This document shows, one piece after another, positions 1 through 64,000 of a stretch of 64,000 nt of DNA (position 1 is the first letter of the stretch; every line of letters starts with the position of its first letter). Origin of the DNA: Owenia fusiformis (Eukaryota > Annelida > Polychaeta > Sabellida > Oweniidae). Position numbers and translations under genes: made by a program. The stretch is from positions 38,693,375-38,757,374 of the forward strand of contig CAIIXF020000005.1 in assembly GCA_903813345.2 (NCBI GenBank), given 5' to 3'. Below the pieces are notes generated by a model, which was not told the origin of the DNA, ran no database searches, and saw only the letters and a program-made list of their open reading frames with translations.

Positions 1-450
1 ATCTACACTGGAGGAAAAGAATCAAATGCAATGCTTCAATCTAATTCCTCTAAAGTCAAAGGAAAGGAAATATACAGATAAATTTATGATAAGATGCAAT
101 CAAATTGAATTGTTTTAATTAATTGTATTAAAAACATGATATCATTCCCACTTATATATTGGAAACATCCCGGGAAAGGAGAGGGGAATCCCATTTTGTT
201 GATTCTATTTGCAGGTGCCTCTGACGTCATGATTGAGCATAAGCAGAGCACAGCTAAAAATAACAAAATATAGTTCTTCCGCAATATTGTATATTATTTT
301 CATAACCGGGAATATCTCTCAATATATCGATATAGGTATAATATTGACCCTAGTATCGAATCAGAATAATCAATTAGGATTCTAAGTTACATAGATTCAT
401 TTTTAATTTTATTTGTTTATCGCGTATTAATCTATTTTTATTTACGGCAG
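1..450. other. Upstream non-coding DNA
   Basis: AT-rich sequence without a supportable coding region. It lies immediately 5' of the first candidate exon of the FoxP locus, so it could include promoter sequence, but no TATA box, initiator or CpG-rich core that I would defend is visible. The short minus-strand reading frame at 84-284 has no recognisable domain. Confidence 0.5.
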
Positions 451-542
451 TGATTCGCTCTGTAAGTGTTGTCTTTCAGGCGAGAGGTTTTCCCTGATTT
501 ATTACTGAGGCCGTTTCCTCTCTTGGAATTCTGCAAGAAACG
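451..542 (+). other. Candidate 5' UTR exon of the FoxP locus
   Basis: A block with more G+C than its surroundings, preceded by a pyrimidine-rich stretch ending in CGGCAG and followed by a donor-like GTAGGT at 543. A second possible acceptor (GTCTTTCAG) ends at 479, giving a shorter exon from 480. There is no ATG-led frame of note, so if it is an exon it is untranslated. It could also be a first exon with a transcription start instead of an acceptor. Spliced 5' UTR exons far upstream are common in FoxP genes, but the link to the gene downstream is inference. Confidence 0.25.
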
Positions 543-3500
543 GTAGGTTATGAACTGTCTTCACTTTAGATTAAAATATATAACGTTATCTTCTTACATT
601 ACATGTTTATAATTATTTGAATCAGCATGTGATCGTGAATAGAAGATGAATAGAATTTGAAATGTTGACAAATGTTTGTTGTTGTTTGTGAGTTGACTGT
701 GAATGAAGCTGAATACTGAAGCTCCATTTTCAAATCAATTTTTGCAGTATATCTTCATTCAATATGAATTGCTGGTCAGTATGGGGGTAGTTTGACATAG
801 GAAACACATATTTTGTACACTGTTGAGTTGTTTTTGTGTAGATTCTATTATTGACATCTGTTTATAAATTCATAAAGTCGAGACAAGAGCTTGGAAACAA
901 GAAAAGCCTGAAGCGAAGTTGTCAGTTGTCTTCTTCGACATGTACGAATATTCTCAAAGATTTTTTGTATCTTGCTATTTTCTCAGTACGGGGTTGGATT
1001 ATTGTATACAGACTATTCTATCTAGCTGTATAATTTGATTAGAGAAGTTGCCCAAATTCCATGCAATAATCAGAAAAGCATAATTTTGATTGAGATCAAA
1101 CATCCATTGATGTCGCCATGATTTAAAATTGACACTCATCAATTATAATTCAGAGAAGTAAGGTAATTGCAACTGAATGTACTCCAACTGTCATTCACAT
1201 TTGCGAGGGATGTACATATATAATAGGCCATGAACCTTTTCACCCTGGAGAAATGAACTTGATCTTTTTCTAGGACAATTTCTATATTGACTTGATCATT
1301 GATTGTTATATTTTTCTGAACTAATTTTACATTGAGCCCTGACCCTTTTAAAACATAACATTTATTCAAGATAAAATTTGAATTAGTTCTATATTTATAT
1401 CTAATAACTCTCTTGTGCCTAGATCTGAGTCATTTCGGTATTGTGTCATTTTAATGTGTCATAATCCGACCTGAGACGGGATAACAAGCATCAATATACT
1501 GTGTTAATCAAAAATCATTATTCTATTTATTACCACATGAATATTGTCGTTTGCATGTTAGATAAATAGCACATGTGCAAAATTATTGATTCGGATATAC
1601 ATGCTTTTTTCTGGATAAATGAAATGGCAACTTTCAGCATTGTATGAAAAGTTACCTTTAAATTTCACAAAAAGTCATGATTCGTATAAGTTGATTAGTT
1701 TTTTGATTACCTAATCTACCATGCATAAGTTTATTATTATGTCACCACCAAAATTGATGACATAGTGTAATAATCTCCAACTTTTTTGTGAACGGTGTTC
1801 ATTAGTCAACATTCTGCAGTTGATGTTTGGAAGTCAGCATCTGTAACAAATGGCAAGTGGTGACATTTTGTTTGTTACTGTCTTGTATAATATTCAGAAT
1901 GATCTTTTGTTATTTTAGGTCAATCATTCAGATAAAAAGTTGTTTATCCTTATCTAATTTTGTGATTTCAAAGACAATTCTTGCTTCCAAAGGAGTATAT
2001 ACTTTTTTATCTTAGATAATATCTTAGAAGGAGGTTTTAAATAATTTCTACTCTCACTTCCAAGGTTCACCTTTTTAAATTCTGAATAACTAAGACTTTT
2101 CTGTTTCTGAAATCTTTAACAACTTCCATTTTTATCAAATATCTCCCTTCTTTTTCAAATGTGTTATTTTAAAATTTGAACCAAATATGATTTATATAAT
2201 ATTCTCTCTAAAATGGTACAAGATTCATATGGATAGTTATATTCAAACTTTTACAACAGTCAAGTTGGTAATTTTGAAAAGAAATCCATGATGATAAAAA
2301 CACAATGAAAACAGTTTTAAAATTTGAACTGAAACACAATGAATTTATTTCTTTGTACCATAATGTATGCTTCCTTAAGTATAACCACAATCGTGCAAGT
2401 GTTACCGATGTTTACATAATTTTAGTTTTTTAATTTGATCAATGTTTGAAGTGTTTGATATCATTGGGATAGAGAATTGAAATTGTTTCTATCAATTTCA
2501 AATAAATTTTAATGAGGCAACAAAAAACTTGATGATGCCAAACGTCAATTAATCCATATTCTGTTCGAGAATTCAATTATCATATTTTTAATTCACTCAT
2601 TGATTCAACAAAGAGTTATATGTATTTATATATATGCAGTATATCTACAAGTTTGTCATTTTTCTTGTCAAAAATACAACATTGCGACAGTAAAAAATCA
2701 GAAATAAACCTCCACTGTTGACAGGTAATCAATGATGGTCAAAGAAGAATGTTTGCTTATGTGTCTATTCTCACCATATAAGAACATACAGTGTGTATTT
2801 AATGGGAACGATGTAGTAACATGTTTTCTTTTGTATTCCAAAATATCTTTCATTGACATTCTAACATTATTTTAATATGTTTATTAGAATTCATTTGTTG
2901 AATTGCGAAATATCGGAAAGTCAAAGCTAAATAAGCGCATCCTTTATTATTTTCATTTAAATAGTATATTCTACATATATGTGTATTGAACAATGCTAGA
3001 ATTGTTTATGGAGATATGTTGTTTAACTGCTGGTATGAGAATATGCCATATAACGGAATGGTACATAAAATTAGAAAGTACAATAGGGATTTCAATATTC
3101 CATAAAACCTATTCAGACTAAAGATCAGTATTTTATAATGTTAATGAGGCCATGGTTTCAGAATGTTGTAATGGTTATGTTCATTTTAACCTTCCATTCT
3201 GTCGGTATTAAAACCCATTCAATAGACTATCAACAGACAGAGGGTAGCATGTATAGCCAATGGGGATTTAGAGTAAAGAACATTAATGACATATCTTGAA
3301 ATCACTCCTAAATATTTAACCAAGAACACTCAAAGAGAAATCATTTTGAAGCTCATTGTCATCGAATTATATACCATGGATGTTCATTTTAGCCATGTGG
3401 TTTCATTGAGTGTGTTGCATTGCAAGAATCGGGTTAAATTATGTTGCACTCATTTCTTCATGGTTTGAAATAGCTGTAAAAGCTGAGGGCAAGCATTGGT

Positions 3501-4213
3501 GTTTTTCCTTCTTTGTCTGTGTTATCTATCAAGCCTGCATTCTGATGTGTTTACTTTGGCTAAAAAATATATGAGAACCCTCCCAGATATCAACCCATAT
3601 GGCAACATTCATGTTACAGGGCTTAGAGTAATCCTACAACATGATGAAACATGGATCACTATAGATATACAGTCTTAGGGCTGGTATGCTTATTCATTTG
3701 GCCGGTTTGTCTGGATATTAAAGATGAAGCCTTCCATCTCATTTATTTACTGATGGTTATTTTTGTTTATTAATCCTTGTGTGGAGTTATAACCAGATGT
3801 GACTCTTAGCAGAATGAATGCTATTACGGCATGTATTGAACCATTAACATTAAACCAATTTCTTTTATGTCACGGTTTTTCATATTCATAATTCTCTATG
3901 TATATTTATCATGGGTTGATTGTCAATACACTTTGGTTGCATCCAATAGCTTCGCTCTGATTTTCTATTTATTTATCATGACCTGTTTGTTATTTTTGTT
4001 GACACTCAATCTTGGAGAACAAAGGAACTTCAATCCAATACCAGAGAAATATCGCAAATTTTCTCCTTTATCACTGATTGCATATCTCTTTATTTCAACT
4101 TTAATTATTTTTTCATCATGCCTGACTATTTATTATTTTGTATATTTGAAGAGTAGCTTATTATAGCAACTTCGGAGTAATATCCTGTTTTTTGCCTACG
4201 CTAATATTTACAG
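543..4213. other. Non-coding stretch before the start-codon exon
   Basis: About 3.7 kb of AT-rich DNA, probably intronic or 5' flanking to FoxP. It contains one copy of a dispersed repeat (1740-1890) and otherwise only short reading frames. The longest, a 99-codon hydrophobic frame at 3867-4166, is what T-rich DNA gives by chance. No RNA gene recognised. Confidence 0.5.
1740..1890 (+). repeat. Dispersed repeat family R2, copy A
   Basis: Shares a core with copies at 6334, 21612 (reverse), 34766 and 39377. The shared parts are a TCACCAC start, ATCTCCAACTTTTT followed by GTG, then GTCAGCATCTGTAACAAATG and a closing GTGACATTTTG. The copies are diverged, with different lengths between conserved blocks. 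No terminal inverted repeat, poly-A tail or tRNA-like promoter is evident, so the class is unknown; I cannot match it to a named family. Confidence 0.75.
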
Positions 4214-4320
4214 AGAAATCAAGCGGCTAGAGAAGAGGGCTGGTTGCTGGGTGAACGGAGGAAAGTAGGAACGAGACACATAAAGTGCCAGCTTCCCTCA
4301 GCTTAGAAAGCATGTCCAAG
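4214..4320 (+). CDS. FoxP: FoxP exon with probable start codon (MSK...)
   Basis: Probable 5' exon that carries the translation start. It is preceded by an acceptor (ATATTTACAG, ending 4213), is richer in G+C than its surroundings, and ends in ATG TCC AAG followed by GTATTT at 4321. The ATG is at 4312-4314, so only Met-Ser-Lys is encoded here and the rest is 5' UTR. The exon ends in phase 0, which fits the next recognised coding exon at 39971: that exon is open in phase 0 but has no methionine in that frame and so needs an upstream start. The joined N-terminus would read MSKENGVDSE. The splice match and phase are seen in the sequence; the 35.6 kb junction is inference, and an unseen exon could lie between. 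Confidence 0.5.
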
Positions 4321-4984
4321 GTATTTACTTTTGTTTAATTCCTCTTAACACTTCTAGCCGTCAAAGAATGCTACGATGCTTGTCATCATCAAGGCCTGAG
4401 TCGAACTGAAACGATCTGTTCTGAATCTCACACGGTGATGTTAATATATTAGCATAAAGCAATACATCAGTGTACAAGTATAAATGATGCATCACTTTTG
4501 TGTGAACATACATTTCAAGCTCCGGCTCTTTGCTTTTTGTTTCTGAATCAATTAACATTCAAATCTGCATTTGAAGTTATTGTTTTTATACATTCTACTG
4601 CACAATCTTCATAGTCCGATTACGTGCTAATTCACGAACTCATAATCTCATACATAACAAAAATTCCTGATTTACATATACTTTGAACATGTTTTGATAA
4701 GTGCAATTTTATAATTACTACTTGACAAAATTTCTGTTCTAATAGGGAATAATCTTGTTATACTATTGATCAATCGAGTCTTACATATTGATCTTTAGAA
4801 CATGCCGAGATTGCTATATGTGATGTTTATATTTTCTTAAATGTTGTTCTTCAGATTCTCTATGTTGCATTGTGTTATGTTTTGTATTAATGAATTTTCT
4901 TAAAGGATTAGGTTTAAGCTGGGCGAGCCCTGAAGCACATCTGTTGGCCAGTTGGTGACAGTATTAATGGAGACTGACTTGGTG

Positions 4985-5225
4985 ATGGTAAAACATGTAC
5001 ATGCAATGGTGATGCATAAATGGTAATACCTGCAATGGTAGTGCATAAATGGTTATACATATAATGGTAAATTGGTAATACATAAATGGTACATATAATA
5101 TGGTACTGTATAAATGGTTATACATGGAATGTTATGGTACTGCATAAATGGTTATACATGTAAGGGTGATGCATTTAAGGATAAACATAGGGCAATGTAT
5201 ATGTGGTTACAGTAAAATGGTAACG
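4985..5225 (+). repeat. Degenerate minisatellite (AATGGT...CATAAATGGT)
   Basis: Imperfect tandem copies of a 20-40 bp unit built from AATGGTNNTNCATAAATGG and TTATACAT words. Unit length varies, so it is an old, decayed array. Confidence 0.75.
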
Positions 5226-6247
5226 ATAAGACGATAATCAGCCAATACATTTATTTCATAAAATTCTATAAACATCATTGAACTTTTAGCAAGGTTTCAG
5301 GGATTCAGTCTTATTTAGGATTGATTAAAGTTCATGTATAATATAGAATTGGAAAATTAATTTTGTATTCAGTTGGGGATTAAACACTGCATAGAAGAAA
5401 TAGCAAACTAATCCTTTAGGAAAAACTCTATTGTTATTCATAATGACATAAACAAATTATATTTTGTACTATATGTGATCCTACATATTGGAAGTAAAGC
5501 GAACCCAAATGAAGGATTGAAGTTTGCACCTTTCACCCTTTTGATAATTCCTTTGCATCAAATTGAAAATTTAAAAATAATTAGGAATATTTTTCCAGTC
5601 TTGAGCATTTCATACCCAAATTTAAATAAGTCAAAATTTCATCAATTTGAGAAAATGTAGAACATGGCTATCTGCTTATATAAGAACCATGAGAATTGCT
5701 GAAGTTTCTGTGTGCCAGATATGTGTTTTATGTCTTAGAAGGATGTTTATATTTACAGCCCCGGGTTGGTCTGGCTGCCAATTTTTGTTTACCAAATCCT
5801 TAGTTCAAATAGCAAAACTTAATACCTGGTAAATGCAATATTTATTTTGCATAATACCAAACTAAGGCTTCTGAAACCAGTTGTTTAGGTGAAATTCCGC
5901 AAACACATTTACTTAATTTCTAAACATTTCTTAAAAGCTAGGTTTCCATGGCAACAGCAATTTATTAATGACAGTTGTTTATGTGAGAGGATTTTCACAA
6001 AACACTATTTGATATCTAATATTAGTTTTAGGCTCTCATTTCTATTTGCATTGCAGCCCTTGGAAATTAAAGATAAACACAAGACTGGTCGGCTATGATG
6101 TGTTTTAATTGGAAATTCGCAAATGTATTGGGGCATAAATATTTGTTGTTCATCTCCAAGGAATTATATTGAAAAGTATTAGGTCCTATGGGGTTGATGT
6201 ACTGTTGATGTCCACGTTCATATTCTGTTTAAATAATATAGCAGATT

Positions 6248-6562
6248 GCAGTGAAACTTGTCTAATTCGAACACTACTAGGACTGTCCAAAAGTGTTCTA
6301 TTTGGCAGGTGTTCACTTTTCCAGATTTTTATATCACCACTTCAAGTGATGACATGTTGTTATAGTCTCCAAATTTTTGTGGATGGTGTTCAGCGGTTGA
6401 TGTTCACAAGTCAGTATCAGTAACAAATGGCAGGTAGTTATATGGTATGTTAATGCCTTGTTCAACATTAAAGTCAGATTAAAAAATGGGACCGAAAAGT
6501 GTTCACATTGAGATGTAGTCAGATTTGAGAGGTGTCCAGATATTCAGACTTTACAGACAGTA
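6248..6562 (+). mobile_element. Pogo/Tigger-like MITE, interrupted copy
   Basis: Begins CAGTGAAACTTGTCTAATTC and runs through the family words AAAAGTGTTC, GGCAGGTGTTCAC, AGTGTTCACATTGAGA and GAGAGGTGTCCAGATAT before a degraded right end near 6562. The ends resemble the CAGT-N-AAACC start typical of pogo/Tigger elements. The middle is split by an R2 repeat at 6334-6466. No transposase is present. Confidence 0.7.
6334..6466 (+). repeat. Dispersed repeat family R2, copy B (inside a MITE)
   Basis: Carries the family blocks TCACCACTT, GTCTCCAAATTTTTGTGGA, AGTCAGTATCAGTAACAAAT and GGCAGGTAG. It lies within the pogo-like MITE at 6248-6562, whose sequence resumes on both sides, so this copy appears to have inserted into the MITE. 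Confidence 0.7.
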
Positions 6563-7170
6563 TATTGGATTCCTTAGACATCAAAGACCAGCTGTAAATT
6601 GACTAGTTGTACATTAACTGTTTTCCTATATACGGTTGTTGTCACAATTGTTTTTATGTCTGCAGTTATATTCACTGGGCAACACTAGGCAGTGTTTATA
6701 TGTCACCTTTGGAACAATTCCTGCATCGTCACATAAAATTAGGTAGAATCTCATCCATGTAGTTCAAAGAACTCAAACCAAGGGAGTATAAATTGAGGGT
6801 CATTGGCATATGTCATTGCCATGGTATTACTTCAATGAATTATAGATTTTCCAATGGCTCACAAAGCAGGAGTTTACTTTTTATCTATAAACAAAAATAC
6901 AATTATTGGCTTCCTGTTGTGTCTATACTTCACCCAGGGGTATTTCTTATTGATTGTTGTTTAGCACAGGATTATGATGTATATTTATATCATTCTGGAA
7001 TTGGCGTCTGCAGAAATATTCAATATTCGTCCGTGAAATAACCCCATGGCTTGCAATATTAATGATTTTTTGAAAATATGTATACATGTGTACTATTAAT
7101 AAAGAATTGTCTGTTGCCAGAGGGAGTGAGATGGATCAAGGTGGAAAGTGTTAGCTTTATTTAAATATCT

Positions 7171-7250
7171 TTAGGGGGCTCACTTTTCAAAAAATTCCAG
7201 GGGGGTTCACATCTTTACTTCATGGTTAAACGGTTAAATACTGCATGGTT
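7171..7250 (+). mobile_element. Fragment of the CAGGCCCGTAGCCAGG family
   Basis: Matches the interior of the complete element at 35701-35911: a G-run followed by TCACTTTTCAAAA, TTCCAGGGGGGTTCAC and a weak ACTGCATGGTTT tail. Both termini are missing. Confidence 0.6.
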
Positions 7251-7884
7251 TCATGGTTGTTGCATCTAGTGTGAGGTGAACTGGAAATACAATGTTGTTG
7301 AGAAAATTGGAGAAGAAATTTGGAAAATTGAAATGACAGTCATTTTTGAAATATCAGTATTTTCTGAAGTCAGGAGATTCAACATTATCACTTGGTTTGA
7401 GATTTAGAACAAATATCCAGTATTGATTTCATGTTCTATAAGTTGTTTTCTAAACAACGAGAAATGGGTGTGACAGTTTGAAAAGCTTTATATCGACAAC
7501 AACATCGCTAAACATTGTCAATAATAACCTGTTTAGCTCAAACAAGTGAAGTTTATTTAGTATTTATCAAACTTGTTCATGTTTTTGGGAGAGTCAAATA
7601 GCAAACAAATTATGCTTCAAGTAGTACAGAGGAATCAGTCGCAGCCATTACAGTTAAAAGAAACATATTCCGTTATTGTAATTTATTGATTGGGAATGGC
7701 GTGTCATGTTACTGAAAAAGCAATTAAATTGAAAGTGTCATATTGTCTTGAATGGTCTAATGTAATTCTAGAGATATGCCATCCTCCGATCACAGGGCTT
7801 CAAAATCCAGAATATATTCTTTCTTTTTACCCCCTGCAATAAGCAGTTAGCATTTCCCCGATTAAGAATTCGCAATCTGATTTG

Positions 7885-7904
7885 CTGTCGCAACACTGCG
7901 ACAG
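7885..7904. repeat. Short perfect inverted repeat
   Basis: CTGTCGCA and TGCGACAG are exact reverse complements around a 4-nt ACAC spacer. Arms of 8 bp with two CpGs stand out in this AT-rich DNA, but nothing nearby assigns a function. Confidence 0.6.
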
Positions 7905-8067
7905 AAATCATGTATAAGTCATTGCGCATAATTAGATCACGTGATTCAGTTTAATCGGGCACTTCCAAATCGGTTATAGCAGGGGGAAGAAGGAGGTAAG
8001 GATTCTGGATACCTGCTTAGGAGGATGGAGATATGCAGGATGATTTGATTTTCATGTATTCTGTGTG

Positions 8068-8355
8068 ATGAGTCCAATGAGCTGACACCATTGAATGATG
8101 ACACCGTAGTAAGTAAGATGACATCATTTTGATATGACACTGTTGTAGGATGACACCATTTTGACTGTTGCAAGGTGACACCATTTGATATGACACTGTT
8201 GTTAACGGACACCATTTTGAGATGACACTGTATTAAGATGACATTATTTTGATATGACACCATTTTGAAATGTCACCATCATAATATGACACCACTTTGA
8301 AATGACACTGTTGTAAGAAAACATCATTCTGAAATGACACTGTTGTAAGATGATA
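8068..8355 (+). repeat. Minisatellite of 16-18 bp units (ATGACACCATTTTGA)
   Basis: Alternating units ATGACACCATTTTGA and ATGACACTGTTGTAAG with small indels. The 105-codon minus-strand reading frame over it is a by-product of the repeat and not a gene. Confidence 0.9.
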
Positions 8356-9307
8356 CAAATGTTGTCCAGGTGTTCAATTCCAACTCCTCACCTGTATTGT
8401 GATGATAACTGTAAGGATTAAAACAGCAAAAATTCAAACTTTTTAATTCATGAAACATCAAACAATTTTGATAGTCATTTCATCATAAAGATTCCCATTG
8501 TTTCTTAGTGGTGGCCCTAGGGTGGCCATAACTTCACAAAATCTATATAAAAAATCTATATCGTTCAGTACTGCTTATCCCTATATTTAATGCTGCATAT
8601 TTCTCTCGATTTGGGAAGCTACAGACACTGTATGGTTGCCGTAGTTCAAATGTGACTAGGCATTAGGTTCCAAAGGATAAACCAGGGAGGAAATTGTTCA
8701 TGCCTTCGTGTTCTGAACCTTCTTGTAATTCAAATCAATTCAATTAAACTGGACATCCCTACTCTAAACCTATTTAACATTATATAATATTAAACCAGTT
8801 CTTTCATTTGATTGTCTTTTTAGTCTTTGTACCAAACATATCACTTTGTTGTTGCCTAAAAATCAATCTTTTTCATGTATTTGATTAATAAAACAAATAC
8901 TTTCCAGAGGAAAACAACAATACCAAACTGAGGCTCTGACCCGATAACTATCTCATTAAATTTTTCGCCTTACGTCTGTTTACCTAGCTGCTGCAATGTT
9001 TGGGCACTTTCTTAATTCAACTTTTAATCTTTCCTTTTGTTTGTTTGTTCGTACATTTGTTTTGTTTATTTTGTGTGAAATTGAACTGGTGTACCAGTTA
9101 CACTATATTGAGCTAAATAAAGTTTGTTGATACATCTGCATGTATACAGCCCACCAAGAAATGAATTGTTCATTTCTTTGCTTGAAGTATCTGGATATAA
9201 TAACATGTTATATCTTGTCACTAATTTGCTCATGTTATGTTATGGTGGGGATCACTTGTGTTGTTTAGTCAGGGGATGTTTCACCTAAACAACTTGCAAA
9301 GGCCCCC

Positions 9308-9752
9308 TCAGTTCAGTGTGCTTTTGGCTTCAGTTCAGTGTGCTTTGGTCTCAGTTCAGTGTGCTTTGGCCTAAGTTTAGTGTGCTTTGGCCTAAGTTTA
9401 GTGTGCTTTGGCCTAAGTTTAGTGTGCTTTGGTCTCAGTTCAGTGTGCTTTGGTCTCAGTTCAGTGTGCTTTGGTCTCAGTTCAGTGTGCTTTGGCCTAA
9501 GTTTAGTGTGCTTCGGTCTCAGTGTAGTGTGCTTTGGTCTCAGTTCAGTGTGCTTTGGCCTCAGTTCAGTGTGCTTTGACCTCAGTTCAGTGTGCTTTTG
9601 ACCTCAGTTCAGTGTGCTTTGGTCTCAGTTCAGTGTGCTTTGGTCTCAGTTCAGTGTGCTTTGGCCTAAGTTAAGTGTGCTTTGGTCTCAGTTTAGTTTG
9701 CTCTGGCCTCAGTTCTGTGTGCTAAATTGGCCTCAGTTCAGTGTGCTTTGGT
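9308..9752 (+). repeat. 21-bp satellite array (about 20 copies)
   Basis: Unit TTTGGTCTCAGTTCAGTGTG plus C, with variants in which TCTCAGTTC becomes CCTAAGTTT. Because 21 is a multiple of three and the unit lacks stops in two + frames, it opens two overlapping 87-codon frames made of heptads (FSVLWSQ or CFGLSSV). There is no flanking gene structure, so I treat these as repeat-generated. Confidence 0.95.
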
Positions 9753-12669
9753 CTTTTGAACAAAAGATCTACAGTCCTAACCTTTCTCACATATATGAGC
9801 CCTTTGACATATACCTGGTATGATTTTTTTGACTTTTCATTAACTAAATGGATATAATATATAAAAGTTTGATTTTGATTCTTAAAAGAGAGCATCAGCT
9901 ATACTCCTGTTGCCAATCAGATACTGAGAATATGGTTGATAAAAATCCAGCTACCCAATCAAAATAAATGTAATATTTACTGAATTTTATGCTGTCATAA
10001 GTACCTGGCATACATTTCATAATGAAACTTTCATTAAACAGCTATTACATTTACTTTTGGGGGCATTGAGATCTTAGCAGCATAAAAATCTTTTCTCTGA
10101 TTCGTAGACTGTGGTACCAAACTCTGACAGACAGGGTAAAACAATTAGTGCTGATCAAAACATTTAAAACTCAAGACTGGACTTAACATATATTGCTATT
10201 TTGAGTAATTAAACATAAATTAACACTTGTGTGTTAATGTTGTCAATACTTGAGGACATGTAGGCATTAATTTAATATTAAAGGTGTCAGACTTCCTTGT
10301 CTAATTTTCTGTTTATGACATTGTTTAGTAGTCTCGTTGTAGTGTCAGTTACCTTTATTTCAATCTCATATGTGTTTCACAAATGTCTCGTGCACTCTTG
10401 AAGCTCAAACTCTTTGTTTCGTTCTGAAATAAGGAATTGTTAAACCAAGAGCGTGAATATAAATCTATACACTTCATTTTACTGTGTTTCACTGGTATCT
10501 TTTCATGTGCTGACCTCAACAATAGTTTTATTAATTTAAACTGTACATGTATGAAAAAAGATTACTGTCTGTACCATGAGCTTAATTAAGGAAATGAAAT
10601 TGAAAAATTAAAATTATAGTATGTCCTTATAAGGTCAGAAGATTTCCCATTTGAGATAGCAAAGATTTAAGGTCTTTTTGACTTTTCCGTAATACCTGGA
10701 AAAAGGGGTCTTATACAAATCTACCCATTCCAGTATGGTTTGATATAATCCTAGATTCTGACACCCAGGATAATCTAAATCTTGGTCTATTTAATCAGAA
10801 AAAGAAGTCCTATAAAAAGAATGTTAACTATAAGTGTCCACTGTGTCATTTGAATAAAAAATGAAAATAATTTTGATATATAGGAGTATACACCGGGAGG
10901 TCCGGTGTGGGTCTCTGAATTTCTTAAACCCTATATCTTATCTTAATAACCCCCACATAAACTCTTTATGTTTGTCTTACGATTGTTTGTACAATTTGAG
11001 TTACTAGTATTAAGTTTAGAATATAAAAAATGACAAGCTAAAAAATAAGTAAAGTTATCAGAGGCCTCACCAACGGGTTAACCATTGACGTCACTAGGAT
11101 GAAGGAAATGTTATATACTAGTATATCACAAAAACAGCTATATTTTTGTAAAAGAAGTTTTTGTTTTGTTAAGATTAAGATAATTGTGACGGAAAACATG
11201 CATTTTTGGTAAAAATTCCACAGATATGCTGCTATTCTGGACTTGGAATATATAGGTTCTTGTAATAGATATTTTGTTTATTTGTTTTTGTTTGTTTGTT
11301 TATGGATTACTTTATTTAGATATAGCCACAGATGTACATGTTTATAGAAATTAGATCCGTTGGCATGGAAACTGGAAAAGTAGTTCTATCAACATTTACT
11401 AGACTCTGCAGTTATTGATTAGGAGCCTAAAATAGTTCTTTAGTGTAAAACACATATCAACAGCAGGGGAATTGAAGCAGTGCTATTGCTTTAAGTTAAT
11501 GATAAAACACATATGTAGTTAGTATGTTGTATCGCACAACTCATATCTTTCTCAATTTTCATTTTTCCAATATGTACAATAGGAATGATTATGTGATGTG
11601 TTATGAGTTTTTAGAATTGTTTTATCTATTTTGAATATAGTTTATACCTAGCAAACAATAAGTAATGTGATGCCAAGTCCAATGTATATATAATCTTATC
11701 ACCTCAGTTTTTTATCAAACACTTTTTCTGAAAGAATTGTTACGTAGGTTTACATAAATTGACTTAATTTTGCTGATAATCCTGAAAACCAGGGGCCGGT
11801 AGATACTTTGTTTTAAAGAAATGAAATCAGCCATTTAAAAGGGTAATCTAGGATAGTTCTACCCTGAGGGTCAGAGTCCAATACATTAGGTAGATGAAAT
11901 TATTGGAGAGGATATTGACATTCCCCATCATAGAAACTAAAGACTTTTAAACCAAATACTTTTTCTCATTTAGTGAGGTATTGTTCGTCTTGTTGCATGA
12001 TATATATTTTACTGTAGCTTTAATTAACCCAATATTTTGTCCCTATTGGATTATTACATATTATATGAAAGTAATATCTGTACCTATTAGATGTTTTTCA
12101 TATTAGAGCTTTAATAAAACATATTACAATACTTGTGTATTTGAATCGGAAGAGAAGCCAGTTTAATATGTTTTCCTTATGTAACATATAAGCATAAGAG
12201 GTTACATACCGAACAACATCATATACCTGTATACAACCGTTTCATAGGATATTGTATCTTGTTTGCTTGTTTGCATTAAAAGCAGGCCAAATTTAATGCT
12301 GGTATACAGAGGAAATAAATCCCAAAATAAACAGTGTATGATCTGATATGGTGGACAAATACCCCAAGTGTCAGAGCATAGTACATTAGTACATTAGGTG
12401 TGGATGAAGGTCTCTTTTAAAGAAAACTTCACTGTATTAGAAAGGGTATGTGACAAATGGAGGTCACTGCTCTATATTAGTTGATCTTCTCCCTTAGGAG
12501 ACAATGGGACAATGAATTATGGTGCAATATATATCTTAACATTACCCCTTTAGTTTTACTTATTGAAAAGAGAGTCGGGTACAACCCCTGTGAAAACACT
12601 GCTATTAAACATACAAAACTATACTAAAACAGATTCAATTGTGAGTTATAATATTCTACCCAAAATATA

Positions 12670-13009
12670 TACAGTTTAACCTTTCTAATCTGAACACAAC
12701 TGGAACCAGCCAAAACTGTTCAGTTTGGCAGGTGTTCATTTTCCAAATTCTTTTAACATGGTAGTTTAGGCCCGTAGCCAGGGGGGCGTGGAAGGAGCGG
12801 CCAACCCCCCAACATTCTGAGCACATTTCGAATTATTTTTTTGCCAAAACTGTCAAAAAGCTCCCCCCCCCTTAGTAAAATCGCTCCCCCCCCATCCTTG
12901 CTACGGGGCTGTAGTTAATGGAAGAATATAAAAAATGGACAAGAAAAGAATGTTCATATTGAGTGATGTCTGTGTAAGATAGGTGTTCAGATATACAAGG
13001 TTCACTGTA
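12670..13009 (+). mobile_element. Pogo/Tigger-like MITE carrying a nested element
   Basis: Left end TA-CAGTTTAACCTTTCTAATC and right end GATATACAAGGTTCACTG-TA form imperfect terminal inverted repeats flanked by TA. Family words TTTGGCAGGTGTTCA and GAATGTTCATATTGAG are present. A 145-bp element of another family lies inside at 12767-12911 with its own target duplication, so this MITE is the older of the two. Confidence 0.8.
12767..12911 (+). mobile_element. CAGGCCCGTAGCCAGG-family element, 145 bp
   Basis: Left end TAGGCCCGTAGCCAGG and right end CCTTGCTACGGGGCTG form terminal inverted repeats, each with small changes from the intact family ends. It is flanked by the 5-bp direct repeat TAGTT (12762-12766 and 12912-12916), the mark of transposition. 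The interior is G- and C-run rich. No coding capacity. Confidence 0.8.
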
Positions 13010-13213
13010 TTGCATGTTTATATAACATTTATATGAAAGTGCCTTTGGCACAATATTGTTTACTTGTTTGCACCAAAATAACTATTGACCAACCTTACCA
13101 GATTGGTCATGTGAAACACACTGTTTTTTGCCCTTTTAACATGCCAACAATTTAATGTATTTACATCTTTCTAAATTGTATATCTCCATTTAAATATAAG
13201 CAATAAAGATATA

Positions 13214-13281
13214 CAATACAATACATTACAATACAATACAATGCAATGTAATACAATACAATATAATACAATACAATACAA
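13214..13281 (+). repeat. ATACA pentanucleotide microsatellite
   Basis: Repeated AATAC/ATACA units with occasional G substitutions (ATGCA, ATGTA). It accounts for the IVLYYI-like part of the minus-strand frame that crosses it. Confidence 0.9.
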
Positions 13282-16200
13282 AAGGTATTGGCTACAAAAT
13301 GATTTTGATTCTGGTATGAGATGAAAATAATTTTTAGCATTAAACAAAAGGCGATATATAGTTCAAGTTGTTGGGAAAGGAAGTTTCTGTTTTGACTACC
13401 CTTTGAGTCGAGATAAGAGAAAAGATGACTACCCTCTGAAGACAAAACAAAAATTGTACAATTTTCCATTGAAAATACAAAGATGAATATTGTTTGGTAA
13501 AAGATTCCCCAAAATTTTGGTGTTTAAACAAGTGCAATATTTCAGTTGAGATTCAGAACAAGTGAACTCTTTCCAATACATGTTGCTTAATCTTACTTCT
13601 CAAAAGAGAACTTCACCTAGTGTTTTCTTACTCAGGATAAAACTTAACATAATATATTGCAATCAAAATCTTATTTATGCATGTTGATGTTATTGTGTAA
13701 TCGGAAATTTTCTCTCTTCATATTCAGATTTTGATTGATCTAATAAGAGTTTGAAATGACTGGGTCTTATATCTGTGACAGATGGCTTCTCATTGTACCC
13801 CTTAATGCTATATCTCTTACAAAAAAGTATTGTGAATTTTCATTTAAATTAACATGGAAAAAAGAGAAAATTAGACAATATTTTGAATAAAAATGCAGGT
13901 TGTATCAAGGATATGAAATTGTTTTGAAGAAAACTCATTCTGTTTTCTTTATTCCGTTGATTCTTTGAGTTCTGGATGAAAAATCTATTTTGCACCAAGA
14001 ACTCATTTGTTGGTAGGTGAAAGACTGTAAAGAAAGGATGTTTATGATCTTGTTAATGTCAGAAAACAACTTTCCAGATGACTGTTTACCTATTGTTATT
14101 TGTGCCTTTGTGCTAACATTTTGTATTGCCAAATGTCCCTTTAATGCACCTTTGTTGTCGTCTGCTGACTGCACTCAATGTAAATAGTTCCGGCAACCGC
14201 AAGATCTCTGATAATTAGAAAAGATGTGTAAAATTGACATGATAATTATGTTGTGTTCTATCAATAAGAAGTGTAGGGATTGAATAGAAGACACAATTCT
14301 ATATTTCTTTGATATTCAACATTGGAATTATGTCATCTTAATAGAATGATATTACATGTCACAAAATGTCCTTCTCGAATCTTAGATTGTCAGAAATTTC
14401 TCAAGATGAGTGATGAAAAATTGCGAAATATTTTGTTTGTAAATCAATATGGCCGACTTGGGGATACACGCCTGATAATGTTTGTTAGTAGAACATAGTA
14501 CATTAGTAACTTGTTTATTTTAGCTCACAAGCTTGTTTACTCTTAGTTTTTGTGGCAAATATAAACATTTCAAACTCTTGAATATGTCGATAGGCATTCC
14601 TGTATTGCTGTGTTTGATCTTCATTTCAATTTTAACATTTTTAGTACTTTTAAACTCAATTACAAAATTTCAATCATCATTTTCTCGGTGTCCTTTTGAA
14701 AGATTTCCACAATATCTATTGTACTGTATCATGACATAGGGGTTTTATTTTTGACTTGTACCTGTTTTGGAAGGTTCGTGGCTGTCTGTGTTAAAAGATG
14801 GAGTGGTAGGATGAGACTGAGATGGATAAAACTTCACACCAGAGACAAGCTAAAAAACCAGAATTCATGATGGAACATGTGCAATTTGTTTTATTTGTAG
14901 CTGCATGATATAACAGGATGAGAACCGTATCACGTGTTTTATATAAAAAGCAGCCTTGGGGCCACTATAACAGATCTAACTATTTAGCTAGATCAGTCTA
15001 GATGTTGTTCAATTCAACTAAAATAACATCCAAGCAATTTTTGTATTTACTTGAGGTTTTACTCACCAATCCCTTTTGTTGTGTCTGTAAACAAAAGTAA
15101 ACATTTATTAAATTTCAACATTGGCAAGGATTGTTTAAATCCCAACGGAAATAAGCTCAAGCCTTGAAACCTATTGCCCCACTTCTATTATTATTATCCA
15201 TAATTTGGTCAAAACCTGATAATCTGATATTATTAATAAATTTTGGCTCATGGACAGTTCGGAACAATATTTCTGATGTTTCTGGTTTTTCTTTATGGTT
15301 ATTAACAATGGTTAAAGTTCCCGGTTGAAGTATGTAAAATACAAAGTAATTTAGCCAGGTTTCTAAAACTGTAGCATATGGGTTTCTTTAGTCAGTAATA
15401 TGTGGACAGATTGTGTATTATATTGATAAGCATGCGATAAACAACAACAATCTGTAAATATACAATATAATTAAGTGCTCTCCACTGATAAGCAGTTGAT
15501 AGCAGCCGAATATATCACAGAGCCTCCCTTTTAATTTACATCATATTGAAATAACTCATAAACGAAAAACCCTTTTTTGAATGTTTAACCATTGGTAAAC
15601 AAAGTAAACATGTCGAGTTCAAACAATGCCGTCATAGCCTCAATTACACAGATTGTATTGTTTATTTTGGACGATAAAATGTGCAGGCAGTGTTTATCTA
15701 ATTGTTCAAAATTGCTAATGTTTAATTTACATTTATTTATAGGTTGTAAACTTTGGTTGTTACAATTAGGAATGCTTATTTCAAGTATTAAAAAACAAAA
15801 ATCATATAATTTTCACTATTATCACAACAGTATAGATATATGACATTAATTCTGCATTTTTCTTATCTACTTTTTATCACAAATTTTCTTTATTTTTATT
15901 TTGCTAAAAAATGATCATACCTAAAAAGGTGTGATGAAGTAATCAGTTTGAAAGTGACCGGTGAGTTGGCAGGTGTTGTCTCAAAATTGAATCATAATCA
16001 CAGATATTTCTTTATTTTTGCTTGAACTCTTCTGGCTTGCTCGTTTTTGTATTTTTCAGATACTGTCCCCGTGTTTTAAATCAGAAAGGTGAATAACATT
16101 AGAGAACTACCTACACATACTATATTTAGGTATATCTGAGATTGAACCGGAAATTCTTGATACATATGGGCAATCATTTCTACGTAATTACACTGGATAA

Positions 16201-17745
16201 AAATCGATTAGGTGTTCATCTAGATGATGACCAGTTGAAACCATATATGTATGTATTTATAAACCATTCCCTAATGATTTTAAATAAAGAAACATGTTGG
16301 AATCAATTGATATTACATATTACAGTATGTACAAGGTATTTGCTTGATAAAATAATGAGCTAAAAAAGACAAGGCAAAATTAAAGGGGAATACTAGCGTA
16401 AGATTTCATTTTCACGATTTCAATTGAAAAAATATCAAGATTAATTGATATTATTCTCTTATATTTTGGTGAGACATTTGCCCATGATAAGTATGTATAT
16501 ACAAGTTGTATACTAGAATATTAACCAAAAAACTAAAAGGACTGTTGGCTATTGCTATTCTTATCATTTGGATCTGAGTTTCTCAGTAATTGAACCAAAT
16601 TATTGAACTAGATCTTTAAGCTATCTTCCCATTAACTTCCAGATGATATGCATATGCATTATATATAAACTATTTATATATAAGAGCTTAAATGGATGCA
16701 TTGAAGTCAGATAGAAAAATAATCATTATTATTTTTTTCTGAAATTTCCTGAATGGATTTAATTAAGGAATACCAATTATTTTAAATTCATACATCTAAT
16801 TTTGTTTTGTTCCATGCACAGTCATTTTTACTGTAAATTATATTTTTCCTGTTCAAGGCATTACAATATCCTTGACTAATTTTGCCCAAACTACTCATAA
16901 AGATGTGATTAAACAAAAATAATGTCACTAATATTTACTTTTGATGCATTATTATATTGCAGTTTGTGGTCAGATTACCTCATTATAAGTCACTGCTCTT
17001 TTACTCTTTTGTTTTTGTCAATAAACATTACCATATGACATCCTTTTATTCCGACCCATTTGCCGTAATGTGTGTTTTTATTCTCAAACCATCGACATAT
17101 ACAGTAATTTATGCTTGTTACTTTTAATTACATTTTCTGGAGTAATCATTTTGATCATAAACCGTTGGACTGAGAGAGGATATAATAAACATTACCATCT
17201 GTTAGAGTTCTGTTTAGTTTGATAATAATCATTATAAAAAACAAGAACAGAAATACAACAATATATTGTGTCTGAAATACATGCTGATGCATTAATAGAC
17301 GAACAGATGCAAAGAATCATTTTGTTTTGGGGGATGGGTATAATTATTTGTTCTCGTTTAATTAAACTGTTTTTATCCATTGGGGGTGAACATTGTTCTA
17401 TGAACAAAGTTTATATACATTCTGTTGTGTTTTAACAATTTCTCACATGGTTTCTCATTGGTATCAATTTACTTTTGGATTATAACATGCTATATAACTA
17501 TACTACTGTTTCTTTTAATTATTAGAATGATGTCCTCAGCAATATTTGTTAGAGAGCATATTGTCCATAGATGTTAGACACAGGGTCTAAATTCTTTTTT
17601 CGAATGACTTGTTTATTGAAGCAAGTTATTTATCAAATGGTAATTAAATGGTTATTACATTCAAGCCTTAAATAGACATGCTGAAAATACATCTCTACAT
17701 AAGAACATTGTATTTCATTGAAGCAGCTCACCTTGCATCCACTCA

Positions 17746-17763
17746 CCCCCCCCCCCCCCCCCC
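17746..17763 (+). repeat. Poly-C tract (18 C)
   Basis: A run of 18 cytosines in AT-rich intronic DNA. Its true length may vary or be mis-called. Confidence 0.9.
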
Positions 17764-18440
17764 ACCATTTTGTCTATAAAGTTCCCAAGGAGGATAGAGG
17801 AGGAAAATGAATGCTTCTAAAATGTAAATAATCTTAAACAGAAAGGATTGAAATTGTTTGATCTAATAGAGTTTATCAGTTAGACTTTGTCCTTTTATGT
17901 AGCTAATTTCCTGGAAAGGCTGTAGTATAAGACATTGTCTTCAAAAAAGATGGAGTTTATTGCAGTGTTTGGAATTAGTTTCTGTTTTAACGAGATTCGA
18001 ATGAGCCGATCTTCAATTAATGGAAAGGTAGACCGGACAATACATCTCTCGCAATATATATAAACGTAACATGCTTTTCTACAAGACCGCGTAAACCTAG
18101 GTCAGCAAATGAGATTCAGTATACAGAAAAATCCATACTAATTTTATACAAGGATGATCAAAGGTCTTGTTGTTTCCGACTTTTAGAGAAAACAGCGAAA
18201 TATTTATGACTATTGTCAACATTTTTGGTAGGGCTGTTTATTGGATATTCAGTAAAAGGTAGCAAAAATATGAATAATTACCATTTGATATGACTTTTAT
18301 GTGGAGAATGTTATAAAATCTTGCTCAATATTCTGCAACGTTTCGCCAACAAACATAAAACAATCGAAAGGTTTATCTTAAAGTCAACTTTATGGATTAT
18401 ATACGTAATTTTTACTTGTTCAAATTTCTCTTGTTTTTAT

Positions 18441-19572
18441 TAGGGATGGGACGGTTCGTTTCGGTTCAGTTCGGTTCGGTTTTTTCGGTTCCCCGGCCGT
18501 CGGTTCGGTTTTTTCGGTTCGGTTCATTCAATTTAGCGATTGTTATAGATTGAATGCCTTTATCTCGGACTACACTACTGATTGTCACTTTATTTTATTA
18601 CCCACAATAAAATAACTTATTTTACTTGTAGAAGAAACCTTTTTCTTATAGGCCTACTATCTTGCAAACGCTAAACTTATGATGTCTTTTCAGATGTCGT
18701 GACATCTATGATGCATTTCCTATATAGGAACTCAAATATGGATGCTTTGTGCGCGCAAATTAATACCCTACATCACAACAAATACCCCTACAAATATAAA
18801 TTTGCGCAAATCAATTATGCCAACATTATAATATTATTGTGACGATTTTTGATTTTGATTTTTTTAATTTCCCGCATATTGTTCGCTAAAGCGACTTGTT
18901 GTATAGCATTTTCTGAGAACACCCATATCCATATCAACCAGACCAATAAAATATCGCTAAGAATGTCAAATTAAACTCCTGATTTTGCAATAATTAGTAC
19001 ATATTTCTTTCAAAAAGTTATTGTTTTAGATGTATAGTTCTTGTTTGTTTCATAATCACTTAAAATTAGAGTGGACTTGGCAGGAATAAATGTAAAATGG
19101 AGCGTTGTCAGTCTGTTCAATTTTTGCCGATCTTAGAACATAGAAATTTTGTGTTGGTCCATTTCATGCCTATTTCTCTATTATTTCATGCATGTTCTCT
19201 TGTAATTATGTTGTGTAATTAAGGTAATTGAATATCCAAGGAATAAGCAAGTAATTTAAGTAGGTTGGGTTCAATATATCAGGGAGATTTTACCATTTCT
19301 CGGGCTTCCTAACCAAATGGGCTGCTAATTTTTATTTTAAGCACCTGGATACGAAACGAGTGTAAACGAGTGAGCTAGCAGCAGACGAGGTAGGGAAATA
19401 TCAAAAATGTTGACAAACACTGTAAAACAGTGTTTTATTTTTACTTGTAGGTCAAATTCTGAACCGAAAATGAACCGAAAACGCGAACCGACAGTAGGGT
19501 AGCGATCCGAAAACCGATCCGATGGCTCTGAACCGCGGTTTTTCGGTATTTCGGTTATCCGTCCCACCCCTA
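18441..19572 (+). mobile_element. Non-autonomous hAT-like transposon, 1132 bp
   Basis: Starts TAGGGATGGGACGG and ends CCGTCCCACCCCTA, inverted repeats with a single mismatch. The element is flanked by the exact 8-bp direct repeat GTTTTTAT (18433-18440 and 19573-19580). An 8-bp target duplication together with a YAGGG-type end is the hAT superfamily signature. Both subterminal regions are packed with GGTTCGGTT-type words (reverse complement AACCGAA) in opposite orientation, as expected for transposase binding sites. The interior has no long reading frame, so it relied on a transposase made elsewhere. The near-perfect ends and target duplication suggest a fairly recent insertion. Confidence 0.88.
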
Positions 19573-21611
19573 GTTTTTATTAGACGTCGTGAAGTTAACA
19601 AACACAACATAATGTCAAAATCATGTTTTATTTCTTGATTGTTTAATGTCAACTTTTCTTATTGATTTTAATCTTTGTTTTCTCAAGAGAGCACACAATA
19701 ATTACAATTACAAAGAAGAAAATGTTACAGAAATCGATAGAACTGAAAAACAAATGCCGTCATGTATTCATATATTTATATTATTGCAATTTATGCTCAT
19801 ATATTGCAGAACAGTTGTAATTTTGATTTGGAAAATGATAGGATATTTAAGAAATATTAATAATTTTTTCTGGGATTGTAAATAATAGCAAGCACTGCGG
19901 TATTCATTTAAGCAATCAAATCCTTAGTGTTGTAGCTTATGTAAACAGTCTGAAAAAATAAAATTGTTTGAAAAGCTTTATATCGCCATAGTAATTTGGC
20001 AGAGGAGTTAGATTATGTTTACACGTCGTGTAGTTATTAACATAGGGGATATTGCTTCTAATCCTTGGTGAATTGTGAATACATCCAGATAAAAATACTT
20101 ATCTGTCTTATACCCCAGGGGCATAAAGGTGGAAAGGGGTTCCGATGAACTTTAAATGCATTAAGCTTAAAGGTACAATGAAGTCACCTTTTACTGTATT
20201 TTTTTTAAAAATGACATTCTTGCTGTGTGCTGATTTGATAAAGTTTTGTTTGGTGGCCATGGGATTTGCAACTCCGTGGCGTTGCTGCTTTTTATTGTTC
20301 TTATTGTGGCATAATTATCATTTTTGGCACATGTCCCACCTTTATAAATATTGTATGTTAAGAAATACATGTTAGTGTTTTTTGAATTGTCAGATACAGT
20401 AATTGCATCATATGATATTGTATATCTGTTTGCTATTTCACAAAATTGATGAATTTCATTATGGATTTCTGTTATATACTCATTTATGTCTAAAGCTAGC
20501 CTGAAACAGGTGTTGTCAGTCATTGTTATATAGGTTGATGTATTTACAACGTATCATTCAACCTTGGAAGACCTATTTAAATGTATTGGAACCTTTCTAT
20601 TGTGATCACTATCTCCAGAACACTTCTTTTACACATTTGAGTCCCATGTTGTCCCATGATTGCATATAGAAAAGCAATCCAAACTAGAAAAAACTGTTAT
20701 GTGATATACTAGTTTGTCACCCTTGTGGTGTTCACATATTCACACTAGCCAGGTTTGGCTGTTTGCTTTTTGAAAATAAACATATTTTCAGGGATTTAAC
20801 ATAATTATTTTCCACATGTTTCATCTCACAAATAAACAATCATTTTTTGTTTACCATTTCTGTCAAAAAAGGATATTCTTAAAAACAACCAGTGACTTGT
20901 GTAATAATAAATAAAGAGAATGCCAGCACTAAAATTAAGCTGGCGTTCTAATTAGCCTTTTGTGTTGATACCAAATTATTGCTTTTAATAAGTTGTCTTT
21001 TTAAGTTGGTGAATCGATCGAGACATCTTAGGCAGTTTTAATAATATTTATTGGTTTATTTCCAGCTAAAGTGTTTTTTGGGAATGACTCACACGGCATA
21101 GTACATTGAATCTTATTAAAGATATCATTTAATGAAAGTTGTATTAATTTCCATTGTCTCTTTCGAGGCACATTGCGCAGTGTTTTAACCACACCAATTT
21201 ATTTCGTTCTTAATTTATTGTCTTCGAGACAAATAAGCAAGCTAAAGCCTATTAGTAATATTGGGCTAAGAAATGCTAGAAGTTTGTTATTTCTAAAGAT
21301 AGTGAACCTAGGCTTTGGAATTGATTATTTTTGATAGGATTTGATACACAACATTGTAAAACATGGACCCAATGAAAATTACTTTCCACAAAATGAAGTT
21401 CTACTTTTAAAGGCTCTTAATATGTGTTACAGTAATATACTGTATATAACACATTTTATGTATTAAAAAGGCCGTTAAAAGTATATTATGGACAAGAATT
21501 ATACAAAAAGCCATTTTGATGATATAATCCGATGCCTCCATGGATGCAAAATGGATCTGTTTAGAATGTTTTTTTATATACGAGATTCATAAAACATATG
21601 ACATTAATAAA

Positions 21612-21710
21612 CAAGGTATTAGCATGCAAAATGTTACCACCTGCCATTTGTTACAGACACTGAATGCCAAACACCAACTGCTGAATGCCGAATACCATCC
21701 GCATGTTTGT
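21612..21710 (-). repeat. Dispersed repeat family R2, copy C
   Basis: Reverse-strand copy: GCAAAATGTTACCACCTGCC, then ATTTGTTACAGACACTGAAT, complement of the closing blocks of the other R2 copies. It is shortened at its far end. Confidence 0.75.
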
Positions 21711-21983
21711 ATTTTGAATATAAGCAAACATGCAAATGTATATTTTATACTATAAGAAGTACCTGATTTATATGTCCTATGGGAGGGGGGGGGGGGCTGA
21801 CTCATGGAATTCCAGTTTTAATTATAGTTTGTTCATTGATTCAGATTTATTACAATCAAGTTTACTTTTGGAAGATCAATTTGGTTTGGAGATATTGTTT
21901 TATTTATTGCTTTAGCCAGATGGCAGCCTATTTATGGGAATCATATTTTGAGAAATTGTTGAGACAGCCACGCATAGCAAAAC

Positions 21984-22637
21984 TTCATAAATTCGATATA
22001 TATAATCATTTACAGCAAAACCTCATTAATTGGTTGTATAGTCATTTAAAGCTAAACTACATTAATTTGATATACATTATATTAATAATATATGTTATAC
22101 AATGTGTATCATTTGAAGCAAAATCTAATCATTCATTAGATTAAGTGATCATATACAGTACAACTCCATTGATTAGACTAAATTATTATTTATAGCAAAA
22201 CCTCATTAATTGGTTGTATAATCATTTACAGCAAAACCTCATTAATTGGATATACATTATATTAATAATATACATTATACAATGTGTATCATTTGCAGCA
22301 AAATCTAATCATTGATTAGCTTAAGTGATCATATACAGTAAAACTCCATTGATTAGACTAAATTATCATTTATAGCAAAACCTCAATAATTGGTTGTATA
22401 ATCATTTACAGCTAAACCATATTAATTTGATATACATTATATTAATAATATACATTATACAATGTGTATCATTTGCAGCAAAATCTAATCATTGATTAGC
22501 TTAAGTGATCATATACAGTAAAACTCCATTGATTAGACTAAATTATCATTTATAGCAAAACCTCATTAATTGGTTGTATAATCATTTACAGCAAAACCTC
22601 ATTAATTGGATATACATTATATTAATAATATACATTA
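21984..22637 (+). repeat. 180-bp satellite, left part (about 3.6 units)
   Basis: Units repeat every 180 bp; for example the block beginning at 22201 recurs at 22381 and 22561. Each unit contains ATACAGTAAAACTCCATTGA and two or more copies of CATTTACAGCAAAACCTCAT with TAATTGG, so there is a shorter internal repeat. The array is interrupted at 22638 by a transposon and resumes at 23731. The 121-codon frame over it is repeat-derived. The word CAG-AAAACCTC resembles pogo/Tigger ends, so the satellite may descend from a tandemly amplified MITE (inference). Confidence 0.9.
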
Positions 22638-23730
22638 GTACCCCACACACAATTTTGTCGCCTACTTTGTTGTATTGTAGAAAAATATCCAAAAAGAGTT
22701 TGCTTATAAAATTTGGCATACTTTATCTTGAAACATTTTGTGACACTCAAATTTCTTTTATTTGGAAATTTAAGTATTATTGACGAGAAACAAGTAATTT
22801 TAAAAAATTCATGTTTTAACGAAATTCGACGAAAATTTCCAGTTTTGCAGTTTTAAAGAGAGTTTAAATCATTTTGATTACATTTTGATTACAAACCTAT
22901 TGCATTACATATGGTTTGTCTGTTCTCTTAAGATACTGTTATTATGTGTTGGAGATGTTTAACTCCTAAATAGGAATATTGTAAGTGTGGTTTTATTATT
23001 GTTTAACAGTGAAGACCCCTTTTAAAACTTTCAATACATAGACATTGTTGGCTTTAAGTCTAAAAAGGTTTATCAGCTAGGGCACTGAAAGACATCCCTG
23101 CTTGGATTTCTATCCCTTCCTACCCCTACAGCATTTCCTACTGTCTCACTTGATTAAAAAAATCCTTTCCAATAGTTCGCATCTCATAAAATCTCAAGAA
23201 AATGGTTGTATTTTGTTTAAGTCAATTGAGGCATTATTAACAGTGAGCTTGCACTCAATTTTTCATTGGCCTACGATCGGGAGACCATATTCGCCCAATA
23301 CCTCACAGGTGGCCACCGACAGCTTACCTTTTGTTGGAAATGATTCACATGGATTTAACATGTGAAATTTCAGGGGTAACATCATAACATTGTAACATTA
23401 TAACAGTCACTCCTGCTTGGTTCAGTTTTTCTTATACCAGTGGATTGAAATGGTGTTTAATAGGATAGGATTGACCAGAATATTCAAATTTTTTGTAATC
23501 AATTTGTTACAAATTGTTTCAAAATTTAGCTTAATTTAGGTAAAATCTGTAAATGCGTAGCAATTTAGAAACCGAAGTCAAATTGTGGTGAAGTCATATT
23601 ACCCCAAACAAAAAAATTTGAGTGTCACAAATTGTTTCAATTTAATGTATGCCAAATTTCATGAGAAAACTCTCATTGGATATTTTTCTACAACACATCA
23701 AAGTAGGCGACAAAATTGTGTGTGGGGTAC
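22638..23730 (+). mobile_element. Long-TIR, TA-flanked DNA transposon (1093 bp)
   Basis: Begins GTACCCCACACACAATTTTG and ends CAAAATTGTGTGTGGGGTAC. The inverted similarity goes well beyond these 20 bp to more than 100 bp per end (shared GTCGCCTACTTTG, TAGAAAAATATCCAA, AATTTGGCATAC, TTGTGACACTCAAATTT). It is flanked by TA on both sides. Removing it with one TA restores ATACATTATACAATG, exactly the sequence of uninterrupted satellite units at about 22271 and 22451. TA targeting suggests the Tc1/mariner group, but no transposase frame is visible, so the class is inferred. Confidence 0.9.
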
Positions 23731-23930
23731 TATACAATGTGTATCATTTGCAGCAAAATCTAATCATTGATTAGCTTAAGTGATCATATACAGTAAAACT
23801 CCATTGATTAGACTAAATTATCATTTATAGCAAAACCTCATTAATTGGTTGTATAATCATTTACAGCTAAACCTCATTAATTGGGATATATAATCATTTC
23901 CAGCAACACTTCATTGATTAGATGAAGTGA
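23731..23930 (+). repeat. 180-bp satellite, right part
   Basis: Continuation of the array after the inserted element: TATACAATGTGTATCATTTG, the ATACAGTAAAACTCC block and two CAAAACCTCATTAATTGG-type blocks, decaying by about 23930. Confidence 0.9.
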
Positions 23931-26900
23931 TAATATGGCAGACCGGTTGCAAACATACTAACTCAAAAATACATCACTCAAAAATTCACGGTATCAAGCA
24001 TCTTTGGTCTTAAGCACATCATATTTTTTTAAAACTAGAGAAAGAGGATGCGATAAGTGAGTGATACACTGTTAACTAAAGCCCAAGCAGGCTGCTAATA
24101 GATTATGATTGGTCAGTTGTATTATAACCATTCAATATCAAAAATATATCATTATCTTGATCTTTTGGTGATATTTTGCCTTCTTGAATGAAGATCGTTC
24201 ATTACTAGCAGGATCATTGAGAAATGTAAGTTTGAGTATTTTCTGGTTTTAAAGATGGCATAGCTTTTGGAGATTATGCAACTGGTAAGGCTGTTCAAGT
24301 TACAGACTGCTTAAGTTAGCACTTATATCATACAAAAGAGGATGAAATCATCTTTTTAATAACACAGTCTATAAATGTTTATCTGAAAAAGGGTAGATGT
24401 TGTTGTCGTCAATTTTGTCCCTCTGTTTTGCGCTAGAATTTCCCGTTTGCTATGTACATCTTCATTTTCATATTTCATTACCATTTGCTCTTATTGTAAC
24501 AGTCCTTGCTATCACCTCAGGTGACTCTATATGTTTCAATATGTTATCTAAAAGCAATTCCAAGGTTATAATCTCTATATGTTTTTAATAATAATTCTCC
24601 ATGAACAGAGTCAAAGACCAATTCGTAACCATGACAACACAGTGGCTGACATTTGCCCCTGAATATATAAACATTATCTGGATGTATAAACATTATCTAT
24701 ATCGCTTGTTTGTTTGCTCCAAAAACACTCCTTTGTTGGAATTATTTGTTTATTTATGAATGACTGCATTGAATTGGCATTTGCGTTATATACTGCCTCA
24801 GTTCTCCTCTATTATACTGAAAAGGAATCAATATAATCCGAACAGTAGTTGATGTAATAACACTAAAAGACAGCCCAAATCAATAAGGCTGTAAATAGCC
24901 AACAAATAATGACTAAAACATATTAAAGAAGCCTCATATATTGCTTAATGTATCTTCCAGCCATGGCGGGTTCCCATCCTGTTTTGCGATTATGACGTTG
25001 GTCTGTATGAGAATGTTCTGTTTAATTTACATGTGATCAAGTGATTCACATTTACAATATTTCTTATGATATATTATGTACATCTGATATTTTAGTATAA
25101 ATATATGTTTAACATACAAACATGCATATTAGGCATGGTTAATGTATAAAATTACTTATACATTTATTTTATATCAGGTTACTTATATATGTGTTTATAT
25201 ATATTATATATAATACTACATGTACATATACATTTTTAACACTTACTTATTATGTACATATGTTTAACAGTAGGCTATTTATGCTACGTGTGTATGTATG
25301 TCAACATTAAGTTAAATTATACATGTATTATCTATATGTGATCTATATATACAGGACTTGGTTTTTTATGCACAATGGCTTGTTTATCTGATGACTTATG
25401 TATATAATATGCATATTCTAAACAGAAAATTATGGTTAAAAGGTGAGGATTTATTATATTGCACCATTGACTTTATTTATCATATGGCTTATGCTTTTAT
25501 TGTGAGTTCTAATATTTAGACCAATTTACCCGCTTTATAAGCCTCATATTAGATTAACCACGAAAATGAATGCATTTAGAATTTTTGATATATCTGTACT
25601 TTAACCTCCTAAATATATTTCCTTATTATCAAAAACATGATTTTGGTGATTATGGCGTATATTCTCAAAAGAGTTCTCTTGTTTTGTTACAGTTTTTCCT
25701 GATTTGTTTATCTGTTTTTTTTGTTGCTTTTGGATCCTTTTAAATCATTAATCTTTTTCCTAATCATTCTTTGATACTGTCATATTCAGTTTGTAGTTAT
25801 TTTTATCATCAACAATAATTATTATTTGGATCAAATTACTCCGCTAAATTAGCAAATATTGTCTTTAGCGAAGTTATAATTGTTCAGGCTGACTCGTAAT
25901 CAATAATACGATTTGGAGTTTTAGCGTTTTATGCTTTGTTTCATTTATCAGTTTATTTGTGATATTCTGGAGTGAGATAGAGTTAGAGTGGTGAAGTTGT
26001 AGAGAATAGAAAGGGATGTTTGGTGTAGATAGGTGGACCACTGGAGTTAGAATACAGCCTAGGGTGAGTTGTCTGTGTAATGTACTATTAGACTTGATGA
26101 TTTATAGCTGATCTTTGCAGAGTTGTTTTCACTTGAAGGTTCGATAATTAAAGAGACTTTCTTAATATCATTTTTTCTGGGAGAAAATGGTAAATATGTA
26201 AAAAATGGAGAATTATATATTTTTGTTTTGCTTGGATCTGGTTCATTAATGATTTGTTCCAAAAGAAATATATCTATTAGGTAATATGAAGGTGTTGATA
26301 AAAATGAGAATATTTCAATTTCTGAAAATCTTTATATTTTGTAAAAGTAACGTAATTGCTCATATAATCTCCCATTCTACCTCATTTGATAATTTTTAAA
26401 TGAAACAATAGTTTCATATCTGACTTAAACCGGCATTTTTTTTATGAGATAACAGAACTTCTGAAAAAAACTCAAACAAATGATAAGAATTGATTATTTT
26501 TAACTGCATATAGGGGAATGCTTGGTTTAATGTTAATATGTTCTTGCGCATGTTTGATTCCAAAAGCAGAAATGATTTTCTCACTTTACAATAACCGTGT
26601 CTGTGTATAGATATATTAATGTAAATGTCATAAACTTTTGCAATGTTATTTTTTGAATACTTGCCTTTGAAGTTATAGAATTTCATTGAATAGCGTCATC
26701 GCAGTCATGTTTGTCTCGTGTATCGTAATATCGTATAACCATTACTGCATTATATGGGATTATTTATTCACCCTCCTAATTATTCTATCATTTGCTTACA
26801 GTTTTGCATTATTACATCTGAACCATTATAAGAATTAGTTATAAATTGTTTGTTGATTATCCCCCAATGAATCGCATATTAAAGCACCAATATCACGAGT

Positions 26901-26964
26901 GATTCAGCAACCATGACACAATTACCGTCATATTATTATTGTATAAAGAGGGGAGGTTATCATG

Positions 26965-27182
26965 AAACACATAAGGTATAAGGGCAAAAATAAGGTATAA
27001 AGGCAAAAAAACATAAGGTATAAGGACAAAAACCTTTTAGGTTTAAAGGCAAGAACAAGTAATGAAATCAAAAAACATAAAGTATAAAGGCTAGAATAAG
27101 GTAAAAGCAAAAACATGAAGTAGAAAGGCAAAAACAAGGTATTCAAGCAAAAATGTAAGGCATAAAGGCAAAACAACATACT
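26965..27182 (+). repeat. Minisatellite of AAGGTATAAAGGCAAAAACA units
   Basis: About ten imperfect 20-26 bp units. The hydrophobic 83-codon minus-strand frame over the array arises from the repeat and has no independent support. Confidence 0.85.
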
Positions 27183-29151
27183 GATATAAAGGTCAAAAGT
27201 ATATATTAATTAGTAGAACTTACCACTCAAGCTTGTGTTTGTCAGGAGGGGAAGGGGGAGAATAAGCCCCGAAAACTCAAGTTTGAATATTTCAAATTCA
27301 AGACTGAGACACCCAAGTGACCCCAACAATGCAGCCTTTGAATTGCTTTCATATAGCTAGATTATATTTCCAATTTAGTAAAAAAGAATTATGAAAAAAC
27401 GCTCTTGAGTATTTATAGCTTTATATAGAATTTTGCTTGAGGGCTTGGTCCAGCCGTCGTTGATTGCGGGATTAATGGCAAAGTTAGGTGAATACACACT
27501 TGGCGGGATCAATAAACAATTAACAACTTGCATTACGCCAAACAAGCCTTAAGTGTTTCCCTCAAAACGGAAAATAGGAACTGTATACAACAAGTTATTG
27601 TTTGTAACGAAAGTGTAAACTTTCTAGAAAGTGTGTTGTATTTGTTTGCGCAGCAAATGAACAACATCAATAGAAAGTATGCATTAACGAAAGGTGTTGT
27701 GTTTATATGAATTATGCCCATTTACTGGTCTATACTTAGTATCGACTGTCCATTTATTTTTGTTAAGATACTTATCTGAGGCAATATCCGATAACCTTGC
27801 TTTAATCAACTCAAACTTTAAATAGTCACAATTCCATGATGTCATAGTAGGATAATATGTATATAATCCCACGAGGATGTTTCAATTATGTTTCCTCCAA
27901 TTTTGATTTTGGTTTATTTAGGTATATAGTATATATTATTATAGTCTATATATTTTTTCAGTTTCAAGATGCTCCTGAAAATACAAAACTGTGTGAATAT
28001 GTTTCCAACCTCCTTTGCAGCATCACTCATGGTTGTCATAGTAACAGCATTAGCAAACAGTAAACAGGTGCAGTTGTTTCATACTCGACAGAAACAACAA
28101 TAAAAACGATCTCTATTTGTTTACCAAGCTCTTCATTGTCGCCAAGTGCCTTAGACCTGTCAAATGGAAATCAGAAAAAGGTTTTATTAATTGGCTCAAA
28201 TCTCTTTGTTTCCGCAGTTTATGTATTTACGCTGTGTTTTAAGGAAAAGTACGATTTATCAGGTTTGAGTAAATGTAGCGGTGCATAGATTTATCAGTTC
28301 TAGAATATACGTCACTTAAATTGTAAAATACTTTACAATGTATTAAGTAATTTAAAGTCTTGATACGGGAAACATTTTTTTTCTTTATCTTGTTTTGTCC
28401 CACTTGTTACGAGAGAAGTATTTCCTGGTTTCTTTGCGAGAGTTGTTATGTTGAGTTGACCTCGAAAAATTCGAAAAAAATGATCGTGGTTTAGTTGTAA
28501 TAATGTGTATTGATATCAATTATTTATCAATAAATATGAAGTCAATAAAGATAAGAATTCACACGATGGTATGTTTTATTTATTAAAGGCGATGTGTAAT
28601 GTGAAAACTTTATGAGTCATAGGAAATTATTAAAAAATTTGTGTTTTTTCAGTAACTGTGTACCTTGTAACTGATATGAAATGGTATTGTAAGATATAAT
28701 GATAACAATTCATTAACTCATTAGAAGTTGTCCTGATTTGTCAGGTTCCTTCTTCATCCAATGATATTTGTACGCACACAATGATAAGGAAAATTATTCA
28801 AATTATTAAAAAAATATTTCTAACTTGTCTTAAGTTATTACACTAGTGAATTTTAACATTACAATACATTTTATTTTATGGTATGGTTTATTTTTCTTTA
28901 ATTTTTTTCTCGGTGTGACTTTTTACAAAGATTTGGTAATTATTTTCTTCTTTTAGGGGCATGGCCAGCTTTCAGTCACAGGAATGTGATAGTGGCTTAA
29001 GCAAGTCAAAAAAACATTTTAAGTTATATTTTGAATTTTACAAAGATTAACTTCCTTCAAAACTGAGGTAGAAGCTTCAAATAAAAAAAACATTTTAAAT
29101 CTCTTCTCTTTTATTTGATGATTCTATTTGTATTATTAGTTTGGGGGAGGG

Positions 29152-29211
29152 GTGTTTACATTTAGAGATGTTTGGATAATAGAGGTGTTCATATATACAA
29201 GTTTTACTGTA
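29152..29211 (+). mobile_element. Right-end fragment of pogo/Tigger-like MITE
   Basis: GTGTTTACATTTAGAGATG, then AGAGGTGTTCATATATACAA ending GTTTTACTGTA, matching the right third of the intact copy at 58752-58933. The left part is absent. Confidence 0.65.
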
Positions 29212-30170
29212 TTCATTTATTATGTGATAAGATATCATTGATGATGTAATCTCACTACAATATGAATAGGCGTTCTACTATCAGTGCCTTATCCTATTAC
29301 TGTTATGTAAAAAGTGACACATCTTTTTTATTTTATCTGAATAACTCCATTGTAAACTGCATCAGAAGTTACTTCTATAAATAAGACAAATTGTTCTAGT
29401 CCATATAAAGAGATTGACTCTTTGCAAGAGCTTGTTTTCATCTGCACTCTTAAAATTATGGATAATTCTTAAATCTGGTCAAATTATCCATTCAGAAAAA
29501 TAGTTACTAGAATATAATTTCTGGCTGTACATAGATGGCACTTCAGTCCACATTGAAACTCCCATAAAAGGCCATAAAAGATTCATTTGAGTTCATCGTG
29601 ATGTTATCAGCATCCCAACTAATATTTTCTGTCATAGCGAGAGGGTGTTATGGTCAACCTGAGGAATCAGGGTAAAATGATTGTGTACTGTGATCAGAAT
29701 CAATGCCAGAAACTGGTCTTTTCATGACAATTTCTATACAGTAGTCTCTATAAAGGGGATTAATTACGATAGTGTCTTCTAGGTGCATATGTGTCATAAA
29801 CACAATACAGAAAAAATACTGTAATAATAACATGTTCTAATTTGCTAGCATCTTTATTTCGCTAATGGGTCTATTCAAGAATTTGATAGTTTGTAAATAA
29901 GTGATTTAAGTATTGAAATCATCAATGTTTACAGTTAAGTTAATGAATTCTGTGTGCAAGTGAATTTTAAAAATGCGAACAAAAAAGGAATTAGAAGAGA
30001 TAGAGGGTATAAAATTTGGTATAAAAGATGTTGTTCTTACAATTTTTTTTATTTTCTAAAAAATAGATATTTGATCAAATATAGTTTTAAGATGCAGAAA
30101 TGTCCAAATTCATCAAAATTAAAAAAGGACCCCTTGTTAAACTTTATCAGATAACCTAAAAAAAAATTGA

Positions 30171-30210
30171 AGGATTATCCTGAAAAAGGAAGGATTATCC
30201 TGAAAAAGGA
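30171..30210 (+). repeat. Tandem duplication of a 20-mer
   Basis: AGGATTATCCTGAAAAAGGA occurs twice head to tail. Confidence 0.95.
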
Positions 30211-31049
30211 AGAAGAAAGATTTTGACCACATGTCATTGTTATTAATATCCCTTTGATTCGGAGTGATGCTTAACTGTAATATTTGGAGAAAAGATGAGA
30301 CGTGACAACGAGTACATAAACAATATAATCGCACCATCAGATTGAGTTTTACTAACCCCTTATGATAGTTATAGCACCTGTCATTATGGAAAACTCCCGA
30401 AATTATTTCTATAAACATTGACAATGGATGAGATTTCTGCATAATCCCCGGATTATTTATCCTCTGTTTATTACAGTGCATTTTGTCTGGTGTTTTGCGG
30501 CATTTAATTCACAGATTATGTTTACTGTATTGTATGCGTGTGACTCAGTCCGTTTAATTATGAATAAATGCTGGAATAAAGGCCTGGTACTCCAAAGAGC
30601 ATCCCTCCTTTGTGAGACAATATTTGTTGAGCTGCAAATATAAATGACCTTCTTTTGCTCAAACTCGTGACCCCCCTCTCGTCATTCGTGTTCGTATTTG
30701 ACTATTTGTCACACGCATCTCTCTATTTTCAACCACACGGAGAGAAAGGAAGATGATCGCTGTTGATTTAGTGTTTATTAAAACTTAATCATTTTCAATT
30801 TCATAAATAATGTATTTGGGTTGTTTTGTTGGTTTCGATGCTTGCTTACTTCCTGGAGTTATTATATTCATTTTTTTTAATTTCCTCCTCAACAAAATAT
30901 GTATGATAAAAAGAAGTAAGCTTTGCACATTATTATGATGTCAAATCAGTAATACCACAACTTGACGATAATTAGAATTAAACACTAGCATTTGGCAATA
31001 CATAAAAAATAAAGCTGACATCATGTTCACATATAGTATCTCTGTTCTA

Positions 31050-31067
31050 ATATATATATATATATAT
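31050..31067 (+). repeat. AT dinucleotide microsatellite
   Basis: About nine TA repeats followed by a T run. Confidence 0.9.
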
Positions 31068-34000
31068 TTTTTTTAAGGCAGTTCTGATATGAATTGGAAG
31101 TTAAGAAAGAAAATGATCCCCAGCGTAAACAGCAGCTCAGATGTACACATGCAACAAATACATTCTTTATTCATCAATTCTGGTGCATTTTTTATTGAGA
31201 AATAATGCTCAGTTATCTGGTCTTGAAATGGTGTTTAAAGTAGAGAAAGATTGATCTTTTGGCTAACTAACTTATATGCCATGGTCAAGTCTATAAATGG
31301 TCGAACTAAAGGCTCTTAACAAACAATCACCATATTAAAGTTTATTGGAACAACAAAGCCCCGATGCGATTATTATTTGTATTTACACTGTTGTTGTCCA
31401 CGTCTTAGCTTTGATTGTTTGTCTTGAGACTTAGCCCTTTCAGCATCAAGTCAACAGTGCAGACTGTATTATGTACTTTCTCTTGTGTTCAATTGACAAA
31501 CATTAAATCCTGTAATATAATATAGAACGAATTGACGTGTAGGTCACAACAAAAAGAAAGTAGTTCCGGTGAATCCTGCTTGATGCATTTGATGCGTTTA
31601 AGCCGAGCTAACAATAGCGCTCTCTGAGATAATTAAAGAAAAATAGGAGTTGTTTATTTGTGTATTTCACTATTGAACGGTTTATCTGACTCAATGTAAA
31701 CTTCAATAACCATATCTCATATCAAAACGGAAATGAATCGCCATCTGTGATCTAGTTAATATTTGTGATCACATCATCATTTTCGAACGATCCTTTTGTG
31801 CATTAAAAGGCCTTGTAATGTTTCTCGGACAAGAAGCAATATAATTTATGATGGTTTAAAGGAAAACATAATTTTCTAAATGGCCATTATGTGTTCCTTT
31901 CCAAATCTCCCAAAAGCTGCTTATAAACCATTCTTGAATTATCATGAAAATCACGATAGTATTTTAACCGCAATCATTTAGTACTGTTTTAGTGCCATAA
32001 CGAGCGATGTTTTTGAGGGATAGTAAAAGGTCAAAGTTCATTGAACCATTCCAGTAAATTGTTGCGAAAAATCAAAAGTAGTTGTCGAAATGATTACATT
32101 GAAACAAATCTATAATACTCCTGAGCACAATCCATCGTCTAAACAGTATTGATTCGGGAAGGAATTATCTCTGTTGATGTTGTGTTGTATTTGCTATTCC
32201 TTTCCAAAAAGTACCAAAATGTCAAAAACGTTTTAATTTTCATTCAGTTAATCCGTTATAGGTTTCTTGGGTTCCTCTGAATTGAACAGATATTAAAGTT
32301 TCAACTTTCTAATTGATGATGTGATTTCTTGTTTATTCCTTGCAATCGCATGGTTTTGAAGAATGAACAGTATGAATTTAGTTAGATTATGTAAAGGTTT
32401 CTTCATCTGAGAATAAACAGGCGTGACCAATACACATAATGGACTCTTAATCAAGATTTGTGTTCTTCATTGTATTCTAGATCTAAATACAGACCACCTT
32501 TAACTCTTGTATATCAAATTTAATCATTTTTCAAATCAATATAAATCTGTAGTTTTGATTATAACAAATTGTTACAACGGTTTTCTTAAACGATTTGGGT
32601 TACATGTATATACTGCATCACACCACAGTATCTGAATCATATTTTATTATTATCTTATATTGGCTTCTTTATATCGAAGAATCGATGCCATTTGATAATG
32701 ATGTTAAGTTTATATCACCATGTTTTTGTTATGGCTGTATGTCTTTCCCAAATAATAGTGGGTTTATTGATTTTTTATAAAGGGGAATTAGTCTTATCTT
32801 TCCTTCACAAGCCACTGGAATGGAAACAAATATGATTAGTAAATTGCATTTTCATATCGATTGTTTATATTGTAGTGTAACACCATATAATCCCATTCCG
32901 CATTTGGTAGAGGAAATTAGCTTAATACAGGGTGACCCACTTGTTTTGCATCTGCTTGAGGAAATTTGGGTATGTACAGGGTGTTGCAAATTTTTGCTTT
33001 AGCATTGTAACTTTTGCTTACCCTGTCACAGCTGTCTTGTGCCATTGTATAGTTCATTTCACAATTCGTACCTTATTTTGATAAACACCTCTTAAAGTTT
33101 AAGATCATTAGAGCAGGCCACAAGTGTTTGAATTAGTAGCTGTTCAAAATACAAAATATATTTTTACATGATAGATTCTATCTATTTCAATTCATTTATT
33201 AAATGTTTTGTTATGAATTGCTTTTATTTCTGATCTTATATTAATGAATTGAATGTCATCATAAGTTGTTTGATGATGTAACAAGATTAGAGCCTTAGAG
33301 GCTGCAATGTATATTCACCATTAAAGCTATTATGGGACAATGATCTATGATGCGATCTTGATCCTCTCTTCTGAAGACCCTCAAGGCCCTACCTTCTGCC
33401 CTGATACAATACCACTCCTCTTTGTAATGTAATACAATTGATGCAGCCTCTTTCAACTGATTCCCAATTTAGTTAAACCATACTTGCTTTTTTCTGAATT
33501 GAAAAAAAATATACATATACTGTACATATATTGTAGTATGTCTATTAACATTTAATTTTGAATTAAAGTTTATGAACTTTTTATTAGTCATTCTTTTTCT
33601 TGTCATGATTGTGAAGCATGTCATGACTTTATGCAAGGTCCATCCACTGATGTAATAAACTACTGTGTAAATGTCATGAATTATTCAAAGATGTTGATGT
33701 TTGTAATTATGATAAATTTAATGGATTTTTACATTCCAATTAATGTAGCGGATTTCAGGCGTAAAACAATCAAATCAACTCATCATTTGACTATATTTAA
33801 TTGTACTTATTGTACTTTTAGTATATAAGGTATACGGATGTCATTGGATAAAAATGTGAGGATTTTTTACATCAATAATTTAGAATATCAAGAAATGGGA
33901 GTGTTTTGGTAATAAAAAGTGCTTTTAGCTTTATTATACTGTTTATCATTATCTGATCTTATTATTTTATAATTCAACCAAAACATTTTTTGTTTTGAGA

Positions 34001-34580
34001 AATTGGTTTATTTGCTCGAAGTCTAGTATGTCTATCCTTCTCATTTTGTGGATAATTAAATTCCTTCAGAACGACACAACTAGCTGTTATTTCAGTAAAC
34101 CTAATATTATATATATATATATTAAATACATAGAATGTATTTTTTTCTAATAAATATCACATGGAGACATTTTGAAATGCAATATTTTGGAAATAACAAT
34201 CAATATTAGATAAAGACTAAAAGTTATCTTCTCACATAATGGCCGACAACATATGATGGAGTAGGTCAATAAACACGATCGATTCCCTAAGTCACAGATT
34301 TGACTTGGGTAAATAGTAATTTCACTTGTCTTTATATTGTAAATACGCTCAATCAGTGATTTGGAAAATCAGGGTTGGAGCTTTTATGTCCAATTATTTC
34401 ATATTACAAATTAACTATTTTATCATGGAGAATACTTCGAGATGTTTATCATTGTTTGGTTCAGTCAATTGGGAATACAATTTTCAGGGTAATGGAACAT
34501 TTTTAATAATGTTCAGATTATTGTCATATTGATTTAGGGTATCATTTGTTAGATTTATGTGATCTGGTTTTCCTGGTTTT

Positions 34581-34666
34581 GATTTTCCTGACACAAGGAC
34601 GCATCAATCTTTACCCCATAATATAAAACAATTAGACGCTTTCCCTAGCCACACTCAATATATTGA
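34581..34666 (+). repeat. 86-bp direct repeat, first copy
   Basis: Starts GATTTTCCTGACACAAGGAC and ends ACTCAATATATTGA. The same 86-bp segment, with a handful of substitutions, recurs at 34930-35015. Between the two lies about 260 bp that includes an R2 repeat. Confidence 0.9.
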
Positions 34667-34765
34667 ACTTACTTAAGAGAAATATTTTTTTAGGTCAGAA
34701 ATATTTTTACTTGACTTAAGGAAAGTAATTTAAAATTGCTGTTGAATTTTATGTTATATTTACAT

Positions 34766-34860
34766 ATATCGTTATTATCTCCAACTTTTTGTGGACAATG
34801 TTCGGCATTTTGGCATTTGGTGGTTGGCGTTCTGAGTTCGGCATCTGTAACAAATGAGTT
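34766..34860 (+). repeat. Dispersed repeat family R2, copy D
   Basis: Contains TTATCTCCAACTTTTTGTGG, GGCATTTTGGCATTTGGTGG and GGCATCTGTAACAAATGAG. The closing GTGACATTTTG block is missing. Confidence 0.75.
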
Positions 34861-34929
34861 TTATTGTTTGTTTTCTAATAGGTTACATTTTATCAAATGG
34901 TTCAGCCCTCTTGAGAAACGGGATTTAGT

Positions 34930-35015
34930 GATTTTCCTGACACGAGGACCCATCCATCTTTACCCCATATTATAAGACAATTAGACGCTTTCCCTAACCC
35001 CACTCACTATATTGA
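34930..35015 (+). repeat. 86-bp direct repeat, second copy
   Basis: Starts GATTTTCCTGACACGAGGAC and ends ACTCACTATATTGA, aligned end to end with 34581-34666. Confidence 0.9.
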
Positions 35016-35700
35016 CAGTTCTAATTAATATTATGCAAATGGCCAACAACAACAATTCTGTATTGACTCATCATTAATTTTTCACTGTATTGATATAATC
35101 AATCACTCCAAGACAAGTAGAACCTCTTACAGAATTTCTAACCCTTTTTACATCATTTACTCGCATTTTGTAAAAAAATCAAGAGAAGTAATAATGGTAT
35201 ATATCAAAATGCAATTAATATATACTATACCCCATTATGCAATAAACAGGATTGCCGCAAAATGTCTATTTCTTATTATTTCTTAGGATTATTTATTTCA
35301 GTTTTGTGACGGAAAATTGAAGCTCTGTGGCAACTAATAGCCAAGTAAGCTGGCAGATTTTGTTAATGACTCAAAGTTAAATTCAGGCTTTGTTTTATTT
35401 ATATTTCATGAAAACAAAAGATAGTGGCTTTTATATCCCTGGTATCGGTGGTAAACCATGATTTATGAAATGTTTATAATTCTTAGAATTTTTATTCATA
35501 TGTGGGATATATAAATAACTTTTTATATGATTTTATCATTCATTAGATCTTTAAGTCATAAATGGCCACTATAAAGCCATGTTATTTATGACGGGAACAG
35601 ATGTTTAATTCGCGCTTTTAACACCAAATCTAAAGCTAATTTTCTATAGAGAGACGATCAGTTTGTTTCAGGTCCCTCTACGTCATTTTGGTTGAAACAA

Positions 35701-35911
35701 CAGGCCCGTAGCCAGGATTTGCCAAGGGGGGGTTCAGTTTTCAAAAATTTCGAGGGGGGGTTCACATTTGACAATTTTGGCCCAAATATGGCTAAAATCA
35801 CTTGAAAAGTGCTCAAAATGGTGAAAAACTGCATGATTTTGAAAAAAAATTTGGCCAGGGGGGGGGGGTTCGCCCGAACCCTGCGAACCCCCCCCCCTGG
35901 CTACGGGCCTG
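35701..35911 (+). mobile_element. CAGGCCCGTAGCCAGG-family element, complete (211 bp)
   Basis: The two 16-bp ends, CAGGCCCGTAGCCAGG and CCTGGCTACGGGCCTG, are perfect inverted repeats. It is flanked by the exact 5-bp direct repeat AACAA (35696-35700 and 35912-35916). The interior has G-runs, a matching C-run near the right end and the words TTCACATTTGACAATTTTGG and GTGAAAAACTGCATGATTTT. Non-coding; a short non-autonomous DNA element. The superfamily is not certain. Confidence 0.9.
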
Positions 35912-36249
35912 AACAATCTTTCGAGTTTAATGCTAGATGTGTTTTACCCTGAATTAGCAGTTAATGTATCAAATTTTGTCTTGTAATGAAGCATTTATTA
36001 ATGAAATCCTTTAATCTCTTTTATGAATGGGGATGGTACAGCCATAAACAATAATATAAATGTATTATTTAATTTTGACATTGTTGTTTTATTTTATTTT
36101 AAATTGCATTGATTTTTGGAATCTATGGGTCCAATTTTGCGAATACAATGATTGATATTACCCTTTTAAGATGAACCAACTTGCTCCTACTCTGAAAATA
36201 TTGGATGATTAAACCTTTAAACTCCCTGAAATACAGTTTTCCTAAATAC

Positions 36250-36400
36250 CAGGCCCATGAGGCCATGACCAGCTTATGCCAGGGGGGGGGGTTCACTTTT
36301 CAAAAATTCCAGGGGGGTTAACATTTGATAACTTTGGCCTATTAAATCACTTGTAAAGTGCCTAGAATGGTGAAAACTGCATGAAAAATGTCATGTCTAT
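36250..36400 (+). mobile_element. Degraded CAGGCCCGTAGCCAGG-family copy
   Basis: CAGGCCCATGAGGCCATGAC start, then a G-run, TTCACTTTTCAAAAATTCCA, AACATTTGATAACTTTGGCC and GTGAAAACTGCATGAAAAAT, in the same order as the complete element. The right terminus is lost. Confidence 0.7.
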
Positions 36401-37138
36401 AGTCAGAGGGTAGCATAGTAACCGATACTCAAGGGTATGGCCATCTCGCATTCAGGGTGATATTTTTAGTGTTTTTTCCAAAAGAAGCTGTTAATCCAAA
36501 CAATGTGAAGATGATGAGAGTTAAAATATTCTGCCATTGTCATTATTTCTTTTTGGGATAAAGTACAAGCTAATTTGTTTTGTCTTGTATTGTCTCGAGA
36601 ATGATGCATCTCAGTATTGTTACTCCGTAATGGGTCTTTCCATACATTACGTACATGACGTTATAGTTATTTGTAGATTGTTTGCGGAATTTTGTCGGTA
36701 AACTATAATTAAATTCACAGTAGAAATATGATAAACTACATCAGGGTCTGTTTACCAATGATAAACCTTACTGAATGCAATAAACCATATTCTAGATTTA
36801 ATTACTAAACTAATTAAATTACATGTTTTAGTTCGTTTTAAATACCATTCACAATTATCTTGTTTACGCTTCACTTGTTTTTGCTAGCAAATTGTATACT
36901 CTATAAACAAAACTGAAGATAAAAATAAATTCTATCCATGGGTAAATGTTGAATCAGACTTAGAAATCGTCGTTTTCCCGGATGAGTTTATCGTCAAGGA
37001 TATCATTTCTCTGTGCAAAATAGCATGTTGAGAGAACATTCAAAATGTGAGAAATTTGGGAGGAAATATTCAATATTTTTTGAATCGGCAAACTTCAATA
37101 AAATGTTGGTTTTTTAATCAAATAGGTCCAGATTTAGA

Positions 37139-37312
37139 ATACTCTAAAACCTGTCTAATTCAAATACTAATGGCAACTGGTCAAAAAGTGTTCGGATTTG
37201 CAGGTGTTTACACTTCAAGGTTTCTTAATATGTAAATCAACGTGACAAAGAAAAGTGTTCACTTTAAGTAATTTTTGGTATGAGAGGTGTTCAGATATAC
37301 AGGTTTTCCTGT
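37139..37312 (+). mobile_element. Pogo/Tigger-like MITE copy
   Basis: Left end CTCTAAAACCTGTCTAATTC, right end TTCAGATATACAGGTTTTCC, with internal AAAAAGTGTTCGGATTTGCA and AAAGTGTTCACTTT. Terminal bases are mutated relative to CAGTAAAACCTG. No coding capacity. Confidence 0.75.
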
Positions 37313-39376
37313 GATTGATACTCTTCTTTTAGTTACCTCACATATTTCCTTTTTTAGAATTCATAGTAAACAATTAAATTGAAATAGGTATTTAAGTGAT
37401 AATTGACATATGTTTTTTCTTAATGATTCTAAAATCGTTTTATAGACTTTTTATGACTCATTATTACAACTTTCTTATGTAAGTTTCTAGACATTAAAAA
37501 ATTCATGAAGTATTTTATGAACATACGGAGTAAAGTTAAGGATGGTTTATATTGTTTGCCCGGTAGTATAATCATATATTTATGATTTGCTGTAAACTGC
37601 CAGCAAAACCTACTTTTAGAATCTGTTTAATTGTTTGTCATATTAGTTTATAATTTCCTGTACATTTTTTTAATCTACCCATTTAATTGGATAAAAGTTC
37701 ATCATATGATTGTTATGTTATAGGCTTAATTTGAAAAGCACATCAGCTTGTTTATTAAGTGAGGTTCTATTCTTAGCGCACTGTCTGTGTTCCATCTCCG
37801 GTTGCCATGGAAACTAGTATTATTCTGATTCTTGTTATATTTGGGGCAGTGAGGCAGAAGAGAGTTTCATATACACCACAATTTCTCAGATTATAATAAC
37901 GCATTATTGATTTCTTGAAACAACAAGCAAATACAGTACATTCTAAGCTAATAGCTAGGTTTAATTCCACGATATAATATTTAGGCAATATAGCACATAT
38001 CTAGGCTCCCTCTAGTGGTGAAATCATAACTTGCTCATAAGAAAGGAATCGGGGATCACTGAGTACAACAGTTGATATAATATACAGTCATCAAATAAAC
38101 TATGATCTAAATGAACAATAAGACACACTAAAGGTGCACTGGTGCACGGTTGGTCAGTTTTGTTTGTTGAATAGATATCTGAAGCAGAGTGTCTAATATT
38201 ACTACACAGTACACATATACGGAAGAAACATGCTTACCATCTCTTTACAGGTCAGTTTGGATTAATTCAATATTATCTATTTGATCAATTAACTGTTTTA
38301 TTGAATAATAATTTATGATTTGGAATTATATTTATGTGGTGCAGAGAGTATGCCAAGAGCAGCTCAAGTTACAAGAATTCTGCATGCTTTGTATTAAATC
38401 TAGAGTATTTAACATTTTAGTATTTTAAAATAGCAAGATGCAGTATAACATTTCAATTCATAAAAGATGTACTTTATTAGTAATTCTTGTATTCTGCATT
38501 TTGGAAAGCATCTTTCAAGTTATTTTAAATGAGAATCCTGCTATTGCAAAAATATACTTCGGGAAGGGTTAAAAAACTTCTGTTATTTTAACAGTTGGGT
38601 GGTCTTATAATCGTGTTGCAACATCACAGTTAAAATATCATAGTTTATGGTTTGCTATATTATATTTCATTATGCAGGCTAGAAAACCAACCAACTATAA
38701 TTCTGCAATATTTACACATCATGGATGACATTAAGTGACAAACAAATCCGATTAATAAACAGTATCCTGTTTACTTTTACATTTATCATATAACCACTCC
38801 ACGTAGCGTAGCACAGAAATTATGTTTTTCAGCTTGAGTTTAGCAAAGTTGAAATTTGAACTAGAGACTGAAGAGATACATGAAATAAGAATTAATAAAG
38901 TCAGTAGACATGTAGTTTGTCTGTTTCACTTTAATTCTTTGCCATTGCGATGTATTTAATTTAGTATATCATACTTGAATCAGGAAAAAAATCGAGGAAT
39001 TTTGATTTGAGGTATTGTTACAACTTGTCATGTTTTGCACCGCACGATTCATCCTCAGTTGACATTTGATGTATATGGATTATCAGGAAGTTTCAAAAGG
39101 TGATATTTATTTTATTTTTGAAAGACAAAGCTATAAACAGCAAAATAGAACATGTGGTTGACATTTTGTTAATGTGTGTAAATAGGATTACAATACTTCA
39201 CCTGGCGGGGACCAGGCTATCGATATATTGTTCACACATGTAATTAATTACTTTGGGGTAGGGGGTAAAAGTATATGTTGATTTTTTTACTGGAAGTGAG
39301 TTTTGATTAAAGGTCAATCAAATTATCAATTACATTTTTATAAGGAGAGGGGCCAATCTGACAAGTAATTTACTGT

Positions 39377-39515
39377 GTCACCATCATGAGTGTTGACATA
39401 TTGTCAATTTTTTGGGATGGGTTTTGGCATTCAGCTGTTGGTATTTGGTGGTGAGTGTCTGTAACTAACGGCAGGTGGTGGCATTTTGTATGTTAATACC
39501 CTAGTATGTTTTCAA
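39377..39515 (+). repeat. Dispersed repeat family R2, copy E
   Basis: GTGTCACCATCATGAGTG start, then GTGTCTGTAACTAACGGCAG and GTGGTGGCATTTTGTATG with TTAATACC. It lies about 450 bp upstream of the FoxP exon at 39971. Confidence 0.75.
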
Positions 39516-39970
39516 ACAATAATACATTTTTGACATGGCCCCTTTGTGGAGAGATAAAAAAAAGTTATTGTTCTGTTGATGAATCCAAATAAAACAATAG
39601 CTACAAAAGAACTGAATGGATGCATGATATTTGACAAGTTTGAAATGTTTTTCTATTATTCGATGCAACTCTTTGGCATATAAGTCATGCAAGAGTAGGC
39701 TGTCCGATTGTTATAGGGAAAATATTGTGAAATTGCTCGTGTAGTATTTATTATTGATAATTTGATCTTAATAACTGCTAAAACTGATAGTAAACAGTTT
39801 GAAAATAAGTGACTTAAAGGATTTCAAGTGTGTAGCAATTTCAGGTAAAATTTCAGGTAAGATTTGATGCCACCAGTAAACTCAACAACATATTGAAAAA
39901 CCCAAATGTTATGACATAATGCACAATTGATGCAATATTTTAATCGTGAATTTTTCTTATGTATTTCTAG

Positions 39971-40066
39971 GAGAATGGTGTCGATTCGGAGGCAGTAAAC
40001 CTCACACAGAACCTTGCACATAGAATCAATGGAGAAATTTCAGATGATGAACTCGACACACCACAA
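39971..40066 (+). CDS. FoxP: FoxP coding exon, N-terminal acidic segment
   Basis: Exon of 96 nt (32 codons), phase 0 at both ends. The acceptor is TTATGTATTTCTAG and the donor CAA|GTAAGA. It encodes an acidic segment starting ENGVDSEAVNLTQN and ending ISDDELDTPQ. It has no methionine in frame, so the start is upstream (best candidate 4312). The reading frame joins directly to the next exon. Vertebrate FOXP proteins also begin with a Ser/Thr- and acid-containing stretch before the glutamine-rich region, but this segment is not conserved enough to identify alone; assignment rests on position, splice sites and phase. Confidence 0.75.
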
Positions 40067-41698
40067 GTAAGATTTTTATTAAATTCAATTGTATATATTC
40101 AATGAAACAAATACATTGCATTTGGTTTAAGAAAAAAGCACTGCAATCTCTTTCAAGTTGAACCAAGTCGGCACTGTATCTACCCTGAATTTTGAAAATG
40201 AGCTTGTACGGTACCAAATTGAAACTTATTTACACCCACTTGTAAATAAGAACATTTATTGAAATTTCCTATAGTTAGATCCCAGTTTTGTCAGTATTTT
40301 GAAAGTTAGAATTTTGCGCATGTCCCATTTGAGGAAGAAAGTTTTTTTTAGTAAAACTGATTTTTGTAAATTAAAACATTCCAATTTGACTCTATGTAAA
40401 TGCTGCAGATGTACATGTTTGTATTTCTGTATGTCATGTAAGTAGATATAATGCGAGGAGGATAATCTGAAAGCCTGACAAATGGCTTTCCAGTTGTAGA
40501 ACAGATTTAGAAAGTAAACAGCTATTAACTCTTCGCTCAGGGATTCAGATGTCATTTACAGCAGCACGGACCTTTGGCTGTAATTCAGCGATGACTTTAA
40601 TCTATTAATGGATTGTAAACGGATTTCTGTGTTTACAAAATCTGATTAGACTTTTGTCATGTCTCATGTAAATGTATGATCGATGAAGTTTCCGCTCAGA
40701 TGATGTGTATGTTTGTTTATTTATAACATAAACAGCTGCTGTATATAATGATTGATCAGCTATTGATCAACTGAAAACTCGCAATACATACATGTACTTC
40801 AATATGTCTGTTACATTACACGATATTTGCTTTGCTTTTATTCTTTCATCAGGAATGTAACATGCTGTTGATTTTTTAAAGTACAACATTTTTCTAAAAA
40901 CCCGATACCATATTGGATATTTGTTCCAATAATGTTAATATAAGGCATATAGGCAGATTTTTGAAGATGTTTGAAAATATATTATATCTGTATATTAGCT
41001 ATTTGTGTATTCATATTTTCTATAAACAATACATTATACAATTTATCGTATAATCATATTACTTTATATCAACAATTTTAAGTATTTCATGGGATTATAA
41101 TGTCATACATGAATTAATGAATATGATTACCCTCATGTTTTATCTTATTAAATGTATTAATCGGTATTCATTTTTTTTTTTTTTATGGATTTTTTTTCTG
41201 ATAGGTCAAACTGACCTTAATATTGACCTATATCACCGAACGTCATGGTCAGGGCATTGGTTAAGTACAATACGCAATAATGATCATTCCTAGATCGCAG
41301 GGGATTAAAGAGAGCAAATTTAATGAATAGTTCTATGGATACACGCAAGCAAGCCATCTCTGCATAAAGCATGTGGTTGCTTTCACTGAGTTAGCTATGT
41401 TTTTGTTTAATAAATAAAGTAGTTGTACTGATGATAATTAAAACATTCCAGTTGGTGCATTGGAAATTGAAGCTGCTCTTAGTAAGGAATACCATGGAAA
41501 ATTGAGAAATATCTCAATGCCAATGCAGGATAAACAATTTATTCAATGAAAAACTCATGGATTAAAATAAGGGTTTATACAACACATATACTGTACAAAC
41601 AAAAGAGATTTATAAGCGGATTAAAATCTTGATCGAAATACAAACATAATAAAAATTCAATCTGATGGTATATGTATATACATATTATTATTTTCTAG
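40067..41698 (+). other. FoxP intron
   Basis: Intron of 1632 bp between two phase-0 exons. AT-rich, with a T-run near 41170 and no repeats or RNA genes that I recognise. Minus-strand frames at 40026-40217 and 40256-40555 carry no recognisable domain. Confidence 0.7.
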
Positions 41699-41881
41699 AC
41701 AATACTGCAAACACCAAAGCTAGGAGTCAAAAAGAGTAAAAGCCCAGACCCAGCCACCACGATGATGACAATGAATGGCATGACCCCCCAGGCAATGCAG
41801 CAACTAATACAGCAGCAAGTCCTCTCCCCCCAGGGAATTCAGCAGATGATGCAACAACAGACTCTACTAATGTCACAACAG
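41699..41881 (+). CDS. FoxP: FoxP coding exon, start of the Q-rich region
   Basis: Exon of 183 nt (61 codons), phase 0 at both ends, acceptor TATTTTCTAG and donor CAG|GTATGT. It encodes TILQTPKLGVKKSKSPDP, then a Met/Thr stretch, MTPQAMQQLIQQQVLSPQ and a Q-rich end with MMQQQTLLMSQQ. Vertebrate FOXP1/2 have the same order: a basic K-S-P-K patch, then an MTPQ...QQMQQILQQQVLSPQQLQ block opening the glutamine-rich repression region. The match in order and in the QQ-I/L-QQQVLSPQ core is a strong family marker. FoxP proteins are nuclear DNA-binding regulators; this region contributes to repression and partner contacts. The donor is followed within 5 bp by a tandem array. Confidence 0.93.
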
Positions 41882-41885
41882 GTAT

Positions 41886-42525
41886 GTAATAAATATCTTG
41901 CATAATGGGCACTTGTTCACAAAAATACGATATTTGGTACGCTAAAAAATATCTTGCATAATGGGCACTTGTTCACAAAAATACGATATTTGGTACGCTA
42001 AAAAATATCTTGCATAATGGGCACTTGTTCACAAAAATACGATATTTGGTACGCTAAAAAATATCTAGCATAATGGGCACTTGTTCACAAAAATACGATA
42101 TTTGGTACTCTAATAAATATCTAGCATAATGGGCACTTGTTCACAAAAAATGTGATGTTTGGTACGCTAATAAATATCTAGCATAATGGGCACTTGTTCA
42201 CAAAAAATGTGATGTTTGGTACGCTAATAAATATCTAGCATAATGGGCACTTGTTCTCAAAAAATGTGATGTTTGGTACGCTAATAAATATCTAGCATAA
42301 TGGGCACTTGTTCACAAAAAATGTGATGTTTGGTACGCTAATAAATATCTAGCATAATGGGCACTTGTTCTCAAAAAATGTGATGTTTGGTACGCTAATA
42401 AATATCTAGCATAATGGGCACTTGTTCACAAAAAATGTGATGTTTGGTACGCTAATAAATATCTAGCATAATGGGCACTTGTTCACAAAAATACGATATT
42501 TGGTACGCTAAGAAATATCTAGCAT
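41886..42525 (+). repeat. 56-57 bp tandem array at the splice donor (about 11 units)
   Basis: Unit: AAATATCTTGCATAATGGGC, then ACTTGTTCACAAAAATACGA and TATTTGGTACGCTAA; later units have AAAAAATGTGATGTTTGG instead. It starts within the first bases of the intron after exon 41699-41881. Each unit's GGTACGCTAATAAATATC resembles the donor region GGTATGTAATAAATATC. More degenerate CTAGTTCTCAAAAATATCTG-type repeats continue to about 42970. Confidence 0.92.
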
Positions 42526-42970
42526 CTTTTACGCTAGTTCTCAAAAATATCTGACATCTTGTACACTTGTTCTAAAATTGAGAAATAGTTGATATCATTT
42601 TTGCTGGTTCTTAAATACCAAGCCATCTAGTACACTACTTTTAAAGAATATCTTCCATCATGTAAGCCAATCAGACATGTAGGAAATGTCTAACATGTTA
42701 TACGCTAGTTCTCAAAAATATGTATGACATCTGGTACACTAGTTCTAAAATTAAGAAATGTTTGATATCATGTTTGCTGCTTCTTAATTATCTTGGATGT
42801 TATACGCTAGTTCCTGAAAATATCTGACATCTTGAACACTTGTTCTAAATTTGAGAAATAGTTGATATCATTTTTGCTAATTCTTAAATATCTAGCATCA
42901 TATACACTAGTCCTCAAAAATATATATGACATCTGGTACATTACTTTTAAAGAATATCTTCCATCATGAA
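42526..42970 (+). repeat. Degenerate tail of the intronic tandem array
   Basis: Loosely periodic words such as CTAGTTCTCAAAAATAT, GACATCTTGTACACT, AAATTGAGAAATAGTTGATA and TCTTCCATCATG, with much internal divergence. It looks like an older version of the neighbouring array. Confidence 0.75.
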
Positions 42971-43384
42971 TAAAGAATATAGGCAGTGTGCATTTTTACC
43001 TCCTGTGAAATAACAAGTGGAATTTAGTAGTTGTTTTGTGTTTTATTATCATTCTGCATCGTAATTCTATGTGATGTGGTGTTGAAATGTCAGCAGAAAT
43101 ACATATCCATACGATAATCGAGTGAATCAGATAACAGATTTTTGGAAAACCCGTCTCGTGCTAAGAGTGTAAAAACTTGTATTAACATGCTCAAAAGTGC
43201 CAATGTGCACATCAATGTCAAGCTAAATCAATGTTGTGTCTAAAACAGGAACCTGATCTACTCAAAACAGCTTGTCATTCACGAATACACGCTTAGCAAA
43301 TACGGCGAAATGATCTGAATCTTGGAAGTTCGTTCGAGAGCTAGTAATGTTTGCTCCGGTCTTCGTCATAAGTGTTCATCAGAC

Positions 43385-43480
43385 TTCACGCATGCGCAGG
43401 AAAAAAACCATCAACCAATAACGTTTATAAATCAATTTTGCTCATGCGCCTTACAACAGTAAAGAAATTCGTATTTGTAA
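43385..43480 (+). promoter_or_regulatory. Promoter-like block with CATGCGC motifs and CCAAT
   Basis: Two CATGCGC words (43391 and 43443) of the type bound by NRF-1 and a CCAAT box (43415-43419) lie within 100 bp just upstream of an ATG-led frame at 43481. A third CATGCGCAG is at 43706. CpG-containing octamers are rare in this DNA. The GACTTC next to the first motif is mirrored by GAAGTC next to the third, so the set could instead be part of an inverted-repeat element. Confidence 0.3.
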
Positions 43481-43636
43481 ATGAACCAATTTGAGATAAC
43501 CCGATATCAGTCGGAGAAATCTGACGATCTACGAAACTCACTTCAAGAAATCAAATGCAGACTGACGGCGTATTCTACTATGTTTGGATCTAAGATTTTC
43601 AGTATAGATAAAGTCTTTTATGATCTTTCGAAAGAG
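43481..43636 (+). CDS. Possible first exon of a nested gene (52 codons), product unknown
   Basis: An ATG-led frame (MNQFEITRYQSEKSDDLRNS...) of 52 codons ends exactly at a consensus donor, GAG|GTAAGT. Read without splicing it stops three codons later at 43646-43648. The predicted peptide is charged and balanced in composition, unlike the hydrophobic or lysine/asparagine-rich frames that AT-rich DNA produces here. It lies within a FoxP intron on the same strand, beneath a promoter-like block. I found no second exon. The opposite strand is also open for 61 codons (43538-43723), so coding direction is not certain. I recognise no domain and assign no function. Confidence 0.25.
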
Positions 43637-44511
43637 GTAAGTCTCTAGTTCAAAAGACGATCGTATCAACTTGAACAAAAGTTGAGTTTTGACGAAAAAT
43701 TTTAACATGCGCAGAAGTCCCATTTTCGTTGTACCATATTGACTGCATTAGCTTATTGAATCAATTCTCATAATACCTTGAGTTTGGCAACTGAAAATAT
43801 GTCCAGTAAAAGAAAATATTATCTGTCCAATACAGGAAAAGATATTTCATTTTTGAAGATTTTACAACATTTGCTTCATGGAGAATCTAGCTGACCTTGA
43901 AGTCACATTTTCAAACATTTCAAAGGTTGATATTAACAAACTTTAAAACTGGATTTCTAAATGTTATTTTGCTTGTAGATATTAGATCAAATATCATCAT
44001 TTGACTAATGACCAAAATAGAGATAATTTCTACTTGCATCTAGTCTATTTTTACATGCATGTTTAGAATACACAATGATTACCCAATCATATTATTGTTT
44101 ATGAACAATTTATTGTTATTTTGACATCGAACTTTCGACAAATACAAAAAGTGTTGCCTTGCAAACTGATTTAGTGCCTTATGAATTAAGGAAGTGAAAA
44201 GGAAAAACAATGATACAGGCAAACAAATTTATGTTTAATTAGTTACTAGTGCTTTTATAATTTTTTTGCCTTATTATGTAAACATCATTTCTATGTGACA
44301 AGGATATATATTAAGTACTTTATTTATTTATAACCAATTGTGTAACAACATTTCAAAGCTAAAGGAAGGATATCATTTTTTTATATGGATTCACTAATGG
44401 TATGTAATACTAAGTTCAGTTTATAGTAAACAAAATAATGAATTAAGAAACAATGAATTAAGGGGAGGTTCCTTACACATAAATTTCATATTTACTAAGA
44501 ATAGAACTCGG

Positions 44512-44700
44512 TCTATAATAAACTAGCTCACGAACAAACTCTATAATAAACGAGCTCAATACACTAGCTCTATAATTCTAGCTCTCTGATTTACTAACTC
44601 TTTTATTAACATTCTCTCATATATACTAGCTCTCTGAAATACAGCCTTAGTATACAACATGTAGCTCTATGATAAACTCACTCTCTAATATACTAGCTGA
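44512..44700 (+). repeat. Degenerate CTAGCTCTATAATAAAC repeats
   Basis: Short irregular array of TAGCTC, CTATAATAAAC and TACTAGCTC words related to the longer array at 45815-46540. Confidence 0.75.
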
Positions 44701-44898
44701 AGGTAAGCTTAAAATGACCAGGATGGAAGGGAAGTTAGGTGACCGGGCACGTCATAAATCTGGTCATCAAAATTCCAGGAAAACTGCTTACCTGTTCAAG
44801 TTTTACAGATGCAAAAGCAGGCGTCCCATGATCTGTTTTGGGAATGCTGGCTAAATTACTCAGTGTTTTTTTTAAATTTTTGTATCTTGTTCTTGTTA

Positions 44899-45018
44899 GG
44901 AGGTGTTTACATTAATTTTTAAAGTGCTTGGGAGGGTCTATGAAAATTTAGAAAATAGTGTTCATATTTTGAGGTGTCAATACTAGAAAGTGTCACAGAC
45001 TTTATTTACTATACAGTA
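44899..45018 (+). mobile_element. Pogo/Tigger-like MITE fragment
   Basis: GGAGGTGTTTACATTAATTT, AATAGTGTTCATATTTTGAG and GAGGTGTCAATAC match the family's interior and right half. The termini are degraded. Confidence 0.5.
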
Positions 45019-45814
45019 ATCTAGTGAAGAAGGAACTATTTTATCTTGGAAGAAATATGTCTGTAAAGTGAGAGTCAATGGAGAAATAGCAAAAGAAAAA
45101 TATAAAATACATGATTATAAATTTACAATGTAATAATCGCTCAATGTAATACCAGATTGCATTCAGAAGTAATGTATATTACATTATTATCATCTCTATG
45201 CCACAAGACAGCTAGACTTGATTCCCATCTCATTGAAATAGAAAAAATCAAAAGTCTGTGCTTTTATTAACAGTTATTAATTATCTATGAGGGGGTATAT
45301 CATAAAATAGTAGATTATTTTCTATAGATGTTTACTCTGTTTTCTATGTGTGAATTAACATCCGCTACTTATAAACCACTTGATGTAAATAACCAGCCCT
45401 CTGTATGGCCCTCTGCATGGCCCTTTAAAGCATTAGAAGAGGCAAAATTTATGGTGCATTGTGTCTCATAGACCATTCATCTTAAGGAATTATTGACTGA
45501 TTTAACTGAGAAATATGCATGCGGCACATTTTTCTCCTGTTTCATTCTATATTGTGTTCAACAAGCGGATCCGACCTTCACCCATTTAAGATTTTAAAAA
45601 CTAGGCATGCACCAACTTGAATATCTATTTGCACCAACTTGAAAATCATGAAAAATTGGCATATTTGAACCATCTACTTTGGGTAGAACTCCGAAAATGA
45701 TAAGTAAGCGACCAAATGAGAAAATTTAGTCTGCCCTATATTTAGAGCTGAATTCAATTATATTTCATACCTGCATTCTGTATCGCTTATTATCAAAATA
45801 TACTATCTCACAAA

Positions 45815-46540
45815 ATACACTAGCACTCTTCTACTAATAAACTCACACTAGCTCATTGATATAATAGCTCTATAATAAATCAGCTCACTGATATAATAGC
45901 TCTATAATAAGCTAGCTCACTAATATAATAGCTCTATAATAAATCAGCTCACTGATGTACTAACTCTATAATAAGCTAGCTCACTAATATAATAGCTCTA
46001 TAGTAAATCAGCTCACTGATATAATAGCTCTATAATAAGCTAGCTCACTAATATAATAGCTCTATAATAAATTAGCTCACTGATGTATAACTCTATAATA
46101 AGCTAGCTCACTAATATAATAGCTCTATAATAAATCAGCTCACTGATATAATAGCTCTATAATAAGCTAGCTCACTAATATAATAGCTCTATAATAAATC
46201 AGCTCACTGATGTACTAACTCTATAATAAGCTAGCTCACTAATATAATAGCTCTATAGTAAATCAGCTCACTGATATAATAGCTCTATAATAAGCTAGCT
46301 CACTAATATAATAGCTCTATAATAAATCAGCTCACTGATGTACTAACTCTATAATAAGCTAGCTCACTAATATACTAGGTCTATAAATAAACTAGTTCCC
46401 TAATATGTAGCTCTAAAATAAACTCACTAATATATTAGCTGCATAATAAACTAGCTTATACTCATACTAGCTCTATGATGAATTAGTTTACTAATACATA
46501 GCTCAATAATTAATTAGCTCACTATACTAGCTTAAGTTTG
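45815..46540 (+). repeat. 32-bp minisatellite with 64-bp higher order
   Basis: Units of 32 bp (AATAGCTCTATAATAAGCTA then GCTCACTAATAT) alternate with a variant (AATAAATCAGCTCACTGAT), giving a 64-bp dimer period and a longer order still (GATGTACTAACTC recurring every few dimers). It decays after 46370. It is the same family as 44512-44700. Confidence 0.92.
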
Positions 46541-47019
46541 TTTGTGCTTGTCAGATGTTGCTTTTTGTGATCCTGGCATTAATGAGAGTGAAATATATTT
46601 ATCAGAAAAACAATAAAATTAGTACACATATGTGTATATATCAATTAACTTAAGTAATTTATAATTAGTGCTCAGAATTATCCATGAATTCTATTAGCCC
46701 TTATATGGTCGTCTTTTTTACTACGTGACCAGATGCTATTTACGACAATAAATAATACAAATAATTCCATATGTTGCTCATATAAAACTTTAGTTCCATT
46801 TTTATAGCTGTTTTCAATATAAAGTTCAAAATGTTTGGAAATAAAATTTTATGTGTCAATCAAATTAATAAAATGGATGGTTTTGTATGTATATATGTTT
46901 GGTATATGTTGACATGATATGTATTTATGATTGTTATCTTATTGTTGTGTATTTTATGTTTCCATAGCAGTTTGTGGATGAATTAGCTCAGCTATTTCCT
47001 GTGGTTTGTAAGAGATGTT

Positions 47020-47065
47020 TGATTGTATGTGTGTGTTTGATTGTATATGTGTGTTTACTTGTATG
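47020..47065 (+). repeat. TTGTATGTGTG-type microsatellite
   Basis: GTTTGATTGTATGTGTGT is followed by two near copies. Confidence 0.7.
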
Positions 47066-48205
47066 TTTGTTGACTGATATTGAGTAAAGCACAGTCAACC
47101 TATAGGAAACCTCATGAGATACCACATTTATTCACTGTTTGCAGATATTGTATTTATTCTGTCATTACATCATGCAATTATAATCAAGAACAGTTATTCT
47201 TCATATATAAATAATTTGACATAATATTGGAAGTGAACGAAAGGGCTGAAAGCAATTATCGTTGATATTTGAATAGGTAAAGATATTTACTTCTCTTTTT
47301 AATTAAATGGAACACGAACCTTTGTATTATTATTCAATATTTATTCATATAATTAACATGCATTACTTTGTTGGTTTGTTGTTGACTCTGAGCGAGGTGA
47401 ACAATTACGTGAGTTTATGATCCAAAATAATTTTAGGGTACTTTTATACATGTTTTATAAATTGATTGAATGATTTTGTGATCAAGTTTTATGAACTTAC
47501 ACAGAGAGCATAGATTATGACCAAAATTGATATATTTTTTAAATTTTATATTACCTTCAATTAAAATATTGCGCGGTATTATGGAAATTGAATCATATTG
47601 TTTTTCTCTTTGCGGAATTTTGAGAGCAAATTTAATTGTATATGCACATACAATAGAAGACTTGTCTGTAATACTTCAATCTACATACTGATTAATAGGA
47701 CACATAAACTGATCAATAGGACACATAAAACTGTAATAATTTTGAAATATAAATAATATTGTCAACATTAGTAGATAGATAAACTGATGTATATAAACTG
47801 GACACATTCTGTATTTGTGAAACCTTGAACTTGACATTCTGATTAATGGATTCCAGAATATATAGATTTGAAATTATTTGTGGTTGTATTCTGAATTTTA
47901 TTGTCAATATTTATGTTTATTTATTTATGCTTTTATCATTCAGTTGGTTTTATTATTTGATTAAATGAAATATTAACCAAAGGTTTCAGAATGTGTATAC
48001 AATATGATATATTTATATCAACAGTATGTATTCATTATTGTATATCATGGTCTTCGATGTTCTATAATGCCATTTAAATTTATATTATTTTATTTAATAT
48101 TTTTGTTTTTGATATCATATCTCAGGTTATGAAATTACTTCAAATCTAAATGACAAAATGGTCAATTTCCCATTTAAATGATTCCCAAACTCAAATATGC
48201 AAGAT

Positions 48206-48344
48206 CTGTGAACGATAATACAAGGTGTTCCAAAAGTAACAGGGCTGGTATACTTTTGGAACACCCTGTATGTTTAAGTTAGTAACAATTTATATATTCT
48301 GAATTTGATTACAGGGTATGCAACACAAGCTACAAGAGCAGGTC
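48206..48344 (+). repeat. 139-bp tandem duplication, first copy (with duplicated acceptor)
   Basis: Near-identical to 48345-48483. It includes the acceptor GAATTTGATTACAG (ending 48314) and the first 27-30 nt of the following coding exon, plus a hairpin with 20-bp arms (48219-48238 TACAAGGTGTTCCAAAAGTA; 48251-48270), one arm mismatch. About three substitutions separate the copies, so the duplication is young. Confidence 0.95.
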
Positions 48345-48483
48345 CTGTGAACGATAATACAAGGTGTTCCAAAAGTAACAGGGCTGGTGTACTTTTGGAA
48401 CACCCTGTATGTTTAAGTTTGTAACAATTTATATATTCTGAATTTGATTACAGGGTATGCAACACAAGCTACAAGAGCAAGTC
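48345..48483 (+). repeat. 139-bp tandem duplication, second copy
   Basis: Contains the acceptor used by the coding exon 48454-48582 and its first 30 nt. Hairpin arms are at 48358-48377 and 48390-48409. Confidence 0.95.
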
Positions 48484-48582
48484 TTACAACAGCTGAATGA
48501 GCAGCTACAGCTGAATGTTCTACAGCAGTCACAGCTGATGCAGCAAGCCAACTCAGACAAAACCAAAAACAAACAAATACAG
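48454..48582 (+). CDS. FoxP: FoxP coding exon, Q-rich region
   Basis: Exon of 129 nt (43 codons), phase 0 at both ends, acceptor GAATTTGATTACAG and donor CAG|GTGCCT, which is weaker than the other donors. It encodes GMQHKLQEQVLQQLNEQL, then QLNVLQQSQLMQQ and a basic end with DKTKNKQIQ. This aligns in position with the vertebrate FOXP stretch QEFYKKQQEQLHLQLLQQ, but glutamines here are interspersed with Leu, Asn, Met and Lys instead of forming a long pure run. It is predicted helical or coiled-coil-like. Its acceptor and first bases are duplicated 139 bp upstream. Confidence 0.9.
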
Positions 48583-49039
48583 GTGCCTTGAGAAGTTAAT
48601 ACTTTCTACTATAAAACACATTAAATTTAAATTTCTATTCCTGGCACAAATTCAGGCATTTTCAAATATTGAGAAAAAGACATGAGTATTTGAGAAGAAA
48701 CAAATGTACAAATCTACCAAAATTGCTCCCGTAAATTCAATGTATTTTACAGTAACTAGTCATTTTAGACAAGTTGTTATTTTTAAATCAAATAAAATGT
48801 TACTGGATTTTCAACATAAATCCTAGAAAACCATGATTTCTTTTTTTCTACAATTGATAATTGGCTAATTACACCCAAGATGTTGTTTTGATAGTTTGAC
48901 TTATTATTATGTTTTCTAGAAGCAATTAGCAGTTTCAATGCATTTTCTTTTGCGTCTTGCTGCTTGCATAAGTCAATCAAAATAAAATACATAACATATT
49001 TTTTGTTTTCATATTTTTGATCTATTTGTCTGATGTAAA

Positions 49040-49420
49040 TTGTGCAATAGAAATCTCAACATCAGTCATTGTATATAATAGAAATCTCAACATGAGGCAT
49101 TGTATGTAATAGAAATCCCAACATCAGCCATTTTATATAATAGAAATCTTAACGTCAGGCATTGTATATAATAGAAATCTTAACGTCAGGCATTGTATGT
49201 AATGTAAATCTCAATGTCAGCCTTTGTATGTTATAGAAACCTCAACATCGGCCATTGTGTGTAATAGAAATCTCAACATCAGCCATTGTATGTAATAGAA
49301 ATCTCAACGTCAGCCATTGTATGCAAAAGAAACCTTAATGTCAGCCATTGTATTTAATAGAAATCTCAATGTTAGCCATTGTATGTAATAGAAATCTTAA
49401 TGTCAGCCATTGTATGTTTT
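49040..49420 (+). repeat. 31-bp tandem array running into a splice acceptor (about 12 units)
   Basis: Unit AATAGAAATCTCAACATCAG then CCATTGTATGT, repeated from 49046 on with point changes. The last unit merges with the acceptor GTATGTTTTAG of the next exon, so the branch-point and pyrimidine-tract region of this intron is made of array sequence. Confidence 0.95.
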
Positions 49421-49422
49421 AG

Positions 49423-49537
49423 ATGCAGTTACAACAATTGGGTATCCAGCAGCAACAGCTGGTGCAGCAGATACAACTCCAACAGAGACAATACCTAATG
49501 TCACAGGGCCTAGGCATGCAACCAATGGTAGCCCAAG
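49423..49537 (+). CDS. FoxP: FoxP coding exon, end of the Q-rich region
   Basis: Exon of 115 nt, entering in phase 0 and leaving in phase 1, acceptor GTATGTTTTAG and donor CAAG|GTAAGG. It encodes MQLQQLGIQQQQLVQQIQ, LQQRQYLMSQGLG and MQPMVAQ with a split Gly codon. Vertebrate FOXP has the matching order QQLLQMQQLQQQQHLLSLQ and QRQGLI before the SPAE block. The exon is flanked on both sides by tandem arrays: 31-bp units touch its acceptor, and about 37 copies of its own last ~57 nt plus donor follow it. Reading through the donor would give GKA and then a stop, so only the first donor yields the open frame. Confidence 0.92.
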
Positions 49538-52300
49538 GTAAGGCTTAGTTGTAAAGAACAGAGACAATACCTAATGTCACAGGGCTTAGGCATGCAACCA
49601 ATGGTAGCCCAAGGTAAGGCTTAGTTGTTAAGAACAGAGACAATACCTAATGTCACAGGGCTTAGGCATGCAACCAATGGTAGCCCAAGGTAAGGCTTAG
49701 TTGTTAAGAATAGAGACAATACCTAATGTCACAGGGCCTAGCCATGCAACCAATGGTAGTCCAAGGTAAGGCTTTATTGTTAAGAACAGAGGCAATACCT
49801 AATGTCACAGGGCCTAGGCATGCAACCAATGGTAGCCCAAGGTAAGGCTTTGTTGTTAAGAACAGAGACAATACCTAATGTCACAGGGCCTAGGCATGCA
49901 ACCAATGGTAGCCCAAGGTAAGGCTTAGTTGTTAAGAATAGAGACAATACCTAATGTCACAGGGCCTAGGCATGCAACCAATGGTAGCCCAAGGTAAGGC
50001 TTTGTTGTTAAGAACAGAGACAATACCTAATGTCACAGGGCCTAGGCATGCAACCAATGGTAGCCCAAGGTAAGGCTTAGTTGTAAAGAATAGAGACAAT
50101 ACCTAATGTCACAGGGCCTAGGCATGCAACCAATGGTAGCCCAAGGTAAGGCTTAGTTGTTAAGAATAGAGACAATACCTAATGTCACAGGGCCTAGGCA
50201 TGCAACCAATGGTAGCCCAAGGTAAGGCTTAGTTGTTAAGAATAGAGACAATACCTAATGTAACAGGGCCTAGGCATGCAACCAATGGTAGCCCAAGGTA
50301 AGGCTTAGTTGTTAAGAATAGAGACAATACCTAATGTCACAGGGCCTAGGCATGCAACCAATGGTAGCCCAAGGTAAGGCTTAGTTGTTAAGAATAGAGA
50401 CAATACCTAATGTCACAGGGCCTAGGCATGCAACCAATGGTAGCCCAAGGTAAGGCTTAGTTGTTAAGAATAGAGACAATACCTAATGTCACAGGGCCTA
50501 GGCATGCAACCAATGGTAGCCCAAGGTAAGGCTTAGTTGTTAAGAATAGAGACAATACCTAATGTCACAGGGCCTAGGCATGCAACCAATGGTAGCCCAA
50601 GGTAAGGCTTAGTTGTTAAGAATAGAGACAATACCTAATGTCACAGGGCCTAGGCATGCAACCAATGGTAGCCCAAGGTAAGGCTTAGTTGTTAAGAATA
50701 GAGACAATACCTAATGTCACAGGGCCTAGGCATGCAACCAATGGTAGCCCAAGGTAAGGCTTAGTTGTTAAGAATAGAGACAATACCTAATGTCACAGGG
50801 CCTAGGCATGCAACCAATGGTAGCCCAAGGTAAGGCTTAACTGTTAAGAACAGAGGCAATAACTAATGTCACGGGGCCTAGGCATGCAACCAATGGTAGC
50901 CCAAGGTAAGGCTTAACTGTTAATAACAGAGACAATACCTAATGTCACAGGGCCTAGGCATGCAACCAATGGTAGCCCAAGGTAAGGCTTAGACAATACC
51001 TAATGTCACAGGGCCTAGGCATGCAACCAATGGTAGCCCAAGGTAAGGCTTAACTGTTAATAACAGAGACAATACCTAATGTCACAGGGCCTAGGCATGC
51101 AACCAATGGTAGCCCAAGGTAAGGCTTAGTTGTTAAGAATAGAGACAATACCTAATGTCACAGGGCCTAGGCATGCAACCAATGGTAGCCCAAGGTAAGG
51201 CTTAGTTGTAAAGAATAGAGACAATACCTAATGTCACAGGGCTTAGGCATGCAACCAATGGTAGCCCAAGGTAAGGCTTAGTTGTTTAGAACAGAGACAA
51301 TACCTAATGTCACAGGGCCTAGGCATGCAACCAATGGTAGCCCAAGGTAAGGCTTAGTTGTAAAGAACAGAGACAATACCTAATGTCACAGGGCCTAGGC
51401 ATGCAACCAATGGTAGCCCAAGGTAAGGCTTTGTCATTAAGAACAGAGACAATACCTAATGTCACAGGGCCTAGGCATGCAACCAATGGTAGCCCAAGGT
51501 AAGGCTTTGTCATTAAGAACAGAGACAATACCTAATGTCACAGGGCCTAGGCATGCAACCAATGGTAGCCCAAGGTAAGGCTTAGTTGTAAAGAACAGAG
51601 ACAATACCTAATGTCACAGGGCCTAGGCATGCAACCAATGGTAGCCCAAGGTAAGGCTTAGTTGTAAAGAACAGAGACAATACCTAATGTCACAGGGCCT
51701 AGGCATGCAACCAATGGTAGCCCAAGGTAAGGCTTTGTCATTAAGAACAGAGACAATACCTAATGTCACAGGGCCTAGGCATGCAACCAATGGTAGCCCA
51801 AGGTAAGGCTTAGTTGTAAAGAACAGAGACAATACCTAATGTCACAGGGCCTAGGCATGCAACCAATGGTAGCCCAAGGTAAGGCTTTGTCATTAAGAAC
51901 AGAGACAATACCTAATGTCACAGGGCCTAGGCATGCAACCAATGGTAGCCCAAGGTAAGGCTTTGTCATTAAGAACAGAGACAATACCTAATGTCACAGG
52001 GCCTAGGCATGCAACCAATGGTAGCCCAAGGTAAGGCTTAGTTGTTAATAACAAAGACAATACCTAATGTCACAGGGCCTAGGCATGCAACCAATGGTAG
52101 CCCAAGGTAAGGCTTAGTTGTTAATAACAGAGGCAATACCTAATGTCACAGGGCCTAGGCATGCAACCAATGGTAGCCTGAGTTAAGGCTTAGTTGTAAA
52201 GAACAGAGACAATACCTAATGTCACATGGTCTATAAGAGGCATACAACCAATGGTAGCCCAAGGTAAGGCTTAGTTGTTTAGTTGTAAAGAACAGAGAGG
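49481..52300 (+). repeat. 76-bp array of partial FoxP exon plus donor (about 37 copies)
   Basis: The unit is the last ~57 nt of exon 49423-49537 (AACAGAGACAATACCTAATG, TCACAGGGCCTAGGCATGC, AACCAATGGTAGCCCAAG) joined to its donor and about 19 nt of intron (GTAAGGCTTAGTTGTTAAG). The first unit is the exon itself; the rest are intronic. Units are mostly identical or differ by one or two bases, with variants in the intronic part (TTTGTTGTTAAG, TTTGTCATTAAG, TTAGTTGTAAAG) arranged in runs, which suggests block amplification. One unit near 50983 is shortened. The last units are degraded. The 69-codon minus-strand frames inside it are repeat artefacts. Confidence 0.97.
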
Positions 52301-52570
52301 TGCATGCCCTCTTTGTCATATTGAAAGCCATTTGAGCGAAAGGAGGTTACATGCAAGAGTTCATATCAGCCAAACTGTACATTGCACTTTCTCACACATA
52401 TCTCACACAAGACAGATACATTGATAGAAATTGGAAAACAAATCGAGGGATCAAAAATATTCAAAAACAGGACTGAAAATAAACAAACTAAAAATTATTT
52501 GTAATTTCAAATTCATATTACTAAACAAAATTAGAATTAATTTTCAAATTTCACTTTTGATGTTTTCTAG

Positions 52571-52768
52571 GCATGAGTCCCGCAGAAATGGCTGCATTGT
52601 GGAAAGAAGTATCTGGCCAATCAGGTGCAGATGAGAACAAAAGCCCAATTTCCAGTTCTATGGGAATGACGATGTCTCCATCTTTAGCGAGTATTGCCCC
52701 AAGTGGAATCTTGATGGGACAGAACCCACTTGCTAATGGACTCCATGCAGGGTACATGGGCTTAGAAG
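52571..52768 (+). CDS. FoxP: FoxP coding exon with conserved SPAE-LWKEV block
   Basis: Exon of 198 nt, entering and leaving in phase 1, acceptor TGTTTTCTAG and donor GAAG|GTATGT. It completes the split Gly codon and encodes GMSPAEMAALWKEVSGQS, GADENKSPISSS, then a Met/Ser/Gly/Ala-rich part ending GLHAGYMGLE. SPAE followed by LWKEV is one of the best-conserved FoxP blocks outside the zinc finger and forkhead domain (vertebrate form SPAEIQQLWKEVTG) and identifies the subfamily. A minus-strand frame of 68 codons over the same DNA is a shadow. Confidence 0.95.
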
Positions 52769-52791
52769 GTATGTATGATACAGACTTTATA

Positions 52792-52940
52792 TAGGAAAAC
52801 CTGTCTCGTTGAACACAACTGGGAAGGCAAAATTGTTCAGATATTAGCAGGTGTTCAGGGTTCTTACCGTGATAGTCAATGGCAGTTTACAAAATTTGGA
52901 CAGGAAAAACTGTTCACACTGAGACTCAACCCTACCTTAA
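52792..52940 (+). mobile_element. Pogo/Tigger-like MITE fragment
   Basis: AGGAAAACCTGTCTCGTTGA, ACACAACTGGGAAGGC, TTAGCAGGTGTTCAG and AAAAACTGTTCACACTGAGA follow the family order. The right end is missing. It begins about 25 bp downstream of the FoxP donor. Confidence 0.65.
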
Positions 52941-53619
52941 ACTCTATAATTTAAGATTGCCAATTCTCCACATTTTTATGTGTCTCAATTATTTCAAGTA
53001 TTTTTTCAATGCTGGAAATTAGATTTTGATTTTCTTGATTTAATTTGTTTGAGAAGCAATACTTGCATATTTGGTATTCTTTAACTTCTCAGAGCACTTC
53101 AATGAATAAAGTAATATAAACAAATTATGGGCATGTTTGTTGTATCAAAAATAATTCCCAGCTTTATAAAAAATATTTCATTTTGAACCTTCACTGACAA
53201 ATATCTGCATTACAAATGGAACTGTTACATTTATGTTTCAAATTTTGCATCTGTTTTATAAGTGTCACAATCAATTTTGATGGACATATTTAACATACGC
53301 TTTTTCATTTATCAAAATGCATACAGTAAATATGATCTGTTGATGCGATAATGATTGGATCAACATATCATATGACAATTTAATGAAATATAACAATCTT
53401 TAAGATATTTTAGTATGATATTGATCGATTGACAGTTTTATTAAAATCATCAATTGGATGACAGTTGCATAAGATTCACAGTTATTGCAATAGCCATGCT
53501 TACCAAAGTAGACTACCATTGAATAACTAGTTGTATTCAACGCTTCCAGGAATTTTCAGAATGAATTTATTTCAAGATTATAATCATGGCACATGAACAG
53601 CATCCATAGTGTCTCCCCT

Positions 53620-54070
53620 CTGTCCTTAGTACCATCTCTTCTTTCACCCTCTGTCTTTACAACACTTTACTACACCCTTGTATTTTGTACCTCTTCTCCT
53701 TTCACCCTCTGTCCTTAATACCCATCTCCTTTCACCCTTGTCTTTTGTACCTCTTCTCCTTTCACCCTCTGTCCTTAATACCCATCTCCTTTCACCCTTG
53801 TCTTTTGTACCTCATCTTCTTCACCCTCTGTCCTTAACACCCATCTCCTTTCACCCTTGTCTATTGTACCTCTTCTCCTTTCACCCCCTGTCCTTAATAC
53901 CCATCTTCTTTCACCCTTGTCTTTTGTACCTCTTCTCCTTTCACCCTCTGTCCTTAATACCCATCTCCTTTCACCCTTGTCTTTTGTACCTCTTCTCCTT
54001 TCACCCCCTGTCCTTAATACCCATCTTCTTTCACCCTTGTCTATTGTAGTATGCTTCACCCTCTGTCCTC
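53620..54070 (+). repeat. 60-bp minisatellite (about 7 units)
   Basis: Unit CTCCTTTCACCCTCTGTCC, TTAATACCCATCTCC, TTTCACCCTTGTC, TTTTGTACCTCTT. It is strongly pyrimidine-biased on the + strand. The period is a multiple of three, so long + and - frames (up to 123 codons) open across it without coding meaning. Confidence 0.95.
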
Positions 54071-54944
54071 AGAACCTCCTGTCTTGAATTCTTCCTGTGA
54101 GATCATTTCTGATTATCATGTCTAGCTTTTGTTATTATCACATCTAGACTTCTTATGTACTTATTAATATGTTATGTGTTTTAGTTATTTTGTTGTGGCA
54201 TTTATTAAAATCATTTCACCCCCTCTCTTTTCTCTAATTCATCATTTTATTCTCAAATACACTATAAACCTGAATAGTTAGTTACACATTGTATGTTTCA
54301 TCATAGACTACAATATGTAGTCGATTATTCCAAATAAACCATCTATTGCAGTTATGAATGCTACATTAACTATTTTAACTTAATCTGTACATGCATGTAT
54401 ATTTTATATATGTACATTTTGCCACAGCTTTGTGCCAATTCACAGATACTAGTATATTGGCATATATGATTAGAACATATTTTAGACTTTTAGATTTGGT
54501 TCTTTTCCCATGTATCCAGAGATACTTTGTGACATCTAAAAAGTGGTATAGAATCAAGATAATGTTTAAGTTTAATTGAAGCTAGGTTGTTTTCCAAATA
54601 CATTAATGCATACCACACTCTAGTGCCATAATACTCAAATTAAAAAACATAATTTTTTTCAGGATTTGTCATTCAATATTTAGAATTCTTCAGGATTTGT
54701 TATTCAGTACATGAAACATTTGTTTAATATTTAATATGATGGCTGCATATTGAACGAAAAATCCTGAAGAATTTCATATTATTTTAATAGCTTCATAAAA
54801 TAATTCTTGTGATGTGATATTCATTATGCATTTCAAGATTAATATCATAATATCAAAAGATTAATATCATAAAATATGGAAGAATCTCCATGCAGGTAAT
54901 TCACATATAATATTAAGGTAGGCAGTAGACACTATGCAGTATGC

Positions 54945-55872
54945 GGGTCTATGCGTATGCAAGTCAATGAGTATGCAAGTCTGTGTGTATGCAAGTCAAT
55001 GAGTATGCAAGTCTATGTTTATGCAAGTCAATGAGTATGCAAGTCTGTGTGTATGCAAGTCAATGAGTATGCAAATCAATGAGTATGCAAGTCAATAAGT
55101 ATGCAAGTCAATAGGTATATAAGTCAATGAGTATGTAAGTCAATGAGTATGCAAGTCAATGTGTATGCAAGTCAATGAGTATGCAAGTCAATGGGTATAT
55201 AAGTCAATGAGTATGCAAGTCTACCAGTATACAAGTCAACAAGTATGTAAGTCAATGAGTATATAAGTCTATGAGTATGCAAGTCAACGAGTATGCAAGT
55301 CTGCCAGTATGTAAGTCAACGAGTATGCAAGTCTGTGTGTATGCAAGTCAATGAGTATGCAAATCAATGAGTATGCAAGTCAATAAGTATGCAAGTCAAT
55401 GGGTATATAAGTCAATGAGTATGTAAGTCAATGAGTATGCAAGTCAACGAGTATGCAAGTCTGTGTGTATGCAAGTCAATGAGTATGCAAATCAATGAGT
55501 ATGCAAGTCAATAAGTATGCAAGTCAATGGGTATATAAGTCAATGCGTATGCAAGTCAACAAGTATGCAAGTCAACGAGTATGCAAGTCAATGTGTATGC
55601 AAGTCAATGAGTATGCAAGTCTACCAGTATACAAGTCAACAAGTATGTAAGTCAATGAGTATATAAGTCTATGAGTATGCAAGTCAACGAGTATGCAAGT
55701 CTGCCAGTATGTAAGTCAACGAGTATGCAAGTCAACGAGTATGTAAGTCAATGAGTATGCAAGTCTGCCAGTATGTAAGTCAACGAGTATGCAAGTCAAC
55801 GAGTATGTAAGTCAATAAGTATGCAAGTCTGCCAGTATGTAAGTCAACGAGTATGCAAGTCAACAAGTAGTA
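54945..55872 (+). repeat. 16-bp minisatellite GTATGCAAGTCAATGA (about 58 units)
   Basis: Long array with variants (AAGTCTGCCAGTATGT, AAGTCAACGAGTATGC, AAGTCTGTGTGTATGC) that recur in the same order in different parts, so blocks of several units were duplicated together. Confidence 0.96.
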
Positions 55873-58751
55873 TATGTGTAGGATCCAAGATAAAGAGCCA
55901 GATCAGATACTGTATTCTACTTGTTAACTGCTTTAATTGGAAATTGCAAAAGTTGAAACCTTATAATAGCACCCTGAAGTCTCAGGTACACCGGTTCTTG
56001 GACCCTAGTAAATGTAGATGAAGGTCTCTTTTAAAGAAGCAGATTTAAACTATTTGAAAGAATAGAGTCTCATGTGAATTATGGAAACTATTTCTTTCTG
56101 TTGTTTACAGTTAAATCACAACTTGCACATCATCAACTCATTTCCCATTAGCTTTTACTCTGTGTTGTCATGGAAACTGATTCTTCTGTTCACCCTACAA
56201 GATGCTCCTAGGGTCATTAACTAGTTCGTTTTCTTATATTGATGACGCTACATGTGATCAGGTGTGATATAGTTATTTAATAGATGATATATATGGACAT
56301 GAATATGAAGGCAACCTTATTTCAGACTAATTAGAAATAAATGGTTCAATTCTTGCATTGAACTGAGTGAAAGGGGAAGAACTCAATACAAGGTCTGTGA
56401 ATGTTCTACCCTTTTCAAGAGGTATCGCCTTCCCACACTCTTTATTACATCAATAAACTCTTTGAACTCATTGAACCAATCGACCAGTTACCTTCAAATA
56501 TATATCTTTATTTATGTAAAACTATAAGCATGTCTCTTTGGTAATTTTTGGTAACACCAAAATATAGAATGATTGGTTTTACTCAAAGGGTATTTCACTA
56601 GCTGATTGGCCTTGGGTGTTCTTATTGGTTAGGGGCGAAGCTTTCTTTTAAAGAATCATAATAAAACTATTGGTAAATATAAAGTGTGTATATGTACATT
56701 ATATATGATATATATGTTTTAAAAAAAAAGTGAGAGAAAATATGAAATGTCTAAAATCCAGGTTTATTGGTTTTGATTGGTATTTAAACCACTCAGTGAT
56801 TTATCGACCTCACGTTGATACTTTTTTCAATGTATATCATTGAGAGTTCAAATAAATTCTGCAATCTAACCATGTTTATCTATAAGTGTTTATTTATCAA
56901 ACACATAAATAAAGTAAAAATACAATCTTTTCTGAAGTTGTTTGCTTATATAGAGTCAGTATAGACTCAAGGCTACTGGCCTTATTTATTAACATGTACG
57001 TCTTATTTAAAGGGAGAATCAGATACAATCAGCAACTGTTCCAAAATTTCTGACTTATATATATTATTTAAAGAATTACTTATTTCTGCATCCTAAATTT
57101 GTCTTCTATTTGATAAAAATATAGTGGGTCCTTTTTGAGATATTAATTTGGGTTGCGTAAAGATCACATATAACAATTTGTTTGATGTTACCATGGCGTC
57201 AGCAATTTTCTTACCCCTCAATCTATGATGCTACCTTTAATTATTTTTATTAATCATTTTATTTCAAATTCATTCATTCATCATTTTGTGACGTACAATG
57301 AAAATTCAACAAAGTTAACCAATTTAACATTTGTGTTTGATTTCAAAGTAAATATACAACACAATTTATTTCAAAGTAAATATACAATTCATAAACAAAA
57401 TGCTACTTTTAGTAACCACCGTATCATCATCATTAGAGGATTTATATTCAGTTTATAGTTTTATTACACCTGTTCTATTCATGATCTGAATCTATCAGTT
57501 GTTAACTTTAGGATTATTTTATTGTGCTTTATACTAATTAGTTTTTCTAGATCTGATTCAGAATAGGAACATAGATGGATATCGTGTTTCAAAAAGAGTT
57601 AACTGTCAAGGTTATGTTAAGATAAAAAATAATATGAAAAAAGAAAACATATAAAGTAGATCAAATGGTAAATATTATCTCCAGACAACTTCTGGTCTTG
57701 CATATACTGGTACATATACTAAATGTGATCCATATAGAAATGGCAAGAGAGAAAGAGAGAAAATTTAGGTAGCATGGGTGGGAATGAATGAAAAGGCACT
57801 CTTTTGTTGAAAGTACCTGAAACAACCCAAGTATAACCCAAAAATGAAAATATTCAAAATGATGATACTGTATTCAAATCACATGTACTGTTATGATATT
57901 AATAAATACTGAGAATTATTAAAGCATTTTGTTTAAGAAAATAATAGAAGATATAGGAAACCCGGAACCTTCTCTAGAATCTGTCAGCCCGTGTTAAAGA
58001 GATAACATCATTCAAAGATCAAAGTAATAGTAAATAAGCTTAGCAGGAACAAAAGCAACATCAATATGAAGAAGCAACCCTTTTCAAGAGTCGGAATCTA
58101 TGTTTTAGAAAAAAACTTGATCGACACTCTTAAAATAAAAGATAAACTTTTGATCTAGTATTATATTAGCTAATCAGATTGGGAAGATCAAAATTAAGCT
58201 ACTCGAAGTATTAATTGCAATCACAGATATGGATGGCTTATAAGCAGCTCAGATGTAGATCTTATCAGCCTCAAAACTATTATTTATTGGAGTCAGAGAA
58301 AGTGATTGTTACTTCTAACCTATTGGGCCTCAGGGTACTAAGTGGCTTGAATGAAAAACAACACAGTCTGACACAATTTCATTTCAGGGATTCTGGGTTG
58401 ATTTATGTGCTATTATTGCATTTTATGCGTTCCTTTTCCCAAGCAGCATGTGTTTAATCAACTCACAAATAACATAACAATGCAATCTGTGTATAAACTT
58501 ATACCATGCACTGGAATATTGGCAATTTCATAATGATGCTTTAAAATTATGTAGATTATGAGTCACTTTGTGTGATGAACTTATGAACTGATTTTGATAA
58601 CTAGGATAATTCAGTATATAGGAATACCATATAGTTCAGTTGTTTCTTATATTTTTTATTTTATTTGTTGAAATAAATGTCAGTTGGGAATTTGACCATA
58701 ATGAGCGCCAGTGATGCCATAGGAGAAAATCTACTTGGTGAAAATCATGTA

Positions 58752-58933
58752 CAGTAAAACCTGAGAGAGCAGAACACCACTGGGATGGATCAAAAGTGTT
58801 TAGAATAGCAGGTGTTCACATTTCAAGGTTTCTTAATAGGGCGTCAATGCGAGTCAAGATTGGGACCAAGAGAAAGTGTTTATATTGAGAGGTGTTTGTA
58901 TTATATAGGTGTTCAAATATACAGGTTGTACTG
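58752..58933 (+). mobile_element. Pogo/Tigger-like MITE, intact (182 bp)
   Basis: Left end CAGTAAAACCTGAGAGAGC and right end ATACAGGTTGTACTG are inverted repeats flanked by TA (58750-58751 and 58934-58935). Internal words AAAAGTGTTTAGAATAGCAG, GTGTTCACATTTCAAGG and AGTGTTTATATTGAGAGG define the family seen elsewhere in the window. Non-coding; it would be moved by a transposase encoded elsewhere. Confidence 0.88.
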
Positions 58934-59750
58934 TAGTATCGCAAAAAATATAAACATATGTGATGGTGTGGCACTTTCCATGTATTGGGAATGTGCTATA
59001 TTTACTGGAAGTTATAATCTATCATTTTAGCTTTTGCTCTATTGTGTCTGATTAATAGGACAAAAATATTGGATTCAAATAAGTTTATTAAAAGTCATTG
59101 CCAAGTTGAATAAAAATCAATTATTTACTTTTGTTTTTGTAAACAAGGCCAGTTACAAATGTCCATATTTGTAGATGTCTGGGTGTTCTGAATAGAAATT
59201 GGGACTATTGATCATTGATCATTATATCTATAAATTCTACATGTATGACCCTTTGCAAAAAGACTGATTTTACAAACTCTTAAGATGAGTGATAAACCTC
59301 CCCAAGTCAGTACCTGTTTTTTGTTAAGCTGCAGCTATTTCTGTACATAGATGTGTGTTGAAATGAGTGTAAGCATATTTAATACAGTCTTCAGGTCTTT
59401 GATCAGTTAAATGTAAATCTGTAAAATGATTTGTTCTACCTAGTCAGCGTATTGACGACCTTGGAGAAATACATATGCAGGGTAAGCTCTTGCAATTCAC
59501 ATTTTCTGTTGTTTATTATTTACCCCTTACAAGAACCCGATATCATATTAACACACTTAAAATATAGAAAATTGTTTTGTTTTGTGTTAAGTCTGTATCT
59601 ATTCGAACTATTATCACTTCCCACTTATTTTCAATTCTCATCCAAACTCTAATTTATCAGGCCTTGGCAGCTACTTTTTTAATCAGCATCAAAATAAAAT
59701 CATCAGTTATACAGAGAGGAAAGCGTGGTTTGCTGAGAGGAATTAAGAGT

Positions 59751-59991
59751 ATGTGTATTTGTTAGGTATTGACTGAAATCTAGGTTCTAACACTGCAAGG
59801 GAAATTATGTTGTTTACTGCCGCTCAACAGAAGTAGCTACTGACCTGACCCCAGAAAAATAACAAGTTGTTTACAGTGCTGCAGAAAAATGAGCTGTTAG
59901 TCCTTGATATAGGAGTCATTATAGCTATGAAGGCAGTCGGCAATCAGAGCTTGGTACATAAAGATCACAAAATGATAAGTTGCTTCTGACC
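59751..59991 (+). promoter_or_regulatory. Leader of the large FoxP exon: possible alternative promoter or 5' UTR
   Basis: This stretch precedes the ATG at 59992. It is less AT-rich than the intron before it and contains an acceptor-like GTTGTTTACAG ending at 59879. The FoxP frame is open only from just after an in-frame stop at 59959-59961. The ATG context CTGACCATGG fits the animal consensus for initiation. An internal promoter is inference; a 5' UTR exon spliced at 59880 is the other option. Confidence 0.3.
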
Positions 59992-61370
59992 ATGGTCGGA
60001 TGTAAAATAGATGGAGGAAAGAGTGTACACTATTTAAAGATAATAGATGGCCAAGGTCCAGCTAAAGAGAATACTGAAGATCACATATTTGTTGAAAACT
60101 GTCTGGCTCAGGGACCTTCTAGAACTGATAGGGAATTAGACCATTGGTACCATGATGATAAAAAATATGTTAAGAGAAATTACAATTGTGTTGGTGGCAT
60201 TGAAAAACACACCAAGGAACTAACGAAGTCTGGGATTGATAAATTGGACCTGTTACTTAGACCACTTTATATTGATATACCCAAGGAAGACTTGGCCTGT
60301 TCTAGTGACAGTGCACATCCAGTAAAGGACTTTGGTGTTTTAGGTGAACAAAATCTAAAACAAGATACTACATTCGTAAATATTAATCGAGACAATATTA
60401 TGGATCATTGTGCGGAGTCCAGCTCAATGACAAATATAAATATTATGGATAGTAAGATAAGAACTTGTTTCAGAGAATCTTTTGAAATGGCTAATCATAT
60501 GTCTCCCATACAGATCTCATCACATAACAGTGGCGCCCCCTTTAAGCCACGTAGAATGAGGGAGTATTCTTCTTCATCGACAAGCTCGGCAGAAGAAACA
60601 TTGCAACATCCATATCAGCAGCAGTCGCCATCTACCTCTGCAGATTTGAATTATAAAGCCCAGGATGCATCGAGAATGAATTTGCCAAATGGACAATTAA
60701 ATCACATTGCAGTGTCGAACTACTCACATTTAACGAGCATGTTAATGCGTTCTAATCCAGCGACGTCTAGTACTATGACAGGTTATCTCGGTTACCCTAG
60801 GGATTCTCCATTCTATAAGCCTCTATTAACAAATCTTGATTTAAAACATAGTGATCAAACAAGAATGTTACATGGAGCACCTAAAGATGGCAGCACTTCA
60901 CCTACAGATCCAGTGCCCAATTTAACTCTTTCATCTTCTAGCATATCTTCTACTGAGCTAGTTTCAAATTCTGCTCATAATTTGTCATCAGTTGCTCAAA
61001 CTGTATTAAGCAGCAGTAGTCTAGGAGTTAATACAACTGACACATCGAGTACGAGCCCAGAGCGATCTCTTTACCCTCAGCTCTTAAATCCCTATAGTAG
61101 TATGGATTTAGGGGGGTACTCCGTAGGATACAACCATGCTATGGGATTATACCAAGATTTGGGACTATCTCAGACGCTACGTGTAAACCCTATAGATTTA
61201 ACAGCTAATATGTGGCGGTTACCTTTTCTATCTTCAGGAGGACTTTTAGGGCCAATGGCACAATCCATGAAAGATGCCGAGAACAATCATACTCATCCCT
61301 TATATGGTCATGGGGTCTGTAAATGGCCGGGCTGTGACGTTCCCGCAGATGATTTCCCAGCATTTATGAA
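59992..61370 (+). CDS. FoxP: FoxP large exon: Ser-rich linker and first half of the C2H2 zinc finger
   Basis: Open frame from 59980 to a donor AA|GTAAGT at 61371, ending in phase 2; I place the start at the ATG 59992. The first ~200 residues (VGCKIDGGKS...) match nothing I know. A Ser-rich linker follows (REYSSSSTSSAEE, QHPYQQQSPSTSA, LTLSSSSISSTEL), then NPIDLTANMWRLPF and HPLYGHGVCKWPGC. That last block is the FoxP zinc finger start (vertebrate form HTLYGHGVCKWPGC), with both zinc-binding cysteines; the histidines lie in the next exon, outside the window. The previous exon ends in phase 1, but no phase-1 acceptor exists at the 5' edge. Phase-1 acceptors inside (before 60344 or 60593) would join in frame, making the upstream part specific to another isoform. 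Family identity is firm; the 5' boundary is not. Confidence 0.88.
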
Positions 61371-64000
61371 GTAAGTATCTTAATAGTTGTTTTTTCTATT
61401 CTTATATTTCATTTGTTTTAAGTTAATGTACATGTCAGGAACTATTTTTAAGATTCTCTTCTGTTATTATTTTTTTTACAAATGCCTATAAGTGTAAGTG
61501 AAAGTTAAAACATGTATAGTGGCAGTTTAGATTTTTGAAATTTGAGCTATTCTAAATAAAATAACTCCCATTACCTCTCTGTATTTTCTGTTTGTTTAAA
61601 TATATTTGTTATTAATTTATTTGCAATTAGATGGATTTTTTATTTTATTTTAACTGACACTCGTTGAGGGTCAAGTAAATATTTATTTTGCATTGATATT
61701 GATCAAACTGTATTTACAAAATGACAACAAATGTTGTATGTTGTCATGTTTGTCACTAATGAAAGTGTGTATCACTCTTGAGAAACTAAACACAATCCTC
61801 AGTTTTGTTGTTTTAATTTTATTATTTCATGGAGAATGCAGAAGGTGAATATTTTTTTTTAGATTAGCTGGAAGTTTTTATTTATTTATTCCATTTCAAA
61901 GTAAATTTTGATGAAAGAAGAGGTAGGGCAGCTTTGAATAAAAAGTAATTAAACAGATGTGAACTAATTTAATGTCCTTGAAAATACAATCAACATTGAA
62001 TGACTTTTTTATACATAAGAAACTGCTTTAATTTGATATAAGGAATTAGTCCTGAATTAGATGTATAAGTATGCATTTGGGTAATTTTAGGAATTCTTGA
62101 CCAAAAACGATATATTTTATCCATTTTTATTGTTTGACCCATTTTCCTAAAGTAATACAGTACATCAGATGCAGATGCCACATGCATCCACTGCTCATGT
62201 CAATATTTGATATCAATTCATCAATAAAAATGATACTCATCTCTAAAATGATCTGATATTTTATCTATGTTACATTCACCTATTTTTCATACCTCATTTC
62301 ACTACAGTGACAATGTCAGCTCTCTTAGTCTAGAGAGTACATTTGCTGGACTCAAAAATGGTGTCAAGGTTCTGTCTGAAGGTCTGTCCATTAAATATGT
62401 GTTTAATCTAGGCAGTTTTTAAGTGTACTACCCCTTCAAAAAGTATAATGTCCCCTTTTGCACGAGGCATATCATGTAAAACAAAATACAGAGGAATTCT
62501 GAAAAATTGAAGTTGATCAAAACAAGAAGTTTAGATTTTTAATTTCATAAGTTAATGCAACATCAAAATTATTTTGAAATGAATGATAACTCAAGCTGAT
62601 AATCTAGCACAAATTCTTGACTTGAATTTAGTTGGTAAGGAAGTCACCTTGTGTGAACCCAAATAAACATTGGATTTTAAAGAAGGCAACCTCATTCTGG
62701 ATTTTATTAATACATGTATTATGTTCTTTTCTTTAGCTCTTTTTGAAAAATTTAGAAAAGAATTTAGAAAAGATAACCTCATATATTTAGGATCATTTAA
62801 TATTTTTATTATTACATTATAGTTGCATTTCCATTTAATATCATTGTATTGTAATTTATTTTCTAATTTCAGTGGTTTTACAATATTTCTGGATTTTTAC
62901 CAGGTTTTAGTTCTTATAGTTCTTAACGTGTTAAAGGTCTCTATATTTTTATATACGAGTATGGTACTCCTTATTTAGAACCTTGCAAGTAAATAGCTTA
63001 ACAGATGGTACCCACTAAACGGCCTTGTCGGAACTATTTTTTAACTCTAATTAATGTTCTCAATTAAAACTACATAACCGTTAAATTTAATTACACTATT
63101 TGTGCATATCTTATGGAGAATTTAGAAATAAGATATCGCTAACAAATGTCACTTTTGGCTAAGCCTTTTTGATTAAAAAAATCAATTTTGTGCTTTTTGT
63201 TTAGATCGGCAATTAATAAAGCAAATAACAGTTGGTTGATGATTCTTTATTAAAAGAAAGACGAAAATCGTTATCAGACCATTTTTATATTAATTCATTT
63301 CAATTCAGAATTCAAAGTCTCACTTTTATGAGCTTGGTCGGAACTATTTTATTGTTCTATTTTTTCAAATTTGTAATTTACATCACAAAGAACTCCTCGG
63401 TAATTGCTCATGAGTGTAAAACAGTAAAAGATAAACATTGCTTGAGCATGAATAAACAAAACCATCTGGGATTGTTGATAACAAAATTTCCCAATCGGGC
63501 TTGTCTAAATAATGTCAAATGCTTTACAATGTTCTGTTACTTATTTATCAAAAAAATCAATACAACAAACATTTTCCGGGCCTTTTGAGAATTAATAAAA
63601 ATAAATTATTTGGAGTGTTCAGCTTGTATTGGGAAGCATAGTCTGTAATGTATTGATTTACGTCATTTGTATATGTACAAATAGGAACAACTGACACGTT
63701 GATTGTTTAGGTCCTGTTTCTTGTTATTTAAACAACTTGTTTCTCCATTCTTTTCCCACATGATTGTTTGAATATGAAAACGGTTTATTTTTCTATTTTT
63801 GTAATTTGAATTGTTTAAATGTCATAAGATGTTTATTTATTTGGATACTAATCTTTTGAAGCAGTGTTGCACCTATTGATTACTTCCATTGTATTTACTT
63901 TCAGATTTTATATATGTGTAAAATGTACATCTAATTTTTTCCCTTAATTTGTTATGTCTGTAATTCTCATCAGGGTTCTTTATTTGTCACAATAGAATTG
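61371..64000 (+). other. FoxP intron, running off the window
   Basis: Starts with a strong GTAAGT donor. I searched it for the expected continuation of the zinc finger (a His-Leu-Asn-x-Glu-His segment) and found none on the + strand, so that exon lies past 64000. The stretch is AT-rich and without recognised repeats. A 118-codon frame at 63232-63588 has no recognisable domain. Confidence 0.7.

Follow-up and report, generated by a model that had tools for sequence, protein, structure and literature searches.

An array of tandem repeats at the end of a FoxP exon of the annelid Owenia fusiformis belongs to a known kind, the mirages, i.e. minisatellite-like tandem duplications of exon-intron boundaries described for amphioxus Adh3 and the globins BflGb6 and BflGb9 (PMC3087553), and arrays of the same type are present at other genes of the same animal. 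Probably the FoxP array goes back to a seed over the exon-intron boundary, was born by slippage, was shaped by unequal exchange and has been tolerated because the donor attached to the exon is intact. Positions without a prefix refer to the window, the whole stretch of 64,000 nucleotides analyzed (contig CAIIXF020000005.1, positions 38,693,375 to 38,757,374 of the forward strand).

The name mirages was first used for amphioxus Adh3, with a 2002 Adh paper cited by PMC3087553 and PMC3902484; in amphioxus, mirages have also been described at troponin C and PGBD5 (PMC3902484). As in Owenia, the splice site lies within the tandem units of the amphioxus mirages, the true exon is preserved at one end of the cluster, both donor-side and acceptor-side forms exist (the globin mirages were found at both boundaries, PMC3087553), and the clusters are homogenized inside and diverged at an edge. 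Amphioxus mirages are reported to vary in length and also to show somatic instability (PMC3087553, PMC3902484). The FoxP unit has 76 bp and 37 copies, compared to 10-72 bp in amphioxus Adh3 (PMC3087553, PMC3902484), whereas BflGb6 has units of 150-160 bp, with 6 and 3 of them in two haplotypes. The host here is an annelid and not a cephalochordate. Three matches to the erythrocruorin linker domain, which marks annelids, cluster on C6. Searches of the assembly for mitochondrial COX1, for GFP, which is present in amphioxus, and for the mollusc haemocyanin domain yielded no match; in the GFP and haemocyanin searches the controls gave no signal either, so these two negatives do not demonstrate absence. 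In intron gain by tandem duplication of AG/GT segments (Rogers model as given in PMC3087553; PMC4974935) the duplicated stretch holds AG/GT, as it does at FoxP, and therefore new splice combinations are possible; unlike in that model, the FoxP array lies inside an existing intron, with no new intron shown. Human internal tandem repeats at exon-intron boundaries, reported from segmental duplications (PMC2812944), are likewise exon-edge repeats able to alter gene structure, but there modified gene structures were reported, whereas the FoxP exon reads on unchanged from its first donor. PMC7710358 was rejected as a mirage source, since the word stands there only in an unrelated title within the reference list. 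In the literature searched, with subscription papers largely outside the search, mirages were reported from amphioxus only. Mirages at conserved annelid genes would widen this range and make them a wider feature of animal genomes. They would supply many natural experiments on how one splice site is selected when dozens of identical copies are available, and would make it possible to examine whether arrays of this type give rise to new introns.

Each unit of the FoxP array spans the exon-intron boundary, with 57 nt from the exon tail and 19 nt from the intron; the original prediction of about 37 such units was accurate. Exactly 76 bp are found in 34 units, a fused pair measures 66 and 71 bp, and the last unit has 77 bp with indels. 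A search of the whole genome with one unit listed 37 matches, which is a lower bound, all of them at the FoxP locus. Every unit had been said to keep both the exonic flank and the donor, and this is the case for 36 of the 37: AAG/GTAAGG is present in these, and unit 36, in which the donor is lost, reads GAGTTAAGG instead. The array interior contains runs of identical units, and divergence is seen at the 3' edge (units 36 and 37) and not at the exon-side edge, a pattern that fits the recent homogenization proposed earlier for the near-identity. Coordinates of the features are given in Table 1.

Table 1. Features at the FoxP locus (window positions) and exon-edge arrays elsewhere in the genome with the matches of their exons
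Feature	Position	Strand	Remarks
FoxP exon	49423..49537	+	115 nt, reads MQLQQLGIQQQQLVQQIQLQQRQYLMSQGLGMQPMVAQ; acceptor TTTTAG before, donor AAG/GTAAGG after
Minisatellite array, 37 units of ~76 bp	49481..52278	+	unit 1 = exon tail 49481-49537 + intron 49538-49556
AACAGAGA, first direct-repeat copy	49481..49488	+	in exon; taken as birth site
Units 20 and 21	50925..51061	+	fused through loss of 15 bp at junction
Diverged 3' edge	52126..52278	+	unit 36 (donor lost) and unit 37 (indels)
AACAGAGA, second direct-repeat copy	52291..52298	+	in intron; 12 nt (spacer-like) past the end of unit 37
Next FoxP exon	52572..52767	+	in frame if joined from first donor
L001, donor-side array	C1		PTCB-BRCT 9.5e-11
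L002, L003, donor-side arrays	C1		frame and splice signals alone
L004, donor-side array	C1		NAD_binding_2 5.4e-8; HIBADH 3.2e-13
L005, donor-side array	C1		COesterase 2.3e-12
L007, donor-side array	C1		UreG 5.3e-9
L008, donor-side array	C1		weak alpha/beta hydrolase matches only: 0.003, 0.055, 1.1
L010, donor-side array	C1		DHX36 0.004
L011, donor-side array	C1		OPA1_C 4.4e-15
L012, donor-side array	C1		Scramblase 1.8e-8
L015, acceptor-side array			Nucleoporin_C 3.4e-13
L021, acceptor-side array			CAD 6.1e-5; Pfam only 0.22
L022, acceptor-side array			RNase_H 7.7e-4
L023, acceptor-side array			no match
L024, donor-side array			reversed-word sample; no match
L025, further array, period 54			tetraspanin-like exon end, Pfam E 0.058, below cut-off

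The gene had been named FoxP from the sequence, and matches to FOXP-CC (61300-61377 and C5:38758857-38759003, with no further FOXP-CC match found) and to the forkhead domain (C5:38760924 and C5:38761735), all downstream of the array, agree with this name. Taken by itself, the portion of FOXP-CC inside the window falls just short of the threshold (27.9 bits, cut-off 28.9), since exon boundaries divide the domain. The stretch GMSPAEMAALWKEV presumably resembles vertebrate FOXP. Donor 1 joined to the next exon gives an open frame (...VAQGMSPAEMAALWKEVSG...), and the authentic exon is intact at the end of the cluster; the frame test used 52571-52767, with the intron/exon cut placed by eye as TTTTCTAG/G. 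From any of the other 35 intact donors, all distal, the frame runs into a stop at one common position, 41 codons past the exon start. This is the immediate stop that had been read as GGT AAG GCT TAG, and it would truncate FoxP.

Variation among the 34 full-length units is unevenly distributed. The exonic part departs from the consensus in 28 of 1938 cells (11 of 57 columns variable) and the first seven intron nucleotides in 1 of 238, compared to 35 of 408 cells and 8 of 12 columns in the last 12 nt, so that 'almost without divergence', as the array was first described, suits the exonic part and fits the last 12 nt less well. In tests that ignore the shared descent of the units, variable columns are fewer in the exonic part plus donor than in the spacer (12 of 64 versus 8 of 12, p 0.0017; p 0.015 with linked changes merged by eye), and singleton and shared variants differ (p 0.02). 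Intact donors are in slight excess (36 of 37 observed, 32.5 expected, p 0.049). Plain neutrality predicts neither the skew towards a conserved exonic part and donor nor the excess of donors.

Selection on the exonic part was rejected as a general rule, since ten other exon-edge arrays show no skew between exonic part and spacer (odds ratio 0.88, p 0.80). L004 entered this comparison without spacer columns and L021 without variable columns; L003, L005, L007, L010, L011, L012 and L024, whose units are irregular or which had been located by eye, were omitted. In the same comparison with the outermost units trimmed, p was 0.00025 for FoxP (35 units) and 0.058 for all eleven arrays together. With the outermost units kept (with L003, without L021 and L031) the counts leaned to variable spacers. 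The variable spacer columns of L022 dropped from 11 of 28 before trimming of the outermost units to 0 of 28 after it.

Both borders of the FoxP array carry the same 8 bp, AACAGAGA. Among five other donor arrays checked for such a direct repeat, its length is 12 bp in L008 (one mismatch), 10 bp in L025 and only 4 bp in L004, which could be chance, and none was seen in L001 and L002. Minisatellites are generally modeled as born by duplication between direct repeats, and here too duplication between two such copies would be the simplest origin of the array. Slippage or unequal exchange between the exonic and the early intronic copy of AACAGAGA would have duplicated a stretch of 76 bp, after which the array may have been expanded and homogenized by unequal exchange, the 3' units being left diverged. 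The intact donor on the exon-attached copy together with exon definition, which favors the near donor for an exon of 115 nt, would let the intron be removed as before, and the array would be neutral.

Similar arrays were sought with the donor word AGGTAAG. Three words at gaps of 54-84 occur 2002 times genome-wide and three copies of the word read backwards 1037 times, single occurrences being 62,839 and 79,990, respectively. The first 100 places listed for AGGTAAG represent 16 loci on C1, of which four dispersed AGG-rich repeats were dropped and 12 were examined. Among these 12 listed C1 arrays, 10 begin at an apparent coding exon end as judged by eye, i.e. with a reading frame ending at the donor and an acceptor before the frame, and L006 and L009 account for the other two, which are non-exonic. 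Eight of the 10 exons could be matched to a protein family or structure, one of them weakly (L008); the gene at L001 is presumably MCPH1. In the UreG-like gene (L007 ~930-990, about C1:26076230-26076290) the donor attached to the exon reads GTAGGA and the following copy, 40 nt on, reads GTAAGA, which makes this locus a candidate for a real donor shift. A dispersed AGG-rich minisatellite is near-identical between C1:2960588, C1:9402211, C1:15584762 and C1:17746952.

As a control, the reversed word gave 18 loci among the first 100 places listed, from which 7 belonging to two dispersed families were dropped. Exon edges, again judged by eye, carry 5 of the 11 listed arrays examined, one of them a donor case and four mirror cases, in which acceptor and exon start are repeated before the exon. 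Both forms thus exist in one genome, donor-side for example in L001, L004 and L005, and acceptor-side in L015, L021, L022, L023 and L031. A second control consisted of 15 random pieces of 10 kb (150 kb) from eight of the twelve chromosomes, in which all 19 TRF arrays with a period >=25 and >=2.8 copies were read with their flanks. A single one of the 19 coincides with an exon edge, on the acceptor side of an STI1/HOP-like exon (2.6e-4; PDB 2.3), perhaps of a ubiquilin. This is close to the 6-9% expected by chance if 0.8 exon edges per kb are assumed.

Some further repeats were recorded alongside these samples. A 108-bp x 2.8 repeat at L030:9395-9700 is seemingly open on the minus strand and may sit inside a coding exon. 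At L037:8569-9017 a 64-bp array starts beside an apparent GTTAGT donor on the minus strand and adjoins the exon without including it. Many units of an 86-bp x 34 array at L017:1301-4276 have TTGCAG and then GTA at a constant position, and no coding exon was recognized alongside the array. A dispersed tandem family of ~90-bp units with AACGTTACTTT is found at C1:3360551, C1:38621966, C1:54412545 and C2:10711859.

Exon-edge arrays are frequent in Owenia. Their recurrence is probably explained by a genome that is rich in minisatellites and in which exon edges are not spared. It is unlikely that exon edges are in addition preferred seeds, where a process linked to splicing or transcription duplicates boundary segments more than other DNA. 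The proportions in the word-selected arrays (10 of 12 and 5 of 11 among the matches listed) hint at exon edges being hit beyond chance; the random sample, with just 1 of 19, does not, and a higher frequency of both words at exons is to be expected. Non-family C1 arrays per thousand words amount to 1.5 for AGGTAAG versus 0.9 for the reverse (p 0.16). That donor arrays are far commoner than the control, as the raw genome-wide counts had suggested, was rejected, since separate non-family C1 arrays number 12 versus 9 (p 0.16). On a wider reading, which we consider improbable to a like degree, exon edges would be preferred seeds, many genes would carry dozens of spare, near-identical splice sites, and the FoxP array, with its unusually conserved exonic part and donor, would be one that is kept clean by selection or by exchange with the exon. 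The spare sites would then form a lasting reserve from which new introns, shifted donors or introns with many U1-binding sites could arise.

The original prediction also held that splice choice could set the amount of full-length FoxP. Identical donors would compete, and splicing from one beyond the first would bring in array sequence with a stop. The 36 identical donors, 35 of them distal with the same early stop, as well as the lower variability of exonic part and donor compared to the spacer, are in line with such regulation. Nothing here, however, favors it over tolerated repeat DNA, and we regard it as very unlikely: functionally unrelated genes show the same architecture, the amphioxus authors report data suggesting no interference of mirages with regular splicing (PMC3087553, PMC3902484), and an AATAG variant in 14 of the 34 units is a stop in the exon's own frame, so that coding sense is not maintained in the copies. 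Most likely the FoxP array is repeat DNA that is tolerated, and not a switch of FoxP.

Slightly less probable still is an assembly artefact, in which the array exists but the unit number in the animal differs and is perhaps far smaller, since, although near-identical units are hard to assemble and a draft genome contained a misassembled version of one published amphioxus mirage (PMC3087553), shared and private variants, including the 15-bp deletion, are patterned along the array in a way that simple read duplication would not yield, and similar arrays lie at many places in the genome. By analogy with the amphioxus mirages, array length is likely to vary between individuals.

A second array of 31 bp x 12 (49046-49417) is located upstream of the FoxP exon and stops 5 nt before it. 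The non-repeat sequence between the 31-bp array and the 76-bp array is thus only 63 bp long (49418-49480).
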